A stretch of DNA of 64,000 nt, taken from contig NZ_CP045720.1 in NCBI RefSeq assembly GCF_009646115.1, forward strand, positions 2,790,001 through 2,854,000. Reading direction: 5' to 3'. A program made the translations under genes and the position numbers. Numbering within the stretch: position 1 is the first letter of the stretch; the number at the start of each line of letters is the position of its first letter. Origin of the DNA: Pantoea eucalypti. GTDB taxonomy: Bacteria; Pseudomonadota; Gammaproteobacteria; Enterobacterales; Enterobacteriaceae. This document shows, piece after piece, positions 1-64,000 of this stretch. Below the pieces are notes generated by a model. The model saw nothing but the letters and a program-made list of their open reading frames with translations, did not search any database and was not told the DNA's origin.

Positions 1-569
1 CGCTGGCGTATCTGGAACAGGCGTGGACTTTTACCCGTGAGCATAAGCTGGCGCTGCACATTGATGGCGCACGTATTTTCAATGCGGTGGTGGCGCAAAA
101 AACCACGCTGGCTGCGATGGCCCGCTATTGCGACACCCTGACCATCTGTCTCTCAAAAGGCCTGGGCACGCCGGTGGGTTCACTGCTGTGTGGCGATACA
201 GCGCTGATTGAGCGCGCCCGTCGCTGGCGTAAAATGACCGGTGGCGGCATGCGTCAGACCGGTATTCTGGCGGCGGCGGGTCTCTACGCATTGGAACACA
301 ACGTGACGCGACTCCAGGAGGATCATGACAATGCTGCCTGGCTGGGACAGCAGCTGCATGAGCTGGGCGTCAGCGTTATCGATCAACAGACCAACATGCT
401 GTTTGTGGCGGTGCCGGAAGCACAGGTCAAACCATTAGGTGAGTGGATGAAAGCGCGCGGCGTGTTAATCAGCGTGGGGACACGTACCCGGCTGGTCACC
501 CATCTGGATGCTGATCGTGCGGCACTGGAGCAGGTTGTCGCCCACTGGAAAGCGTTTCTGCAACAGTAA
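1..569 (+). CDS. ltaE: Low-specificity L-threonine aldolase, 3' part
   Basis: The gene is cut by the window edge; the frame is open from base 3 and ends at a TAA at 567-569. It encodes the C-terminal half of the PLP-dependent enzyme that splits L-threonine and L-allo-threonine into glycine and acetaldehyde. The fragment has the family block HIDGARIFNA and the segment LSKGLGTPVGS, whose lysine is the PLP Schiff-base residue, followed by a conserved GGGMRQ stretch. It is convergent with amiD, 4 bp away. In E. coli ybjT and ybjS lie between ltaE and amiD; they are absent here. Identification is firm from the sequence blocks; the N-terminus is not visible. Confidence 0.95.
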   Translation, partial: LAYLEQAWTFTREHKLALHIDGARIFNAVVAQKTTLAAMARYCDTLTICLSKGLGTPVGSLLCGDTALIERARRWRKMTGGGMRQTGILAAAGLYALEHNVTRLQEDHDNAAWLGQQLHELGVSVIDQQTNMLFVAVPEAQVKPLGEWMKARGVLISVGTRTRLVTHLDADRAALEQVVAHWKAFLQQ

Positions 570-573
570 TCCG

Positions 574-1398
574 CTATTCCGCCGCGCCATACTTCTCCAG
601 TAGCGCGGCCGCTATCGCGGCGGTTTCGGCATCGGGCTGACCGCGATAATCCGCAGGCCGGAAGTGCATCTGAAACGCGGCAATCACTTTCTGCTGCTCA
701 CGCTTACTCATCTCCGCCGTCGCCGCATAACCGAAGCGCTGCAGGTTTTCCATGAGTGGCTGCACCGGCACCTGTGCGTGTGGATCCTGACCCGCTAAAT
801 AAAACTGCACCCGTCCGGCATCAGGCCATGCGCCCAGTCCGCGCTGCGCCAGCTGGTGCCACGGGAAAAGTGGACCCGGATCCTGCTTGCGCTGCGGCGC
901 GATATCGCTGTGACCGACAATATTTTCCGGTGGGATGCCGTAGCGCTGTGCAATATCACGCACCAGGGCCTCCAGCGTGATGATCTGCGCGGCGGTAAAG
1001 GGCTGCCATTCAAGACCGGTCAGCGTCCGGCGATATCCCCGGTTCACCAGCTCAATGCCAATCGAGGTGTCGTTGATGCGACTGGCTCCGCGCCAGAAAC
1101 TGGGCCCGGCATGCCAGGCAAGTTGCTGCTCCGGCACCAGCTGCCAGACAATGCCTTTGCCGGCGCGCTGAGGCGGCTGACGGGGGATCAGATAATGGAC
1201 GCTGACCTCCCGATCGGTGAGGGTCGCCAGCGACGAAGAAAAATCTTCGGCGGTATAGTGGATGACAATCACCTTAACCCGCGGTCGCGCCCCCTGAGCG
1301 GGATGCCGCAGATCGGCCCAGTAGCCGTCACGGGATTCTATCCCGGAGTGGCAGCCCGCCAGCAGCAGTGCCAGTATCAGCAACAGCCCGCGTTTCAA
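574..1398 (-). CDS. amiD: N-acetylmuramoyl-L-alanine amidase AmiD (lipoprotein)
   Basis: Outer-membrane-anchored zinc amidase that cleaves the bond between MurNAc and L-Ala in peptidoglycan and anhydro-muropeptides. The N-terminus is a lipoprotein signal with lipobox LLAGC. The amidase_2 (PGRP-like) domain shows [10 protein letters not shown] with a zinc-binding His, SIGIELVN, and the late [14 protein letters not shown] block carrying the second His and the Asp/Lys region. A C-terminal peptidoglycan-binding-like helical domain follows. Length (274 aa) fits the family. The best start is a TTG at 1396-1398 that overlaps the ybjQ stop (TTGA), so translation is probably coupled to ybjQ. Confidence 0.92.
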
Positions 1399-1715
1399 CG
1401 AATAATCACTGCCGTGCCGCTGACGCTGACCATCAGCATACTGCCATCTTTGCCGACCGTTTCGTAATCGATATCAATACCGACCACCGCGTTGGCACCC
1501 AGCGCTTTTGCCTGTTCTTCCAGCTCTTCAAACGCAATCTCGCGTGCTTTACGCAGCTCTTTCTCATACGCGCCGGAACGGCCGCCGACCACATCACGGA
1601 TGCCCGCAAAAAAATCACGGAAAATGTTCGCACCAAGAATCGCTTCGCCAGTGACCACACCACAATATTCACTGATGCTGTGGCCTTCCAGCGTCGGGGT
1701 TGTTGAAAATTTCAT
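1395..1715 (-). CDS. ybjQ: YbjQ family heavy-metal-binding-like domain protein
   Basis: A 106-residue cytosolic protein of the YbjQ/DUF74 (UPF0145) family; function is not established. The sequence has the family blocks [24 protein letters not shown] (residues about 23-46, quoted in two parts as [10 protein letters not shown] and RDVVGGR), an acidic helix, and [17 protein letters not shown] near the C-terminus. E. coli YbjQ has nearly the same length. It is the upstream gene of a ybjQ-amiD pair with overlapping stop and start codons. A ribosome-binding AAGGAGA lies just before the ATG. Divergent from ybjP. Confidence 0.9.
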
Positions 1716-1820
1716 CGCATTCTCCTTGTTGAAATCAGGCTAAGGCTCTTTCGACTAAAAAGCACAGCTATACTCTATGCTAAAAAGGGCACCTTGCCAG
1801 AGAACCATAAGGAAATCGAG

Positions 1821-2360
1821 ATGAGAAACAACGCGTTTGCGCTAATGATCCCGGCGGCTCTGCTGCTTAGCGCCTGTACCACCGTTGAGCCAGTCATTAA
1901 GGATAATGGCCCGCGAACCGCCCCCTGCATTGAAGGCGGTCCTGATCAGGTTGCCCAACAGTTTTATGACCTGCGTGTTGAACAGCCCACGCAGGGTCTG
2001 CCTGACAGCAACACACTGGCAAAATATCGCCCTTACCTGAGTGATGCGCTTTACCACTCCCTGCAGGCGGCCAGCGGCAGCAATGCCGGCGCACAGTGGC
2101 GGAACGGTGATCTCTTCTCCAGCCTGTCACAGGGCCCGACAGCCGCCAGCGTCGCTGATGCATCTACTATTCCAAACCGTGATGCACGCAACATCCCGCT
2201 ACGAGTAAAACTGAGCCGCGACGGAAAGGAGTGGCAGGATGAAGTGCTGATGATTCATCAGGGCACTTGCTGGGTCGTTGACGACGTGCGCTACATGGCT
2301 AACCCTGTGCATGCCGAGGGTGGAAGCCTGAGCCAGATGCTTGAAAAGTCAAAAAAATAA
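1821..2360 (+). CDS. ybjP: Putative lipoprotein YbjP
   Basis: A predicted 179-aa lipoprotein of unknown function. I chose the ATG at 1821 because it is preceded by AAGGAAATCGAG and starts a typical lipoprotein signal (MRNNAFALMIPAALLLSAC, lipobox LLSAC); a longer reading from 1794 would add nine residues before it. The mature part has a DUF3828-like pattern: GGPDQVAQQFYDLRV, LAKYRPYLSDALYHSL, then a C-terminal GTCWVVDDVRY block, matching E. coli YbjP. It stands alone, divergent from ybjQ, and is followed by a strong intrinsic terminator. Confidence 0.9.
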   Translation: MRNNAFALMIPAALLLSACTTVEPVIKDNGPRTAPCIEGGPDQVAQQFYDLRVEQPTQGLPDSNTLAKYRPYLSDALYHSLQAASGSNAGAQWRNGDLFSSLSQGPTAASVADASTIPNRDARNIPLRVKLSRDGKEWQDEVLMIHQGTCWVVDDVRYMANPVHAEGGSLSQMLEKSKK

Positions 2361-2382
2361 CCTGATATTTTAGCGGTATGAA

Positions 2383-2416
2383 AAGCGCAGCCACCTCAGG
2401 TGACTGCGCTTTTTTA
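2383..2416 (+). terminator. Intrinsic terminator after ybjP
   Basis: AGCGCAGCCACCT and AGGTGACTGCGCT form an almost perfect hairpin with a very short CA-type loop, followed by TTTTTTATT. Confidence 0.9.
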
Positions 2417-2500
2417 TTGCCGCAGCCTGCCCCACGGCATCGGGCTGGCACCAGACACTGCATGATATTGTGCTAAGCTTTTGCTGTTTACCTGTTGTTT

Positions 2501-2539
2501 TACAAATTTTAACCCACCTTATTTGCATAACTATTCTGG
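2501..2539 (+). promoter_or_regulatory. Candidate ArgR (ARG box) operator of artP
   Basis: The 18-mer at 2522-2539 (TTTGCATAACTATTCTGG) matches the ARG-box pattern TGAAT-N4-ATTCA at 8 of 10 core positions. Three bases upstream, 2501-2518 is a weaker second box; a 3-bp gap between two 18-bp boxes is the usual ArgR arrangement. artP is ArgR-regulated in E. coli. Assigned by pattern only. Confidence 0.55.
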
Positions 2540-2583
2540 TGACGTTAAAATCCGCGACACTAATAGCTATTCAAATCTGGCGC

Positions 2584-3312
2584 ATGAGTATTCAACTAAA
2601 CGCAATAAACTGCTTCTACGGTGCTCATCAGGCGCTGTTCGACATCAACCTTGAGTGTCCGCAAGGCGAAACCCTGGTACTGCTTGGCCCAAGCGGGGCG
2701 GGCAAGAGTTCGCTGCTGCGGGTCCTTAACCTGCTGGAGCAGCCTCGTTCAGGTCAGTTGCAGATTGCCGGCAATCAGTTCGACTTCACTCAGAAACCCT
2801 CTGACGCCGCGATTCGCGAACTGCGCCAGAACGTCGGTATGGTGTTCCAGCAATATAATCTCTGGCCGCATCTCACCGTGCTGCAGAATCTGATTGAAGC
2901 GCCCTGCCGGGTGCTGGGCCTCAGCAAAAGTGAAGCGCGTGCCCGCGCCGACAAGCTGCTTGATCGTCTGCGCCTCACGCCTTACAGCGATCGCTTCCCG
3001 CTGCACCTCTCTGGTGGTCAGCAGCAGCGTGTGGCGATTGCCCGCGCCCTGATGATGGAACCGCAGGTGCTGCTGTTCGATGAGCCAACGGCCGCGCTGG
3101 ACCCTGAAATTACCGCACAGATTGTCAGTATCATTCGCGAACTGGCGCAGACCCGCATTACCCAGGTGATTGTGACCCATGAAGTCGAAGTGGCACGTAA
3201 AACGGCCAGCCGCGTTGTTTACATGGAGAACGGTCGCATTGTGGAACAGGGCGACGCCAGCCGCTTTACACAGCCGCAAACCGACGCGTTTGCTCACTAT
3301 CTTTCGCACTAA
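2584..3312 (+). CDS. artP: Arginine ABC transporter ATP-binding protein
   Basis: ATPase of the high-affinity arginine importer ArtPQM, acting at the cytoplasmic face with ArtQ/ArtM and the periplasmic proteins ArtI and ArtJ. Walker A is GPSGAGKS (residues 35-42), the Q-loop follows in [10 protein letters not shown], the signature is [15 protein letters not shown] and Walker B is [11 protein letters not shown], with the switch His in VTHEVEVA. The ATG at 2584 gives 242 aa, the E. coli length, and the start [15 protein letters not shown] matches that family; the open frame runs further upstream but without homology. First gene of artPIQM, 15 bp before artI. Confidence 0.97.
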
Positions 3313-3327
3313 GTCAGGATGCTAAAA

Positions 3328-4059
3328 ATGAAAAAAATGGTACTTGCTGCACTGCTTGCCGGTTTTAGCCTGAGCGCTACCGCGGCACAGACAATTCGTT
3401 TTGCGACCGAAGCCTCTTATCCTCCTTTTGAGTATGTGGATGCAGATAACAAGATTCAGGGCTTTGATGTTGATCTGGCTAACGCACTGTGTAAAGAGAT
3501 CGACGCGACCTGCACCTTCACTAACCAGGCGTTCGACAGCCTGATCCCAAGCCTGAAATTCCGTCGCTTTGATGCGGTGATGGCGGGCATGGATATCACG
3601 CCGGATCGTGAAAAGCAGGTCCTGTTCACCAAGCCTTACTACGACAACTCGGCGCTGTTTGTGGCCCAGAAAGGTAAAGTCGCCAGTGTTGAAGCGTTGA
3701 AAGGCAAGCGCGTTGGCGTCCAGAATGGCACCACACATCAGAAATACCTGACGGATAAACACAGCGACATCACCATCGTTCCTTACGACAGCTATCAGAA
3801 CGCGGTGCTGGATCTGAAAAATGGCCGCATTGATGCCGTATTTGGTGACACCGCCGTGGTTAACGAGTGGCTGAAGCAGAATGCTGCGCTGGCTGCCGTC
3901 GGCGATAAAGTTACAGATAAAGCCTACTTTGGTACTGGCCTGGGCATTGCGGTACGCACCGGTAACACCGAGCTGCAGACCAAATTCAATGGCGCGCTGG
4001 ATAAAATCAAAGCGGATGGTACCTACAAGACCATCTACAGCAAATGGTTCCAGCAGTAA
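3328..4059 (+). CDS. artI: Arginine ABC transporter substrate-binding protein ArtI
   Basis: Periplasmic binding protein (SBP_bac_3 family) of the arginine importer, 243 aa. An N-terminal signal peptide (MKKMVLAALLAGFSLSATAA) is followed by the mature start QTIRFATEASYPPFEYVDA, the NALCKEIDATCTFTNQAFDSLIPSLKF block (two cysteines spaced as in ArtI/ArtJ) and FGTGLGIAVR near the end. The ATG at 3328 is preferred over the in-frame ATG at 3319 because AGGATG sits at a good distance and the length then equals E. coli ArtI. It is closely similar to artJ at 5566, so the two come from a duplication shared with E. coli. Confidence 0.95.
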   Translation: MKKMVLAALLAGFSLSATAAQTIRFATEASYPPFEYVDADNKIQGFDVDLANALCKEIDATCTFTNQAFDSLIPSLKFRRFDAVMAGMDITPDREKQVLFTKPYYDNSALFVAQKGKVASVEALKGKRVGVQNGTTHQKYLTDKHSDITIVPYDSYQNAVLDLKNGRIDAVFGDTAVVNEWLKQNAALAAVGDKVTDKAYFGTGLGIAVRTGNTELQTKFNGALDKIKADGTYKTIYSKWFQQ

Positions 4060-4065
4060 TCTCCG

Positions 4066-4782
4066 ATGAATGAAATGATGACCCTCGCAAGCGCCGCCGG
4101 GATGACCGTCGGCCTTGCTGTTTGTGCTCTCATCGCTGGCCTGGTGCTGGCGATGATTTTCGCTGGCTGGGAGTCACTGCGCCTGAGACCACTGGCGTGG
4201 ATTGGCACCGGCCTGGTGACGCTGATCCGTGGCCTGCCGGAAATTCTGGTGGTGCTGTTTATCTATTTTGGCGCATCACAGCTGCTGCTCACTCTCTCTG
4301 ATGGTTTCACGCTGAACTTCGGACTGTTTACGCTGCCGGTTCAGATGCAGATTGAGAACTTTGATGTCAGTCCTTTCCTGTGTGGTGTGATTGCGCTGGC
4401 GATGCTCTATGCCTCCTACGCCTCACAGACGCTGCGCGGCGCACTTAAAGCGGTGCCTGTCGGTCAGTGGGAATCGGGACAGGCGCTGGGCATGAAAAAA
4501 TCGGCCATATTTTTGCGGCTGATTATGCCCCAGATGTGGCGTCACGCCCTGCCCGGTCTGGGCAATCAGTGGCTGGTGCTGCTAAAAGATACCGCACTGG
4601 TCTCGCTGATCAGCGTCAACGATCTGATGCTGCAAACCAAAAGTATTGCTACCCGAACGCAGGAGCCCTTTACCTGGTTCCTGGTGGCGGCCGCGATCTA
4701 CCTGGTGATTACGCTGTTCAGCCAGGCGGTGTTACGCCGCATTGAACTGCGCACGACCCGCTTTGAACGGGGGAACAGCTGA
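4066..4782 (+). CDS. artQ: Arginine ABC transporter permease ArtQ
   Basis: Inner-membrane permease of the arginine importer; 238 aa, same length as E. coli ArtQ. Hydrophobic segments start with [20 protein letters not shown]. The HisMQ-type region [19 protein letters not shown] is present, and the EAA loop reads [37 protein letters not shown], the site that contacts the ATPase (quoted blocks: [21 protein letters not shown]). The last residues FERGNS run into the artM start: the stop TGA and ATG share one base (TGATG), implying coupled translation. Confidence 0.96.
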
Positions 4783-5450
4783 TGCTGGCCTATCTGCCTG
4801 AACTTCTGAAAGGGCTGCACACCAGCCTGACGCTGACGGCGGCCTCGCTGGTGGTGGCACTGCTGCTTGCACTGATCTTCACCGTGGTGCTGTCGCTGAA
4901 AACGCCGGTGTTTAATCCGCTGGTGAAGGGCTTTATCACACTGTTTACCGGCACGCCGCTGCTGGTACAGATCTTCCTGATCTACTACGGTCCGGGACAG
5001 TTTCCGTCGATCCAGCAGATCCCCTGGCTGTGGCATCTCCTGTCGCAGCCGTGGCTGTGCGCGATGCTGGCGCTGTCGCTGAACAGCGCGGCTTACACCA
5101 CGCAACTGTTTTACGGTGCGGTCCGGGCGATTCCTTCCGGACAGTGGCAATCGTGCGCGGCACTTGGCATGGGTCGCAAAGACACCCTGCGCATCCTGCT
5201 GCCCTATGCATTTAAACGCGCCCTCTCCTCTTACTCCAATGAAGTGGTGCTGGTGTTTAAAGGCACCTCGCTGGCCTACACCATCACTCTGATGGAAGTC
5301 ATGGGCCACGGCCAGTTGCTCTATGGCCGCACCTACGACATCACAGTCTATGCCGCGGCAGGTCTGATTTATCTCTGCGTTAACGGTTTACTGACGCTGA
5401 TGATGCGACTGATCGAAAGACGCGCGCTGGCATTTGAGCGGCGTAACTGA
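4782..5450 (+). CDS. artM: Arginine ABC transporter permease ArtM
   Basis: Second permease subunit of the arginine importer, 222 aa as in E. coli. Diagnostic blocks are FTGTPLLVQIFLIYYGPGQF in the first half and the EAA loop SCAALGMGRKDTLRILLPYA. It overlaps artQ by one base and ends with LIERRALAFERRN, the same ending as E. coli ArtM. A GC-rich hairpin follows at 5456-5476, then the separate artJ transcription unit. Confidence 0.96.
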   Translation: MLAYLPELLKGLHTSLTLTAASLVVALLLALIFTVVLSLKTPVFNPLVKGFITLFTGTPLLVQIFLIYYGPGQFPSIQQIPWLWHLLSQPWLCAMLALSLNSAAYTTQLFYGAVRAIPSGQWQSCAALGMGRKDTLRILLPYAFKRALSSYSNEVVLVFKGTSLAYTITLMEVMGHGQLLYGRTYDITVYAAAGLIYLCVNGLLTLMMRLIERRALAFERRN

Positions 5451-5455
5451 ATTCC

Positions 5456-5476
5456 GGGCGAGGCCTCTCGCCCTTT
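5456..5476 (+). terminator. Weak intrinsic terminator after artPIQM
   Basis: GGGCGAG-GCCT-CTCGCCC forms a perfect 7-bp stem followed by TTTCC. The T-tract is short, so termination may be partial. Confidence 0.55.
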
Positions 5477-5514
5477 CCGCCTGAAAAATCACCCTAATTG
5501 CATAAAAATTCATT
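5476..5514 (+). promoter_or_regulatory. Candidate ArgR operator of artJ
   Basis: The 18-mer at 5497-5514 (ATTGCATAAAAATTCATT) matches the ARG-box core TGAAT-N4-ATTCA at 9 of 10 positions. A weaker box lies at 5476-5493, exactly 3 bp upstream. artJ is strongly ArgR-repressed in E. coli, which supports the call. Confidence 0.65.
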
Positions 5515-5565
5515 TTATGGCAGGGTATTGCCCTCTCTGGCTGACCACATCACAGGAATCATAAA

Positions 5566-6297
5566 ATGAAAAAATGGATTATTGCCGCTGCGCTGGCAAC
5601 GCTTACGATCAACGCGCAGGCCGCGGAAAAGATCCGCTTCGCCGCCTCAGCAACCTATCCACCGTTTGAAACGCTGGATCGGGAAAATAATCTGGTGGGG
5701 TTTGATATCGATCTGGCCAAAGCGCTGTGTCAGCAGATGAAAGCAGAGTGCACTTTTACCAACAACGCCTTCGACAGCCTGATTCCGTCACTGAAGTTTC
5801 GCCGCTATGACGCGGTCATTTCCGGCATGGATATCACCGCTGAACGTAGCAAGCAGGTCGATTTTACCCAGCCTTATTACGCTAACTCCGCCATTGTGAT
5901 CGCGCAGAAGGGCAAGTTCAGTAGCTTCAGCGATCTGAAAGACAAACGCATCGGCGTTGAAAACGGCACCACTCACCAGAAGTTCCTGCAGGATAAGCAT
6001 CCGGAAGTGAAAGTAGTGGCGTATGACAGCTATCAGAATGCGATTCTGGATATGAAGAATGGCCGACTGGATGGCGTGTTTGGCGACAGCGCGGTGGTGA
6101 ATCAGTGGCTGAAAACCAATCCCGATCTCGCTACGGTCGGTGAACATGTGACGGATGCAGACTACTTTGGCACCGGCCTCGGCATTGCGGTGCGGAAAGG
6201 CAATACCGCGCTGCGCGATCAGTTCAATCAGGCGCTGACCGAACTGAAAGCCAACGGCAGCTGGCAGCAGCTTAATCAGAAGTGGTTCCCGGAGTAA
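5566..6297 (+). CDS. artJ: Arginine-binding periplasmic protein ArtJ
   Basis: Arginine-specific periplasmic binding protein (SBP_bac_3 family), 243 aa. Signal peptide MKKWIIAAALATLTINAQAA; mature protein starts EKIRFAASATYPPFETLD. The rest parallels ArtI (KALCQQMKAECTFTNNAFDSL, FGDSAVVNQWL, FGTGLGIAVRKG). It has its own promoter region with a good ARG box and lies downstream of artM, as in E. coli. The distinction from ArtI is by position and by the signal sequence. The stop codon is in the loop of a perfect 9-bp hairpin. Confidence 0.94.
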   Translation: MKKWIIAAALATLTINAQAAEKIRFAASATYPPFETLDRENNLVGFDIDLAKALCQQMKAECTFTNNAFDSLIPSLKFRRYDAVISGMDITAERSKQVDFTQPYYANSAIVIAQKGKFSSFSDLKDKRIGVENGTTHQKFLQDKHPEVKVVAYDSYQNAILDMKNGRLDGVFGDSAVVNQWLKTNPDLATVGEHVTDADYFGTGLGIAVRKGNTALRDQFNQALTELKANGSWQQLNQKWFPE

Positions 6298-6309
6298 CTC
6301 CGGGAATTT
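6286..6309 (+). terminator. Hairpin spanning the artJ stop codon
   Basis: TTCCCGGAG and CTCCGGGAA pair perfectly over 9 bp, and the three loop bases are the TAA stop of artJ; TTTC follows. It looks like an intrinsic terminator built partly from coding sequence, with a short T-tract. Confidence 0.6.
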
Positions 6310-6317
6310 CACCGGAC

Positions 6318-7448
6318 TCAGTGGTGACGGCGGGTTAACAGCGTCAGCACTTCAAAATGGGCGGTGTGAGGGAACATATCGAACAGCTGAACCTTCGTGA
6401 CCTCATACGCGCTCAGCCGGGCAATGTCCTGCGCCATGGTCTGCGGATTACAGCTTGAATAGAGCAGATAATCCGGGGCCATCTGGCTGAGATAATCACA
6501 CAACGCCTCTCCAATCCCACGACGCGGCGGATTCACCAGCACCAGCTGCGGTACGGCATCGCGTCCGGTCGCAAACGACGTAGAGTCCAGCGCCGCAAAC
6601 TGCACTTTCTCCAGCCCCAGCATCTCAGCGGAACGTTGGGCGCATTTAATCGCCTCAGCGCTAATCTCAATGCCGGTCAGTTCCATCTCTGGTGTCGCGC
6701 AATGCAGGCCAAAACCGCCTACGCCACAGAAGAGATCCCACATACTGTTAACCGGCAGCGCACGCACCCAGTCGCGTGCGGTGGCATAGAGTGCACTGGC
6801 AACCTGCGGATTGGTCTGGAAGAAGCTCTGCGGGCGGATCCACAGCGGCACGCCGTTGAAGTTCTCTGCCAGCGACTGCGCGGGCGTCAGCGCAATCTCC
6901 TCATCCCCTTCCAGAATCGCCATATGCACCGGCTGAATATTGGCAGAGATCACCGCCAGCTGCGGCAACTGCTGTTGCAGCCAGGGCAATGCCGCACGCA
7001 GCTGTTCCAGTTTAGCGGTTGAGCGCAGGACAAAACGGAGCATGATGCCGCCCTGCTGGCTCTTAGTGATCAGCAGGAATTTCAGTTCGCCGCGTTTACG
7101 TGCCACGTTATAAGGCGTCAGCCCGGCACGGGCAATAAAGGGCTTCAGTGCCGTAAACACCGGCTGGAAGCTGGCGGGATAGAGCGGACAGTCGCACAGA
7201 TCGACAGCCTCACCATCACGATGGATAAGACCCAGCACCGGACGCTCAACACTGCCGCTGACCACCATTTTGGCTTTGTTACGGAATGCCTGTTGTGGTG
7301 AGGTTACCGGCGGCAGCCAGGCTGCAACCGGCTGCTCAGCCAGTAACTGCTCCAGCATCGACTGCTTGTCGCTCAGCTGAATGGGATAGGGTTTTTCCAG
7401 CCACTGACAGGAGCGGCAACGATTAGCGTCATAAAGCGCGCAGTGCAT
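6318..7448 (-). CDS. rlmC: 23S rRNA (uracil747-C5)-methyltransferase RlmC
   Basis: SAM-dependent methyltransferase that makes m5U747 in 23S rRNA; 376 aa. Iron-sulfur cysteines appear at the N-terminus ([12 protein letters not shown]) and in CDCPLYP; the SAM-binding block is [21 protein letters not shown] and the catalytic-cysteine motif SSCNPQTM are typical of the TrmA/RumA/RumB group. The presence of the Fe-S cysteines, the short length without a TRAM domain, and the position between ybjO and artJ identify RlmC (RumB) rather than RlmD. Convergent with artJ, 20 bp apart. Confidence 0.95.
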
Positions 7449-7489
7449 GGTAAAGCCTTAACGATGGGGTCGGGCGGAGCGCGATTGTA

Positions 7490-7957
7490 TCATCGCTTCC
7501 TGAAAAAAGCGCGGCTGCTGGCAGGCAGAAACAGCAGCATCAACACCAGCAGGTCGGGAATTTTCTGCGACAGCGTATGGTGGATTATCTGGACATTATT
7601 GTCGCCATCAATGCTGAAAATTTCCGGGTAGATTCCCCCCAGCGAAGCGAACAGCATATAGATCAGCACAACCCCCTGTGTCGCCACATAGCCCCAGCGT
7701 CCACGGTTACTGCCGCGCATCAGAATAAAGGCGCAGCGCAGTTCGAACAGGAAGATCAGCTGGCTGGCGATAAAGATGAGTGTCGAGTCCCAGGACTGGG
7801 CGCTGCGGTGCACAAAGTTGGCGAGTTCGCTGTAACCCAGCTCGTTTGCCAGCATCAGAACGCTCAGGCAGCGGGTCGCGATAATAGCAATGCCCGCAAC
7901 CGTCACCGGAACCGGTGCGCCTGAGAGCGTAGCGCTGCTTTTGAAGATGTCTGACAT
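7490..7957 (-). CDS. ybjO: Inner membrane protein YbjO
   Basis: A 155-aa hydrophobic protein of unknown function with about four membrane segments (for example VTVAGIAIIATRCLSVLML and STLIFIASQLIFLFELRCAF). I chose the ATG at 7957, preceded by AGGTGGAG; the open frame extends to 8020, but that would place the start inside the strong terminator after potI. Position between potI and rlmC and the size match E. coli ybjO. The terminator upstream implies its own promoter rather than read-through from pot. Confidence 0.85.
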   Translation of the reverse strand: MSDIFKSSATLSGAPVPVTVAGIAIIATRCLSVLMLANELGYSELANFVHRSAQSWDSTLIFIASQLIFLFELRCAFILMRGSNRGRWGYVATQGVVLIYMLFASLGGIYPEIFSIDGDNNVQIIHHTLSQKIPDLLVLMLLFLPASSRAFFRKR

Positions 7958-7978
7958 AGTCCGTGACTCCACCTGATC

Positions 7979-8009
7979 GAAAAACGGGCCGGTTAAACCG
8001 GCCCGTTTA
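7979..8009 (-). terminator. Intrinsic terminator after potI
   Basis: A near-perfect palindrome, AAACGGGCCGGTT facing AACCGGCCCGTTT (13-bp arms, 1-base centre), with TTTTT on the minus-strand 3' side. It ends the potFGHI operon. Confidence 0.9.
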
Positions 8010-8032
8010 TATAGTGGCAAAACTCAGGGATT

Positions 8033-8878
8033 TCAGCCACGTTTAGCTTTCTGAATATCGCTTAAACGCTGTTTTTCTTCGTGCGCCATAAATCGCCAGG
8101 CGATAAAACCGACTAAACCGACCACAAACAGGATCAATGAAGCCAGCGCATTGATTTCCGGGTTAACGCCGCGTCGTACGGTGGCGAAAATCGCCATCGG
8201 CAATGTCGTCGCGCCCGGTCCGGTCACGAAGCTGGCAATCACCAGATCGTCGAGCGACAGGGTAAACGCCAGCAGCCAGCCGGTGACAATCGCCGGCGCA
8301 ATCATTGGCACGGTAATCACGAAAAAGACCTTCAGTGGCGTGGCACCTAAATCCATTGCCGCCTCTTCAATTGAGCGGTCCAGCTCACGCAGACGCGAGT
8401 TAATCACCACCGCCACATAGGCGGTACAGAAGGTGACGTGTGCCAGCCAGATGGTCAGCATACCGCGTTCGCTCGGCCAGCCAAACGCGTTACCCATTGC
8501 GACGAACAGCAGCAGCAGCGACAGCCCGGTGATCACATCGGGCATCACCAGCGGCGCGGTCAGCATAAACGCAAAACCGTTGTGTCCACGGAAGCGACCA
8601 AAGCGAACGATAATCACTGCTGCCAGCGTGCCCAACACCACCGCCATCGTGGCAGAAAGTCCGGCGATGCTCAGACTCAGCACCACCGCGTCGATCATCG
8701 CGCTGTCCTGGAACAGTACCCTGTACCAGTGGAACGAAAAGCTCTCCCACACCGTCACGAGCGGGGAGCGGTTGAAGGAGTAAACCACCAGCAGCAGCAT
8801 CGGCGCATAAAGGAACAGGAAGCAGCAGGCCAGAATAGCGGTACGCCATGGCGAGCGAATAGTTGGCAAATTATTCAT
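8033..8878 (-). CDS. potI: Putrescine ABC transporter permease PotI
   Basis: Inner-membrane permease of the putrescine importer PotFGHI, 281 aa. About six membrane segments are visible, with the binding-protein-dependent transport motif EEAAMDLGATPLKVFFVITV in the EAA loop and SLDDLVIASFVTGPG after it, typical of PotC/PotI. Last gene of the operon; its ATG overlaps the potH stop by 4 bp (ATGA). The terminator at 7979-8009 follows the stop. Confidence 0.96.
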   Translation of the reverse strand: MNNLPTIRSPWRTAILACCFLFLYAPMLLLVVYSFNRSPLVTVWESFSFHWYRVLFQDSAMIDAVVLSLSIAGLSATMAVVLGTLAAVIIVRFGRFRGHNGFAFMLTAPLVMPDVITGLSLLLLFVAMGNAFGWPSERGMLTIWLAHVTFCTAYVAVVINSRLRELDRSIEEAAMDLGATPLKVFFVITVPMIAPAIVTGWLLAFTLSLDDLVIASFVTGPGATTLPMAIFATVRRGVNPEINALASLILFVVGLVGFIAWRFMAHEEKQRLSDIQKAKRG

Positions 8879-9837
8879 GCCTTCTCTCCCATTTCACGGT
8901 TTTGATGCTTATGGAACCAGATGATCGGCAGAATCAGGATCAGCAGAATGATCACCGCCAGCGCGGAAGCCACCGGCCAGTCGCGGTTGTTAAAGAATTC
9001 CTGCCACAGGATACGGCCGATCATGATGCTGTCCGGGCCACCCAGCAGTTCAGGAATCACGTACTCCCCTACCGCCGGGATAAAGACCAGCATCGATCCG
9101 GCGATGATGCCGCCTTTGGTCAGCGGCACAATCACGCTGAAAAAGGTCTTCAGCGGACGCGCACCCAGGTCCAGTGAGGCTTCCACCAGCGAGTAGTCGA
9201 TACGGGTCAGCGCGGTGTAGATCGGCAGCACCATAAACGGCAGATAGCAGTAAACGATACCGATATAGACCGCGGTATTGGTGTAGAGGATCACCAGCGG
9301 ATGATCGATTACGCCCAGCCACAGCAGGAAGCGGTTCAGAATGCCGTTGTTGTTCAGCAAGCCCATCCAGGCGTAAACGCGAACCAGAAACGAGGTCCAC
9401 GACGGCAGAATGACCAGCAGCAACAGAATGGTGCGCATCGATGGCTTACTGTGCGCCACGGCCCAGGCGAGTGGATAGCCAATCAGCAGACAGATGACCG
9501 TGGAGATCGCCGCTACTTTCAATGACTGCAGATAGGCGTCGATGTAGAGCGGATCGTCAGTCAGCGTCAGGTAGTTGCCGAAATTGAGCACAATGCTGAA
9601 CTGGTCATCTGCCCAGCTCACCAGCTCGGTGTAAGGGGGAATCGCTCGCGCTATGTCTGCGAAGCTAATCTTCAGCACCGTCAGAAACGGCAGCAGGAAT
9701 AACAGCACCAGCCAGACATAAGGCAGTGCGATCACCAGCTTGCGGCCATGCTGCATTTTTACCCGCGTGGCCCAGCGTTGCAGCGGCGTGCCGACCAGTC
9801 GGGCAGGCGCTTTGGCGCGTTGGAAAATCTGGCTCAT
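8875..9837 (-). CDS. potH: Putrescine ABC transporter permease PotH
   Basis: Partner permease of PotI, 320 aa. A positively charged cytoplasmic N-terminus (residues 1-30) precedes the first membrane segment LVIALPYVWLVLLFLLPFL. The EAA loop has VEASLDLGARPLKTFFSVIV and is followed by PAVGEYVIPELLGGP, the PotB/PotH signature. It lies 9 bp after potG and overlaps potI. An AAGGAG ribosome-binding site precedes the ATG. Confidence 0.96.
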   Translation of the reverse strand: MSQIFQRAKAPARLVGTPLQRWATRVKMQHGRKLVIALPYVWLVLLFLLPFLTVLKISFADIARAIPPYTELVSWADDQFSIVLNFGNYLTLTDDPLYIDAYLQSLKVAAISTVICLLIGYPLAWAVAHSKPSMRTILLLLVILPSWTSFLVRVYAWMGLLNNNGILNRFLLWLGVIDHPLVILYTNTAVYIGIVYCYLPFMVLPIYTALTRIDYSLVEASLDLGARPLKTFFSVIVPLTKGGIIAGSMLVFIPAVGEYVIPELLGGPDSIMIGRILWQEFFNNRDWPVASALAVIILLILILPIIWFHKHQNREMGEKA

Positions 9838-9846
9838 AGCCGCTCC

Positions 9847-10980
9847 TTAAACCGTCAACACCACGCAGCTGTCGCTTTCCCAGCAGAGGCGGACTTCATC
9901 GCCCCAGGTTGGCAACCCTTTGCGGTAGCGATGCGCGTTTTGCAACTGTGCGCTAATCATCTGTCCACTGTGCAGACGGACATGGAAAATAGAGAGGTCG
10001 CCGAGATAAGCGATGTGAACCACTTCTCCCACCGCAAAGTTATAGCCATCGGCGGGTACTTCATCGCACAGCATGACTTTTTCAGGACGCAGCGCCACAT
10101 GCACCGGCACGTTATCGACCACCGAGACATCGGAATCGACTTTCAGCGGATGCATCAGGCCGGGACTGTCGATCACCAGGCCATCCGCCTGACGTTCACG
10201 CAGTAACCCTTCGAAGACGTTAACCGAACCGATAAACTCCGCGCTGTAACGGCTGGTCGGATGCTCATAGATCTCTTCCGGCTCGCCAATCTGCACGAAT
10301 TTACCGCGATTCATAATCGCAATGCGCCCCGCCATGGTCATCGCCTCTTCCTGGTCGTGCGTCACCATCACGCAGGTCGCGCCAACGCGCTCCAGAATAT
10401 CGACAACTTCCAGCTGCATCCTGTCGCGCAGTTTCTTGTCCAGAGCACCCATTGGCTCATCCAGCAGCAGCAGTTTTGGGCGTTTCGCCAGGCTGCGGGC
10501 CAGTGCCACGCGCTGACGCTGGCCACCAGAGAGCTGATGCGGTTTGCGTTTCGCAAACTCCTGCATGTGCACCAGCGCCAGCATTTCGGCCACCCGACTG
10601 TTTATCTCCCCTTTCGGCAGCCGGTCCTGCTTCAGACCAAAGGCAATATTCTGCTCCACCGTCATGTGCGGAAACAGCGCGTAGGACTGGAACATCATGT
10701 TAATCGGGCGCTGATAGGGAGCAACGTGCGACAGATCCTGTCCATCCAGCACAATCTGGCCGCTGGTGGGCGGCTCGAAACCGGCCAGCATGCGCAGCAG
10801 CGTGGATTTGCCACAGCCCGATGCACCCAGCAGGGCAAAGATCTCACCTTTATAGATAGTCAGGCTGACATCATCCACGGCGTGCTGGCCGTCAAAGGAT
10901 TTGGTCAGATTGCGAATTTCCAGCAGCGGCGTTAACGCTTTTGCGGTTTTATTTTGAGGACGGGGAATGGCATCGTTCAC
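9847..10980 (-). CDS. potG: Putrescine ABC transporter ATP-binding protein PotG
   Basis: ATPase of the putrescine importer, 377 aa as in E. coli. The start is GTG at 10978-10980, giving (V/M)NDAIPRPQNKTAKAL, the conserved PotG N-terminus, with GGAGAG upstream; upstream in-frame codons have no homology. Walker A GASGCGKS at residues 52-59, signature LSGGQRQRVALARSL, Walker B LLLLDEPMGALD, switch VTHDQEEAM, and a C-terminal TOBE domain (GEVVHIAYLGDLSIFHVRL). The 123-bp gap from potF holds two hairpins that could set expression below that of the binding protein. Confidence 0.96.
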   Translation of the reverse strand: MNDAIPRPQNKTAKALTPLLEIRNLTKSFDGQHAVDDVSLTIYKGEIFALLGASGCGKSTLLRMLAGFEPPTSGQIVLDGQDLSHVAPYQRPINMMFQSYALFPHMTVEQNIAFGLKQDRLPKGEINSRVAEMLALVHMQEFAKRKPHQLSGGQRQRVALARSLAKRPKLLLLDEPMGALDKKLRDRMQLEVVDILERVGATCVMVTHDQEEAMTMAGRIAIMNRGKFVQIGEPEEIYEHPTSRYSAEFIGSVNVFEGLLRERQADGLVIDSPGLMHPLKVDSDVSVVDNVPVHVALRPEKVMLCDEVPADGYNFAVGEVVHIAYLGDLSIFHVRLHSGQMISAQLQNAHRYRKGLPTWGDEVRLCWESDSCVVLTV

Positions 10981-11012
10981 AAAGGGTTCTCTCCGGAGCC
11001 AGGCGGAACATT

Positions 11013-11069
11013 GCGGCAAAATTTGCCGCTAAAAATGGCACAACAGAGGCCGGGATTGCGCCTCTGTTG
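11013..11069 (-). promoter_or_regulatory. Two stem-loops between potF and potG
   Basis: On the minus strand potF is followed by a 10-bp perfect stem (arms 11060-11069 and 11041-11050, CAACAGAGGC/GCCTCTGTTG) and then by the palindrome GCGGCAAAATTTGCCGC (11013-11029). Neither has a T-tract. They resemble the mRNA-stabilising or attenuating hairpins often found after periplasmic-binding-protein genes. Confidence 0.6.
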
Positions 11070-11103
11070 CTGATGCGTGACAGGTCAATCCGTTAAGGAC
11101 GAA

Positions 11104-12213
11104 CTACTTACCACTTTTTACTTTAGTCCATGCACGCGTACGCACACGATCCAGTTTCGGATCCTGGACTTTCAGCACGAACAATTTCGACATCGCTTCA
11201 GGTGTCGGGAAGATACCTGGATTGTTACGGACATCAGCATTGATCAGCGGCAGCGACGCTTTGTTGCCGTTGGCGTAGTTCATTTTGTTAGAGACATCGG
11301 CGATCACTTTCGGATCCATGATGTAGTTCAGCCAGGCGTAAGCACCGTCGAGGTTTTTCGCATCTTTCGGGATCGCCATCATATCGAAGAAGGCCAGTGC
11401 GCCCTCTTTCGGTACGCTGTAGCCCAGGTGCACCCCGTTTTTCGCGGCATCAGCACGGTTTTTCGCCTGCAGAATATCGCCCGACCAGCCGATGGCGACA
11501 CAGATGTTACCGTTAGCCAGATCGTTGATGTACTGCGACGAATGGAAGTAGCGGATATTCGGACGCAGTTTCAGCAGCAGGTCAGTAGCCGCGCCGGAAT
11601 AGTCTTTAGCATCAGAGGAGTTCGGATCTTTGCCCAGATAGTTCAGTACCGTGGCAAAAATCTCTTCTGGTGCATCCAGGAAGGAAACGCCACAGCTTTT
11701 CAGTTTCTCCAGGTTTTCTGGCTTCAGCACCAGATCCCAGCTGTTGACTGGCGCATCGGCGCCCAGTGCGGCTTTAACTTTATCGATGTTATAGCCAATA
11801 CCCGTGGTGCCCCACAGATATGGAATGGCATATTTGTTACCCGGATCGTGTTGCGCCACTTTTTCCATTAGTGCCGGATCGAGGTTTTTATAGTTAGGCA
11901 GTTTGCTCTTATCCAGCGGCTGGAATACCCCGGACTGCAGCTGACGCGCCAGGAAACTGGAAGATGGCACCACAACATCGTAGCCGGTACTGCCCGCCAT
12001 CAGTTTGCCTTCCAGCACTTCGTTGGAGTCAAACACATCGTAGACCACTTTGATGCCGGACTGCTTTTCAAAGTTCGGCACGGTATCTGGCGAAATATAA
12101 TCGGACCAGTTGTAGACGTGCAGCGTTTTATCTTCCGCCATGCTGCTGGCCGACGCGGCCATCAGCGCAGCAGCTACCACAGCTGACAGCCATTTCTGAC
12201 GTGAGTTGAACAT
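11104..12213 (-). CDS. potF: Putrescine-binding periplasmic protein PotF
   Basis: Periplasmic receptor of the putrescine importer, 369 aa. The ATG at 12213 has AGGAGG upstream and starts a signal peptide ([20 protein letters not shown]...SMA); the mature protein opens with [19 protein letters not shown], diagnostic of PotD/PotF. Other blocks: [40 protein letters not shown]. First gene of potFGHI; about 380 bp of non-coding DNA precede it and must hold the operon promoter. Confidence 0.96.
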
Positions 12214-12597
12214 ATTTTTCCATCCTCCTGAGCGGGTCATTACAACGCTGCAAATCAGAGATCCCTGCATTGCGTTCCGGACAAAACGTCAGTGACACAA
12301 TGAATCATTATTCAGCGGGAGTTTAATAGCAAAAACCTATAGCTGAGACGCAGTTACGCGCCTGTTACAGCCCCGCAAGCATAGCCCCACCCGTCATGCT
12401 GTACCAGACCTCAGCGTAAAAAACGCCTGAAACCGATATTTTATGCATGTTTAAGCTATGAGGTTCGGCTTTGATGGCATAAACCACGACAAATATCTGG
12501 CGTTAAAGGGCAAAGTGCAGAATAAAAAAAGGCGGCGGCGGATAGCGGGCATAAAAAAGCCGTCTCAGGGACGGCTTAGTGGGCGACCCTGTCGGGC
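12214..12597. other. Non-coding region between potF and ybjN
   Basis: 384 bp without a convincing ORF. It holds the pot promoter region at the potF end and the ybjN terminator at the other end. I cannot assign operators in it. Confidence 0.6.
12551..12577 (-). terminator. Intrinsic terminator after ybjN
   Basis: Read on the minus strand, AAGCCGTC-CCTGA-GACGGCTT forms an 8-bp stem directly followed by TTTTTTAT. Confidence 0.88.
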
Positions 12598-13077
12598 TTA
12601 GTGCAGCACAGAATGGACGCTGGTCACCGGAACGTGCTCTTCTTCTTCGCCCACAATCAGCAAATTGTTGGCAAAGGCTTCCAGAATGACCATGGAGATC
12701 TGCTCTTCACTCTGCTTCATAAAGTGTGAGAACTGACCAAACGTTAATCCTGCCGTGGTGGTCATTGACTGACAGACAATGAGCTTCGGCAGATTATCAT
12801 CCTGAATGTCGATAAATGCTTTCACCGTCAGTGAACTGGCATTGATTTGCGACAAATCGCCGACCAGCGGAATCAGCGCCGTTGGCTTCACTTCAGCCAG
12901 CGCCGAAAACAGAATGACGTTGTCGACCAGATCGATTTTGGCGTCAAACACCCCATCAAAGTTTTGCATGTGAGGCAGATGAAGTGCCTGACAGGCATCG
13001 CATTCGAACCAGGTGATATTTTGCTGATCCAGCCAGCGACGCAGCAGGTCGATATCCGGAACGACAAGAGAATCCAT
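12598..13077 (-). CDS. ybjN: YbjN domain protein
   Basis: A 159-aa protein of the YbjN family (DUF1821-like), thought to modulate motility and stress responses in E. coli; the molecular role is not known. Conserved blocks are WFECDACQALHLPHMQNFDGVFDAKIDLVDN (quoted as WFECDACQALHLPHM and FDGVFDAKIDL), INASSLTVKAF and QSEEQISMVIL. Last gene of the ybjC-nfsA-rimK-ybjN group in the E. coli order, followed by a clear terminator. Confidence 0.92.
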   Translation of the reverse strand: MDSLVVPDIDLLRRWLDQQNITWFECDACQALHLPHMQNFDGVFDAKIDLVDNVILFSALAEVKPTALIPLVGDLSQINASSLTVKAFIDIQDDNLPKLIVCQSMTTTAGLTFGQFSHFMKQSEEQISMVILEAFANNLLIVGEEEEHVPVTSVHSVLH

Positions 13078-13164
13078 CGTAAAATCCCAGTGGGGTGATA
13101 AACAGGCGACTTAGCTTACGGAAAAATGCGCGGCGATGCCACGAAAACTGCTGAAAAGCGCGCG

Positions 13165-14067
13165 TCAGCCAGCGGTTTTAGGACGGAGCCCGGGGATAGC
13201 CTGCTGCTCGATCCGCTGGATCATTAACGCGGCGATGTTAAGGTCGCTGCTGGTTTCGATGCCCTCCAGACCTGGCGAGGCGTTAACTTCCATCACCAGT
13301 GGGCCACGATGAGCGCGCAGAATATCGACGCCCGCCACTTCCAGTCCCAGTGTGGCTGCCGCTTTCACGGCCATCTGCCGCTCCAGTGACGTGATCTCGA
13401 CGGGATACGCTTTGCCACCACGATGCAGGTTGGAACGGAAATCGCCCTCTTTCGCGACACGCTCAATCGCGGCCACGACCTGATTGCCGATTACCAGACA
13501 GCGAATGTCACGTCCCTGCGCTTCTTTAATAAACTCCTGCACCAGAATATGGGCATTCAGGCCGCGAAAGGCATCAATAACACTTTCTGCCGCCTGACGT
13601 GTTTCGGCCAGTACGACACCAATGCCCTGGGTTCCTTCTACCAGCTTGACCACCAGCGGTGCGCCACCCACCATGGCAATCAAATCATCGGTATCATCGG
13701 GCGAAGAGGCAAAGCCGGTCACCGGCATGTCGATGCCTTCTCGTGCCAGCAGCTGCAGCGAGCGCAATTTGTCACGGGTGCGGGTAATGGCGGCGGACTC
13801 ATTCAGCGGATAGCTGCCACACATTTCAAACTGCCGCAGTACCGCCGCGCCATAAAAAGTGATGGCGTTACCAATGCGCGGGATAACGGCATCGAAATGA
13901 CCCAGCGGTTCACCACAATAGTGAACCGCTGGCGAGGCAGGATTGATATTCATATAGCAGGAGAGCGGATCGATGACCTGTACTTCGTGGTCGCGCGCAG
14001 CGGCCTCATCACGCAATCGTCGGCTGGAATAGAGCGTTTCGTCACGTGACAGGATGGCTATCTTCAT
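13165..14067 (-). CDS. rimK: Ribosomal protein S6 glutamate ligase RimK
   Basis: ATP-grasp ligase that adds glutamate residues to the C-terminus of ribosomal protein S6; 300 aa, the E. coli length. The ATP-grasp fold shows [17 protein letters not shown] (glycine-rich lid), [24 protein letters not shown] and the metal-binding end [14 protein letters not shown]. It sits between nfsA and ybjN, transcribed with them. A GGAGAG ribosome-binding site precedes the ATG. Confidence 0.95.
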
Positions 14068-14087
14068 CGCTGCTCTCCCTTTCTGAA

Positions 14088-14810
14088 TTAACGCGTGGCC
14101 CAGCCCTGTTGATGCAGATAATCGAGCATAAACGGACGCGTCTCTTTAATGATCAGCCGCTGGATTAGCTCGCTCCAGGTTTCACTACGCTGGTTACTGT
14201 CGCGCTGCTGATAATAGAGTTCTGTGCGGCTATCGTATTCTGCCAGCACCGCCGGATCCAGTGGCTGATAGCGATTCTCATGTACCAGCATCGCATGTGG
14301 CATACGCGGTTTGACGTCCGGCTTCGATTCCGGATGACCCAGGCAGAAACCAAACAGCGGCAGCACAAACTTCGGCAGGCCCAGCAGTTCTGTCACTTCC
14401 GCAATGCTGTTACGAATCCCGCCGATAAAGACGCCGCCCAGATCCAGTGATTCCGCTGCGACCATGGCATTCTGCCCCATCAGCGCGGTGTCGACACAGC
14501 CCAGCAGCAATTGCTCGGCACGGCCCAGTTGTGCATCCGGGCAAATCTGCAGGTGGCGATTAAAGTCCGCGCAGAAAATCCAGAACTCAGGCGCATCTGC
14601 GACCCACGTCTGCCCGCCGGTCAGCGTTACCAGCTTGTCACGCAGCGCTTTGTCGGTGATACGGATAATAGAAGAGCACTGTAAAAAGCTGGATGTGGAC
14701 GCCGATTGCGCCGAATTAATAATCGCTTCACGCTGCTCTTCGCTGACCGGCTGGTCAGTAAAGGCGCGGATCGAACGGTGGCTGCACAGTAAATCAATGG
14801 TCGGTGTCAT
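14088..14810 (-). CDS. nfsA: Oxygen-insensitive NADPH nitroreductase NfsA
   Basis: FMN flavoprotein reducing nitro compounds and quinones by two-electron steps with NADPH; 240 aa as in E. coli. The ATG at 14810 gives [23 protein letters not shown], the family start, with CTGGAG upstream; the frame extends 11 codons upstream without homology. Blocks [37 protein letters not shown] and [16 protein letters not shown] match. Second gene of ybjC-nfsA-rimK-ybjN, which in E. coli is controlled by SoxS; I could not verify a soxbox here. Confidence 0.95.
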
Positions 14811-14826
14811 AAAGTCTCCAGCAAAA

Positions 14827-15078
14827 TTATCTTTTTTTATCAATCTGATTGAACAGCTGTGGTGCTATCGCTTTCGCGGTGCGCCACATTAACAGCCAGG
14901 CAGCAGGCAGCATCAGAACCACGCCGGCGATGAACAGCACAGTGGCCAGCGTTTTCACGTCAGCCATGTCTGGCAGCGGAAGCCAGTGGTTGATCAGCAG
15001 CAGCGCGCCTAAAATCAACAGGCCACCTGCCGCCTCCATCACCACCACAAACCGGGGCAATCTGGCTACACTCTGCAT
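14827..15078 (-). CDS. ybjC: Small inner membrane protein YbjC
   Basis: An 82-aa protein with two membrane segments (VVVMEAAGGLLILGALLLI and VLFIAGVVLMLPAAWLLMW), ending in a basic tail. The ATG at 15078 has a perfect AGGAGG upstream; a longer reading from 15114 lacks that. Similar to E. coli YbjC in size, topology and the AKAIAPQL(F/M)N ending, and in the same place upstream of nfsA. Function unknown; in E. coli it is co-induced with nfsA under redox stress. Confidence 0.82.
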   Translation of the reverse strand: MQSVARLPRFVVVMEAAGGLLILGALLLINHWLPLPDMADVKTLATVLFIAGVVLMLPAAWLLMWRTAKAIAPQLFNQIDKKR

Positions 15079-15333
15079 CACATCCTCCTGCCTTAGCGGC
15101 TTACTGAGCGTCAATTATGGTCAACAACCCAAAAATTGCGCGGGATATAGAGGCCGCTGCTGCGAAAAAGCCCCTGTTTCAGATGCTTCCTGAACGCGCG
15201 GCAATAGCGTGCGGGCATCAGACTAACAGGCAAATCCTGCTTTCCTTAAGCGATACGAGCGGGCATGATGGTGCCCATTCTCTGTTTCGTTATGTGATAG
15301 TCATCACACAATAGTCGCTGCAAGGAGTTCTTT

Positions 15334-15597
15334 ATGATTGCTGTTATTTTTGGTCGTCCGGGCTGTCCTTACTGTGTGCGTGCCCACGAACTGGCCGATA
15401 AACTGACCGCTGAGCGCGATGATTTTAGCTACCAGTACGTTGATATTAACGCAGAAGGCATTACAAAAGCCGATCTGGAAGCCAGCGCCGGTAAACCGGT
15501 CAGCACCGTCCCACAGATTTTCGTGGACGAAAAACATATCGGTGGCTACACCGAGTTCGCTGCATGGACTAAAGAGAATCTGGGATTTGTCGCGTAA
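15334..15597 (+). CDS. grxA: Glutaredoxin 1
   Basis: Dithiol glutaredoxin, 87 aa, that reduces ribonucleotide reductase, PAPS reductase and OxyR using glutathione. The redox motif is CPYC in GRPGCPYCVRA near the N-terminus; the cis-Pro loop is STVPQIFVDEKHIGG and the C-terminus TEFAAWTKENLG. Good ribosome-binding site (AAGGAG). It is divergent from ybjC. In E. coli grxA is activated by OxyR; only a weak OxyR-like pattern is visible upstream. Confidence 0.96.
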   Translation: MIAVIFGRPGCPYCVRAHELADKLTAERDDFSYQYVDINAEGITKADLEASAGKPVSTVPQIFVDEKHIGGYTEFAAWTKENLGFVA

Positions 15598-15621
15598 GCG
15601 CAAAGGGCCGGAATAAAAAAG

Positions 15622-15651
15622 GCGAGGCAGAAAATTCTGTCTCGCTTTTTT
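15622..15651 (+). terminator. Bidirectional intrinsic terminator between grxA and ybjM
   Basis: GCGAGGCAGAA-AA-TTCTGTCTCGC stem with one G-T pair, flanked by AAAAAA on the left and TTTTTT on the right, so it can serve both convergent genes. Confidence 0.88.
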
Positions 15652-15684
15652 GCTCTCTGGCTGTGGGAAATCAAACGGCACCCT

Positions 15685-16050
15685 TCAGTTGAGTGACGCC
15701 ATGACAATCTGCATCAATCGCACCAGCAATGCCCCGCAACCTGCCCAGAACAGGGCGCTCAGGCTCCAGGCCACTAAAAAGAATCCGCTACTGTGAATAA
15801 ACAGGCTGTTGTTTAACAGCAGTGCTGCCAGTAACGTTCCCCAGAGTCCCATCAGCAGCGTGCTTTTTAGCGGGCTTTCCACCTGCATCAACGCCATCAC
15901 AATACCGGGCAACATAAAGAGCAGTAATTCGGGCTGACCACGAAGCGGGCCGGGACCGACTTGCCAGAAACGACAGGTAAAAACAAACACCAGACTATAC
16001 AACACCACGCCGCACAGGCGGGTTGTCCAGAGATAAGAGCGCTGCGGCAT
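15685..16050 (-). CDS. ybjM: Inner membrane protein YbjM
   Basis: A 121-aa hydrophobic protein with about four membrane segments (for example LCGVVLYSLVFVFTCRFW and STLLMGLWGTLLAALLLNN). Function unknown. Identified mainly by size, topology and position between grxA and ybjL, as in E. coli; sequence conservation of this family is low. Convergent with grxA. Confidence 0.72.
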   Translation of the reverse strand: MPQRSYLWTTRLCGVVLYSLVFVFTCRFWQVGPGPLRGQPELLLFMLPGIVMALMQVESPLKSTLLMGLWGTLLAALLLNNSLFIHSSGFFLVAWSLSALFWAGCGALLVRLMQIVMASLN

Positions 16051-16308
16051 ACTACCCCACTGATTAAAAATAACCCCGACAATAACCTGCTGATATCCCT
16101 GATGCGTTCAGATGGAAATAAAAAGAAACAGTTCGTTGTGGCAACGAATGAAAACAGCCAATGGCTGAGAAAGATAATTGTGATTAGAATAGCGCCGCGG
16201 TAAAGGTTCTATTTACAGCATTGATACAACAGAACCTCAACGGCCTGCTCACGATAACGAAAAACAGGCTACTCTTCAATAGCTTACATGTAAACAAGAA
16301 GTTAAACA

Positions 16309-17997
16309 GTGAATATTAACGTCGCAGGATTGTTAAGCGGAAATGACATTTTGTTATTATTTGTCGTTTTAGCGCTTGGCCTTTGTCTGGGTAAGTTGCG
16401 TCTTGGCTCCGTTCAGCTGGGAAATTCGATTGGCGTATTAGTCGTTTCGCTCTTATTAGGCCAGCAACACTTCACGATCAATACCGATGCATTGAGCCTG
16501 GGCTTTATGCTGTTTATTTTTTGTGTCGGCGTTGAAGCCGGTCCCAACTTTTTTTCCATTTTCTTCCGCGACGGCAAAAATTATTTCATGCTCGCCATCG
16601 TCATGGTGGTCAGCGCACTGCTGCTGGCGCTGGGACTGGGCAAACTCTTTGGCTGGGATATTGGCCTCACCGCTGGCATGCTGGCCGGTTCGATGACCTC
16701 AACGCCGGTACTGGTCGGCGCGGGTGATACCCTGCGGCAAAGCATCACCGATCCAAAGCAGCTCGCACTCATGCAGGATCAGCTGAGCCTCGGCTATGCC
16801 GTAACCTATCTGATTGGCCTGGTGAGTCTGATTTTTGGCGCACGCTACCTGCCCCGTCTGCAACATCAGGATCTGCCCACCTGTGCCCAGCAAATTGCCC
16901 GGGAACGCGGTCTGGATGCGGACAGCCAGCGCAAAGTCTTTCTTCCCGTCATTCGCGCCTATCGCGTGGGCGCGGAACTGGTGGCGTGGAGCGGGGGCAA
17001 AAACCTGCGTGAACTGGGCATCTATCGTCAGACCGGTTGCTACATTGAGCGTATTCGCCGCAACGGTATTCTCGCCAGTCCCGATGGGGATGCGGTACTG
17101 CAGCTGGGTGATGATATCTCACTGGTGGGCTATCCTGATGCCCATGCCCGGCTCGACCCCAGCTTTCGTAATGGTAAAGAGGTGTTTGACCGCGATCTGC
17201 TGGATATGCGCATCGTTACCGAAGAGATCGTGGTGAAGAACCATAATGCGGTAAACAAGCGCCTGAGCAAGTTAAACCTCACCGATCACGGCTGCTTCCT
17301 GAACCGTGTGATACGCAGTCAGATTGAGATGCCGATCGATGACAGCATCATACTGAACAAAGGTGATGTGCTGCAGGTCAGCGGTGAGGCACGACGGGTC
17401 AAAAGTGTGGCCGATCGCATTGGTTTCATCGCGATTCACAGTCAGATGACCGATCTTTTAGCTTTCTGCGCCTTCTTTATCGTGGGTCTGATGATTGGCC
17501 TGATTACTTTCCAGTTCAGCAATTTCAGTTTTGGTATTGGTAACGCAGCGGGTCTGCTGTTCGCCGGTATCATGCTCGGCTTCCTCCGTGCCAACCATCC
17601 GACCTTTGGTTATATTCCGCAGGGCGCGCTGACGATGGTGAAAGAGTTCGGGCTGATGGTGTTTATGGCGGGAGTAGGATTAAGCGCTGGCAGCGGCATT
17701 AATCACGGCCTGAGCAGTGACGGTGCCCTGATGCTACTTTGCGGCCTGCTGGTGAGCCTGATTCCGGTGATCATCTGCTATCTGTTTGGTGCCTATGTGT
17801 TGCGGATGAACCGCGCCCTGCTGTTTGGTGCCATCATGGGTGCGCGAACCTGTGCACCGGCCATGGAGATTATCAGTGATACCGCACGCAGCAATATTCC
17901 GGCGCTGGGGTATGCCGGAACCTATGCCATTGCCAACGTATTGCTCACGCTGGCGGGGACACTGATTGTGATCATCTGGCCAATTTTGCCTTTATAA
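16309..17997 (+). CDS. ybjL: Putative transporter YbjL (AspT/YidE family)
   Basis: A 562-aa member of the aspartate:alanine exchanger family. Two membrane halves with the duplicated AspT domain (GLRLG-type start [39 protein letters not shown], and in the second half [18 protein letters not shown] and [12 protein letters not shown]) flank a cytoplasmic pair of RCK_C/TrkA_C domains at about residues 200-380. The start is GTG at 16309, which gives [24 protein letters not shown] as in E. coli YbjL. The substrate is not established. rybB follows on the same strand. Confidence 0.92.
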
Positions 17998-18017
17998 AAT
18001 TTTTTTGCCTGCGTCCA

Positions 18018-18045
18018 GAACTTTATAGTTAAGCGATAGTCATAA
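18018..18045 (+). promoter_or_regulatory. Sigma-E promoter of rybB
   Basis: GAACTT (18018-18023), 15 bp spacer, then GTCATAA (18039-18045), with the RybB 5' end 5 bp further on. This fits the RpoE pattern GGAACTT-N15/16-TCAAA-like and the known E. coli rybB promoter. Confidence 0.82.
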
Positions 18046-18050
18046 TAAGT

Positions 18051-18117
18051 GCCACTGCTTTTCTTTGAAATCCCCAAATTGTGGAGCCCGCTGGTCTTTT
18101 TCCTGGCGGGTTTTTTT
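18051..18117 (+). ncRNA. rybB: RybB small regulatory RNA
   Basis: Hfq-dependent sRNA of the envelope-stress response that represses many outer-membrane protein mRNAs. The 5' seed GCCACTGCTTTTCTTTG is what I recall for E. coli RybB; the central part AAATCCCC...TGTGGAGCCC is similar. The 3' end is a Rho-independent terminator, CCCGC (18087-18091) with GCGGG (18106-18110) followed by seven Ts; its loop differs from E. coli. A sigma-E promoter lies at the right distance upstream, and the position beside ybjL is conserved. Length about 67 nt, somewhat shorter than the roughly 80 nt of E. coli. Confidence 0.93.
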
Positions 18118-18300
18118 ATGCCCTTTTTTCCTCCCTGCGCCACTCACTAGCACCACAAACTGACCCGAAACGGTCATAAAACTTAAACAGTTGTGCAACT
18201 CATTATCAGATTCGGAGCCTTTCCGTAGACGAATTGCGTCTTAAAAAGCAGGATGGTGCGCTGTTAAGTTAGCTATTTGTGCTGAGGAATGTATCCCGAA

Positions 18301-18906
18301 ATGGAAGAGCTGAACCACTCACTGTTTACTGCCATCAATGCCACGCCGGCGTCACCCGCCTGGTTAATACACCTCGCGACCTTTATTGCCAAAGACCTGA
18401 TTGCCATTGTGCCGCTGTTAATTGTGGCGATGTGGCTCTGGGGACCGCGCGATCAGGTTTCTTCACAACGGGCGCTGGTTCTGAAAACCGGTATGGCGCT
18501 GATTTATGCGCTGGCAATCTCGTGGTGTGTCGGCCATCTGCTGCCGCATCCCCGCCCTTTTGCCATTGGTTACGGCTATCAGTTCCTGCACCACGCCGCC
18601 GATGACTCCTATCCCAGCGATCACGGCACCACGATTTTCACCTTTGCGCTGGCCTTTATCTTCTGGCATCGCCTCTGGTCGGGCGTAGTGCTGATGATAG
18701 CGGGTTGCGCTATCGCCTGGTCGCGGGTCTACCTGGGCGTTCACTGGCCAATGGATATGCTGGGTGGGTTCCTGGTGGGTCTGCTGAGTTGTCTGGCGTC
18801 TCATCTGGCGTGGCAGTTCTATGGCGAGCGGATGCTGGCAGTGATCAACCCGCTCTATCGGGCGCTGTTTGCCGTACCGATTCGTAAAGGCTGGACGCAG
18901 GATTAA
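18301..18906 (+). CDS. ybjG: Undecaprenyl-diphosphate phosphatase YbjG (PAP2 family)
   Basis: Membrane phosphatase that releases undecaprenyl phosphate from the diphosphate form for peptidoglycan and O-antigen carrier recycling; 201 aa. The three PAP2 phosphatase motifs are visible: LLPHPRPF (motif 1), SDHGTT within YPSDHGTTIFTFAL (motif 2) and SRVYLGVHWPMD (motif 3). The ATG at 18301 aligns with the E. coli start; an ATG at 18289 has GAGG too close. The C-terminus ALFAVPIRKGWTQD matches YbjG. Convergent with dacC, from which it is separated by a repeat array. Confidence 0.93.
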   Translation: MEELNHSLFTAINATPASPAWLIHLATFIAKDLIAIVPLLIVAMWLWGPRDQVSSQRALVLKTGMALIYALAISWCVGHLLPHPRPFAIGYGYQFLHHAADDSYPSDHGTTIFTFALAFIFWHRLWSGVVLMIAGCAIAWSRVYLGVHWPMDMLGGFLVGLLSCLASHLAWQFYGERMLAVINPLYRALFAVPIRKGWTQD

Positions 18907-18976
18907 AAAGGGACATGTTAGCGTTACTGAGATTGCTGACAAAGTCTGGACTGGTTGCTGTAAGACTGAGCCTGCA

Positions 18977-19550
18977 CAGGAAACACGCTCGGATCGGAAA
19001 GACGCAAAACTGCCATCCATGGCTCGCTCGGCCCGCGCGATTACGCCCCTCATCCCTGAGGGGCGCCCGTAAAGGGGCCAACGCGTTGCGTTGTTCAAAA
19101 ACGCTCCCGCCGTTTTTAGTACGCCCCTCATCCCTGAGGGGCGCCCGTAAAGGGGCCAACGCGTTGCGTTGTTCAAAAACGCTCCCGGCGTTTTTAGTAC
19201 GCACCTCATCCCTGAGGGGCGCCCGTAAAGGGGCCAACGCGTTGCGTTGTTCAAAAACGCTCCCGCCGTTTTTAGTACGCCCCTCATCCCTGAGGGGCGC
19301 CCGTAAACAGGCCAACGCGTTGCGTTGTTCAAAAACGCTCCCGGCGTTTTTAGTACGCACCTCATCCCTGAGGGGCGCCCGTAAAGGGGCCAACGCGTTG
19401 CGTTGTTCAAAAACGCTCCCGGCGTTTTTAGTACGCCCCTCATCCCTGAGGGGCGCCCGTAAACGGGCCAATGCGTTGCGTTGTTCAAAAACGCTCCCGG
19501 CGTTTTTGTCCATGGCGCGGGACGCTTGCCTCCTTTGACCGTGTTCCCTG
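18977..19550. repeat. Inverted-repeat element A enclosing a 78-bp tandem array
   Basis: A left arm (18977-19022, beginning CAGGAAACACGCTCGGATCG and ending CCATCCATGG) and a right arm (19510-19550, CCATGGCGCGGG... to GTGTTCCCTG) are imperfect inverted repeats of each other. Between them are 20 bp and six 78-bp repeats. The same two arms occur at 33468-33569 with no array between them. Located between convergent ybjG and dacC. No transposase or target duplication seen; a MITE- or REP-like element is the best description. Confidence 0.8.
19043..19510. repeat. Tandem array of six 78-bp repeats
   Basis: Copies start at 19043, 19121, 19199, 19277, 19355 and 19433, exactly 78 bp apart, with few substitutions. 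Each unit has hairpin 1 (GCCCCTCA-TCCC-TGAGGGGC) and hairpin 2 (AAAAACGC-TCCCG-GCGTTTTT, terminator-like in both directions), plus AACGCGTTGCGTT between them. Copies 1 and 3 read CCGCCG where 2, 4, 5 and 6 read CCGGCG; copies 3 and 5 have ACGCACC for ACGCCCC, suggesting partial growth by dimers. Because 78 is divisible by 3, long ORFs with a 26-residue period run through the array on both strands; I treat them as spurious. Confidence 0.97.
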
Positions 19551-19635
19551 CACGGTAAGCTAATTCATTGCTGCCAGATGCATCCTGATTTGGGTTTGCC
19601 AGCAGTCAGCAGGGACGCCTCAGCGTCCCTCAGAC

Positions 19636-20838
19636 TTATGAAAACCACTTCCCGAACCAGCCGTTGAACTTCATCATCACGAAATCAATCATCCGGCTGA
19701 AGAAGCCGCCTTCCGGCACGTCCTGCAGCACCACCAGCGGACGCTGCTCAATCGTTTTGCCATCCAGCTGGAAGTCGATGGTGCCGACCACCTGATTCTT
19801 CTTCAGCGGCGCTTCAAGCTGCGGCGCATTGAGTTTGAAACTCGCCTTCAGATTCTTCATCTGCCCTTTCGGGATGGTCAGCGCGGCATCTTTCGCCACG
19901 CCCAGATTCACCTGACTCTTGTCACCGAACCAGACCCGCTGCTGCGCAAATGGTGCATCCGCTTTAATTGGCGTCACTGTTTCATAGAATCGGAAGCCCC
20001 ACGTCAGCAGCTTTTCACTTTCGCGGAAACGAATCGCATCGCTGGCGGTGCCGAGTACCACCGAGATCAGACGCATATCGCCTTCCGTCGCGGAGGCCAC
20101 CAGGTTATTGCCTGCGCCTGAGGTATGGCCGGTTTTAACGCCATCCACTTTGAGGTTGGTGCTCCACAACAGACGGTTGCGGTTGATCTGACGAATATTG
20201 TTAAAGGTGAACTCTTTCTCTTTATTCAGGGCGTACTCTTCAGGCACATCGCGGATCAGCGCCTGAGCAATCAGCGCCATATCCCGCGCAGTGCTGTACT
20301 GCCCTTCTGCATCGAGACCATGCACCGTCATAAAGTGGGTGTTCTGCAGTCCCAGCGCCTTCACATAGTTATTCATCAGGCCAATGAACGAATCCTGACT
20401 GCCTGCCACATAATCCGCCAGCGCGATACAGGCATCATTACCGGACTGAATCACAATTCCTTTATTCAGCTCATGCACCGGAATGCGGTCGCCAGGCTTG
20501 AGGAACATCAGCGAAGAGCCGCGCAGCTTAGGATTGCCAGTCGCCCAGGCATCCTGTCCGACGGTGACCAGATCATCCGGTTTGATTTTGCCTGCTTTAA
20601 TTGCCTGACCCACTACGTAGCTCGTCATCATCTTAGTCAGACTGGCGGGATCGAGACGCTGATCGGCACTGGATTCAGTCAGCACTTTACCGCTGGCGTA
20701 GTCGATCAGAATCCACGCTTTAGCATCAATGCCGGGCGCGGCGGGAGCCTGCTCAGCAAAAACGCTGATGGGGGCAAGAATCAGTAATGAGGTGGCAGCA
20801 AAGTGCCGCAGGCGAGATGAGAAGCGAGTGTTTGTCAT
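19636..20838 (-). CDS. dacC: D-alanyl-D-alanine carboxypeptidase DacC (PBP6)
   Basis: Periplasmic, membrane-anchored DD-carboxypeptidase that trims the terminal D-Ala of peptidoglycan stem peptides; 400 aa. A signal peptide ([20 protein letters not shown]...) is followed by the active-site motifs SLTK (SxxK), SGN (SxN) and KTGHTSGAG (KTG). The C-terminal PBP5_C domain ends in a membrane-binding amphipathic helix ([14 protein letters not shown]). The ATG at 20838 gives the E. coli length; the frame extends 20 codons upstream without homology. PBP6 rather than PBP5 by gene neighbourhood (ybjG, yliI). A GC-rich hairpin without T-tract (19611-19630) lies just downstream. Confidence 0.94.
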
Positions 20839-21110
20839 GAGCTTGGCCGGATTGTCCTTGTTAAATCGAAATTCCAGGGGCAGAAAATTCTCACTCAAAC
20901 GCTACCCCCTGACGGCATTGAAAAAAACCGTCGAATCGTAAAGTTTTTTAGAGTTTAGTAGAGTAACCCTGGCATAAACGCCGCGCGCGTGCCCCTTTTT
21001 TCCGATTCTGTCGCCACCAAAACTGCGTGAAATTCCGATTTTTCGCAGAAGAGTTAAGCCCGTCACAAATATCAGCTAACCTGAACGCCAGTCAGCCGAG
21101 GAGACCGACC

Positions 21111-21767
21111 ATGGACTTAGCCCTTTTTGATCTTGATGAAACACTCATTTGTGAAGACAGCACCAGCCTGTGGCTGCGCTGGCTGGTATCACAGGGATTT
21201 GCTCCCAGCGAACTGATTGATCAGGAACAGGCATTAATGAATCAGTATTATGCCGGTACGCTTTCGATTGAAGAGTATATGAATAAGACGCTCTCACCGC
21301 TGGCGGGCATGGCGACGCTGACCGTTGAAGGCTGGGTGCGTCGCTTCATTCAGCGCGACATCCTGCCTCGTGTCTATCCGGCCGCCCGCGAGCGGATCGA
21401 ATGGCATCGGGCGCGCGGCGACCGGGTGATGATCATCTCTGCCAGCGGCGAGCATCTGGTGGTGCCGATTGCTGAGAAACTCGGAGCCTGCGGCGCGCTG
21501 GCGATTGGTGTTGAAATCGTGGACGAGCGTTACAGCGGCAACACCTACGGCACCATGACCTATAAAGAGGGCAAAGTGACCCGACTGGGTGACTGGAAAG
21601 CGCTGCAGCAGCAGGAGCACTTTGAGCGCACCTGGGCCTACAGTGATTCAATGAACGACCTGCCGCTCCTGGAGCAGGCCGATCATGCCCATGTCATCAA
21701 CCCGGATGCGCAGCTACACCAGGAAGCGTTAAACCGTGGATGGCAGGTTTATCACTGGGCTCGCTGA
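21111..21767 (+). CDS. HAD superfamily subfamily IB phosphatase
   Basis: A 218-aa soluble HAD hydrolase of the SerB-like IB group. Motif I is FDLDETL (nucleophile Asp in DxDxT), motif II is MIISASGEH, motif III lies around KEGKVTRL and motif IV is YSDSMNDLPLLE. The substrate cannot be told from sequence; related proteins act on phosphoserine-like or other small phosphate esters. The ATG at 21111 has GAGGAG upstream and the frame before it shows no homology. It occupies the place of deoR in E. coli, divergent from dacC. Confidence 0.88.
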   Translation: MDLALFDLDETLICEDSTSLWLRWLVSQGFAPSELIDQEQALMNQYYAGTLSIEEYMNKTLSPLAGMATLTVEGWVRRFIQRDILPRVYPAARERIEWHRARGDRVMIISASGEHLVVPIAEKLGACGALAIGVEIVDERYSGNTYGTMTYKEGKVTRLGDWKALQQQEHFERTWAYSDSMNDLPLLEQADHAHVINPDAQLHQEALNRGWQVYHWAR

Positions 21768-21905
21768 TTCAGCGTCGTGTCCATCGGGCGTAATTTTTGC
21801 AGACAGCCCGGGCGCTGAACAATCGGAACGCACATGGAGTACGCGAGGGTTGCAAGCAGAGCCAGGTGCAGACTGAAAAATTAACTCACCTGATGGACAA
21901 GGTTT

Positions 21906-23042
21906 TTAGCCGCGGGATGCGCCAGCGTCCTGCGCTAATCCCACTCTCAACAGCTTGCCATTGGCCTCATCGGTCAGCACATAGAGATAGCCATCCGGCC
22001 CCTGTCGCACATCACGAATCCGCACATTCTGATCCCCCAGCAGCCGCTGCTCCTCCACCACTTTTTCGCCGTTAATACTCAGACGAATCAGGTTTTTCTC
22101 TTTCAGTGCACCGATGAATAGCGAGTTTTTCCACTGGGGAAAACGGGCGCTGTTATAAAACGCCATGCCGCTGATAGCCGGAGAAACTTTCCAGTGATAC
22201 AGCGGCTGTTCGGTGCCCGCGACATGAGTGCCTTTTGACTCCGGCACGTTGTCGCCATTGTAGTCAATGCCGTACGTCGCCAGCGGCCAGCCGTAATTCT
22301 TGCCCCGGGCCATGATATTCACTTCATCGCCGCCTCGCGGGCCATGCTCGTTTTCCCATATCATGCCGGTCCAGGGGTTAAGCGCCAGTCCCTGCGGATT
22401 ACGCAGACCATAGGCCCAGATTTCTGGCCGTGCGCCGGCCTTTTTCACAAACGGGTTATCGTCAGGCACGCTGCCATCAGCATTCAGCCGCAGCAGCTTG
22501 CCCTGAAGCTTATCGAGATCCTGCGCCGCACTGCTGACAAAATTATCGCCGAATGCAATCCAGAGATAACCCTGGGTATCAAAGGCCAGCCGGGTGCCGA
22601 TATTGTTGCCGCTGGAGAGCATCGGCGTCTGCCGAATCACCTCACGAAAATCGCTGAGCTGCCGGTTATCCTGGCTCAGCGTCCCGACGCCCACTACCGC
22701 GCCCGCTTTGCCGCTGCTGTTCGCCTCGGTGTAGCTCAGCCAGACGCGACGGCTGGTCGCAAAATCGGGTGCCAGCACCACGTCCAGCAAACCACTCTGC
22801 CGTTGTGCCCAGACTGTCGGCACCCCTTTGATTGGCTGCGACAGACCGCTCTCCGGGCTCCAGCTGCGCAACTGTCCGCTACGTTCGGTAATCAGCAGGG
22901 TTTTGTTGTCGGGCAGAAAGGCAACGGACCATGGATGTTGTAACTTATCCTGTAATACCTCAACTTTCACGTCAGCGGCAAACAGCGGCGAAGCGCAGAA
23001 TAGCGCGCTACTCAGCAGCAGAGCGGTCGAAAAACGGGACAT
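21906..23042 (-). CDS. yliI: Soluble aldose sugar dehydrogenase YliI (PQQ-dependent type)
   Basis: Periplasmic quinoprotein sugar dehydrogenase of the sGDH family, which oxidises aldoses with PQQ. 378 aa from the ATG at 23042 (AGGAGA upstream), with signal peptide MSRFSTALLLSSALFCASPLFA. Six-blade propeller blocks include LQHPWSVAFLPDNKTLLITER, GLLDVVLAPDF, NIGTRLAFDTQGYLWIAFGD, AYGLRNPQGLALNPWTG, ENEHGPRGGDEVN and IRDVRQGPDGYLYVLTDE. Activity depends on PQQ, whose synthesis genes are not in this window. Same neighbourhood as E. coli yliI. Confidence 0.92.
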   Translation of the reverse strand: MSRFSTALLLSSALFCASPLFAADVKVEVLQDKLQHPWSVAFLPDNKTLLITERSGQLRSWSPESGLSQPIKGVPTVWAQRQSGLLDVVLAPDFATSRRVWLSYTEANSSGKAGAVVGVGTLSQDNRQLSDFREVIRQTPMLSSGNNIGTRLAFDTQGYLWIAFGDNFVSSAAQDLDKLQGKLLRLNADGSVPDDNPFVKKAGARPEIWAYGLRNPQGLALNPWTGMIWENEHGPRGGDEVNIMARGKNYGWPLATYGIDYNGDNVPESKGTHVAGTEQPLYHWKVSPAISGMAFYNSARFPQWKNSLFIGALKEKNLIRLSINGEKVVEEQRLLGDQNVRIRDVRQGPDGYLYVLTDEANGKLLRVGLAQDAGASRG

Positions 23043-23127
23043 AGGGATCTCCTGACAGGATGGCTTGACCTTAAGCGTAGTCATCCGTCGCGGGGTGAAC
23101 CTGAGGATTTACAAAAGATTAAACAGG

Positions 23128-23152
23128 AAACCCGCTGCAGGACGCAGCGGGT
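23128..23152 (-). terminator. Hairpin after the carbonic anhydrase gene
   Basis: On the minus strand CCCGCTGC-GTCCT-GCAGCGGG followed by TTTCCTGTTT; strong stem, interrupted T-tract. Confidence 0.6.
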
Positions 23153-23160
23153 GAAAGGCA

Positions 23161-23796
23161 TTACTCGAAACAGGTATCCGGATTATCCGACAGGGTGATG
23201 AACTGCTTGCCACCCTGGGTCAGCGCCATAATGGTGCCGCTTTCGATATCGTAGACCCAGCCGTGCAGACGCAGCTTGCCATTACGCAGGGCAACGGAGA
23301 CCGACGGATGGGTTTTCATGTTGTTGAGCTGGGCGATAACGTTCTCTTTGACCATTTCGTTCAGCTTCTTCTCTGGCGAGTCATACTGACGCTGCTCAAC
23401 CACCGCTTTTGCCGCATCGGCATAACGCAGCCAGTGCTCAACCGCTGGCATGGTATCCATGCAGGCGCAGGAGGCGATGGCATTCATGGCACCACAGTTA
23501 GAGTGACCACAGATGATGATGTCGGAGACACCCAGTGCGACAACCGCATATTCGATAGTGGCAGAGACACCGCCTGGCTCCGGGCCGAATGAGGGAACGA
23601 TGTTGCCCGCATTGCGGATAACGAACAGCTCTCCTGGCTCCTGCTGTGTTACCAGTTCAGGCACCAGACGGCTGTCTGAACAGGAGATGAACAGCGCTTT
23701 CGGATTTTGATTTGACGCCAGGCTTTTGAAAAGATCCTTCCTTTCAGGAAACACATTCTGCTGGAAATTCAGAAATCCGTTGATGATCTCTTTCAT
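23161..23796 (-). CDS. Beta-class carbonic anhydrase, CynT-like
   Basis: Zinc enzyme interconverting CO2 and bicarbonate; 211 aa. Zinc ligands and the catalytic dyad are in [10 protein letters not shown] and [34 protein letters not shown] and [15 protein letters not shown] are as in E. coli CynT, to which this is clearly closer than to the housekeeping Can. No cyanase (cynS) or cynR is nearby, so a general bicarbonate supply role is more likely than cyanate detoxification. Monocistronic, with the hairpin at 23128-23152 behind it. Confidence 0.93.
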
Positions 23797-24191
23797 TATT
23801 TAGCTCTCACATTATCCATTTCATTACCTGAGGAGCATAGCCTCCTCAGTGGGGTTTGCTGGTTTATTATTAATGAAAACAAGTGAATATCAACCCGAGT
23901 TTTGCAGTCAGCCCTGGACCATCGCCACTGTCAGCGTTTCGCTTATCGGTCAGCCAGAAGCATCCTGGTTGATTTCTTTTTATAGCACGGGAAGTTACTG
24001 GAAAAGGTAACGTTTGATCCGTCTGCTTTTTTTACCTGAGATCGCGCTCCGCTTTTACGCGTTTTTTCACTACTTTACGCACGACATAGCAGGTGGACGT
24101 ACTTTCACTTTTACGTCAGCGGATGTGGCACACGCTGGAGGGCCGCCTGAACCGCAATGCTGCGCGACAGGCCGCCGGGGGGAATCAGCAC
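23797..24191. other. Non-coding region upstream of the carbonic anhydrase gene
   Basis: 395 bp separating the carbonic anhydrase start from the DUF4385 stop. Short ORFs on the plus strand here have no recognisable product and no ribosome-binding site. I see no terminator after the gsi operon in it. Confidence 0.5.
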
Positions 24192-24641
24192 TCAGCCATA
24201 CTGTTGCTGATGCGCTTTTTTACGTTTCAGATAGTCCTCATCTTCCCGAAGTTTATCCCAGTACGCTTTGAAAATGGCCGCCGCTGCGGCTTTCTCTTCG
24301 TTGACGCCGCGCGGCAGCTCTTTGCCGTCTGCGTCATACTTGCGTCCGCCTTTATGATTGCTGTAGCGACGCGCTCGGGTATACCCCATCTGGATAAATT
24401 TGCGCGCCATATCCATACCGACAAAATCATCCTGACGCCGGTAATCCTCAAACAGCGCCATGATTTTCTCAGCCGACTCTTCAGCAATGGGGACAGTGCG
24501 AAAACGCCAGTGCGGCAGAATTTCGCTCTTATAAGGCTCGACCATCAGCACACCCTGCTCGCCTCGCCCGACCTGATAACGCTCGGGATGCTGGCGGAAA
24601 TCAATCGTGCTGAAGTCCTGATCATAATCGAAAGGTTTCAT
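24192..24641 (-). CDS. DUF4385 domain protein
   Basis: A 149-aa soluble, charged protein of the DUF4385 family. Characteristic blocks are [29 protein letters not shown] (quoted as FDYDQDF and [17 protein letters not shown]), [38 protein letters not shown] and [10 protein letters not shown]. Function unknown; homologues occur in varied bacteria and some viruses. Its ATG overlaps the gsiD stop by 4 bp (ATGA), so it is translated as the last gene of the gsi operon here, unlike E. coli. Confidence 0.85.
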
Positions 24642-25543
24642 CTCTTTAGTTTAGGATCAAGTGCGTCACGCAGCCCGTCTCCCAGTAAATTAAATGCCAG
24701 AACCGTGAAGAAAATGGCCAGACTGGGGAAAATCGCTACATGAGGCGCAATCACCATGTCGGCACGCGCCTCATTCAGCATCGCGCCCCACTCCGGTGTG
24801 GGCGGTTGTGCACCCAGCCCCAGAAACGACAGGCTGGCAGCGGTGATGATCGAAGTGCCGACCCGCATGGTGAAATAGACCACAATCGGCGATACCGTAC
24901 CGGGCAGGATATGCCGCATCAGAATGGTCCAGTCAGACGCGCCAATACTGCGTGCTGACTCAATATAGGTCTGATGCTTCAGCACCAGCGTATTGCCGCG
25001 CACCAGGCGGGCAAAGGCGGGAATACTGAAGATAGCCACCGCCACAATCACGTTGCTCATGCCGCTGCCCATGATCGCCACCACCGCAATTGCCAGCAGG
25101 ATGCCGGGAAACGCGAACAGCACGTCACAGATGCGCATGGTAATGCGGTCCCACCAGCCTTCGTAATACCCGGCAAGCAGCCCAAACAGCGTGCCAATCA
25201 ATGCGCCGATCACCACCGAAAAGAAACCGGCAATCAGGGAAATACGCGTCCCGACCAGCACCCGGCTGAAAATATCACGACCCAGCGAATCGACACCAAA
25301 CAGGTGAATCAGGGACGGGCCCTCATTGAGCCGGTCATAATCGAAGTAGTTCTCTGCGTCGAACGGCGCAATCCACGGAGCGATAACCGCCAGCACAATC
25401 AGCAGCAGTACAAACGCGCCGGCCAGCAGCGCCACCGGCTGCTGCCGGAAGCGCCGCCAGAACTCTCGCCATGGCGTACGAACCCGGTTCTCCGCAATCA
25501 GCGGCATTGTTTTCAGGGCCGCTTCACGTCGCCAGTTTTTCAT
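24638..25543 (-). CDS. gsiD: Glutathione ABC transporter permease GsiD
   Basis: Permease of the glutathione importer GsiABCD (oligopeptide DppC-like), 301 aa. The N-terminus [15 protein letters not shown] and [14 protein letters not shown] match GsiD; later blocks are [21 protein letters not shown], the EAA motif [21 protein letters not shown] and [17 protein letters not shown]. It overlaps gsiC and the DUF4385 gene by 4 bp each, so the three are translationally coupled. Confidence 0.95.
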
Positions 25544-26469
25544 CGCGACTCCTTAAAGCGAATAGCGGGATTGATCACCGCATAGAGCATGTCGACAAAC
25601 AGATTGATCAGAATAAACTCCAGTGAAAACAGCAGCACCTCTGCCTGAATAACCGGATAGTCGCGCATCGCCACCGAGTCGACCAGCAGACGGCCCAGTC
25701 CCGGCCAGTTAAACACCACTTCGACGACGATCGATCCCCCCAGCAGAAAACCAAACTGCAGCCCCATCATTGTCACCACCGGGATCATCGCGTTGCGAAG
25801 GCCGTGTTTCACCACCACCAGCGACTCGCGTACCCCTTTAGCCCTGGCGGTGCGCATGTAATCTTCCTGCATCACCTCCACGAACGACGCGCGGGTAAAG
25901 CGTGCCATTACCGCCGCCACCGCCGCACCTAAGGTGATCGAGGGCAGAATGTAATGTTTCCAGCTGTCAGCACCGACGGTTGGCAGCCAGCCCAGCTCCA
26001 CTGAGAAGACCTGCATCAGCAGCATGCCCAGCGCAAAGGCGGGAAACGAGATGCCCGATACCGCCAGCGTCATCCCCAGCCTGTCAGGCCAGCGGTTGCG
26101 CCAGACAGCCGAAACAATGCCGATGGTCATGCCAAAAATCACCGCCCAGATCATGCTGGCCAGCGTCAGCCACAGGGTCGGCATAAAGCGCGAGGCGATC
26201 TCATCCGCAACCGGCCGCTTTGAGACCATCGACTGGCCGAAATCACCCTGCAGCGCATTCAGCATAAAGTGCCAGAACTGTTGCGGCAGCGGCTGATCCA
26301 ACCCCAGTTCCTGACGCACCAGCGCCACCACGGAGGCATCAGCTTCCGGCCCGGCAATCAGGCGTGCCGGATCGCCCGGCAGCATATGAACAAACAGGAA
26401 CACCAGCACTGCCACTATCAGCAGCGTTGGAATCAGCCCCAACAGTCGTTTAAGAAAATAGTTAAACAT
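25540..26469 (-). CDS. gsiC: Glutathione ABC transporter permease GsiC
   Basis: Partner permease of GsiD (DppB-like), 309 aa. The start [25 protein letters not shown] and [13 protein letters not shown] are typical of the DppB family; the EAA loop is [21 protein letters not shown] and [18 protein letters not shown] follows. It lies 46 bp after gsiB, a gap that contains a hairpin, and its TGA overlaps the gsiD ATG. Confidence 0.95.
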
Positions 26470-26486
26470 GCAACATCCTGCAGCTG

Positions 26487-26509
26487 CGGCCAGCCACGCA
26501 GGCTGGCCG
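26487..26509 (-). promoter_or_regulatory. Stem-loop between gsiB and gsiC
   Basis: CGGCCAGCC-ACGCA-GGCTGGCCG, a perfect 9-bp stem without T-tract, directly after the binding-protein gene. It may protect the gsiB mRNA 3' end and lower permease expression. Confidence 0.6.
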
Positions 26510-26515
26510 GCTCCG

Positions 26516-28051
26516 TTACTTCAGAGTGGCCTCATCAAAATTGAATGAGGTATCGGGCATCACATAAAAACCGCTGAGGTTTTTGCTGTTGGCAGAAACC
26601 AGCTGCTCCACCACCAGCGGGATCCACGGATGGTCCTGCCAGATGGTGTCCTGCGCATCTTTATACAAGCGCGCTTTCTCTGCACGGTCAGTGGTTTTCA
26701 GCGCATCGGCCAGATCTTTATCCACCTTAGGATTACTGTAAAACGCCGTGTTAAAGATCGCCGGTGGCCAGGCTGCGGTAGCAAACAGTGGCGTCAGCGC
26801 CCAGTCTGCTTCGCCCGTTGAAGCAGACCAGCCGGTGTAGAACATCCGCACGCCGCTCTCTTTCTGGCCCTTGCCCTCCACTTCTGCGGCACGCTGGCCC
26901 GCATCCATCGCCGTGACTTTCACCTTCACGCCAACCTGCGCCAGCTGCTGCTGAGTGAACTGCAACACTTTCTGCGCGGTGCTGTGGTTATGTGATGACC
27001 AAAGCGTAGTTTCAAACCCGTTCGGATAACCCGCCTCTTTCAGCAACGCACGGGCTTTGGCTGGATCGTAGCTGATGGCCGGATAGGTCTGTGCAAAGTC
27101 GACAGCGGACGGCACGATGCCGGTCGCGGGTGTGGCGTAACCGGAGAAAGCCACTTTCGCCAGCGCCTGACGGTTGATGGCATATTCCAGCGCCTCACGT
27201 ACCTTCGGGTTGTCGAACGGCTTCTGAGTGACGTTGAGGCTGATATAACGCTGCATAATGGAAGGTGAGGTCACCACATCCAGCTTGCTGTTCTTTTCCA
27301 GCAGTTTCACCTGCTCATAAGGCACCGGGAAAGCAAAGTTTGCTTCGCCGGTCTGCAGCATCGCCGCACGGGTGTTGTTGTCCACCACCGGACGCCAGGT
27401 GATGCTGTCCAGCTTCGGATAGCCCGGCTTCCAGTAACCGTCCCACTTCTTCACTTTCACAAAATCGGTCTGGTTCCAGGTTTCAAACACAAACGGTCCG
27501 GTTCCTACCGGATGGAAACCGATCTCTTTGCCATATTTTTTCAGCGCGGCTGGCGAAATCATCGCCGCCGCCGGATGGGCCAGGTTGTTGATAAAGGCAG
27601 AGAACGGCTCTTTCAGCGTCACTTTTACCGTCGTCGGATCCACGACTTCCGTACTGGCGATGCGTTTAAACAGGTTGTAGCGCTTGAGATGGTTATCCGG
27701 GTTGCTGGCACGATCGAGGTTGACCTTTACCGCTTCCGCATTGAAATCCGTGCCATCCTGGAACTTCACGCCAGGACGCAGCTTGATGGTATACGTCAGG
27801 CCGTCGGCGCTAGCCTGATAGCTCTCTGCCAGCACGTTAGTCAGTTTCATATCCTTATCGAAGCCAAACAGACCCTGATAGAAGGATTTCGCGACCGCCT
27901 GCGACAGTGTGTCATTGGCGTCATAGGGATCGAGCGTGGTGAAGTTGGACGCGACGGCAATCACCGCATCCTGTGCTGCCCAGGCGGGCAATGTCATTGC
28001 GCTGCTTAACACGCCAGCTGCCAGTAACCCTTTACGCATCGTCATCTGCAT
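26516..28051 (-). CDS. gsiB: Glutathione-binding periplasmic protein GsiB
   Basis: Periplasmic receptor of the glutathione importer (SBP_bac_5 family), 511 aa. The ATG at 28051 has AGGAGA upstream and starts the signal peptide [25 protein letters not shown]. Mature blocks: [62 protein letters not shown] and [16 protein letters not shown], matching E. coli GsiB (512 aa). The frame runs 17 codons further upstream into the gsiA 3' end region without homology. Confidence 0.95.
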
Positions 28052-28105
28052 CTTGTTCTCCTGTAATCCCTGTCGGGTTGGTCGCCGGGGCGACATTGTC
28101 ACTGT

Positions 28106-29962
28106 TCAGGTCGCGCTGATAATGTGGCGGGCGACGAAATGGCCCGGAGCCACCTCCATCAGCGGCGCCACTTCAGGTTCATCCCCTAACGCATGGATCG
28201 GGCTGGGGATCTCATCGACCAGTAAGGCGCGTTCACGACGCCGGTGAGCCGGATCGGCGACCGGCACCGCTGCCATGAGTTTTCGGGTGTATGGATGCTG
28301 AGGCTGTTCAAACACCGCCTGACGCGGCCCCATCTCGACAATCTGACCGAGATACATCACCGCCACGCGGTGGCTGATACGCTCCACCACCGCCATATCG
28401 TGGGAAATAAACAGGAAGGCGATGCCAAACTCGCGCTGCAGGTCGAGCATCAGATTAATAATCTGCGCCTGAATCGACACATCCAGCGCCGAGACGGACT
28501 CGTCGGCAATCACCACTTTGGGGTTCAGCGCCAGCGCGCGGGCTATACAGATGCGCTGACGCTGCCCGCCAGAAAATTCATGCGGATAACGCTGAGCATG
28601 TTCCGGCAGCAGTCCCACTTTATCCAGCAACCAGGCAACGCGCTGCTCCGCCTCGCGACGCGGCATCGCCTTGTGGACCAGCAGCGGCTCCATAATGGAG
28701 AAGCCGACCGTCAGCCGGGGATCCAGCGAGGCGTAGGGATCCTGGAAGATAAACTGAATATCACGCCGCAGATGGGCCAGCGCGGCACCGGAGAGATGAT
28801 CTATTCGCTGGCCGTCAAACGTCAGCGTGCCGCCCTGACTGGCCACCAGCTTCAGCAGCGAGCGGCCGGTGGTCGATTTACCACAGCCAGACTCCCCCAC
28901 CAGTGCAAGCGTCTCACCGGCATAGAGATCAAAACTGACTTTTTCGACGGCATGAACCCGGCTTTTAACCCGATTCAGCAGACCACCGCGAATATCAAAG
29001 CGGGTGACCAGATCGCGCACCTGCAAAATCGGCGGCTGCAGGCGGCGTACCGTATCCTGCGGCACGTCATCAACGGCATCACTGTGCAGCAAGGGGAATT
29101 TGGCGGGCAAAGGCTGCCCCTGCATCGAGCCGAGTTTTGGCACCGCCGCCAGCAGCGCCTGTGTATAGGGCTGCTGTGGTGCGCTGAACAGCTCGGCGAC
29201 CGGAGCATTTTCCACTACTTCGCCGCGATACATCACCTGCACCCGGTCGGCCATTTCGGCGACCACGCCCATATCGTGAGTGATAAAAATCACTCCCATC
29301 TGCATCTCTTTTTGCAGCACGCGGATGAGCTGCAGAATCTGCGCCTGAATGGTGACGTCGAGCGCGGTGGTCGGTTCATCGGCAATCAGTAACGCCGGCT
29401 TGCAGCAGAGCGCCATCGCAATCATCACGCGCTGGCGCATCCCACCCGACAACTGATGCGGAAAGCGGGATAAGACATTCTGCGCATCGGGAATGCGCAC
29501 CAGATCCAGCATCCGGCGCGCCTCTGCCAGCGCCCCGGCGTGGCTCAGACCCTGGTGCAGACGAATGGATTCGGCAATCTGCTCGCCCACGGAGAAGACC
29601 GGATTCAGTGAGGTCATCGGCTCCTGAAAGATCATCGCCATATCCGCGCCGCGCACCCGGCGCATCTGACCTTTTGAGGCGCGCATCAGATCCAGCACGT
29701 CGCCGTTGCGACGGCGCAATTGCACTTCTCCGCTGACGATTCCGCCCGCCTGCTCAATCAGTCTCATCAGCGCCAGCGAGGTGACCGATTTCCCCGAACC
29801 TGACTCCCCCACCAGCGCCAGCGTTTCGCCCCGAAACAGATCGAGTGACAAATGACGCACCGCATCCGTGACGGTGTCTTCGTGCTGAAAACGCACATTG
29901 AGATCGCGCACCGCGAGTACCTGTTCAGGGGCCAGCGGCGGTAACGTTTGCCTGTCGCTCAT
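28106..29962 (-). CDS. gsiA: Glutathione ABC transporter ATP-binding protein GsiA
   Basis: Double ABC ATPase energising glutathione uptake, 618 aa. Two complete cassettes: Walker A GESGSGKS and GESGCGKS, signatures [15 protein letters not shown] and [15 protein letters not shown], Walker [10 protein letters not shown] and ADESVSALD (Glu conserved in both). Each half carries an oligopeptide/dipeptide C-terminal extension ([20 protein letters not shown]). I take the ATG at 29962; a GTG one codon upstream sits too close to AAGGAG. Starts 9 bp after iaaA. Confidence 0.95.
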
Positions 29963-29971
29963 CACTGCTCC

Positions 29972-30931
29972 TTAACTTTCGCGATATATCGCGACGTCCG
30001 CCGCTTCGCCGACGCGCCCTACACCCCGATACATGCCTTCGCTGTTAAACGGCAGCGCCACGTTACCTGCACGATCCACCGCAATCAGCCCGCCGCTGCC
30101 GCCCAGTTCCAGCACGCTGTCATGAATGACATTAACCGTAGCCTGCTGCAGCGAACGTCCGGCGTAGCGCATCTGCGCAGCCACATCGTAGGCCGCCAGC
30201 GTGCGCATAAAGACTTCACCGGTGCCGGTACAGGAGACGGCCACGCTGTCGTTGCTGGCGTAGCAGCCCGCACCCGGTAGCGGTGAGTCGCCGACCCGCC
30301 CGGCCTGTTTATTGGTCATACCGCCCGTTGAGGTAGCTGCAGCCAGGTTGCCTGCCAGATCCAGCGCGACGGCGCCTACCGTACCGAACTTGCGGTCCGG
30401 ATCGAGCGGGTCGTCGCTGTGCGCGGCACCATCGTGGTCCAGCACCGCGGTATCGCTGTTCAGCGCGCGCTGCAACTGCTCCCAGCGTTCCGGCGTTGAG
30501 AAGTAATCTTGTGCAACCATTTCCAGCCCGTTCGCTACGGCAAACTGCTCTGCACCCTCGCCGATAAACAGCACATGCTCGCTTTTTTCCAGCACGGCAC
30601 GTGCCGCCAGCACCGGATTACGCACCCGCGTCACGCCCGCGACCGCGCCCACATCCAGCGTACGCCCATCCATGATGCAGGCATCAAGTTCATGAGTGCC
30701 CTGATGGGTGAACACCGCGCCTTTACCGGCGTTGAACAGTGGACACTCCTCCAGCAGTCGCACGGTCTCCGTCACCGCATCCAGTGCGCTGCCACCCTGA
30801 GCCAGTATCTGCTGACCCTGAGTAACAATATCGTGTAGCGCCTGACGATAGTGTTGTTCTTTTTCAGCGCTCATTGCTGCGCGCGAAATTGCACCCGCGC
30901 CGCCGTGAATGGCGATCACTGCATTGACCAT
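29972..30931 (-). CDS. iaaA: Isoaspartyl peptidase / L-asparaginase IaaA
   Basis: N-terminal nucleophile hydrolase that removes isoaspartyl residues from peptides and also hydrolyses asparagine; 319 aa. The precursor self-cleaves before the Thr in FGTVGAVALD, giving alpha and beta subunits; the N-terminal AIHGGAGAI block and beta-subunit blocks TSTGGMTNKQAGRVGDSPLPGAG (quoted as STGGMTNK and GRVGDSPLPGAG) and SCTGTGEVF are conserved. First gene of iaaA-gsiABCD, as in E. coli, and divergent from moeA. Confidence 0.95.
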   Translation of the reverse strand: MVNAVIAIHGGAGAISRAAMSAEKEQHYRQALHDIVTQGQQILAQGGSALDAVTETVRLLEECPLFNAGKGAVFTHQGTHELDACIMDGRTLDVGAVAGVTRVRNPVLAARAVLEKSEHVLFIGEGAEQFAVANGLEMVAQDYFSTPERWEQLQRALNSDTAVLDHDGAAHSDDPLDPDRKFGTVGAVALDLAGNLAAATSTGGMTNKQAGRVGDSPLPGAGCYASNDSVAVSCTGTGEVFMRTLAAYDVAAQMRYAGRSLQQATVNVIHDSVLELGGSGGLIAVDRAGNVALPFNSEGMYRGVGRVGEAADVAIYRES

Positions 30932-31187
30932 AACGCTTTACCCTGTGGTTGCATCAGGACGAAAAACACTGATTTAAAATGGTTTTCACCCATTTTGGGT
31001 GATTTTTGACTATAGAAAGCCTGCTAAGTGTTGTAAAGCGGAAACTGTTCCTGTGGTTATAACCTTTTCTTACCACCCTGATTCATTTTTGCCATAACAA
31101 CCGGCGCGTCTGACCGACACCGATGTGACTCAGCGGCTAATCCGACTCATAATAGGCAGCATCTGAGTTAACCAGGCTGGACTGTTT

Positions 31188-32423
31188 ATGGAAAGTTTTA
31201 CTGCAGGTTTGATCTCCCTTGAGGAGGCGCAACAAAAAATGCTGTCACAGGTGACGCCCGTTACCGACTCACTGAGCGTGTCGCTGGCCGACGCGGTCGG
31301 CCGCATCACGGCAAAAGCCGTCACCTCCCCGATCGCCGTGCCGCCCTTTGATAACTCTGCGATGGATGGCTACGCCGTCAGGCTGGCCGATGTCAGCAGC
31401 GGCCAGCCGTTACCCGTCGCGGGCAAAGCCTTTGCGGGCGCGCCGTTCAGCGGTGAGTGGCCGCAAGGCAGCGTGATTCGCATCATGACCGGTGCCCCAG
31501 TGCCCGCAGGCTGTGAAGCGGTGGTGATGCAGGAACAGACCGAATCTCAGGGCGATGCGATTGTGATTACCGCGCCCGTGCGTCCAGGACAAAACATCCG
31601 CCTGACCGGCGACGACATTCAGCCAGGTCATGTGGTGCTGGAAGCGGGAACACGTCTGGGTGCCGCCGAGCTGCCGCTGCTGGCTTCGCTGGGTATCGCG
31701 CAGGTGAACGTGCTACGTAAACTGCGGGTCGCTATCTTCTCCACCGGTGATGAGCTTCAGCCGGTCGGTGAGCCGCTGGCAGAGGGCCAGATTTACGACA
31801 CTAACCGTTTTGCGGTCTCGCTGATGCTGCATAAGCTCAACTGTGAAGTCATCGACCTTGGCATCATCAAAGATGATCCTGCTGCCCTTCGCGCCGCATT
31901 TGAGGAAGCCGATCGGCAGGCGGATGTGGTGATCAGCACCGGCGGCGTCTCGGTCGGCGAAGCGGACTTCACTAAAAATATGCTGGAAGAGCTGGGCGCG
32001 ATTAGTTTCTGGAAACTGGCGATTAAGCCTGGCAAGCCATTTGCCTTTGGTCGTCTTAACAGCAGCTGGTTCTGCGGTCTGCCCGGCAATCCGGTCTCCG
32101 CCGCCGTGACCTTCTATCAGCTGGTACAGCCGCTGCTTGCCACCCTTACCGGCCAGCAAAAATCCGCCTTGCCGCCCCGTCAGAAAGTGCGCAGCGCCTC
32201 GCGACTGAAAAAGTCGCCGGGCCGCCTCGACTTCCAGCGCGGCATCCTGCGCCAGAACGCACAGGGTGATCTGGAGGTGGAGACGACCGGAATGCAGGGT
32301 TCACACGTCTTCAGCTCTTTTGCCCAGGCGAACTGTTTCATCGTGCTGGAACGTGAACGCGGAAACGTTGAGCCGGGCGAATGGGTCGAGGTAGAACCGT
32401 TCAACGCCTTGCTGGAGGCATAA
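31188..32423 (+). CDS. moeA: Molybdopterin molybdenumtransferase MoeA
   Basis: Inserts molybdate into adenylylated molybdopterin, the last step of Mo-cofactor synthesis; 411 aa. Blocks [66 protein letters not shown] (quoted as [10 protein letters not shown]), [31 protein letters not shown] and [10 protein letters not shown]...[13 protein letters not shown] are the MoeA core. The stop codon of moeA is directly followed by the moeB ATG with no gap. The ribosome-binding site before moeA (GGCTGGA) is modest. Confidence 0.97.
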
Positions 32424-33182
32424 ATGCTGCCTGAATTAAGCGATGAGGAGATACTGCGCTACAACCGGCAGATTGTCCTGCGCGGCTTTGATTTCGACGG
32501 TCAGGAGCGGCTTAAAGCGAGTCATGCGCTGGTTGTCGGGCTGGGCGGACTCGGCTGCGCCGCCGCGCCCTATCTGGCGTCTGCGGGCGTCGGCAACCTG
32601 ACACTGCTCGACTTCGATACCGTGTCGCACTCTAATCTGCAACGGCAGATTCTGCACCATGACGTGGATATTGGCCGCGCCAAAGTGGACTCTGCCGCGC
32701 AAAGCCTGGCCGCTATCAATCCGCACTGCCAGCTGCATCCGGTTAATGGACAGCTGGACGACGCAGCGCTGCTGGCGTTGATTGCCCGGCAGCAGGTGGT
32801 GCTGGACTGCACCGACAATGTTGCGGTGCGTGAGCAGCTTAACCGGCTCTGTCGGCAGCAGCGGGTGCCACTGGTCTCGGGCGCCGCAATTCGGATGGAA
32901 GGTCAGATCAGCGTATTTAACTGGCAGCCCGGCACGCCCTGCTATCGCTGCATCAGCCGCCTGTTTGGCGAACAGACCCTGAGTTGCGTGGAAGCGGGCG
33001 TCATGGCCCCGCTGGTTGGCGTCATTGGTGCAATGCAGGCGATGGAAGCGATTAAAGTACTGACCGCCTTTGGCACACCCGCCACCAGCCGGTTGCTGAT
33101 GTACGATGCGATGAGCGCGGAGTTCCGCAGCATGAAAGTCGCTCAGGACGCGCACTGTGAAGTGTGTGGCGGTGGAGATTAA
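32424..33182 (+). CDS. moeB: Molybdopterin-synthase adenylyltransferase MoeB
   Basis: E1-like enzyme that adenylates the C-terminus of MoaD so that it can be sulfurated for molybdopterin synthesis; 252 aa. ATP-binding block GLGGLGCAAAPYLASAGVG, the conserved LLDFDTVSHSNLQRQILH segment with Arg finger, DCTDNVAVREQLN, and the zinc-binding CxxC pairs CYRC and CEVC. Directly after moeA, forming the moeAB operon. No clear terminator follows; a repeat-rich intergenic region begins within 50 bp. Confidence 0.97.
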   Translation: MLPELSDEEILRYNRQIVLRGFDFDGQERLKASHALVVGLGGLGCAAAPYLASAGVGNLTLLDFDTVSHSNLQRQILHHDVDIGRAKVDSAAQSLAAINPHCQLHPVNGQLDDAALLALIARQQVVLDCTDNVAVREQLNRLCRQQRVPLVSGAAIRMEGQISVFNWQPGTPCYRCISRLFGEQTLSCVEAGVMAPLVGVIGAMQAMEAIKVLTAFGTPATSRLLMYDAMSAEFRSMKVAQDAHCEVCGGGD

Positions 33183-33227
33183 CCTTCTGCAGATATCCGT
33201 TCGCAGACAGCTCAAAACTTAAAGCGA

Positions 33228-33410
33228 AGGGAGCATACGCCTGTAGCAAAGCATCGCGCCGCCCGGATAAAAACGCCGGGAGCGTTTTTTGAACAACGCA
33301 ATGCGTTGGCCGGGTTACGAGCGCACCTCAGGGATGAAGTGCGTAATCGCCTGCGCTGAGCATGCCAGGGATGGGGTCTTTTATGTCTTTGCGAAACACG
33401 TATGCTCCCT
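33228..33410. repeat. 183-bp element with 12-bp terminal inverted repeats
   Basis: AGGGAGCATACG at 33228-33239 and CGTATGCTCCCT at 33399-33410 are perfect inverted repeats; 6 bp further in on both sides GCAAAG faces CTTTGC. The interior carries one inverted copy of the 78-bp repeat unit. The length and terminal repeats are MITE-like; a possible GA duplication flanks it, too short to be meaningful alone. Lies 45 bp after moeB. Confidence 0.75.
33269..33344 (-). repeat. Single dispersed copy of the 78-bp repeat unit
   Basis: Read on the minus strand this stretch matches the array unit at 19043-19510 along its whole length: stem 1 is GCACTTCA/TGAGGTGC, then CCAACGCATTGCGTTGTTC, then hairpin 2 (AACGCTCCCGGCGTT flanked by A and T runs). 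Relative to the array, stem 1 shows one compensated pair (C:G to A:T) and one G-U pair, so pairing is kept. Confidence 0.9.
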
Positions 33411-33467
33411 GAAGCCCGCTCAGCTGATAAGAGTGTGAATGCTTAGCGATCAGATTGAGATCTGCTT

Positions 33468-33569
33468 CAGAAACACGGGCAGATCGGAAAGTCGCTTAAA
33501 CCATCCATGGATGCTCGGCCCACGCCGTCCCTGGCGCGGGACGCTTTCCTCCTCTGACCGTGTTCCCTG
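33468..33569. repeat. Inverted-repeat element B (arms without array)
   Basis: Left arm 33468-33510 (CAGAAACACGGGCAGATCGG... to CCATCCATGG) and right arm 33528-33569 (GGCGCGGGACGCTTTCCTCC... to GTGTTCCCTG) match the arms of element A at 18977-19022 and 19510-19550, joined here by 17 bp instead of an array. The arms are imperfect inverted repeats. The hairpin CGTCCC-TGGCGC-GGGACG lies at the tip side of the right arm. Confidence 0.82.
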
Positions 33570-33673
33570 CGCCTTGAGCATTTGCGTTGCTGTCAGATAA
33601 CCTATGAGCGTGGCATTCAGCCCAACCCACACCCTCTGACAATCAATAAGCATTCAGCTCTCTCATCAGCACC

Positions 33674-33707
33674 AAAAAAACGGGGTGGCCTGCGCCACCC
33701 CGTTTTT
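33674..33707 (-). terminator. Intrinsic terminator after ybiT
   Basis: CGGGGTGG-CCTGCG-CCACCCCG with an A-run on the left and TTTTT on the right; works on the minus strand for ybiT and could also stop transcription coming from moeAB. Confidence 0.92.
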
Positions 33708-33708
33708 A

Positions 33709-35301
33709 TCAGACGATACCCTGACTGCGCAGGTAATCTTCATAATTACCGGTGAAGTCCACCACCTTGTCTGCTTTCAGCTCAATCACGCGGGTTGCCA
33801 GCGAGCTGACAAATTCGCGGTCATGTGAAACAAACACCAGCGTGCCTTCATACATCTCCAGCGCCATATTGAGTGATTCAATCGACTCCATATCCAGGTG
33901 GTTGGTCGGCTCATCCATAATCAGAATGTTCGGTTTTTCCATCATCAGCTTACCGAACAGCATACGACCCTTCTCACCACCCGAAAGCACTTTCGCCGGC
34001 TTCTTAATATCATCCTGCGAAAACAGCAGACGACCCAGAATACCGCGAATGGTCTGCTCATCATCGCCAGGCTGTTTCCACTGACTCATCCAGTCAAATA
34101 CTGTCAGGTCATTGGCAAAATCATCGGCATGATCCTGAGCGTAATAACCAATGCGTGCGTTCTCTGACCATTTAACAGTGCCATTATCTGGCGTAAGCTG
34201 ACCCACCAGCGATTTCAACAGCGTCGACTTACCAATACCGTTGGCACCGATGACCGCCAGTTTCTCACCGACTTCCAGCAGCAGATTTAAATTCTTAAAC
34301 AGCGGACCGTTATCAAAGCCTTTCGTTAAACCTTCCACTTCCAGCGCATTACGGAACAACTTCTTGTCCTGCTCAAAGCGGATAAATGGGTTCTGACGAC
34401 TGGAAGCTTTCACTTCATCCAGTTTAATTTTATCCATCTGCTTGGCGCGTGATGTCGCCTGACGCGATTTAGAGGCGTTAGCACTAAAACGACTGACGAA
34501 CGATTGTAAGTCAGCAATCTGCGCTTTCTTCTTCGCGTTATCTGATAACAGACGTTCACGTGCCTGCGTTGCAGCGGTCATATATTCGTCATAATTACCG
34601 GAATAAACCCGCAGCTCGCCATAATCCAGATCGGCCATGTGAGTGCAGACCATATTAAGGAAATGACGGTCATGCGAAATGATAATCATGGTGCTGTCAC
34701 GCTCGTTCAGCACCTGCTCCAGCCAGCGAATAGTGTCGATGTCCAGGTTGTTCGTCGGTTCGTCGAGTAACAAAATATCGGGATTTGAAAACAGCGCCTG
34801 TGCCAGCAACACACGCAATTTAAAGCCCGGCGCAATTTCGCTCATCGGGCCGTAATGTTGCTCAACCGGAATACCCACGCCGAGCAATAACTCACCGGCA
34901 CGGGACTCGGCGCTATAGCCGTCCATCTCACCGTAGAGCGCTTCAAGATCGCCGACTTTATACCCCTCTTCTTCGCTCATCTCGGGCAAAGAATAAATAC
35001 GGTCGCGCTCCTGCTTCACTTCCCATAATTCATGGTGACCCATGATTACGGTGTCCAGTACGCTGAATTCTTCAAAGGCAAACTGATCCTGACGCAGCTT
35101 ACCGATACGCTCATTAGGATCGTAAGAGACGTTGCCGCCTGAAGGCACCAGATCGCCACCCAAAATCTTCATGAAGGTGGATTTTCCGCTGCCGTTCGCA
35201 CCGATTAAACCGTAACGATTACCGCCGCCAAATTTAACGGAGATATTTTCGAACAGTGGCTTGCTGCCAAACTGCATGGTGATATTGCTGCTAACTAACA
35301 C
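33709..35301 (-). CDS. ybiT: ABC-F family ATPase YbiT
   Basis: Soluble ABC-F protein with two nucleotide-binding domains and no membrane part; ABC-F proteins act at the ribosomal E site to relieve stalling. 530 aa as in E. coli. Walker A GANGSGKS and GANGIGKS, Walker [12 protein letters not shown] and [11 protein letters not shown], signature [11 protein letters not shown] in the second domain, and a charged linker (about residues 240-310, [20 protein letters not shown]). The start is GTG at 35299-35301, giving [19 protein letters not shown]; the upstream frame is not conserved. Confidence 0.95.
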
Positions 35302-35422
35302 GGCATTGACCTTTGTGAAGAGAATGGATGAAAAAACGGCGGCTATTATGCCAGATGTGACGCAGCGCACGCCAGCGTCAGGCGTGGATTCCTGGCGGGG
35401 TGATTGATATCCCGGCAGAAAT

Positions 35423-35457
35423 AAAAAAGCCGGAGGGCCATATTGGCCCCCCGGCTC
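35423..35457 (-). terminator. Intrinsic terminator after the H-NS-like gene
   Basis: On the minus strand GCCGGGGGGCCA-ATA-TGGCCCTCCGGC followed by TTTTTTAT; one mismatch in a 12-bp stem. Confidence 0.9.
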
Positions 35458-35479
35458 CCACTTACAAGGATTGTGTTGA

Positions 35480-35881
35480 TCAATCGATCAGGAAACTGTC
35501 CAGGCTTTTACCGGAATCCAGCGCTTTTTTAATCGCTGCCGGGGTACGGCCCTGGCCAGTCCAGGATTTCTGCTCACCATTTTCGTCGGTGTAAGAATAT
35601 TTAGCCGGACGCGGCGCACGCTTGGTGCGTTTTTTTCCGCTCTCCAGCGCACCTAATAATTCATTAGGATCGATGCCGTCAGCCAGGAGCATTTCGCGAT
35701 ATTTAGACAGCTTTTCTTCTTTTTCGCGATTCTGTGTCTCTTCCGCTTCTGCTTCTTCGCGGCGCTCAGTAACGACTACCGTTAATTTTTCCAGGATCTC
35801 TTCAAGATCGGTCAGTGGCAGTTCACGAGCCTGGGCACGTAATGTGCGAATATTGTTCAGTACCTTAAATGCGTCACTCAT
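35480..35881 (-). CDS. H-NS family nucleoid-associated protein (paralogue)
   Basis: A 133-aa DNA-binding protein of the H-NS/StpA family that silences AT-rich DNA. The N-terminal oligomerisation domain is [21 protein letters not shown] followed by coiled coil ([22 protein letters not shown]), then the linker ([16 protein letters not shown]) and the C-terminal AT-hook-like motif WTGQGRTP in [16 protein letters not shown], ending [10 protein letters not shown]. It resembles both H-NS and StpA; the locus (next to ybiT) is neither the E. coli hns nor stpA position, so a lineage-specific paralogue is likely. The ATG at 35881 is preceded by AAGGA; a GTG one codon earlier is possible. Confidence 0.9.
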
Positions 35882-36737
35882 CACAATGTCCTTGATTAAG
35901 GGGGGTTAATAAAACTGTAGCGCCAAGACTACCTAATTCAAATAAAAAAATAAATTATTTTTACGCTACAGATAATTCCTAAGTTTTAATTTCAGTTAAA
36001 ATCTTACTATTAAATCGGCAGTGGCTGGTAATTTATTAACGCTGAATTAACAACAAATCGCCCTTTTACTCAACCGATGAAAACGATTTCAGCCTTGTTA
36101 TACCGGCAACAGGCGTTAACGATTTTGGCTAAACGCGCACTACAGCGCGTCATTAATTGCAATTAAAGGTTCGTTGATAGCTGATTAAACGCGTGCCCTG
36201 ATTGAGATCTCTGTCACACCAGCTTACAGATCATGCCTGAAAAACCGCCTCCCCCACCTTAAATAGTGCAAAATTATTACCGCTCGCGTGTTTTTTTAAT
36301 TATCCCTCAGCGTGCAGCCAGCCCTTTTTTAACGGTGAGATTTCCAGCAGCGTCAGATTATTCGCAGCCCGACCGGCTGTGCAATAACTGTAGGGTCTGG
36401 CTCCGCCTGGTGAATGATCACGTGCTCTCACCTTAACAGTCGTAAGTTGCATTAAAGAATCGTCAAAGAAATAAATTCAGAAAGGTGACACGGCTCAGAA
36501 TCCAGGATGGCCGGTAACGTAAAAATAATTGCCGGTCAAAAGCGCTGATAATATTCCGGCTAAGACTGGCTGTTTATTTTCTGCAGTCCGGACCGGACGC
36601 GTTGGGGCTGCGATGTATGCTAATTCAATGGCTTAGACCATTGAGATTTACATTGAGTGGGTGAGAACCCTTAACTTAACGCGGTTAAAAGGGAGAGATA
36701 AAGCGGTCACTGCGCACAGGCAGCGACCGCGAAAGGA
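35882..36737. other. 856-bp AT-rich non-coding region between the H-NS paralogue and the efflux operon
   Basis: No ORF with a plausible start. The 5' side of the H-NS-like gene (35900-36080) is rich in A/T tracts such as AAATAAAAAAATAAATTATTTTT, the kind of DNA H-NS proteins bind, which suggests autoregulation. The rest contains scattered dyads and no recognised sRNA. The length is unusual for this otherwise compact window. Confidence 0.6.
36703..36730 (-). terminator. Terminator-like hairpin after the efflux operon
   Basis: GCGGTCGCTGC and GCAGTGACCGC pair (one mismatch) around a 6-base loop on the minus strand, followed by TTTATC; the T-tract is poor. Confidence 0.55.
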
Positions 36738-38267
36738 TTAATTCGCCTGTGTGGCCGGACCAAATACCGGATATTGCGGCATCTCAACGTTCTGATACGT
36801 TTCCCATCCGCCGCCCAGCGCTTTATAAAGCGCCACTAAATCCAGAGCGCTCTGCATTCTCGCCTGAGTCGCCTGCTCCTGAGCCTGTGCCAGCTGGCGC
36901 TGCGCATCCAGCACGTCAAGGAAGGTCGAAAGCCCCTGGCGGTAACTGTCGCTGGCGAGGTTAAAGGCCCGCTGCAGGGCGCCGGTCGTCTCATCCAGCG
37001 CAGTCACGCGCTGCTGGTCGGCGCGGTAGCTGACCAGCGCATTCTCGACATCCTGTAACGCCGTCAGCACAGTTTGACGGTAATCCAGCGCGGCGCTGGC
37101 CTGCTGCGCCCGCGCTAACTTGACGCTCGATACCAGTTGTCCACCCTGGAAAATCGGGATCGAAAGCGAGGGGCCATAACTGTAGAAATGGCTGCTCCAG
37201 TTATCCAGATAACTGGCGTCAGTGTTGCGGACGCCCAGCTGTCCGGTCAGCGACAGGCTTGGGAAGAGCTGCGCAACAGACACGCCAATCTCCGCGGTTT
37301 GTGCATGCAGCGTCGCTTCAGCCTGGCGAATATCAGGACGACGACGTGCCAGCGTGGAGGGAATACCAACCGGTACAAACTGCGGCAACGGCGGTAAGGC
37401 TTTAGGTGTGCTGAGTTCAGCATCCAGTGCACCCGGTGTTTTGCCGAGCAGCACCGCTAATCCGTTCATCGCCTGCCGTGCCTGCGATTGATACTGCGGC
37501 AGCTGGGCCTGAAGCGTGCTGAGCTGGGCACGGGCATTTTCTACATCAGTTAACGGAGCCAGACCATTACGCTGCTGACTTTGCGTCAGCTCGGTCGTCT
37601 GCTGCGCCACATTAATCTGCTCCTGCAGAGTCTGAACGGTGCTCTGCGCGCCTCGCAGCTGCAGCCAGGCTCGCGCAACTTCAGCCTCAAGTGAGACCAG
37701 CGCATCGTTACGCTGCTCTATCGCTGCCTGCTGCTGGGCATTGGCGGCCTCAACCTGACGGCGAACTTTGCCCCACAGGTCAAGCTCCCAGCTGGCATCG
37801 AAGCTGCCCTGATAGAGGTTAACCGGCTGGGTCAGGCCATTGAGCTGGCTGGCCACGCTGCTGTCGAGTTGATCGGTGACGCCATTGGACTCAAGCAAGC
37901 CTTTCAGGCCGAGCTGCTGACGGGTGACTTTGGCCGAACCGCTCAGACTGGGGAACAGGCTGCCCTGGGCCTGCGTCAGCTGTTCACGCGCACCCGCAAT
38001 CCGCAGCACTGTCTGCTGCAGGCTCAGGTTCCCCGCTATCGCCCGCTCAATCAGGCTGTCGAGCTGCGGATCGTTAAAGCTCCGCCACCAGCGGGAATTA
38101 ATCGCGGCGTTTTGTGGCTTTGACGCCTCCTGCGAATCCAGCGTGTTGTAGCTACCTGGCACGGCAGGTTTCGGTGCCTGATAGTCAGGTCCGACAGCGC
38201 AGCCCGCCAGCCCCAGGGCCAGCAGTAAGCTCAGGGGTTTCAGGCGATGAGTATAAAAAACCTTCAT
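36738..38267 (-). CDS. Outer membrane efflux lipoprotein, NodT/OprM type
   Basis: Outer-membrane channel of a tripartite drug exporter; 509 aa. N-terminal lipobox LGLAGC followed by AVGPDYQAPK, the usual start of the NodT family. Two OEP repeats of long helices are visible (for example EQRNDALVSLEAEVARAWLQLRG and QTVLTALQDVENALVSYRADQQ), each with QxxA-rich coiled coil; SLARRRPDIRQAEA-type motif STLARRRPDIRQAEATLHAQ is present. ATG at 38267 with AGGAG inside the emrB 3' end, which it nearly touches. Third gene of an emrA-emrB-OMF operon. Confidence 0.92.
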   Translation of the reverse strand: MKVFYTHRLKPLSLLLALGLAGCAVGPDYQAPKPAVPGSYNTLDSQEASKPQNAAINSRWWRSFNDPQLDSLIERAIAGNLSLQQTVLRIAGAREQLTQAQGSLFPSLSGSAKVTRQQLGLKGLLESNGVTDQLDSSVASQLNGLTQPVNLYQGSFDASWELDLWGKVRRQVEAANAQQQAAIEQRNDALVSLEAEVARAWLQLRGAQSTVQTLQEQINVAQQTTELTQSQQRNGLAPLTDVENARAQLSTLQAQLPQYQSQARQAMNGLAVLLGKTPGALDAELSTPKALPPLPQFVPVGIPSTLARRRPDIRQAEATLHAQTAEIGVSVAQLFPSLSLTGQLGVRNTDASYLDNWSSHFYSYGPSLSIPIFQGGQLVSSVKLARAQQASAALDYRQTVLTALQDVENALVSYRADQQRVTALDETTGALQRAFNLASDSYRQGLSTFLDVLDAQRQLAQAQEQATQARMQSALDLVALYKALGGGWETYQNVEMPQYPVFGPATQAN

Positions 38268-38268
38268 G

Positions 38269-39837
38269 TTAGTGTGCTCCTGCACTGCCTTCGCTCTTGA
38301 TCGGCGACAGCAGCCAACAAAATGGAATCAAAATCAGGGCGACAATACTCAGGCCTGAGAAGACATCGATGTATGCGAGAATACGCGACTGCGCAATCAT
38401 CTCCTGATAGAGCTGACCGGTTGCCAGCGTAATGGGATCGCCCACCGCCGACGTGAAGTCGCGTATCGCCTGCGCCCAGTGCTCAAGCGTAATGTTGAAC
38501 GGCTCGTTAAGCGGCGTCATGTTGTGCACCATATGCGCAGACCGCGCCTGTGCGCGCTCGGTAATGGCCGCGGTCGAAAGCGAGATCCCAATGGATCCGG
38601 CCACGTTACGGAACATGGTAAAGAGCGCGGAGGCGTCCGCGTTAAGTCGCTGAGGAATGGTGACAAAAGCAATCGTAGTCAGCGGAACAAACAGGAAACC
38701 CAGCCCGATCGACTGTGCGCTACGCATCATCACCAGCGTTTTGAAATCGACATTCGGCGTCAGGGTAGCTGAATAGAAAAACGCCATGGCCAGACAGCTG
38801 AAACCAAAGGCGATGATGTATCGCGTCTGCACAATCGGCATCAGTTTCAGCACCAGTGGAATGGTCAGCACAATAAGCACCGCGCCGGGCGACAACACCA
38901 GCCCTGACCAGGTGGCGGTATAACCCAGATCCTGCTGCGCCAGCTGTGGCAACACCACAGAACTGCCATACAGAATCATTGCCATTCCCGCCATCAACAG
39001 CCCGGCCACCCAGAAGTTGCGGTCTTTCATTACCAGAATATCGACCACCGGCTTACGCGCATACATCAGCCAGTAAATGGCGCCAACGATGCCAACCAGC
39101 GCCAGAACAGCGAACAGTACGATAAAGTGCGAAGCGAACCAGTCCTCATCTTCTCCGCGATCCAGCATCACCTGCAGACACCCCAGGCCTAAGGTAATGA
39201 GGCTGATCCCGATGTAATCGATCTTCAGCTTACCTTTGGCCCACTTACGCTCCCACGGTGGATCTTCCAGCAGCTGATAGATTGCCAGCACAGTCAGCAC
39301 GCCCACCGGGATGTTAATAAAGAATACCCAGCGCCAGCTGTAGTTGTCAGTGATCCAGCCACCCAATGTCGGGCCAATCACCGGCGCGACGATAATAGCG
39401 ATGGAGGAGAGACCAAATGCCTTGCCGCGATCTTCTGCCTTGAAGTAGTCCAGCAGCACGGACTGCTGAACGGGCTGCAATCCGCCACCAAAAAAGCCCT
39501 GCAGCACGCGGAACAGAATGATTTGCCAGAGTTCAGTGGCGATGCCGCACAGGAACGAGCAAATGGTGAACATCACAATGCAAATCAGGAAAAACTGTTT
39601 ACGGCCAAACAGCCGGCTGAAGAACGCAGAGATAGGCAGCACAATGCCGTTCGCCACCAGATAGGAGGTCAGCACCCAGGTTGACTCATCATAACTGGAG
39701 GAGAGCGAACCGGCGATGTGCGGCAGCGCCACGTTAACGATGGTGGTGTCGAGGATCTCCATAAACACCGCCAGCGTCACCGTGATTGCCACTAACCACG
39801 GATTACTGGCCGGTTTCCAGCTCTGCGCCGTACTCAT
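38269..39837 (-). CDS. DHA2 family MFS drug efflux transporter, EmrB-like
   Basis: Inner-membrane proton-driven exporter with 14 predicted membrane segments, 522 aa. DHA2 hallmarks: LDTTIVNVALPHIAGSL in TM1, the motif A region FGRKQFFLIC, GFFGGGLQPVQQSVLLDYF, and motif C-like VIGPTLGGWITDNYSWRWVFFINIPVG (quoted as GPTLGGWITDNYSWRWVF). It overlaps the emrA-like gene by 4 bp. Together with the adaptor and outer-membrane channel it should export hydrophobic toxic compounds; substrates are unknown. Similar to E. coli EmrB but a separate system by location. Confidence 0.92.
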   Translation of the reverse strand: MSTAQSWKPASNPWLVAITVTLAVFMEILDTTIVNVALPHIAGSLSSSYDESTWVLTSYLVANGIVLPISAFFSRLFGRKQFFLICIVMFTICSFLCGIATELWQIILFRVLQGFFGGGLQPVQQSVLLDYFKAEDRGKAFGLSSIAIIVAPVIGPTLGGWITDNYSWRWVFFINIPVGVLTVLAIYQLLEDPPWERKWAKGKLKIDYIGISLITLGLGCLQVMLDRGEDEDWFASHFIVLFAVLALVGIVGAIYWLMYARKPVVDILVMKDRNFWVAGLLMAGMAMILYGSSVVLPQLAQQDLGYTATWSGLVLSPGAVLIVLTIPLVLKLMPIVQTRYIIAFGFSCLAMAFFYSATLTPNVDFKTLVMMRSAQSIGLGFLFVPLTTIAFVTIPQRLNADASALFTMFRNVAGSIGISLSTAAITERAQARSAHMVHNMTPLNEPFNITLEHWAQAIRDFTSAVGDPITLATGQLYQEMIAQSRILAYIDVFSGLSIVALILIPFCWLLSPIKSEGSAGAH

Positions 39838-40979
39838 TCCACTGTTACCTCGGGTTCAACGGAGAGACCCAGCGGCAGCGGATGGTTCGGATCCAGGCCC
39901 TTGTCGATAACGATTTTCACTGGCACACGCTGAACAATTTTCACGTAGTTACCGGTGGCGTTTTCTGACGGGAAGGTCGAGAAGCGTGAGCCGGAACCCA
40001 TCTGAATGCTGTCGACGTGTCCTTCCAGCTTCATGTCCGGCCAGGCATCAACGCTGATTTTCACTTTATCGCCAGGATTCATGCGTTCCAGCTGAGACTC
40101 TTTGAAATTTGCAGTAACCCAGATGTCAGGCGAAACCAGCGAGAACAGAGAGGAACCCGCCTGCACCAGCGTGCCCAGCTGAACGTTACGCTTGGTGATA
40201 AACCCGTCATAGGGCGCGCGAACCTGGGTATAGGAGAGGTTAAGATCGGCCGTGCTTAACTGTGCTTTCGCCTGCTCAACCTGTTGCTGACGCGCTTCAA
40301 CATTGGTCTCCTGCTGACGAATCTGCAGGGCAACCTGTGAAGCGACTTCAACCTGGGCTTTCGCACTCTGTAACTGTGCCTGCGCCGAACGTAGCTGCGC
40401 AGACGCGCTGTCGATATTACGCTGGCTGGTCGCACGTGGATCGACGCCACGCTGGCGACGATAATCCGCCTGCGCATTCAGCATATTGGCTTCTGCTTTC
40501 GCCTGATCGGCCAGAGCCTGATCGCGCTGAGCCGGATACTGTACTTTTGACAGCGCCAGCTGGGCCTGCGCCTGATGCAGTTGTGCAACGGCTAAACCGA
40601 GCTGCGCGTTAGCCTGTTCACGCTGGGCACGGTTATCGCTGGGATCAATCTCCACCAGCAGATCGCCCTTCTTCACCCGCTGGTTATCTTTCACCAGCAA
40701 CTTCACGACATAGCCGGATGCTTTAGGCGCAATAGTAACGGCATCGCCTTCGGTAAAGGCGTCGTCGGTGGTTTCAATATTGCGGGTAGATAACCAGAAC
40801 CAGAGACCGACAATCAGCATAATCACCACCACCACCGCCAGAATAATCAGCGGCTTTTTACCGGGGCGTTTACGCTCAGGCTGCTGGTCGTTGTCCTGAT
40901 TTTCCTCTGACTGACGGTTTTGATCCGTCGTGTTTTCTGCGTCCTGCTGATGTGGATCGCGTTGATTGTTCTCGCTCAT
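39834..40979 (-). CDS. HlyD/EmrA-type membrane fusion protein
   Basis: Periplasmic adaptor anchored by one N-terminal membrane helix (PLIILAVVVVIMLIVGLWFWL) after a very polar cytoplasmic tail of about 40 residues rich in Asn, Gln, Asp and Glu. The biotinyl-lipoyl-like domain has ETTDDAFTEGDAVTIAPKASGYV and VEIDPSDNRA; a long alpha-hairpin (about residues 100-210) is rich in Gln/Ala, and RAPYDGFITKRNVQLGTLVQAG closes the lipoyl domain. About 381 aa from the ATG at 40979; an ATG three codons upstream is equally possible. First gene of the efflux operon. Confidence 0.9.
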   Translation of the reverse strand: MSENNQRDPHQQDAENTTDQNRQSEENQDNDQQPERKRPGKKPLIILAVVVVIMLIVGLWFWLSTRNIETTDDAFTEGDAVTIAPKASGYVVKLLVKDNQRVKKGDLLVEIDPSDNRAQREQANAQLGLAVAQLHQAQAQLALSKVQYPAQRDQALADQAKAEANMLNAQADYRRQRGVDPRATSQRNIDSASAQLRSAQAQLQSAKAQVEVASQVALQIRQQETNVEARQQQVEQAKAQLSTADLNLSYTQVRAPYDGFITKRNVQLGTLVQAGSSLFSLVSPDIWVTANFKESQLERMNPGDKVKISVDAWPDMKLEGHVDSIQMGSGSRFSTFPSENATGNYVKIVQRVPVKIVIDKGLDPNHPLPLGLSVEPEVTVE

Positions 40980-41128
40980 AGTTCCCATCACTGGCTAAGG
41001 CCCTGATTCCGGGCATAAAGGTCCTGTTAACCTTATATCGGAAATTGACAAAATCCAGTGCAACTTTACGAAACTTGAGGAATGCCGCACATCCTGCCAC
41101 CTGACAGCGATAGCAGGATGTATCGGGC

Positions 41129-42238
41129 CTAATTGAGCAACCGCAGCAGTAGCCAGCCGCTGGCCATTGACCAGGCCAGCAAAGGAAGGGAAAAGAGATG
41201 AAATTGCCACCATACGGCACGATCTTTCGCCATACGCAGAGCAATCAGGTTAGCCAGTGAACCTGGCAGCAGACCGAATCCACCGATGTTGACCGCCCAG
41301 GCGAGCACATCGGTTGGCGGGACTTTTTGCAGCAGCAGAATCGTCGCCGGGACATTGCTGATCACCTGTGACAGACCAATCGCCAGCAGATAGAGCTGCC
41401 CCTGGCCGAAATGCGCCACCGCATCAAAGTGAGCCTGCATCACCGGCAGACGTGTCAGCAGGAAGACGTCAATAAACATGGCGATAAACACCGCCAGCAG
41501 GCTCCAGTCGATACGTTGCAGCACCGGACGTGCCATTACCATAAAGGTGGCGAGGATAACCAGCAGTATCCAGCCGGTGATTTCCAGCTCCAGACCGGCG
41601 ATAAACAGCAGGTATAACACCACGCTGACAATAAACAGCGGCTTCTGCCACTCCGGCTGCTCCGGGTTGTCATGTTTATCAATCGTCCGCTTTGAAAAGC
41701 TAAACCAGGTCAGCACGACCAGGCTCAGCAGCAGCCAGGCGGCCAGCGGCAGCATCTGCACAATGAATGCAATAACGCTGAGCTTGCCGTGACTCCACAG
41801 CAGAATGTTTTGCGGATTGCCGACCGGCGTCAGCAGCGACCCGGCATTCACTGCCAGCGCCTCGAAAATGATCAGTCGCGAGATAGGTAAATGAGAGAAC
41901 TTCCGCAGCGTTAATGTCAGCGGCACCAGAATAAACAGCGCAACATCGTTGGTTAAAAACGTGGAGAGCAACGCGGCAGCCAGCACCATAAATAGCGCCA
42001 GCGCACGTTCGTGCCGGAAACGCGCAATCAGGCGTCCTCCCAGCACGTCAAAGTAGCCGCTGGTTTCCAGCCCTTTGGTCAGAATCAATAACCCGGTGAG
42101 TGTGATAATGGTGTGCCAGTCTACGGCTCCGGGCAGATCGGCCCAGCGAAAATCCGCCAGGAATGCCAGAACTACACCAATCACGATTAATAAATGCAAA
42201 ATTGAGTCATGCAAAAAAGATCGAAGCAGTTGTGGCAT
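41129..42238 (-). CDS. ybiR: Putative anion transporter YbiR
   Basis: Inner-membrane protein of the ArsB/NhaD (CitMHS-like) superfamily, 369 aa with about 10 membrane segments. Typical blocks are DWHTIITLTGLLILTKGLETSG, FLTNDVALFILVPLTL and NAGSLLTPVGNPQNILLW, the last resembling the NPQN substrate loop of the family, repeated later as VISNVPATILLL. Substrate unknown. Position between ybiT and mntR as in E. coli; it starts 20 bp after the mntR stop, so it may be cotranscribed with mntR. Confidence 0.88.
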   Translation of the reverse strand: MPQLLRSFLHDSILHLLIVIGVVLAFLADFRWADLPGAVDWHTIITLTGLLILTKGLETSGYFDVLGGRLIARFRHERALALFMVLAAALLSTFLTNDVALFILVPLTLTLRKFSHLPISRLIIFEALAVNAGSLLTPVGNPQNILLWSHGKLSVIAFIVQMLPLAAWLLLSLVVLTWFSFSKRTIDKHDNPEQPEWQKPLFIVSVVLYLLFIAGLELEITGWILLVILATFMVMARPVLQRIDWSLLAVFIAMFIDVFLLTRLPVMQAHFDAVAHFGQGQLYLLAIGLSQVISNVPATILLLQKVPPTDVLAWAVNIGGFGLLPGSLANLIALRMAKDRAVWWQFHLFSLPLLAWSMASGWLLLRLLN

Positions 42239-42258
42239 GGTGAGGGTACGCCTTAGCG

Positions 42259-42717
42259 TTAACGGGTTTCGGAGAACTTCTTAAATACAGCCAGAGTTTC
42301 ATCACTGACGTGATGTTCAATTCCTTCTGAATCGCGTCGGGCCGTTTCGGGACTGATGCCTAACGCCAGCAGAAAACTTTCAACAATATGATGACGGGCG
42401 CGACTCTCCTCTGCCAGCTTCTCCCCTTCGCTGGTCAGGAAGACACCGCGGTAAGGGACCTGCTCAACCAGCCCGGCACTGCCAAGTCGTTTCAGCATTT
42501 TAGCCACTGTCGGTTGCGAAACGCCCAGACGGGCTGCCATATCGACCTGACGTGCTTCGCCAAATTCACCAATTAAATCAGAGATTAACTCAACGTAGTC
42601 ATCAATTAACTCCCGACGATGCGCTTCACGCACCTGCCGAAAACCTTCGACATGCTCTTCAATATCTTTCAGTGGTCCTTTCGGCGCAGAAACCACGCTT
42701 TTAGCACGACGACTCAT
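42259..42717 (-). CDS. mntR: Manganese-responsive transcriptional regulator MntR
   Basis: DtxR-family repressor that senses Mn(II); 152 aa. Block [25 protein letters not shown] is nearly as in E. coli MntR; the winged HTH reads [23 protein letters not shown]; the metal-binding region includes the GIEHHVS segment near the C-terminus. It is divergent from a small MntS-like gene, and two MntR-type palindromes lie in the shared upstream region, so autoregulation is possible. Confidence 0.96.
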
Positions 42718-42814
42718 TCAGCTTCCTCATTATTATTTCCCGTACTGACGCTGCTGTACGGATTTAGCTGCGCTCATTGTAAACCAGCCACAAAGAAGCT
42801 CAAATTTTTCGTCA

Positions 42815-42849
42815 TTAGCCTTGGCTAAACGATATAGCCAGTGCTATAT
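42815..42849 (+). promoter_or_regulatory. Tandem MntR boxes over a promoter upstream of the mntS-like gene
   Basis: TTAGCCTTGGCTAA (42815-42828) and ATATAGCCAGTGCTATAT (42832-42849) both fit the MntR half-site pattern (A)TAGC-N4-GCTA(T); their centres are 19 bp apart. A -35 like TTGGCT (42821-42826) and -10 like TATATT (42845-42850), 18 bp apart, fall inside the boxes, so MntR binding would block this promoter. Confidence 0.82.
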
Positions 42850-42969
42850 TTGTTGATAATGTAAGCAGCCAACGCATGATCCCTAGTGATCTTCTGTTGC
42901 TCTGGTGATGATGACGCTCTCACCTCACGCTGCTGATTACCGCGTCGATCAGGATTGGGAGGTAATTCT

Positions 42970-43161
42970 ATGAGCACTCTGAAATGTTGCTTAGATTGCA
43001 GCAAATGCTTCCAGACAGAGAAGAAAACAACCACGGAGTTTAAATCCTGGCTGTGCCTGCTGACGCGTTCCCCTTTCACACTGCGTCTGATGCTGATTGA
43101 AAAACTGCTGGGCCATAAGCCTGCCGAACCTCGCTGTCCGAATCTTATCTGGCGCGGCTAA
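42970..43161 (+). CDS. mntS: MntS-like small protein with cysteine-rich N-terminus
   Basis: A 63-aa protein; the ATG at 42970 follows GGGAGG at ideal spacing. Residues about 24-54 resemble E. coli MntS (42 aa): FKSWLCLLTRSPFTLRLMLI against FKRCMRVFSHSPFKVRLMLL, then a Lys-Pro rich tail. E. coli MntS is MntR-repressed and raises free Mn by inhibiting the exporter MntP. The position divergent from mntR and the MntR boxes upstream support the assignment. Unlike E. coli MntS, about 20 extra N-terminal residues carry CCLDCSKC (Cys 6, 7, 10, 13), and Cys56 lies near the end. The symbol is by inference. Confidence 0.78.
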   Translation: MSTLKCCLDCSKCFQTEKKTTTEFKSWLCLLTRSPFTLRLMLIEKLLGHKPAEPRCPNLIWRG

Positions 43162-43347
43162 TCCTGATTCAGAGCCTTTTTGCCTGCGGTTGAAAGGCTC
43201 ACGCCCCACTGTTTGTTCTCTTTGTTTTTTCCCCTCATAAGAAACTGCCCTGAGGCTTGAAGGGGAATGCCTGCAGATCAGCGTCTGTCAGAGAATGAGA
43301 CGGGAGACCGACAGGTAAGTCGGGGTGGCGGGTAAAATCAGCACAAT

Positions 43348-43377
43348 AAAAAACGGCCCACAAGGGGCCGTTTTTTT
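43348..43377 (-). terminator. Bidirectional terminator between mntS-like gene and ompX
   Basis: AAACGGCCC-ACAAG-GGGCCGTTT stem with an A-run on one side and TTTTTTT on the other; serves ompX on the minus strand and the small gene on the plus strand. Confidence 0.92.
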
Positions 43378-43397
43378 GCAGGTCAGCTAAGCTAAAC

Positions 43398-43910
43398 TTA
43401 GAAGCTGTAACCTACGCCAGCAATCCAGGTACCGACGTCAACGCTACGGATACGGCTCTGCTCGTAACCAACGTCAAGTGCGATGTCCTGCATTGGGTTA
43501 AACTGCATGCCTGCGCCGTAAGAGAAACCTACGTCGCTGGTGTCAGTTTTATCACGTGATGCAGTTTCGTTGCCCTGGTATTTACCATAGCCGATACCGA
43601 CAACACCATAGATGCTAGCCCAGTCGTTCAGACGGAAAGCTGGACCACCGGTCACACCGTAGTACTGGCCTTTGTTGTAAACGCCATCTTCGGTACGATC
43701 TTTTTCAGTGTAGGTGAATGAACCGATCCAACCCAGTGGGTTAGAACCGTCTTCGTAGCGGTATTTCAGGTTGAAGCCGTTAGCTTTGTTCGCTACGCCC
43801 TGATAATCGCTCTGAGCATAGCCACCAGTTACGGTGCTCTGTGCCATTGCTGAACCTGCAGATACTGCCAGTACACAGGCTAATGCTGAAAGACATGCAA
43901 TTTTTTTCAT
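43398..43910 (-). CDS. ompX: Outer membrane protein OmpX
   Basis: Eight-stranded beta-barrel of the Ail/OmpX family, 170 aa. Signal peptide MKKIACLSALACVLAVSAGSAMA; the barrel begins QSTVTGGYAQSDYQG and has GFNLKYRYE, GVTGGPAFRLNDWASIYGVVGIGYGK, ends IAGVGYSF with a terminal Phe as expected for BAM recognition. The ATG at 43910 has GAGGTGG upstream. RybB and related sRNAs commonly target such OMP mRNAs, but no pairing was tested here. opgE, which separates ompX from mntS in E. coli, is missing. Confidence 0.96.
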   Translation of the reverse strand: MKKIACLSALACVLAVSAGSAMAQSTVTGGYAQSDYQGVANKANGFNLKYRYEDGSNPLGWIGSFTYTEKDRTEDGVYNKGQYYGVTGGPAFRLNDWASIYGVVGIGYGKYQGNETASRDKTDTSDVGFSYGAGMQFNPMQDIALDVGYEQSRIRSVDVGTWIAGVGYSF

Positions 43911-44278
43911 AACCACCTCAAATGTGAAAATACTTCTCTCCTGACAACGCTGAAAATATAACAAAAAATAGCGAGAAACTCTGCCCGGATTTTGTTGTCT
44001 AACAGAAAGTTTGGTGTAACAGGACGTTAATGCGACATACTATGTCATTCATTTTTCTTATAAAATCCGTCATCTTCCTGCAATAATCTTTTTGTGCTCA
44101 ATTTGCCCTTTAAGTTAATTCCTAAAAAAACCTGACATTTCTTTACCTAAATGGCACTGATTTTGGCCAAAATTTGCGCAGTTAAGGCAAATTAAAAACG
44201 CTGACTCATGATTTTTTGCCTGACATTTCCTTTACACTGGCCCACTCGTTACGTTGATGACCAGGAAAAGTACACAGG
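43911..44278. other. Non-coding region between divergent ompX and rhtA
   Basis: 368 bp, AT-rich, with the ompX promoter and leader at its left. No ORF or recognised RNA. Confidence 0.55.
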
Positions 44279-45193
44279 ATGTCTGCCTCTCCCGCTTCTA
44301 AAAATCTTGCGCCAATCGTGTTGCCAATTGCCGTACTGCTGATTGCGATGCTGTCGCTGCAGGGCGGTGCTTCTCTGGCAAAAAGCCTGTTTCCTTCTGT
44401 TGGTGCGACGGGAATCACCGCGCTGCGTCTGGGCTTTGGCACCCTGATACTCTGTGTCATTTTTAAACCCTGGCGTTTACGCTTTAGCCGGGAACAACGT
44501 CTGCCTTTGCTGATGTATGGTCTGGCGTTGGGCACCATGAACTTCACATTCTATCTGGCGATTCGCACTGTGCCGCTGGGCGTGGCGGTGGGACTGGAGT
44601 TTACCGGTCCACTGGCGCTGGCGCTGTTTGGATCGCGCAGACCACTGGATTTTGTCTGGGTGCTGCTGGCGGTGATTGGTTTGTGGTTCCTGCTGCCGTT
44701 TGGGACAGGGATGACCGCGATTGATCCATTGGGCGCAGCACTGGCCGTGAGTGCGGGTGCCTGCTGGGCAATCTATATCCTGGCGGGGCAGCGGGCAGGC
44801 GCAGAACATGGTCCTGCGACAGTGGCTATTGGTTCGCTGATTGCTTCGGTGATTTTTGTACCGCTGGGGCTGACGTTTGCAGAAAGTGGCATCTGGACAT
44901 GGGCCGTAATGCCGATCGCATTGCTGGTTGCCCTGCTCTCCAGCGCGATACCCTACTCACTGGAGATGATCGCCCTTACCCGTTTACCGGCGCGCATCTT
45001 CGGCACGCTGATGAGTCTGGAACCCGCCATGGCCGCTTTTTCTGGCATGCTGTTTTTGGGTGAAACGCTGACCGGGCTACAGTGGCTGGCGCTACTGGCA
45101 ATCATCATCGCTTCGGCAGGGTCAACGCTGACCATGCGACCGAAAAAGAGCCAGTTAAGCAGCGTGGAATTATCAGATTCTGGTCAGAAATAA
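44279..45193 (+). CDS. rhtA: Threonine/homoserine exporter RhtA
   Basis: Inner-membrane exporter of threonine and homoserine (EamA/DMT family), 304 aa with ten predicted membrane segments in two EamA repeats. Blocks IAMLSLQGGASLAKSLFPSVGATGITALRL, PLGVAVGLEFTGPLALAL (quoted separately as GGASLAKSLFPSVGA), ACWAIYILAGQRAG and SSAIPYSLEMIALTRLP with LSLEPAMAA-type segment MSLEPAMAAFSGMLFLGE match E. coli RhtA. Same place upstream of dps as in E. coli. Confidence 0.95.
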   Translation: MSASPASKNLAPIVLPIAVLLIAMLSLQGGASLAKSLFPSVGATGITALRLGFGTLILCVIFKPWRLRFSREQRLPLLMYGLALGTMNFTFYLAIRTVPLGVAVGLEFTGPLALALFGSRRPLDFVWVLLAVIGLWFLLPFGTGMTAIDPLGAALAVSAGACWAIYILAGQRAGAEHGPATVAIGSLIASVIFVPLGLTFAESGIWTWAVMPIALLVALLSSAIPYSLEMIALTRLPARIFGTLMSLEPAMAAFSGMLFLGETLTGLQWLALLAIIIASAGSTLTMRPKKSQLSSVELSDSGQK

Positions 45194-45518
45194 ACGCCTT
45201 TAGCCTGCCTTTGTGGTGGGCTAAATAACAATCATGCTCATCATGAGAATTATTCTTAACCATCCCCTGTCCATGCTCTGACTATTTTGAAACAGACGCT
45301 TACCTGTTATTTACATACAAAATTAAAGTATTGATTTAATTGATTAAATACAAGCGCTTTTATTTTAACATTGCGTTAACCTCGTCTGTGCCTTCCCGCT
45401 TTTAATAAAGACCTGTACTATTTCATCTATCGATAAAGTCGTTTCTGCAAAGCTGAAAAGCGCTGCTATACTTATCCGGTACTTGATTAGGACAACCATC
45501 AAAGAGAGGACTGAAACG
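45194..45518. other. Non-coding region upstream of dps
   Basis: 325 bp, AT-rich. CTATACTT at 45466-45473 resembles a sigma-S type extended -10 and lies about 45 bp before the dps ATG, matching the stationary-phase promoter expected for dps. IHF or OxyR sites could not be assigned with confidence. Confidence 0.55.
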
Positions 45519-46022
45519 ATGAGTACCGCTAAACTGGTTAAAACTAAATCTGCTGACCTGATTTATACCCGTAATGACGTGGCCGAAGATGAGAAGAAAG
45601 CCACCATCGCGGTGTTGAACCGTCTGGTAGTCGAGTTTATTGACCTGTCATTGATTACTAAGCAGGCGCACTGGAACATGCGCGGTGCTAACTTCATCGG
45701 TGTACATGAAATGCTGGACGGCTTCCGTACTGCAATCACCGAGCATCAGGACACCATTGCTGAGCGTGTGGTACAGCTGGGCGGCGTTGCACTGGGCACC
45801 ACGCAGGTTGTTAACGATACGACGCCGCTGAAAAGCTATCCGCTGAATATTCACAGCGTTCAGGATCATCTGAAAGCGCTCGCAGACCGTTACAGCGTCG
45901 TGGCTAATGATACCCGTAAAGCCATTACTGAAGTGAAAGATGAAGATACCGCTGATATCTTTACTGCGGCATCACGTGACCTGGACAAATTCCTGTGGTT
46001 CATCGAAGCCAACATTGAATAA
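45519..46022 (+). CDS. dps: DNA protection during starvation protein Dps
   Basis: Ferritin-like dodecameric protein that binds DNA and oxidises Fe(II) with peroxide; 167 aa, the E. coli length. Lysine-rich N-terminal tail ([20 protein letters not shown]) for DNA contact; ferroxidase site residues are in [22 protein letters not shown] (quoted as [12 protein letters not shown] and HEMLDGF) and the [14 protein letters not shown] segment; C-terminal [15 protein letters not shown]. The ATG at 45519 follows AGAGGA; the frame extends 12 codons upstream without homology. Confidence 0.97.
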
Positions 46023-46041
46023 AACTCAATGCAGTCAATCA

Positions 46042-46063
46042 GGCGGGGAAACCCGCCTTTTTT
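46042..46063 (+). terminator. Intrinsic terminator after dps
   Basis: GGCGGG-GAAA-CCCGCC with a stable GAAA tetraloop, followed by TTTTTT. Confidence 0.95.
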
Positions 46064-46150
46064 ACGTCTGCGTTACCGCATTTTTATGACCCTGTTAACA
46101 GTTCTTCCTTCCTTCGCTTCACAGCCTTAACATCTGAGGCACACTACCGC

Positions 46151-46200
46151 TTGCACCAAAACAGCCATATGCACCAAAACTGAGCACCTAAATGGTGCAA
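46151..46200 (+). promoter_or_regulatory. NtrC (NRI) binding sites upstream of glnH
   Basis: GCACC-TAAAT-GGTGC (46184-46198) is a perfect NtrC-type palindrome (consensus TGCACC-N5-GGTGCA). Two further half-sites, TTGCACCAAAAC (46151-46162) and ATGCACCAAAAC (46170-46181), precede it. They lie about 75-120 bp upstream of the sigma-54-like promoter, as expected for an enhancer. Confidence 0.78.
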
Positions 46201-46270
46201 AGGCAGAATTAACTGCAAAATCGTGTCAGCTATGTTATTTAACTCTCTGATTTCGCGAAACTTGCAAAGT

Positions 46271-46286
46271 TGGCATAATTATTTCA
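46271..46286 (+). promoter_or_regulatory. Candidate sigma-54 promoter of glnHPQ
   Basis: TGGCATA-N4-TTTCA fits the -24/-12 consensus TGGCACG-N4-TTGCA with the right spacing but lacks the usual G of the -12 GC. About 55 bp before the glnH ATG. The NtrC sites upstream support it. Confidence 0.6.
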
Positions 46287-46341
46287 TATGACAAGCCGCA
46301 AACGCAGGCCCTGCCGCCTGGTAGTAAAAAAAGGAAAAATG

Positions 46342-47088
46342 ATGAAGTCACTGTTAAAAGTTTCTGTGGCCGCGCTGGCGCTGGCCTTCTCCCTCTCTTC
46401 CACTGCAGCAGATAAGAAGCTGGTTGTCGCTACCGATACCGCCTTTGTTCCGTTCGAATTCAAACAGGGTGACAAATATGTCGGCTTTGATGTGGATCTG
46501 TGGGATGCCATTGCGAAAGAGCTGAAGCTGGATTATACCCTGAAGCCAATGGACTTCAGCGGCATCATCCCTGCACTGCAAACGCGCAATGTCGATCTGG
46601 CCCTTGCGGGCATCACCATTACCGAAGAACGTAAAAAAGCGATCGAGTTTTCTGATGGCTATTACAAAAGCGGTTTGCAGGTAATGGTGCGTAACAATGA
46701 AAACGACATCAAAGGCATCAGCGATCTGAACGGTAAAGTCGTCGCAGTGAAAAGCGGCACCGGCTCTGTGGAATACGCAAAAGCCCACATCAAATCTAAA
46801 GACCTGCGTCAGTTCCCGAACATCGACAGCGCCTATATGGAGCTGGGCACCAACCGTGCGGACGCCGTGCTGCATGACACGCCAAACATTCTTTACTTCA
46901 TCCACACCGCCGGTAAAGGCCGTTTTAAAGCGGTAGGCGATTCGATTGAAGCGCAGCAGTATGGTATCGCCTTCCCGAAAGGCAGCGACGATTTACGTGA
47001 AAAAGTAAACGGCGCACTGAAAACCCTGAAAGAGAACGGCACCTATAACACGCTCTATAAAAAATGGTTCGGCACCGAACCTAAATAA
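46342..47088 (+). CDS. glnH: Glutamine-binding periplasmic protein GlnH
   Basis: Periplasmic receptor for glutamine (SBP_bac_3), 248 aa as in E. coli. The ATG at 46342 (second of two adjacent ATGs after AAGGAAAA) starts signal peptide [23 protein letters not shown]; mature protein begins [20 protein letters not shown]. Blocks [27 protein letters not shown] and [17 protein letters not shown], ending [13 protein letters not shown], are nearly identical to E. coli. First gene of glnHPQ, with NtrC and sigma-54 signals upstream. Confidence 0.97.
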
Positions 47089-47112
47089 TAATTTGCCCGT
47101 TATCTGATTTCA

Positions 47113-47139
47113 GCAGGGAAACTTTTTCCCTGCTTTTTT
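47113..47139 (+). terminator. Intercistronic terminator/attenuator between glnH and glnP
   Basis: GCAGGGAAA-CTT-TTTCCCTGC, a perfect 9-bp stem followed by TTTTTT, within the 78-bp gap inside the operon. It should end most transcripts after glnH, giving more binding protein than permease. Confidence 0.85.
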
Positions 47140-47166
47140 CCATCGCAACATATCTGGAGTGACACC

Positions 47167-47826
47167 ATGGAGTTTGACTGGAGCGTCATCTGGCCCGCCA
47201 TGCCAGCGCTGCTTGAAGGCGCTAAACTGACTTTAATAATCTCTGTTATTGGACTGGTTGGCGGCCTGTTTATCGGGCTGATTGCCGGTTTTGCCCGCGC
47301 TTACGGCGGCTGGATCACCAATAACATCGCACTGGTGTTTATCGAAATTATCCGCGGCACCCCTATCGTGGTGCAGGTGATGTTCATCTACTTTGCTCTG
47401 CCGATGGCGTTCCCCGACCTGCGCATTGATCCCTTCAGCGCAGCGGTAGTGACCATCATGATTAACTCTGGCGCTTATATCGCGGAGATTACGCGTGGTG
47501 CCGTGCTGTCGATTAATAAGGGCTTCCGCGAAGCCGGACTGGCGCTTGGCCTGTCGAGCCGTGAGACGCTGCGCTACGTGATTATGCCGCTGGCGCTGCG
47601 CCGTATGCTGCCACCGCTGGGCAACCAGTGGATTGTCAGCATCAAAGATACCTCGCTGTTTATCGTTATTGGTGTGGCTGAACTGACGCGTCAGGGTCAG
47701 GAGATTATTGCCGGTAACTTCCGCGCTCTGGAAATCTGGAGCGCCGTCGCGATCATCTATCTGGTGATTACGCTGGTGCTGAGCTTTGTGCTGCGCCGCA
47801 TTGAGAAAAGGGTGAAAATCCTGTGA
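47167..47826 (+). CDS. glnP: Glutamine ABC transporter permease GlnP
   Basis: Inner-membrane permease of the glutamine importer, 219 aa as in E. coli. HisMQ-type blocks: [78 protein letters not shown] (EAA loop, quoted as [20 protein letters not shown]). The homodimer works with GlnQ. GGAG ribosome-binding site before the ATG. It overlaps glnQ by 4 bp. Confidence 0.97.
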
Positions 47827-48545
47827 TTGAATTTAAAGATGTCTCCAAGCATTTTGGCCAGACCCAGGTGCTGCACAATATTGATCTGAAGATTAACCAG
47901 GGCGAAGTGGTGGTGATTATCGGCCCATCCGGTTCCGGTAAATCCACCCTTTTACGCTGCATTAACAAGCTGGAAGAGATCACCAGCGGCGAGCTGATTG
48001 TTGATGGCCTGCGCGTGAATGACCCGAAAGTTGATGACCGCCTGATTCGTCAGGAAGCGGGCATGGTATTTCAGCAGTTTCATCTGTTCCCACAGATGAG
48101 TGCGCTGGACAACGTTGCCTTTGGTCCTATCCGGGTGCGTGGCGCCAGTAAAGAAGCGGCACGCCAGCTGGCGCGTGAGTTGCTGGGCAAAGTGGGCCTG
48201 GCAGAGCGTGCACATCATTTTCCGTCTGAGCTGTCCGGCGGCCAGCAGCAGCGCGTGGCGATTGCCCGTGCGCTGGCGGTTAAGCCAAAGATGATGCTGT
48301 TCGATGAGCCAACCTCAGCACTGGACCCGGAACTGCGTCATGAAGTCCTTAAAGTGATGCAGGATCTGGCGGAAGAAGGCATGACGATGGTGATTGTGAC
48401 GCATGAAGTGGGCTTTGCACAGAAGGTCGCCTCACGCCTGATCTTTATTGATAAAGGCCGGATTGCAGAAGATGGCGATCCTGACAGCCTGATCAGTAAT
48501 CCACCCAGTGACCGTCTGCGCGAATTCCTGCAGCACGTCTCCTGA
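47823..48545 (+). CDS. glnQ: Glutamine ABC transporter ATP-binding protein GlnQ
   Basis: ATPase of the glutamine importer, 240 aa. The start codon is GTG at 47823, overlapping the glnP stop (GTGA). Walker [10 protein letters not shown]-loop [14 protein letters not shown], signature [15 protein letters not shown], Walker [14 protein letters not shown] and switch VTHEVGFAQ. The sequence follows E. coli GlnQ closely to the end (REFLQHVS). Terminator at 48553-48577. Confidence 0.97.
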
Positions 48546-48552
48546 TAAAAAC

Positions 48553-48577
48553 GGGCCGCTAAGCGGCCCTTTTTTTT
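48553..48577 (+). terminator. Bidirectional terminator between glnQ and rlmF
   Basis: GGGCCGC-TAA-GCGGCCC followed by nine Ts; an A-run on the other side lets it also serve rlmF on the minus strand. Confidence 0.93.
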
Positions 48578-48620
48578 ATGCCCCTGCCCGCACTAATACC
48601 GTGCCTGCACCGGGAAAACC

Positions 48621-49553
48621 CTAACTTCCCAGACGACTCAGCAGTTTGCTGCGCTGTGCGGCAGGCATAAAACTCCACGCCAGAAAGCGGCTCTGTTTCT
48701 GACCCTGGGCCATGTTCACCACCCGCACTTCAGCAACGTCGAGCGCCTGCAGCTGTTTTTCCAGTGCCGGCAAGTTCTCTTTGCGCGACACCAGCGAGGT
48801 AAACCAGCCGATCTGACGACCCAGCGCCACGCTCTCGGCGATCATCTTGCCGATAAACGCCTTTTCGCCACCGGGATACCACAGCTCATTGTGCTGCCCG
48901 CCAAAGTTAAGTGGCGCACTCTTGTCCAGTCCGAGATTGCGGACCTTGCGCTGTGAACCGGCCACTGCCTCATCCGGCGACGCGTGGAACGGCGGATTAC
49001 ACATCACCGCGCTGAAGAATTCCGTTTTGCTGACCACACCCGCCAGCACCGCATCGTTGTTTTTCTGACGACGCAGACGGATCTGGCGCGTCAGGCGTGG
49101 GTTGGCCGCAACGATGCGGTTAGCGGCTTTGATGGCGGCTTCATCAATTTCGGTGCCGGTAAAGCGCCAGCCATATTCTGCCGCACCAATCAGTGGATAG
49201 ATGCAGTTTGCGCCGCAGCCAACATCGAGAATGTCCGCCATCGGGATAACGCCGTTGTTATCCAGCGCCAGCAGATCGGCCAGGTAGTGCAGATAATCGG
49301 CGCGTCCCGGTACTGGCGGGCAGAGTGAGCCGGGAGAAAGCTGCCAGTCGATGTCGTAAAAGAGTTTGATCAGCGCCTGGTTCAGCAGCATCACCGCCTC
49401 CGGGTCCGCAAAATCCACAGACTTCACGCCATAACCATTAGGCCGGACTTTAGCCTTCAGCGGCGGATGAGCAGCGGTTAACGCGGCAAAATCGTATTCG
49501 CCCTGATGGCGATTGCGGGCGTGGAAGGGCGACGTGCTGGCTGACTTTTTCAT
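48621..49553 (-). CDS. rlmF: 23S rRNA (adenine1618-N6)-methyltransferase RlmF
   Basis: SAM-dependent enzyme making m6A1618 in 23S rRNA; 310 aa. Blocks RNRHQGEYDFAAL, LCPPVPGRADYLHYLADLLA, the SAM site ILDVGCGANCIYPLIG, catalytic CNPPFHAS (NPPF motif), and NFGGQHNELWYPGGE match E. coli RlmF (YbiN). I prefer the ATG at 49553 over a TTG at 49565. This is the last gene in E. coli order before the hut region. Confidence 0.95.
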   Translation of the reverse strand: MKKSASTSPFHARNRHQGEYDFAALTAAHPPLKAKVRPNGYGVKSVDFADPEAVMLLNQALIKLFYDIDWQLSPGSLCPPVPGRADYLHYLADLLALDNNGVIPMADILDVGCGANCIYPLIGAAEYGWRFTGTEIDEAAIKAANRIVAANPRLTRQIRLRRQKNNDAVLAGVVSKTEFFSAVMCNPPFHASPDEAVAGSQRKVRNLGLDKSAPLNFGGQHNELWYPGGEKAFIGKMIAESVALGRQIGWFTSLVSRKENLPALEKQLQALDVAEVRVVNMAQGQKQSRFLAWSFMPAAQRSKLLSRLGS

Positions 49554-49694
49554 ACGTTCTCTCAATTATTCAGGCGCGCGTACAATACGCTGTAGGCGGC
49601 GGAAAATAAACCCGCACCATCCGCTTACCGCTTTCCGATTCCGTCGGGTGATGCTGTCGGGCTAAGATAAATAAAATCACCTGCTGGAGACGTT

Positions 49695-50327
49695 ATGACC
49701 CGGAAACGCTATTCCTATGAACCCCGTGCTGGTCACGGTCTGCCCCACGATCCGCTCAACGCCATTATCGGACCACGACCAATCGGCTGGATTAGCTCTG
49801 TCAGCGCCAGCGGCCAGCGCAATCTGGCCCCTTACAGCTTCTTTAACTGCTTCAACTATCATCCGCCAATTATCGGTTTCGCCAGCAGCGGCTGGAAAGA
49901 CAGCGTGCAGAACATTGCGGACACCAAAGAGTTTGTCTGGAACCTGGCTACCCGCCCGCTGGCCGAAGCGATGAACGAAAGTTCCGCTTCACTGCCTGCC
50001 GATCAGGATGAGTTTGCCTTTGCAGGGTTAACACCACTGGCGGCATCACAGGTAGGTGCCAGTCTGGTGGCGGAAAGCCCGGTCAACTTTGAGTGTCGTC
50101 TGACCCAGCTGATTCAGTTGCAGGATGCCAGTGGCAATCTGGTCGACAGCTGGCTGGTGCTGGGTGAAGCGGTCGCGATCCACATCGATGAATCGCTGCT
50201 GGAAGCGGGCATTTATCAGACCGCAAAAGCCGAACCGATACTTCGTGCAGGTGGTCCCAGCGCCTATTACGGCATCAGTGAAGCGCAGCGCTTTGATTTA
50301 GTCCGTCCGGACGCACGCCGCAAATAA
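49695..50327 (+). CDS. Flavin reductase-like FMN-binding protein
   Basis: A 210-aa protein of the flavin reductase-like (FMN-binding split barrel) family. Blocks IIGPRPIGWISSVSASGQRNLAPYSFFN (quoted as GPRPIGWISSVSASGQRNLA), NYHPPIIGFASSG, KDSVQNIADTKEFVWNLAT and VESPVNFECRLTQ-type segment AESPVNFECRLTQL are typical. The partner oxidoreductase or physiological substrate is unknown. It is convergent with the lyase-like gene of the hut transporter operon, with only 3 bp between the stop codons. Ribosome-binding CTGGAG precedes the ATG. Confidence 0.85.
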   Translation: MTRKRYSYEPRAGHGLPHDPLNAIIGPRPIGWISSVSASGQRNLAPYSFFNCFNYHPPIIGFASSGWKDSVQNIADTKEFVWNLATRPLAEAMNESSASLPADQDEFAFAGLTPLAASQVGASLVAESPVNFECRLTQLIQLQDASGNLVDSWLVLGEAVAIHIDESLLEAGIYQTAKAEPILRAGGPSAYYGISEAQRFDLVRPDARRK

Positions 50328-50330
50328 TCC

Positions 50331-51848
50331 TCACTCCACAAGCGCATCGGTCCGGTGCGCCCTTATCTGCGCCACCGCACGGTCGATGTCGGGTGCCAGC
50401 CAGCGATCCTGCTGCCAGCGCTCAACCACCTGCCGCAGATGCTGCCAGGCGCGCCGCGTGCCGGCTGCCAGCTGTGATTCACCGTGAAACTCCAGCGCCT
50501 GCGCCGCCAGCAGATACTCAATCGCAATGATGTGATCGACGTTGCTGACCAGCTTCAGCAGCTTCAGCGCCGACCCGGTGCCAAGACTGATGTGATCCTC
50601 CTGTAATCCTGAGGTGACATAGTTGTCGAGTACCGCAGGCTGGGCCAGCTGACGGTTTTCCGCGCAGAGTGAGGCCGCGACGTACTGCGCAATCATCATG
50701 CCAGAATTGACGCCAGGCTCGGCCACCAGAAACGGCGGCAGGCCACTGACCAGCGGGTTTACCAGCCGATCCAGCCGTCGTTCGGCAATACTCCCGAGCT
50801 CCGCCAGCGCAATCGCCAGCAGGTCACAGGCCATCGCCACCGATTCACCGTGCGGATGTGACTGTGACACCACGCGCCACTCCTGCGGCGTGCCCAGAAT
50901 CAGCGGATTGTCGGTACAGGCGTTGAGTTCAGTCTCCACCTGACGTGCGGCGTGATCAAACTGATCGCGGCAGGCGCCGTGCACCTGCGGCATCGACCGC
51001 AGACTCATCGCATCCTGAGTGCGGATGCCGACACTCGCGTTCAGCAGCGGGCTGTCTCTCAGCAACTGGCGCAGACGTTCACCACTGCGCTGTATTCCCG
51101 GGCTGGCCTTGAGTGCCAGCACCTCTGGATCAAACGCCACCAGCTGACCGCGCAGCGCTTCAAAACTCATTGCGCCTGTCACATCCGCCCAGTCCAGCAG
51201 ACGCCCGGCATCGTCCAGCGCCAGGCAGGCTAAGCCGGTCATGCAAGGCGTGCCATTGACCAGGCTCAGTCCCTCTTTGGCACCTGGCCGGTAAGGCGCT
51301 AAGCCCGCCTGGGCCAGCGCCTGCTGCGCGGGCATGATTTCGCCGTGCCACTCCACCTCGCCGATGCCGATCAGGGCCAGACCGATATGCGCCATGTGGG
51401 TCAGATAGCCTACCGATCCCTGGGACGGCACCTGAGGGGTAATCTGCAGATTCAGTAGCGCCAGCAGCTGCTGCACCAGCGCCACTGACACACCCGATTT
51501 GCCATGACTGTAGTTGGCAATCGCGGCACACAGAATGGCGCGGACCTCCGCTTTTTTAAGCACCGGCCCGACACCACAGGCATGGCTCAGTAAGGTATTG
51601 CGCGACAGCTGGCTCAGTTCATCTTCGGAAAGAGTAATGTTGCACAACGCCCCTAATCCGGTATTAATGCCGTAGGCTACCTGCCCCGCCGCGACGATGT
51701 TGCCGACGATTTCACGGCTCCGGGCAATTCGCTGCCAGGCGCTGTCGCTCAGCGTCAGAGTCGCGCCATGCCGGGCGACCTTCACCAGCTCCTGCCATTT
51801 AAGCGGACCATCGCCCCAGACCCGCGTCTGACTCATGACGTCGCTCAT
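50331..51848 (-). CDS. Histidine/aromatic ammonia-lyase-like protein lacking the MIO triad
   Basis: A 505-aa member of the HAL/PAL family. In HutH of the same window the MIO-forming Ala-Ser-Gly lies in [14 protein letters not shown]; here the aligned segment (residues 144-154) reads [11 protein letters not shown], an exact three-residue loss. The active-site Tyr of HutH (QDPYSIR) is Met281 here (QDAMSLR). Retained are Tyr59 in YGINTGLG, Asn198 in LVNGT, Arg284 and Glu417 in LQEDH. It cannot form MIO by the known route, so ammonia-lyase activity is doubtful. It overlaps the transporter ATPase gene by 4 bp, suggesting a ligand-binding, regulatory or altered catalytic role. No frame disruption: not a decayed pseudogene. 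Confidence 0.85.
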
Positions 51849-52639
51849 ACCACCGGCTCCACCTGATGATGGCTGGAAATAAACTGCTTAAAGCGCGCCG
51901 ATCCCGCCTCGCCGAACATCGCCTCTGGCGTGCCCTGACAATCAATCGTGCCCTGATGCATAAACACGACCCGGTTTGAGACGTTGCGGGCAAAGCCCAT
52001 CTCGTGCGTGACCACCAGCATGGTGCGCCCCTCTTCGGCCAGGCTGCGCATCACCTTCAGCACCTCACCCACCAGTTCCGGATCCAGTGCCGATGTCGGT
52101 TCATCAAACAGCATCACCTCCGGGTCCATCGCCAGCGCGCGGGCGATCGCCACCCGCTGCTGCTGGCCGCCCGAAAGCTGAGCGGGATAGAAGTCTTTGC
52201 GATTCAGCAGGCCAACCCGATCCAGCAGCTGTTCTGCCTGAGCGATGCAGGCTTTTTTATCGCGCTTCAGCACGTAGTGCGGCCCTTCAATAACGTTTTG
52301 CAGTACGGTGAGATGCGACCAGAGATTAAAGCTCTGAAACACCATCCCCAGCCGGGAACGCAGCCGTTCAATCTGACGCGGGTTAGCCGCCAGCTGGTGC
52401 CCGCGTGCATGACGCTTCATCTCAATGGTTTCACCGCCCACGCTGACGACGCCAGAATCAGGCGTCTCCAGCAGGTTGATACAGCGCAGCAGCGTACTTT
52501 TACCGGAGCCGCTGGCACCGAGAATAGAGATGACATCGCCCTGATGCGCCTGCAGCGAGATGCCCTTCAGCACCTCCATCGCGCCAAAGGATTTATGGAT
52601 ATCGCTGGCCGACAGCGTGACGGGTGGCAGTTCAGACAT
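51845..52639 (-). CDS. Polar amino acid ABC transporter ATP-binding protein (HisP-like)
   Basis: ATPase of an importer in the HisP/GlnQ family, 264 aa. Walker A GASGSGKS, the HisP-type insertion with [29 protein letters not shown] (quoted as [16 protein letters not shown]), signature [15 protein letters not shown], Walker [14 protein letters not shown], switch VTHEMGFAR. HisP-like length and insertion favour a basic or histidine-like amino acid. It overlaps the upstream permease by 8 bp and the lyase-like gene by 4 bp. The hut context suggests histidine or urocanate as substrate, by inference. Confidence 0.9.
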
Positions 52640-53372
52640 TTTTTTCTCCTCCGGGGATCGGCTTAGCGGCCGGTAACGGCTTTTTTTCCGGTTGATGAAC
52701 CGGTGTCAGACGCCGCTCCAGCAGGGCATACAGTTGAACAATGATGAAGTTGAGGATTAGATAGATCGCCGCTGCACAGAGAAACACCTCCATGGTGCGG
52801 TAAGTACGCTGGATAATCTGCTGCGCGACCCCGGTGACATCCCACACCGTCACCAGACTCGCCAGCGCGGTTGATTTCACCAGCAGAATCGCTTCGGTGG
52901 AGTACGCAGGCAGCGCATAGCGCAGCATCACCGGTGCGATAATGCGCCGCAGCAGCAGGCCGCGCGACATGCCGCATGCCATCCCCGCTTCCACCTGACC
53001 GGGCGGGACCGCCAGCAGCGCGCCGCGCAGGATCTCCGCCGTGTAGGCGGCGGTACAGAGGGACAGGGCCAGCACCGCGCAGGTAAAAGGCTCACGCAGA
53101 AACGGCCAGAAGACGCTGTGGCGGATCACCCCAAACTGTCCCAGCCCGTAGTAGATCAGGAACAACTGAATCATCAGCGGCGAGCCGCGAAACACCAGAA
53201 TGTAGCCGCGGGCGAATGCACTCAGCAGCCGCCAGCGGCTCATGCGCAGCGCCAGAATACCGACCGCCAGCACGCCCCCGCAGAGAAAGGCGCTGATAAA
53301 CAGGCCGAGCGTGACCGGCAGCGCCGCGCTGAGTTTCAGGAAGGTGTCAGTAAGGAACGCAAAATCAATCAT
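52632..53372 (-). CDS. Polar amino acid ABC transporter permease (HisM-like)
   Basis: Inner-membrane permease, 246 aa, about five segments. The HisMQ signature is [21 protein letters not shown] and the EAA loop is [28 protein letters not shown]; a charged proline-rich tail ([17 protein letters not shown]) follows the last segment. It lies 8 bp after the first permease gene and runs into the ATPase gene. Its partner is the HisQ-like permease. Confidence 0.9.
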
Positions 53373-53380
53373 AACTCTCC

Positions 53381-54100
53381 TTAATGCTGTGCAGCGGTGC
53401 GGCTTTGCCAGGCGCGACCCAGACGGGATTCGGCGCGCAGAAAGGCGCGATTCGACAGCAGCGTCAGCAGCAGATAACAGGCACCGCCCACCAGGTAAAA
53501 GGAGAAGTAGTCCCGGGTAGAACCGGCTGCTATCTGGCTGGCCCGCATGAGCTCGACAATGCCGGTCACCGATACCAGCGCGGAATCTTTCAGGCTCATC
53601 TGCCAGACGTTAGACAGGCCGGGCAGCGCATAGCGCGCCACCTGCGGCAACAGGATACGTTGCCGGATGCGCCAGCGCGGCATGCCAATAGCGACGGCGG
53701 CTTCGATCTCCCCTTTCGCCAGAGCCAGCCGCGCGGCACGATAGACTTCCGCCTGGTAAGAGCCGGAGATAAGCCCGATCGCCAATGCCCCGATCAGAAA
53801 CGGCGGCGCTTCGATAAAACCGTCTGCGCCAAACAGTTGTCCGATCTGCGTGATCAGTCCCGATCCACCGAAGTAGAACAGGTAGATCACCAGCAATTCA
53901 GGGATACCCCGAAAGATCACCGAGTAGCTTTCACCCAGCCAGCGTACCGCCCGGTGCGGGGATAACTTTGCGGCGGCCACGCCCGATCCCACCACCGCGC
54001 CGACCAGCAGCGCGCAAAACGACAGCAGCAACGTGGTCAGCGTGGCACTCAGAATCAACCGTCCCCAGCCGTCCGGGCCAAAACTCAGCAGGCTTATCAT
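53381..54100 (-). CDS. Polar amino acid ABC transporter permease (HisQ-like)
   Basis: Inner-membrane permease, 239 aa. The segment YSVIFRGIPELLVIYLFYFGGSG is the HisQ-type signature (RGIPELL), and the EAA loop is EAAVAIGMPRWRIRQRILLPQVARYALPGLSNVW (quoted as EAAVAIGMPRWRIRQRI). It starts 12 bp after the binding-protein gene and is translated with it. Confidence 0.9.
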   Translation of the reverse strand: MISLLSFGPDGWGRLILSATLTTLLLSFCALLVGAVVGSGVAAAKLSPHRAVRWLGESYSVIFRGIPELLVIYLFYFGGSGLITQIGQLFGADGFIEAPPFLIGALAIGLISGSYQAEVYRAARLALAKGEIEAAVAIGMPRWRIRQRILLPQVARYALPGLSNVWQMSLKDSALVSVTGIVELMRASQIAAGSTRDYFSFYLVGGACYLLLTLLSNRAFLRAESRLGRAWQSRTAAQH

Positions 54101-54112
54101 CCGTTACCTCTC

Positions 54113-54961
54113 TCAGGGTGTGACGTCAGTTTTGAACCACTTCTCGCTCAGCTTTTTCACTGTGCCATCGGCCAGCGCGGCTTTGATCGCCTGATCCAGT
54201 CGGGCTTTCAGATCGTTGTCTGCCATGCGCACGCCCAACGCCTCGCCCTCACCCCAGATCGGGCCGCCCAGCTGCGGACCGCTGAAGCTGAGGTTACGGT
54301 TATCCGGTCGTGCCAGCATCGACTGCGCAAAGGTCACATCGTCAAACACCGCATCAATGCGTCCGGCCTGCAAATCGAGGATCGCATCGGCTGAACTGGT
54401 GTATTCGCGCACATCCGCCACATCTTTGAAGTATTTGTCGATAAACGGCGTGTAGACCGTGCCGGAGGCGATACCGATCGTTTTGCCCTTCAGCGCGGCT
54501 TTCAGGGGTGCAATGGCAGGCGCTATGGTTTTTTCATCGTCGGTAAGTTTGATGATCTTACTGTCGGCGGGCAGCAGTGACCCTTTTACCGTGATAAAGG
54601 TGGCGGGCGTGGAGGCGTAAGGGACGGTGAAATTCACCACTTTTTTGCGGTCGGGCGTAATCACAATCGCATCCATGATCACGTCATATTTTCCGGCATT
54701 CAGTCCGGCGATCATGCCATCCCAGTTCTGTACCACCAGCTTGCACTGAATCGCCATGCGCTGGCAGAGATCCGCCATCAGCTCTGGTTCGAAACCGCCC
54801 AGCTTGCCGCCCGGCAGGGTGAGGTTCCAGGGTTCATAACTGCCTTCAGTGGCAATGGTGATGGACTTCCACTCTTTAGCCTGGGCGCTGACGCCACAGA
54901 GCAGCAGACTGGAAACCAGCGTAGTGAGACATAAACGACGAAGGGTCAGAGGGTGCATCAT
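54113..54961 (-). CDS. Polar amino acid ABC transporter substrate-binding protein
   Basis: Periplasmic receptor of the SBP_bac_3 family, 282 aa. Two adjacent ATGs (54961, 54958) follow AGGAGA; signal peptide MMHPLTLRRLCLTTLVSSLLLCGVSAQA. The mature protein has ITIATEGSYEPWNLTLPGGKLGGFEPELMADLC and VVQNWDGMIAGLNAGKYDVIMDAIVITPDRKKVVNFTVPYA (quoted as ATEGSYEPWNL and GKYDVIMDAIVITPDRKK), HisJ/LAO-like. First gene of a five-gene unit ending in the MIO-less lyase. Two HutC-type dyads upstream link it to hut regulation. Ligand not proven; histidine or urocanate are candidates. Confidence 0.9.
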   Translation of the reverse strand: MMHPLTLRRLCLTTLVSSLLLCGVSAQAKEWKSITIATEGSYEPWNLTLPGGKLGGFEPELMADLCQRMAIQCKLVVQNWDGMIAGLNAGKYDVIMDAIVITPDRKKVVNFTVPYASTPATFITVKGSLLPADSKIIKLTDDEKTIAPAIAPLKAALKGKTIGIASGTVYTPFIDKYFKDVADVREYTSSADAILDLQAGRIDAVFDDVTFAQSMLARPDNRNLSFSGPQLGGPIWGEGEALGVRMADNDLKARLDQAIKAALADGTVKKLSEKWFKTDVTP

Positions 54962-55033
54962 ACGGTTCTCCTGAAAGTAGCGGCCTGGTGATCGCCCTGC
55001 GAGATTTAACATAAATTTCACAGGATGATATGT

Positions 55034-55142
55034 CATGTATATACAAGTTAACGCAGTGCAGTTCATTGCCGGCTTTATCATTTTGTGAGCCAGACGGGAT
55101 TTATTCAGATTGAGCACGCACTGCAGCACTTGTACATACAAC
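55034..55142. promoter_or_regulatory. Two candidate HutC operators upstream of the transporter operon
   Basis: CATGTATATACAAG (55034-55047) lies 73 bp before the binding-protein ATG and CTTGTACATACAAC (55129-55142) further up. Both match the dyad found at all other hut promoters here. The 307-bp region between the transporter operon and hutG has no ORF. Confidence 0.75.
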
Positions 55143-55268
55143 CAAGCAAAGGTTATGCCAGCTCTGCAAAAGCGACGAATGGAGGCGGAAGCAAGGGAGC
55201 AGCCAGACAGGCTGCTCTCACCTGCACCCGATTAGCGCAGCGCTGCACCAGGGCGGCGCATCGCAGAT

Positions 55269-56060
55269 TTATTGCGGTCTGGCCTGTGCCAGCATGGCGT
55301 GGATCATCGCCTTTAACACTTTTTGTAACCCTGCGGCACGCGCCTGCTGCCAGGCATAAGGCGGGGTTTCATCCATGTAGTTCAGCTGCGCCAGCTCCAG
55401 CTGAACTGCCTCAATCTGCTGCTGCGGCTGTCCATAAGCGCGGGTGATGTAGCCGCCTTTAAAGCGTCCGTTAATCACCCAGCTGTAGTCGTTCTGTGCC
55501 GCGCATACTGCTTCAATCGCCGCGCTCATGGCAGGTGTACAGCTTGCACCGTCGTTGGTGCCAACATTGATATCGGGCAGACGGCCCTCAAACAGGCGGG
55601 GAATTTCGCTGGCGATGGAGTGAGCATCAAACAGCAGCGCATAACCATGCAGCGCTTTAAGCCGCGCCAGCTCCTGCTGAATCTGCTGATGATAAGGCTG
55701 CCAGATCTGATCGATGTAGCCCTGACGCGCCGTGGCATCAGGCGTTTTACCTGGCGCAAAGGTCGGCGTGCCGTCGAACAGCGTTTCCGGGAACAGGCCA
55801 GTGGTGGCCGTCGTGTAGAGCGGCTGGTTATCCGGCGGACGGTTAAGATCAACCACAAAACGGGAGTAGCGGCCAATTAACACGCTGGCCCCGAGGCCAC
55901 GCACAAAATCATACAGCAGCGGGATATGCCAGTCGGTGTCAGGCAGGCCGCGCGCGGCCTCACTTAATCCAGCCTCCACGTCGGGTGTCAGGTCGGTCCC
56001 GGCGTGAGGAATGCTGACCAGCAGCGGCAGGCTGCCCTGGGTGAAATAGAAAGGGTTCAT
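55269..56060 (-). CDS. hutG: N-formylglutamate deformylase HutG
   Basis: Last step of five-step histidine degradation: N-formylglutamate to glutamate and formate. 263 aa of the N-formylglutamate amidohydrolase (FGase) family: [20 protein letters not shown] (metal His in IPHAG), [28 protein letters not shown] and [33 protein letters not shown] (quoted as [16 protein letters not shown] and [12 protein letters not shown]). It is not the ureohydrolase-type HutG of Klebsiella or Bacillus. Its ATG overlaps the hutI stop by 4 bp. Confidence 0.95.
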
Positions 56061-57274
56061 TGTGGTTCTCCACGATAAATAACGGTACAGGGCAGCTCAC
56101 CACCCAGCCAGTAAACCAGTTCCGCGGGACGAGCCAGCGGCCAGTGCACGAAGTTTGCTACTTTTCCCGCCTCCAGCGAGCCGTGACTGTCAGCCAGCCC
56201 CAGCGCTTTTGCTCCCCACAGGGTGACGCCCGCCAGCGCCTCTTCCGGTGTCATGCCAAACAGCGTGCAACCCATATTCAGCATCAGACGCAGCGACAGC
56301 GCAGGCGAGGTGCCAGGATTCGCATCGCTGGCCAGTGCCATCGGCACCCCATGTCGCCGGAAGCTTTCCACCGGCGGGCGCTGGGTCTCACGCAGCAGGT
56401 AAAACGCACCAGGCAGCAGCACCGCGACGGTGCCATGCTCTGCCATCACCCTGGCATCCTCTTCCGTGGCGTATTCAAGATGGTCCGCAGAGAGTGCGCC
56501 GTAGCGCGCCGCCAGTGCTGCGCCCCCCAGTGCCGAAAGCTGTTCGGCATGCAGTTTCACCGGCATACCCAGCGCCACCGCCCGGTCAAACACCCGCGCT
56601 ACCTGCGCAGGGGAAAAGGCGAGATGCTCACAGAACGCATCCACCGCATCCGCCAGCCCCAACGCCTTCACCTGCGGCAGGAGTCGATCGCAGATGATAT
56701 CGACCCAGCTATCCGGGTCGTGCTTAAACTCCGGCGGAAAGGCATGTGCTGCCAGACAGGTGGAACGCACATCGGCGGACACGCTCTCTCCCAGCTGGCG
56801 AATCGCCCGCAGCATCCGCAGTTCGCTCTCTTCATCCAGACCATAGCCGGACTTAATCTCCACGGTGGTGACGCCTTCGGCCAGCAGCCGATCGAGCCGC
56901 CAGCGAGCCGACGCCACCAGCTCCTCTTCCGTGGCCGCGCGGGTGGCGCGCACGGTGGAGAGAATGCCGCCGCCCTGCGCGGCGATCTCTGCGTAGCTGA
57001 CGCCATTCAGGCGCTGTTCAAACTCCTGGCTGCGGTCGCCGCCAAACACCAGATGGGTATGACAATCCACCAGCCCAGGCGTCACGATGCCGCCTGGCAG
57101 TTGATGATGCTGATCGGCGACGAACGCGGGCATCTCCGCCTGCGGGCCCACCCATACCAGTTTACCTGCCCGCACCACCAGCGCGCCTTGCGGAATCAGA
57201 TGGTACTTTCCGTCACGCATGGTAACCAGGTCGGCCCCGGTCCATACCGTATCTACACGCATCTCTTCTGCCAT
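56057..57274 (-). CDS. hutI: Imidazolonepropionase HutI
   Basis: Zinc amidohydrolase converting imidazolonepropionate to N-formimino-L-glutamate; 405 aa. Metal-binding [57 protein letters not shown] and [10 protein letters not shown] are typical. The start may be 57274 or the Met at 57262, which has a better AGAAGAG upstream. Divergent from hutF; one HutC-type dyad lies between them. Forms a two-gene unit with hutG. Confidence 0.96.
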
Positions 57275-57318
57275 CGCTGCCTAAGCCTCCACCGTTTACA
57301 CTGTGCCTCAAAGTATGT

Positions 57319-57333
57319 ATATGTATATACAAC
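57319..57333. promoter_or_regulatory. Candidate HutC operator between hutI and hutF
   Basis: ATATGTATATACAAC, with the core TGTATATACA at 57322-57331, preceded by a further GTATGTAT. It is in the 80-bp divergent promoter region, able to control both hutIG and hutFD. Confidence 0.78.
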
Positions 57334-57354
57334 CACATCCGGAGAGGATCAACC

Positions 57355-58711
57355 ATGGTAACTTTTTTTGCCCCGCGTGCACTGCTGGCAGAGGGCTGGC
57401 AGCAGCAGGTTCGTATCACAGTTAATCAGGCGGGTTTTATCGATGCCATTGCTCCGGATAGCCATGCGGAGAATGCTGTCCAGCTCAACGGCGAGGTAAT
57501 TCCGGCGATCGCCAACCTGCACTCGCACGCCTTTCAGCGTGCCATGGCGGGGCTGGCAGAAGTCGCGGGCGATCCTCAGGACAGCTTCTGGACCTGGCGG
57601 GATTTGATGTACCGCATGGTGCAGCGCCTGACACCCCGGCAGGTGGGCGATATTGCCGCCCTGCTCTACATCGAAATGCTGAAGGGCGGCTACACCCAGG
57701 TGGCGGAGTTTCACTATCTGCATCACGACCCCAGCGGCGCACCCTATGGTGATGATGCGATGCTGCAACAGCTGATCGAGGCGGCGGAGATCGCCGGTAT
57801 CGGTCGAGACCCTGCTGCCGGTGCTCTACAGCTACAGCGGCTTTGGCAGTCAGCCTGCAACGGCGGGTCAGAAACGTTTTATCCAGCAGACCGACCAGTA
57901 TCTGCAACAGCAGGCGCGGCTGGAGGAGTGGCAGCAGCAGCGGCCACTGCTGAATCGTGGCCTCTGTTTCCATTCACTGCGGGCAGTAAGTGAAAGTCAG
58001 ATGCACGACGTGCTGGCGGCCAGCGATCCTGGGCTGCCGGTCCATATCCATGTGGCTGAACAGCAGAAAGAGGTCAATGATTCGCTGGCGTGGAGCGGCG
58101 AACGGCCGGTTGCCTGGCTGCTCAACCGCTTTAAGGTAGATACGCGCTGGTGTCTGATCCACGCCACGCATCTGGATGAGAGCGAACTGTCACGCCTTGC
58201 CCGCAGCGGTGCGGTGGCGGGTCTCTGCCCGACCACCGAAGCCAACCTCGGTGACGGCATTTTTCCGGCGGTGGAGTATATCGCGCAGGGCGGACGCTGG
58301 GGCATTGGCTCCGACAGTCACGTCTCGCTGAGCCCCCAGGAAGAGCTGCGCTGGCTGGAGTATGCGCAGCGCCTGCGCGACCAGCGCCGCAACCGAATCA
58401 CCCTGCCTGACCAGCCCTCGGTAGGCGATCTGCTTTGGCAACAGGCTGCAGCAGGGGGTGCGCAGGCGTGCGGCATTCAGCAGGGTACGCTGGCGGTGGG
58501 ACAACGTGCTGACTGGCTGGTGCTGCGTGATGAGGCATGGCTCGGCAGCGTGGAATCACACGCCGTAATGAACCGCTGGCTGTTTGCCGGACAGCGCGAT
58601 CAGATTCGCGACGTCTATGTTGCAGGTAAAGCCGTGGTGAAAGATGGCGTGCATCCGCACCAGGCAGCGTGTGCCGCACGCTTTGCTCAGGCAATGGCGG
58701 CGCTGCGATGA
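57355..58711 (+). pseudogene. hutF: Formimidoylglutamate deiminase HutF with an apparent +1 frameshift
   Basis: Amidohydrolase turning N-formimino-glutamate into N-formylglutamate plus ammonia. Codons from 57355 (MVTFFAPRALLAEGWQQQVRI, NLHSHAFQRAMAGLAE) read in one frame to about 57804; from about 57809 (TLLPVLYSYSGFGSQPAT, VAEQQKEVNDSLAW, GIGSDSHVSLSPQEELRWLEY) the protein continues in the next frame to the stop at 58711. Between them CGAG (57805-57808) holds one base too many. Corrected, the product would be 451 aa, a normal HutF length, with all metal-site motifs. This is either a sequencing error or a true inactivating mutation; hutG would lose its substrate supply in the latter case. Confidence 0.88.
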
Positions 58712-59250
58712 TCGCCCGGTTCGCATATGCCGATCTGGCAGTCAGCCGCTGGCGCAACGGTGGCGGTGAGACCCGTGAGATTATCAGTTTCCCGCCCGGC
58801 GCAGATCGCTTTGGCTGGCGCGCCAGTATTGCGACCCTGGCGCAGAATGGCCCCTTCTCTCCCTTTCCGGAGATTGATCGGGTTATCACCCTGCTGCACG
58901 GCGATCCGGTGTTGTTAACCGCGCCCGGCGTGCAGCATCTGTTGACGCCGCAAAAGCCGTGGGCGTTTGCCGGCGAACTCGCCTTAACGGCACAACTGCA
59001 GGGCAGCGTCAGCGAAGATTTTAATATCATGACGCGACGTGGTGAATGGCAGGCAACGGTGGAGGTGGTTACCACAGAGGTCAGCGCGCTGCATGGCGTC
59101 GCCTGGGTGCTGGCTGGCGCATGGCAGACGGCTGACGGGGAAAAGCTGAGCGCGCAACAGGGGACGTGGTGGGTCGATGATGAGACACAACTCAGCCCGT
59201 GTGACACGGATGCCCGGCTGCTGTTTACCCGACTTAACCGTGTCCTCTGA
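58708..59250 (+). CDS. hutD: HutD family cupin
   Basis: A 180-aa bicupin-like protein of the HutD/Ves family, found with hut genes; in Pseudomonas it is thought to cap histidine breakdown, with an unknown ligand (possibly formylglutamate). Blocks SRWRNGGGETREIISFP, RFGWRASIATLAQNGPFSPFPEIDRVITLLHG (quoted as GWRASIATLAQNGPFS and RVITLLHGDPV) and DFNIMTRRGEW are typical. The ATG overlaps the hutF stop (ATGA), so translation depends on ribosomes finishing hutF. It is convergent with hutC and overlaps its 3' end by 17 bp. Confidence 0.92.
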   Translation: MIARFAYADLAVSRWRNGGGETREIISFPPGADRFGWRASIATLAQNGPFSPFPEIDRVITLLHGDPVLLTAPGVQHLLTPQKPWAFAGELALTAQLQGSVSEDFNIMTRRGEWQATVEVVTTEVSALHGVAWVLAGAWQTADGEKLSAQQGTWWVDDETQLSPCDTDARLLFTRLNRVL

Positions 59251-59989
59251 AGCGGCCCAGCAGTTTGTAACGTGAGCCAGGATAGAGCAATCGCGCATAG
59301 GTCACGATTTTCGTGTCGCTCCAGGTCTGACGGCGAATCAGCAGGCAGGGTTCGTGCTCATCCAGCGACAAATGCTTACGCTGACGCGCATCGGGCAGCA
59401 CCGCTTCAACGATGTGCTCACCCGCCGTCAGCGGCGCGACCCGCATGAGATAGGTGTACGGCGTCATCTTCTCATAATCCTGCGTCAGGTAGTCGGGCGC
59501 GACCAGGGGATTGACCAGACGATCCTCCAGCTGCACCGGCAGATCGTTTTCGTAGTGCACAATCAGCGAATGGAAGAGCGTCTGCCCGGTAGTGAGACCC
59601 AGTACGGCCGCCTGCTCGGGATCGGCTTTGTTCTGACCGAGGGTAAGGATTTTTGCGCTGTGCTGATGACCGCGCTGGGCAATCTCATCGGCGATGTTAT
59701 GCACCTCCAGCATGGCGGTGTAGCCTTTCATCTCCGCCACAAAGGTCCCGACACCCTGCATCCGCACCAGAAATCCCTCACTGGTGAGCTCACGCAGCGC
59801 CCGGTTAATGGTCATGCGACTGACGCCCAGTTCATTGACCAGTTCACTTTCTGATGGCACACGCTGATTCGCTTTCCACAACCCTTCACGAATCTGGCTG
59901 ACAATGGCCTGTTTCACCCGCTGATAGATCGGTGCAGGTTCATCGCTCATTGCCGCCGCCAGTTGTGCCAGTGCCGTATGCTCAACCAT
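59234..59989 (-). CDS. hutC: Histidine utilisation repressor HutC (GntR family)
   Basis: Transcriptional repressor of hut, induced by urocanate; 251 aa. N-terminal GntR winged helix: PIYQRVKQAIVSQIREGLW, VPSESELVNELGVSRMTINRALRELTSEGFLVRMQGVGTFVAE (quoted as SELVNELGVSRMTINRALREL and RMQGVGTFV). C-terminal UTRA ligand-binding domain with [13 protein letters not shown] and RKHLSLDEHEPCLLIRRQTW. The ATG at 59989 follows AAGGAA; the frame is open upstream without homology. Divergent from hutH, with a dyad 50 bp upstream for autorepression. Confidence 0.95.
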   Translation of the reverse strand: MVEHTALAQLAAAMSDEPAPIYQRVKQAIVSQIREGLWKANQRVPSESELVNELGVSRMTINRALRELTSEGFLVRMQGVGTFVAEMKGYTAMLEVHNIADEIAQRGHQHSAKILTLGQNKADPEQAAVLGLTTGQTLFHSLIVHYENDLPVQLEDRLVNPLVAPDYLTQDYEKMTPYTYLMRVAPLTAGEHIVEAVLPDARQRKHLSLDEHEPCLLIRRQTWSDTKIVTYARLLYPGSRYKLLGRFRGHG

Positions 59990-60040
59990 TTGCTGTTCCT
60001 TATGCTGAAAGTCCCCTGAGTTTACTGTCTCACTGCGTGA

Positions 60041-60052
60041 ATGTATATACAT
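60041..60052. promoter_or_regulatory. Candidate HutC operator upstream of hutC
   Basis: ATGTATATACAT, a perfect 12-bp palindrome 52 bp before the hutC start; same core as the other hut dyads. Confidence 0.75.
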
Positions 60053-60196
60053 CCAGCAGAGCACGCGATGCTCCGATGGTGCAGCCTCCGCATCCTGATG
60101 GTGCAGCTTCTCCCAAATGCTAAACACCCGACCCGCAGCACATGGAGATTCGATTTTTGTGATCGGCCTGGCACGTCCTTTGCTTCCTTTGCTTGA

Positions 60197-60307
60197 TTGT
60201 ATAGACAAGCATAGACAAGATTTAATGCTTATGTTTCACTCGAATTATCCCGCTGGTTCAGGGCAAGGGAAGCAGCTTCGCCACACCAGCACACTTGTAT
60301 CGACAGG
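60197..60307 (+). promoter_or_regulatory. Candidate HutC operators upstream of hutH
   Basis: TTGTATAGACAAG (60197-60209) is followed directly by a repeated half-site CATAGACAAG (60210-60219); CTTGTATCGACAGG (60294-60307) overlaps the hutH ribosome-binding site. The hutC-hutH gap is 326 bp and holds no ORF that I would support. Confidence 0.78.
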
Positions 60308-60315
60308 AGTAGGCT

Positions 60316-61866
60316 ATGTCAGGTTCGTTTCAGGCATTGCGCCTGGTGCCAGGCGAGGTGGACCTCGCCACATTACGCGCTATCTATCAGGGTAATGTCA
60401 CATTAAGTCTCGATGAGCGTGCGCGTCAGGCGATTGCAGCGGCGCAGCAAACCGTAGATGCCATTGTCGCCTCCGGTAACGTGGTGTATGGCATTAATAC
60501 CGGCTTCGGCAAACTGGCGCAGACCCAAATTCCGGCCAGCCGGCTGGCGGATCTGCAGCGTAATCTGGTGTTGTCACACAGCGTCGGACTGGGCGATCTG
60601 CTGCCCGACAATGTCACCCGGCTGGTGGTCGCAACCAAAATCATCAGTCTGGCGCGCGGTCACTCTGGCGTGCGAATCGAACTCGTTGAGGCGCTGCTTG
60701 CCCTGTTTAACGCGGGTGTGATGCCCTGCATCCCGGAAAAAGGCTCTGTCGGGGCTTCTGGCGATTTGGCGCCGCTGGCGCACATGTCGCTGATGCTGCT
60801 GGGTGAAGGTCAGGTACGGCTCGCTGGTAAGCTGATCCCGGCCACAGAAGGACTGGCAAGCGTCGGCCTGTCGCCGTTTGTGCTCGGTCCAAAAGAAGGA
60901 CTGGCGCTGCTCAATGGCACCCAGGTTTCGACTGCGCTGGCGCTGCGTGGCCTGTTTGAAGGTGAAAATCTGTTTGCTGCCGGTCTGATGGCGGGTGCGC
61001 TTTCGCTGGAGGCGATCAAAGGCTCGCTGAAACCGTTCGACGCCCGTATTCATAAAGCGCGTGGTCAGCAGGGCCAGATTGCGGTCGCCGCCGCCGTCAG
61101 CGCTCTGATAGAGGGCAGTGAAATTCTGCAGTCGCATACCCATTGCGGCCGCGTGCAGGACCCCTACTCCATCCGCTGCGTGCCGCAGGTGATGGGTGCC
61201 TGCCTGGACAATTTCAGCCACGCGGCGCGGATTCTGGAAATCGAAGCAAACGCAGCCTCGGACAACCCGCTGGTGTTCAGCGACAGCGGCGATGTGATCT
61301 CCGGCGGCAACTTCCACGCCGAACCCGTGGCCTTTGCCGCAGATATCCTGGCGCTGGCCATTGCTGAAGTCGGCGCCATCTCCGAGCGGCGCCTGGCGCT
61401 GCTGCTGGACAGCGGCTTATCTGGCCTGCCGCCTTTCCTGGTGCGTGACGGTGGCGTGAACTCTGGCTTTATGATCGCCCAGGTCACCGCCGCCGCGCTC
61501 GCCTCTGAGAACAAATCGCTGGCCCATCCGGGCAGCGTAGACAGTCTGCCGACCTCCGCTAACCAGGAGGATCACGTCTCAATGGCGACCTATGCCGCCC
61601 GCCGTCTCGGCAGCATGTGCTTTAACAGCGCCGCGGTGGTCGGTATTGAAGCGATGGCCGCCGCGCAGGGTATTGAATTTAACCGGCCGCTGAAAAGCTC
61701 TGTGCTGATTGAGCAGGCCATCGACACCATTCGCGAGCAGGTCGCTTTCCTTGAGGAAGATCGCCTGCTGGCACCCGATATCGAGGCCATGCGTCAGTGG
61801 GCAAGTCGCGCTGACTGGCCTCAGGCATTGACCGCGCTGCTGCCGAGCATGCGCCCAACTTCTTGA
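60316..61866 (+). CDS. hutH: Histidine ammonia-lyase HutH
   Basis: First hut enzyme, deaminating L-histidine to urocanate; 516 aa. The MIO electrophile forms from Ala147-Ser148-Gly149 in [15 protein letters not shown]. Other catalytic residues are in [14 protein letters not shown] (Tyr58), [43 protein letters not shown] and [15 protein letters not shown] seven bases before the ATG overlaps a HutC-type dyad. Transcribed with hutU, 15 bp downstream. Confidence 0.97.
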
Positions 61867-61881
61867 ATTAAGGAATCTCTT

Positions 61882-63567
61882 ATGAGCGAAACTCTTTCTC
61901 AGGCTGTGGCACGTGAAATTCGTGCGCCACATGGCACCACACTGCACTGCGCTAACTGGCTGATTGAAGCGGCTTACCGCATGATTCAGAACAACCTCGA
62001 TCCCGATGTGGCCGAGCGGCCGGAAGATCTGGTGGTTTACGGCGGCATCGGTAAAGCGGCGCGAAACTGGGCATGCTTCGAGCAGATCCTGCGTTCGCTG
62101 CGGGCGCTGCAACCGGATGAGACGCTGCTGATCCAGAGCGGCAAACCGGTCGGCATCTTCCGCACCCACGCGGATGCGCCGCGCGTCCTGCTGGCGAACT
62201 CTAATCTGGTGCCACACTGGGCGACCTGGGATCACTTCCACGAGCTGGATAAAGCGGGCCTGATGATGTACGGCCAGATGACCGCCGGTTCCTGGATCTA
62301 TATCGGTGCACAGGGCATCGTGCAGGGCACCTATGAAACCTTTGTGGAAGCGGGACGTCAGCACTATAACAACGACCTCAGCGGACGCTGGATTCTCACC
62401 GCCGGGCTGGGCGGCATGGGCGGCGCGCAACCGCTGGCGGGTGTGCTGGCCGGTGCCTGCGTACTGGCGATTGAGTGCCAGGAGTCACGCATCGATTTCC
62501 GTCTGCGTACCCGCTACGTAGACTACAAAGCCACCACGCTGGACGAAGCGCTGGCCATCATCAGCGAAGCCACTGCTGCGAAAAAAGCGATTTCAGTCGG
62601 GCTGCTGGGCAATGCCGCTGAAATCCTGCCAGAGCTGGTGAAACGCGCCCGGGCGGGCGGGCCGAAGCCGGACATCGTGACCGACCAGACGTCGGCACAT
62701 GACCCAATAAATGGTTATCTGCCGATTGGCTGGGATCTGGCGCGCTGGCAACAGGCGCGCGTTTCACAGCCGAAAGCGGTTGAGAAAGCCGCGCGTGCCT
62801 CTATGGCGGTTCACGTCCAGGCGATGCTCGACTTCTGTCATATGGGTATTCCGACCGTGGATTACGGCAACAACATCCGTCAGGTAGCGCTGGATGAGGG
62901 TGTCAGCAACGCCTTCGACTTCCCTGGCTTTGTCCCGGCCTATATCCGTCCGCTGTTCTGTGAAGGCAAAGGCCCGTTCCGCTGGGTGGCGTTGTCAGGC
63001 GACCCGGAGGATATCTACAAGACCGATGCCAAACTCAAGGAGCTGTTCCCGCACCACAAAACGCTGCATCGCTGGCTTGATATGGCGCAGGAGCGCATCG
63101 CTTTTCAGGGCCTGCCGGCACGTATCTGCTGGCTGGGACTGGGCGAGCGACACCTTGCCGGTCTGGCGTTCAATGAAATGGTGCGCAACGGCGAGCTGAA
63201 AGCGCCGGTGGTCATTGGCCGCGACCATCTCGACTGCGGTTCAGTTGCCTCACCAAACCGCGAGACCGAAGCGATGAAAGATGGCTCGGATGCGGTCTCT
63301 GACTGGCCGCTGCTTAACGCGCTGCTGAATACCGCGGGCGGCGCGACCTGGGTCAGCCTGCATCATGGCGGCGGTGTCGGCATGGGCTTCTCGCAGCACT
63401 CTGGCGTAGTGATTGTTGCCGATGGCAGCAAAGAGGCCGATGCGCGTCTGGGTCGTGTGTTATGGAATGACCCGGCCACCGGTGTCATGCGTCACGCCGA
63501 TGCAGGTTATGAGCTGGCGCAGAGCTGTGCTGCAGAGCACGGCCTGAACCTGCCAATGCAAAAATAG
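61882..63567 (+). CDS. hutU: Urocanate hydratase HutU
   Basis: Converts urocanate to imidazolonepropionate with tightly bound NAD+ as electrophile; 561 aa. Blocks [72 protein letters not shown] (quoted as [19 protein letters not shown]), [22 protein letters not shown] and [17 protein letters not shown] are the urocanase core. AAGGAA precedes the ATG. Terminator follows at 63584-63615. Confidence 0.97.
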
Positions 63568-63583
63568 TCTGATATCGTTCACT

Positions 63584-63615
63584 AAACGGGGCGCGCTGTG
63601 GCCTGCCCCGTTTTT
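63584..63615 (+). terminator. Intrinsic terminator after hutHU
   Basis: AAACGGGGC and GCCCCGTTT pair over 9 bp around a 12-base loop, followed by TTTTT. Confidence 0.85.
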
Positions 63616-63775
63616 CTGACTTTTCCATTGTGAAACCCCTCTCTGAAATCACTTCCTTATTACTTATTCCATTTTGATTTAGCCTATAGCCATATTTAGT
63701 CCCGACAGCGATAGACGCCGCGCCACCCAATCACTAAAGTGAAATCTTCTCATTCTGTATGGAGCGCGACGCTGC

Positions 63776-64000
63776 ATGACCCTTTCTCCTTCCCTGCTTG
63801 AAGACGCCCTGCACTGGCGCCGTGAGTTTCATCGCCACCCCGAATTAGGTTACCAGGAACAGCAAACCAGCCAGTTTATTGCTGAAGAATTAGCGCGGGC
63901 GGGGCTGCAGGTGTTTCGTGGGCTGGCGGGAACAGGAGTCATCGGTACGCTGGAAAACGGTCCCGGTCCGGTTATCGGGCTGCGTGCGGATATGGATGCT
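63776..64000 (+). CDS. M20 family amidohydrolase, 5' part
   Basis: The frame is open from the ATG at 63776 to the window end (75 codons). It starts MTLSPSLLEDALHWRREFHRH and has HRHPELGYQEQQT, LARAGLQVFRGLAGTGVIGTL and IGLRADMDA, where the Asp-Met-Asp is part of the conserved N-terminal motif of the HipO/AbgB/IAA-amino-acid hydrolase group. Substrate cannot be told from this part. No clear Shine-Dalgarno is visible, although GGAG occurs 15 bp upstream. An ATG at 63759 is out of frame and closes within six codons. Confidence 0.88.
   Translation, partial: MTLSPSLLEDALHWRREFHRHPELGYQEQQTSQFIAEELARAGLQVFRGLAGTGVIGTLENGPGPVIGLRADMDA

Follow-up and report, generated by a model that had tools for sequence, protein, structure and literature searches.

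Treponema denticola ergothionase, whose structure is reportedly PDB 6s7j (said to be from Maurer et al. 2019), has the fold of histidine ammonia-lyase (HAL), lacks the MIO cofactor of that family, and carries Leu in place of Tyr280. It removes trimethylamine by beta-elimination from a histidine betaine that bears a C2 thione. In the accessible part of one report, ergothionase is described as a MIO-free enzyme converting ergothioneine to trimethylamine and thiourocanate, and ergothionases are also named from Burkholderia HME13 and Agrobacterium (PMC13405746). The histidine utilization (hut) operon of Pseudomonas fluorescens SBW25, with the order hutU, permease, QAT transporter, lyase, and hutH, contains the lyase gene hutH1. 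As far as the accessible portion of its description goes, hutH1 is dispensable for growth on histidine, and its product is called a histidase with no mention of MIO loss or of another substrate. On the side of uptake, EgtUC, a relative of OpuAC proteins, surrounds the histidine betaine part of ergothioneine with an aromatic cage and binds hercynine weakly, according to the accessible text of its report (PMC9732360). Our searches of the open literature listed neither a named hercynine lyase nor a description of MIO loss in hutH1 or another HutH paralogue.

Here, we analyzed a stretch of 64,000 nucleotides from Pantoea eucalypti (the window), which encodes a MIO-less HAL-fold protein, HALx, in addition to a canonical HutH. 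The features relevant to HALx are the following:

50331..51848, minus strand: HALx, MIO-less HAL-fold lyase, predicted hercynine trimethylamine lyase (ATG at 51848, stop included)
51387..51419, minus strand: collapsed MIO site of HALx, codons of residues 144-154 (from the sequence and alignments)
51845..52639, minus strand: ABC importer ATPase, HisP-like (342 bits with the HisP model, under its cut-off of 466)
52632..53372, minus strand: ABC permease 2, ArtM/HisM-like (under equivalog cut-offs)
53381..54100, minus strand: ABC permease 1, HisQ-like (under equivalog cut-offs)
54113..54961, minus strand: family-3 periplasmic binding protein, with octopine- and nopaline-binding proteins as nearest solved relatives
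55036..55045, no strand assigned: palindrome TGTATATACA resembling the HutC operator, upstream of the gene for the binding protein, with the position conserved in relatives
55131..55140, no strand assigned: second site resembling the HutC operator, TGTATGTACA, also upstream of the gene for the binding protein
59234..59989, minus strand: hutC repressor gene (context; used as the hutC query)
60316..61866, plus strand: HutH, histidine ammonia-lyase with the Ala-Ser-Gly triad (comparison)
61882..63567, plus strand: hutU, urocanate hydratase, the sole HutU match in the genome

The HALx reading frame is intact (505 amino acids), as the initial annotation had stated, and matches the aromatic amino acid lyase family over the whole protein (PF00221, 552 bits). 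HALx and HutH, which have the HAL fold in common and are about 40% identical, are the two PF00221 proteins of this genome. The initial annotation had also proposed a clean loss of the MIO-forming Ala-Ser-Gly. In the alignment, HALx has three residues fewer than the window HutH at the MIO site, and the gap can be placed equally well in two ways, as loss of ASG with a change of D to Y, or as a change of A to Y with loss of SGD. No Ala-Ser-Gly remains under either placement; the loss thus stands, while its exact position is ambiguous. The further observation that the key tyrosine is replaced was borne out as well: Met281 lies at the position of HutH Tyr284 (the tyrosine of QDPYSIR), with Tyr59, Asn198, Arg284, and Glu417 all retained. 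In an AlphaFold2 model of the HALx monomer, pLDDT falls below 50 at residues 59-68 and 410-413, both of them active-site loops. The closest named homologues are 97% (Candidatus Pantoea varia) and 95% (P. agglomerans) identical to HALx.

The missing triad rules out HALx as a plain HutH. We also considered whether HALx could be a slow, MIO-free ammonia-lyase with histidine itself, or a histidine modified in the ring, as substrate. Residues of the imidazole pocket are kept, and databases usually list relatives under the names histidine ammonia-lyase or HAL/PAL/TAL family lyase. HALx passes the broader subfamily model NF006871 (543.2 bits, cut-off 524) and is a near miss with the hutH equivalog model TIGR01225 of NCBIfam (539 bits, cut-off 539.15). 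Against these points, 20 of 21 HALx genomes encode another HAL that is 39-45% identical to HALx (its MIO site was read in a minority of them), and ammonia leaves poorly when there is no MIO. We regard a slow histidase as highly improbable.

The alteration of the MIO site is shared by the whole family. In a scan with one genome per species, 105 relatives were found; the triad is missing in all 81 close copies read (the window's own and the best 80 loci of the 105), which follow the pattern GSVGYL[TS]HMAH. GSVGY is present in all of the best 120 of 7371 database matches to HALx; one cluster among the matches listed, from Klebsiella variicola, represents 1342 member sequences. The triad is missing as well from 32 of 32 additional loci with identities as low as 50% (24 assessed by pattern, eight by reading), with variant forms such as GSAGYLTHNAH in Rhizobium and another in Sinorhizobium. 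By comparison, the close-copy loci contain 27 other HAL-like ORFs, of which 26 keep ASGD and the remaining one, in L038, is MIO-less in another way. HALx matches were found in 15 of 398 genomes in an even sample of the phylum (E up to 1e-150) and in eight of 385 in an even sample of the class of genome G008 (E up to 1e-120). A match is also present in 813 plasmid records, 11 of which were opened, three of them without annotation. The dN/dS values of the window HALx versus five relatives were 0.047, 0.095, 0.083, 0.144, and 0.126, and by this measure HALx is under purifying selection. A deletion unique to this strain amid other decay, which the initial annotation had weighed, is ruled out by the family-wide absence of the triad together with the low dN/dS (0.05-0.14).

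To compare active sites, we aligned 25 HALx members chosen across the family with eight HutH, eight archaeal HAL, and ten ergothionase-type sequences (chosen from the best 120 listed), plus the L038 protein; residues are given in PpHAL numbering. The ergothionases compared are of the T. denticola type. Y53, H83, N195, Q277, R283, M382, and E414 are kept in 25 of 25 HALx sequences. Unlike HutH (P. putida, 1b8f, and the window protein), HALx lacks the MIO triad, Tyr280, and Phe329; MIO is likewise present in the archaeal enzyme (Thermoplasma acidophilum, 7tqr) and absent from HALx. Position 280 is Leu in 23 and Met in two of the 25 sequences, Met281 of the window HALx being therefore uncommon in the family, and position 329 is Pro in 15 and Ala in ten.

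The ergothionases also have no triad and carry Leu at position 280 (10 of 10). The two groups differ, however, in other respects. The T. denticola enzyme is 29% identical to HALx. Its type has EG or EA instead of ASG, which makes the MIO site one residue shorter rather than three as in HALx. The position of N195, invariably Asn in HALx, is Ser in nine of ten ergothionases (T. denticola included) and Leu in one, and that of M382, invariably Met in HALx, is Gly in seven (again including T. denticola) and Cys, Thr, and Ala in one each. We take Y53 to be the catalytic base of P. putida histidase, and M382 and E414 to hold the imidazole. On these assumed roles, the retention of M382 in HALx and its replacement by small residues in ergothionases suggest that the ring pocket of HALx is of the histidine rather than the thio-histidine type, and that the ergothionase pocket has been widened for the C2 sulfur. 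In phylogenetic trees, HALx and ergothionases form separate clades with 99-100% support each. A tree with an outgroup groups HALx among the HALs, and an AU test does not reject HALx and ergothionases as one clade (p 0.268). Hence MIO was perhaps lost twice, as in the best tree, a single origin being compatible with the AU test.

The tree and the residue differences weaken the possibility that HALx is itself a T. denticola-type ergothionase, converting ergothioneine to thiourocanate and trimethylamine. The genomic context points the same way. All 21 HALx genomes searched encode HutU. In the phylum sample, where 154 of 398 genomes have it, so do all 15 with a HALx match at E up to 1e-150. The search gave a single match in the window's genome, with no second urocanase, and a single match in 19 of the 21 other HALx genomes, which argues against a second urocanase of that family there. 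Furthermore, proteobacteria hold separate MIO-less lyases with the one-residue-shorter site. In spite of the shared fold and the shared absence of MIO, we therefore consider an ergothionase activity of HALx very unlikely.

These second-kind lyases (GS[VIL]G-xA-D, QDPLS[FY]R) were read in five loci:

L156 9953-11458: second-kind MIO-less lyase
L154 9968-11587: second-kind MIO-less lyase
L155 9938-11578: second-kind MIO-less lyase
L143 5510-7045: second-kind MIO-less lyase
L038 15665-17212: second-kind MIO-less lyase

All five have the one-residue-shorter MIO site, Leu at position 280, and a changed M382 (Thr, Leu, or Ala). Three, annotated as ammonia-lyases, are from a Polaromonas plasmid (Burkholderiales), Sinorhizobium meliloti pSymA, and R. 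johnstonii pRL12; a YeiH/sulfate-exporter-type gene lies near two of these three (Polaromonas and pRL12), and the pRL12 gene adjoins hutC and a gene for a glycine-betaine binding protein. OpuAC or glycine-betaine binding proteins and ornithine-cyclodeaminase-family genes occur as neighbors, not all of them in each locus. Judging from these sequences, the second kind is distinct from HALx and possibly serves sulfur-bearing betaines.

Returning to the window, the coupling of HALx to an ABC importer proposed by the initial annotation is seen directly: the ATPase gene overlaps the HALx start by four bases (ATGA). Its suggestion of HutC control gains support from operator-like sites in the promoter region. 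Six sites in the 64 kb carry the motif TGTATNNACA, which we take to be the HutC operator; every one falls in a hut promoter region, and two lie upstream of the HALx operon (nine strand matches observed versus 0.92 expected). Among 60 loci with this type of binding-protein gene, 53 have an operator-like site no more than 350 bp upstream of it, compared with 45 of 1200 random windows; the seven loci without one are L067, L069, L073, L104, L110, L111, and L113. Two other features of the region were noted. The window hutF (formimidoylglutamate deiminase) is split into overlapping plus-strand frames (57355-57993 and 57821-58711); among ORFs of relatives, 42 match the two halves within a single frame and none matches one half alone. 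Either the frameshift is genuine or the sequence contains an error. A flavin-reductase gene convergent with HALx (49695-50327) was rejected as a part of the system: its cluster occurs in 33 of 94 loci and, in a separate comparison, always together with rlmF, and it is thus a chromosomal neighbor.

Neighboring genes were counted, by directed counts, in 91 HALx loci (L003-L082, with L016 cut by a contig end, and L104-L114; the short loci L083-L103 were left out). The importer beside HALx is of the family-3 type in 60 loci and of the OpuAC/QAT betaine type in 27, with neither found in the available stretch of the remaining four. At least one hut gene is present in 72 of the 91, and 19 have no recognized hut gene in the available stretch. 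In two other loci outside the 91, L143 and L146, from two gammaproteobacteria of one family, a BCCT (betaine/carnitine/choline) transporter gene (399.7 and 390.9 bits) follows hutU and precedes HALx, which is in turn followed by hutI.

Opines are alpha-N-substituted amino acids, and OpuAC proteins are binders of quaternary ammonium compounds. Among solved structures, the window binding protein is nearest to the opine-binding proteins NocT and OccJ, at about 212 bits over the whole length, versus 112 bits for HisJ. All 61 binding proteins compared, the window's included, have Asp95, Asp205, and Trp234, where NocT and OccJ each carry Ala, Ala, and Phe; Trp78, also invariant, is common to both opine binders and uninformative. 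Because of these substitutions, the pocket appears suited to a cationic ligand without an extra carboxylate. A histidine opine as the importer ligand, raised by the likeness to opine binders, is thus made less attractive by the invariant Asp95 and Asp205.

The same data bear on the idea that HALx eliminates some other alpha-N-substituent from a histidine derivative, such as histopine or a partly N-methylated histidine, to give urocanate. Besides the opine-type binding protein (212 bits), oxidases near HALx could be read in this sense. A SolA-type N-methyl-amino-acid oxidase (420 bits, cut-off 257) is encoded directly after HALx in two of 91 loci, and the SolA family acts, as its name implies, on mono-N-methyl amino acids; the best SolA homologue in the window's genome is 33% identical and unlinked to HALx. 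In three of 91 loci, all from Pseudomonas (L067, L069, and L073), a HalD-like 2OG-Fe(II) oxygenase/halogenase-family gene lies just upstream of the HALx importer operon. Yet the two aspartates, conserved in 61 of 61, should repel the extra carboxylate of an opine, and the OpuAC/QAT and BCCT neighbors speak for a quaternary ammonium compound; moreover, secondary amines are poorer leaving groups without MIO. We consider the elimination of another substituent rather unlikely.

Further unusual settings were noted. Two HALx genes on rhizobial plasmids (L108 12010-13506 and L112 10004-11500; two of 91 loci) have as neighbors genes for a fatty-acid-desaturase-like protein, a molybdopterin hydroxylase, and a binding protein of PhnD-like type, with no hut gene in the available stretch. 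An alphaproteobacterial subgroup (L147 in G008, L148 in G430) has the form GSVGYI[VT]HGAH and no hut genes nearby, with HutU encoded elsewhere in the genome; dioxygenase-like and FGGY-kinase-like (sugar-kinase-like) ORFs, judged by eye, lie near HALx. These settings and the HalD-like one may reflect other substrates in side branches. L144 and L145 contain a further MIO-bearing lyase paralogue, about 33% identical to HALx, in G308 and G237, with similar-score matches in several other genomes.

The hut linkage is also seen in other bacteria. S. meliloti pSymB carries hutC, hutF, an OpuAC importer, and HALx in this order, and HALx adjoins hutU in L150 and L153. In Pseudomonas poae (L051), hutC, hutD, hutU, an NCS1 permease, an OpuAC importer, HALx, hutH, hutI, and hutG follow each other. 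By synteny with this locus, whose order agrees with that described in a review for P. fluorescens, HALx corresponds to hutH1 of that species. In P. aeruginosa PAO1, we presumed the hutH1 orthologue to be PA5093, an assumption that conflicts with the published assignment, so that either the locus tag given there or the presumed orthology is off. The accessible part of that publication assigns PA5093 as hutG and reports that a hutG deletion impairs growth on histidine (PMC12772324).

The reported dispensability of hutH1 for growth on histidine, in the accessible portion of its description, would suit a pseudo-enzyme that binds histidine, urocanate, or HutH and either regulates uptake or forms mixed tetramers with HutH. 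So would the loss of the triad and of Tyr280, the coupling to importers, and the additional HAL in nearly every HALx genome (20 of 21). A pseudo-enzyme is harder to reconcile with the conservation, in 25 of 25 sequences, of the tyrosine of the active site and of the other residues that bind substrate. Unrelated importer classes beside HALx also mean that there is no constant transporter partner. Finally, in G308 no HutH of the usual kind (39-45% range) was found, and HALx takes the place of HutH in the hut operon. This arrangement argues against a role as a HutH subunit and for HALx as a source of urocanate, unless a divergent MIO-bearing lyase of that genome (37% identical to the window HutH), which is encoded along with an ergothionase-side protein and might be its histidase, fills that function. 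Overall, a pseudo-enzyme seems quite unlikely. The initial annotation had offered two functions, a pseudo-enzyme serving as a histidine- or urocanate-binding or regulatory subunit and catalysis of something without MIO. The second fits better, because of purifying selection, the kept Tyr and binding residues, the linkage to uptake systems for N-substituted amino acids or betaines, and the example set by ergothionase. As for the ligand, histidine or urocanate is less likely than hercynine, given that betaine-type transporters recur beside HALx.

A quaternary amine leaves without activation, which ammonia does not. A MIO-free lyase with a histidine pocket therefore suggests a trimethylated histidine as substrate. 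Hercynine (N-alpha-trimethylhistidine, or histidine betaine), a fungal compound, is favored since the hints of a betaine, of an alpha-N-substituted compound, and of a cationic ligand all fit it, as does the histidine-type lyase pocket. Our preferred reading, which we hold to be moderately probable, is that HALx is an active MIO-free trimethylamine lyase that converts hercynine to urocanate for HutU. Hercynine would be seated by its imidazole and carboxylate as histidine is in histidase, through the equivalents of H83, Q277, R283, M382, and E414. Tyr59 (PpHAL Tyr53) would take the beta proton, and the quaternary trimethylammonium group would leave unaided; with no electrophile needed, the MIO loop would be dispensable. 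Loss of the triad and the changes of Tyr280 to Leu or Met and of Phe329 to Pro or Ala would give room for the three methyl groups. Of the products, trimethylamine and urocanate, the latter would pass to HutU and also relieve HutC. Unlike the ergothionase substrate, hercynine bears no C2 thione. The hercynine reading is supported by the quaternary-ammonium uptake genes that adjoin HALx, by the urocanate pathway of HALx genomes (HutU in 21 of 21), and by the SolA-type oxidase gene that follows HALx in two loci. Speaking against it, the importer is of the amino-acid/opine type rather than a proven betaine type in 60 of 91 loci, SolA is confined to two of 91, 19 of 91 have no recognized hut gene in the available stretch, and the HalD-like, desaturase-like, and alphaproteobacterial settings are not explained by it.

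For the family as a whole, we see about even chances for a broader proposal, drawn from sequence and gene context. A widespread branch of misannotated histidases, with hutH1 included by synteny, would constitute a second, separately evolved MIO-free trimethylamine lyase. Through it, hercynine would enter the hut pathway under product-induced HutC control and by way of betaine, BCCT, or modified opine-type importers, and some "histidine utilization" operons, such as that of G308, would be built for histidine betaine. If this is true, the name histidine ammonia-lyase is wrong for HALx, and hutH1, an unexplained gene of a textbook operon, gains a function. Hercynine would have a way into the hut pathway, and trimethylamine a possible origin in Enterobacterales. 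The family would then offer a clear example of enzymes that shed a cofactor formed from their own chain when the leaving group had ceased to need it, perhaps on two occasions and through two different deletions.
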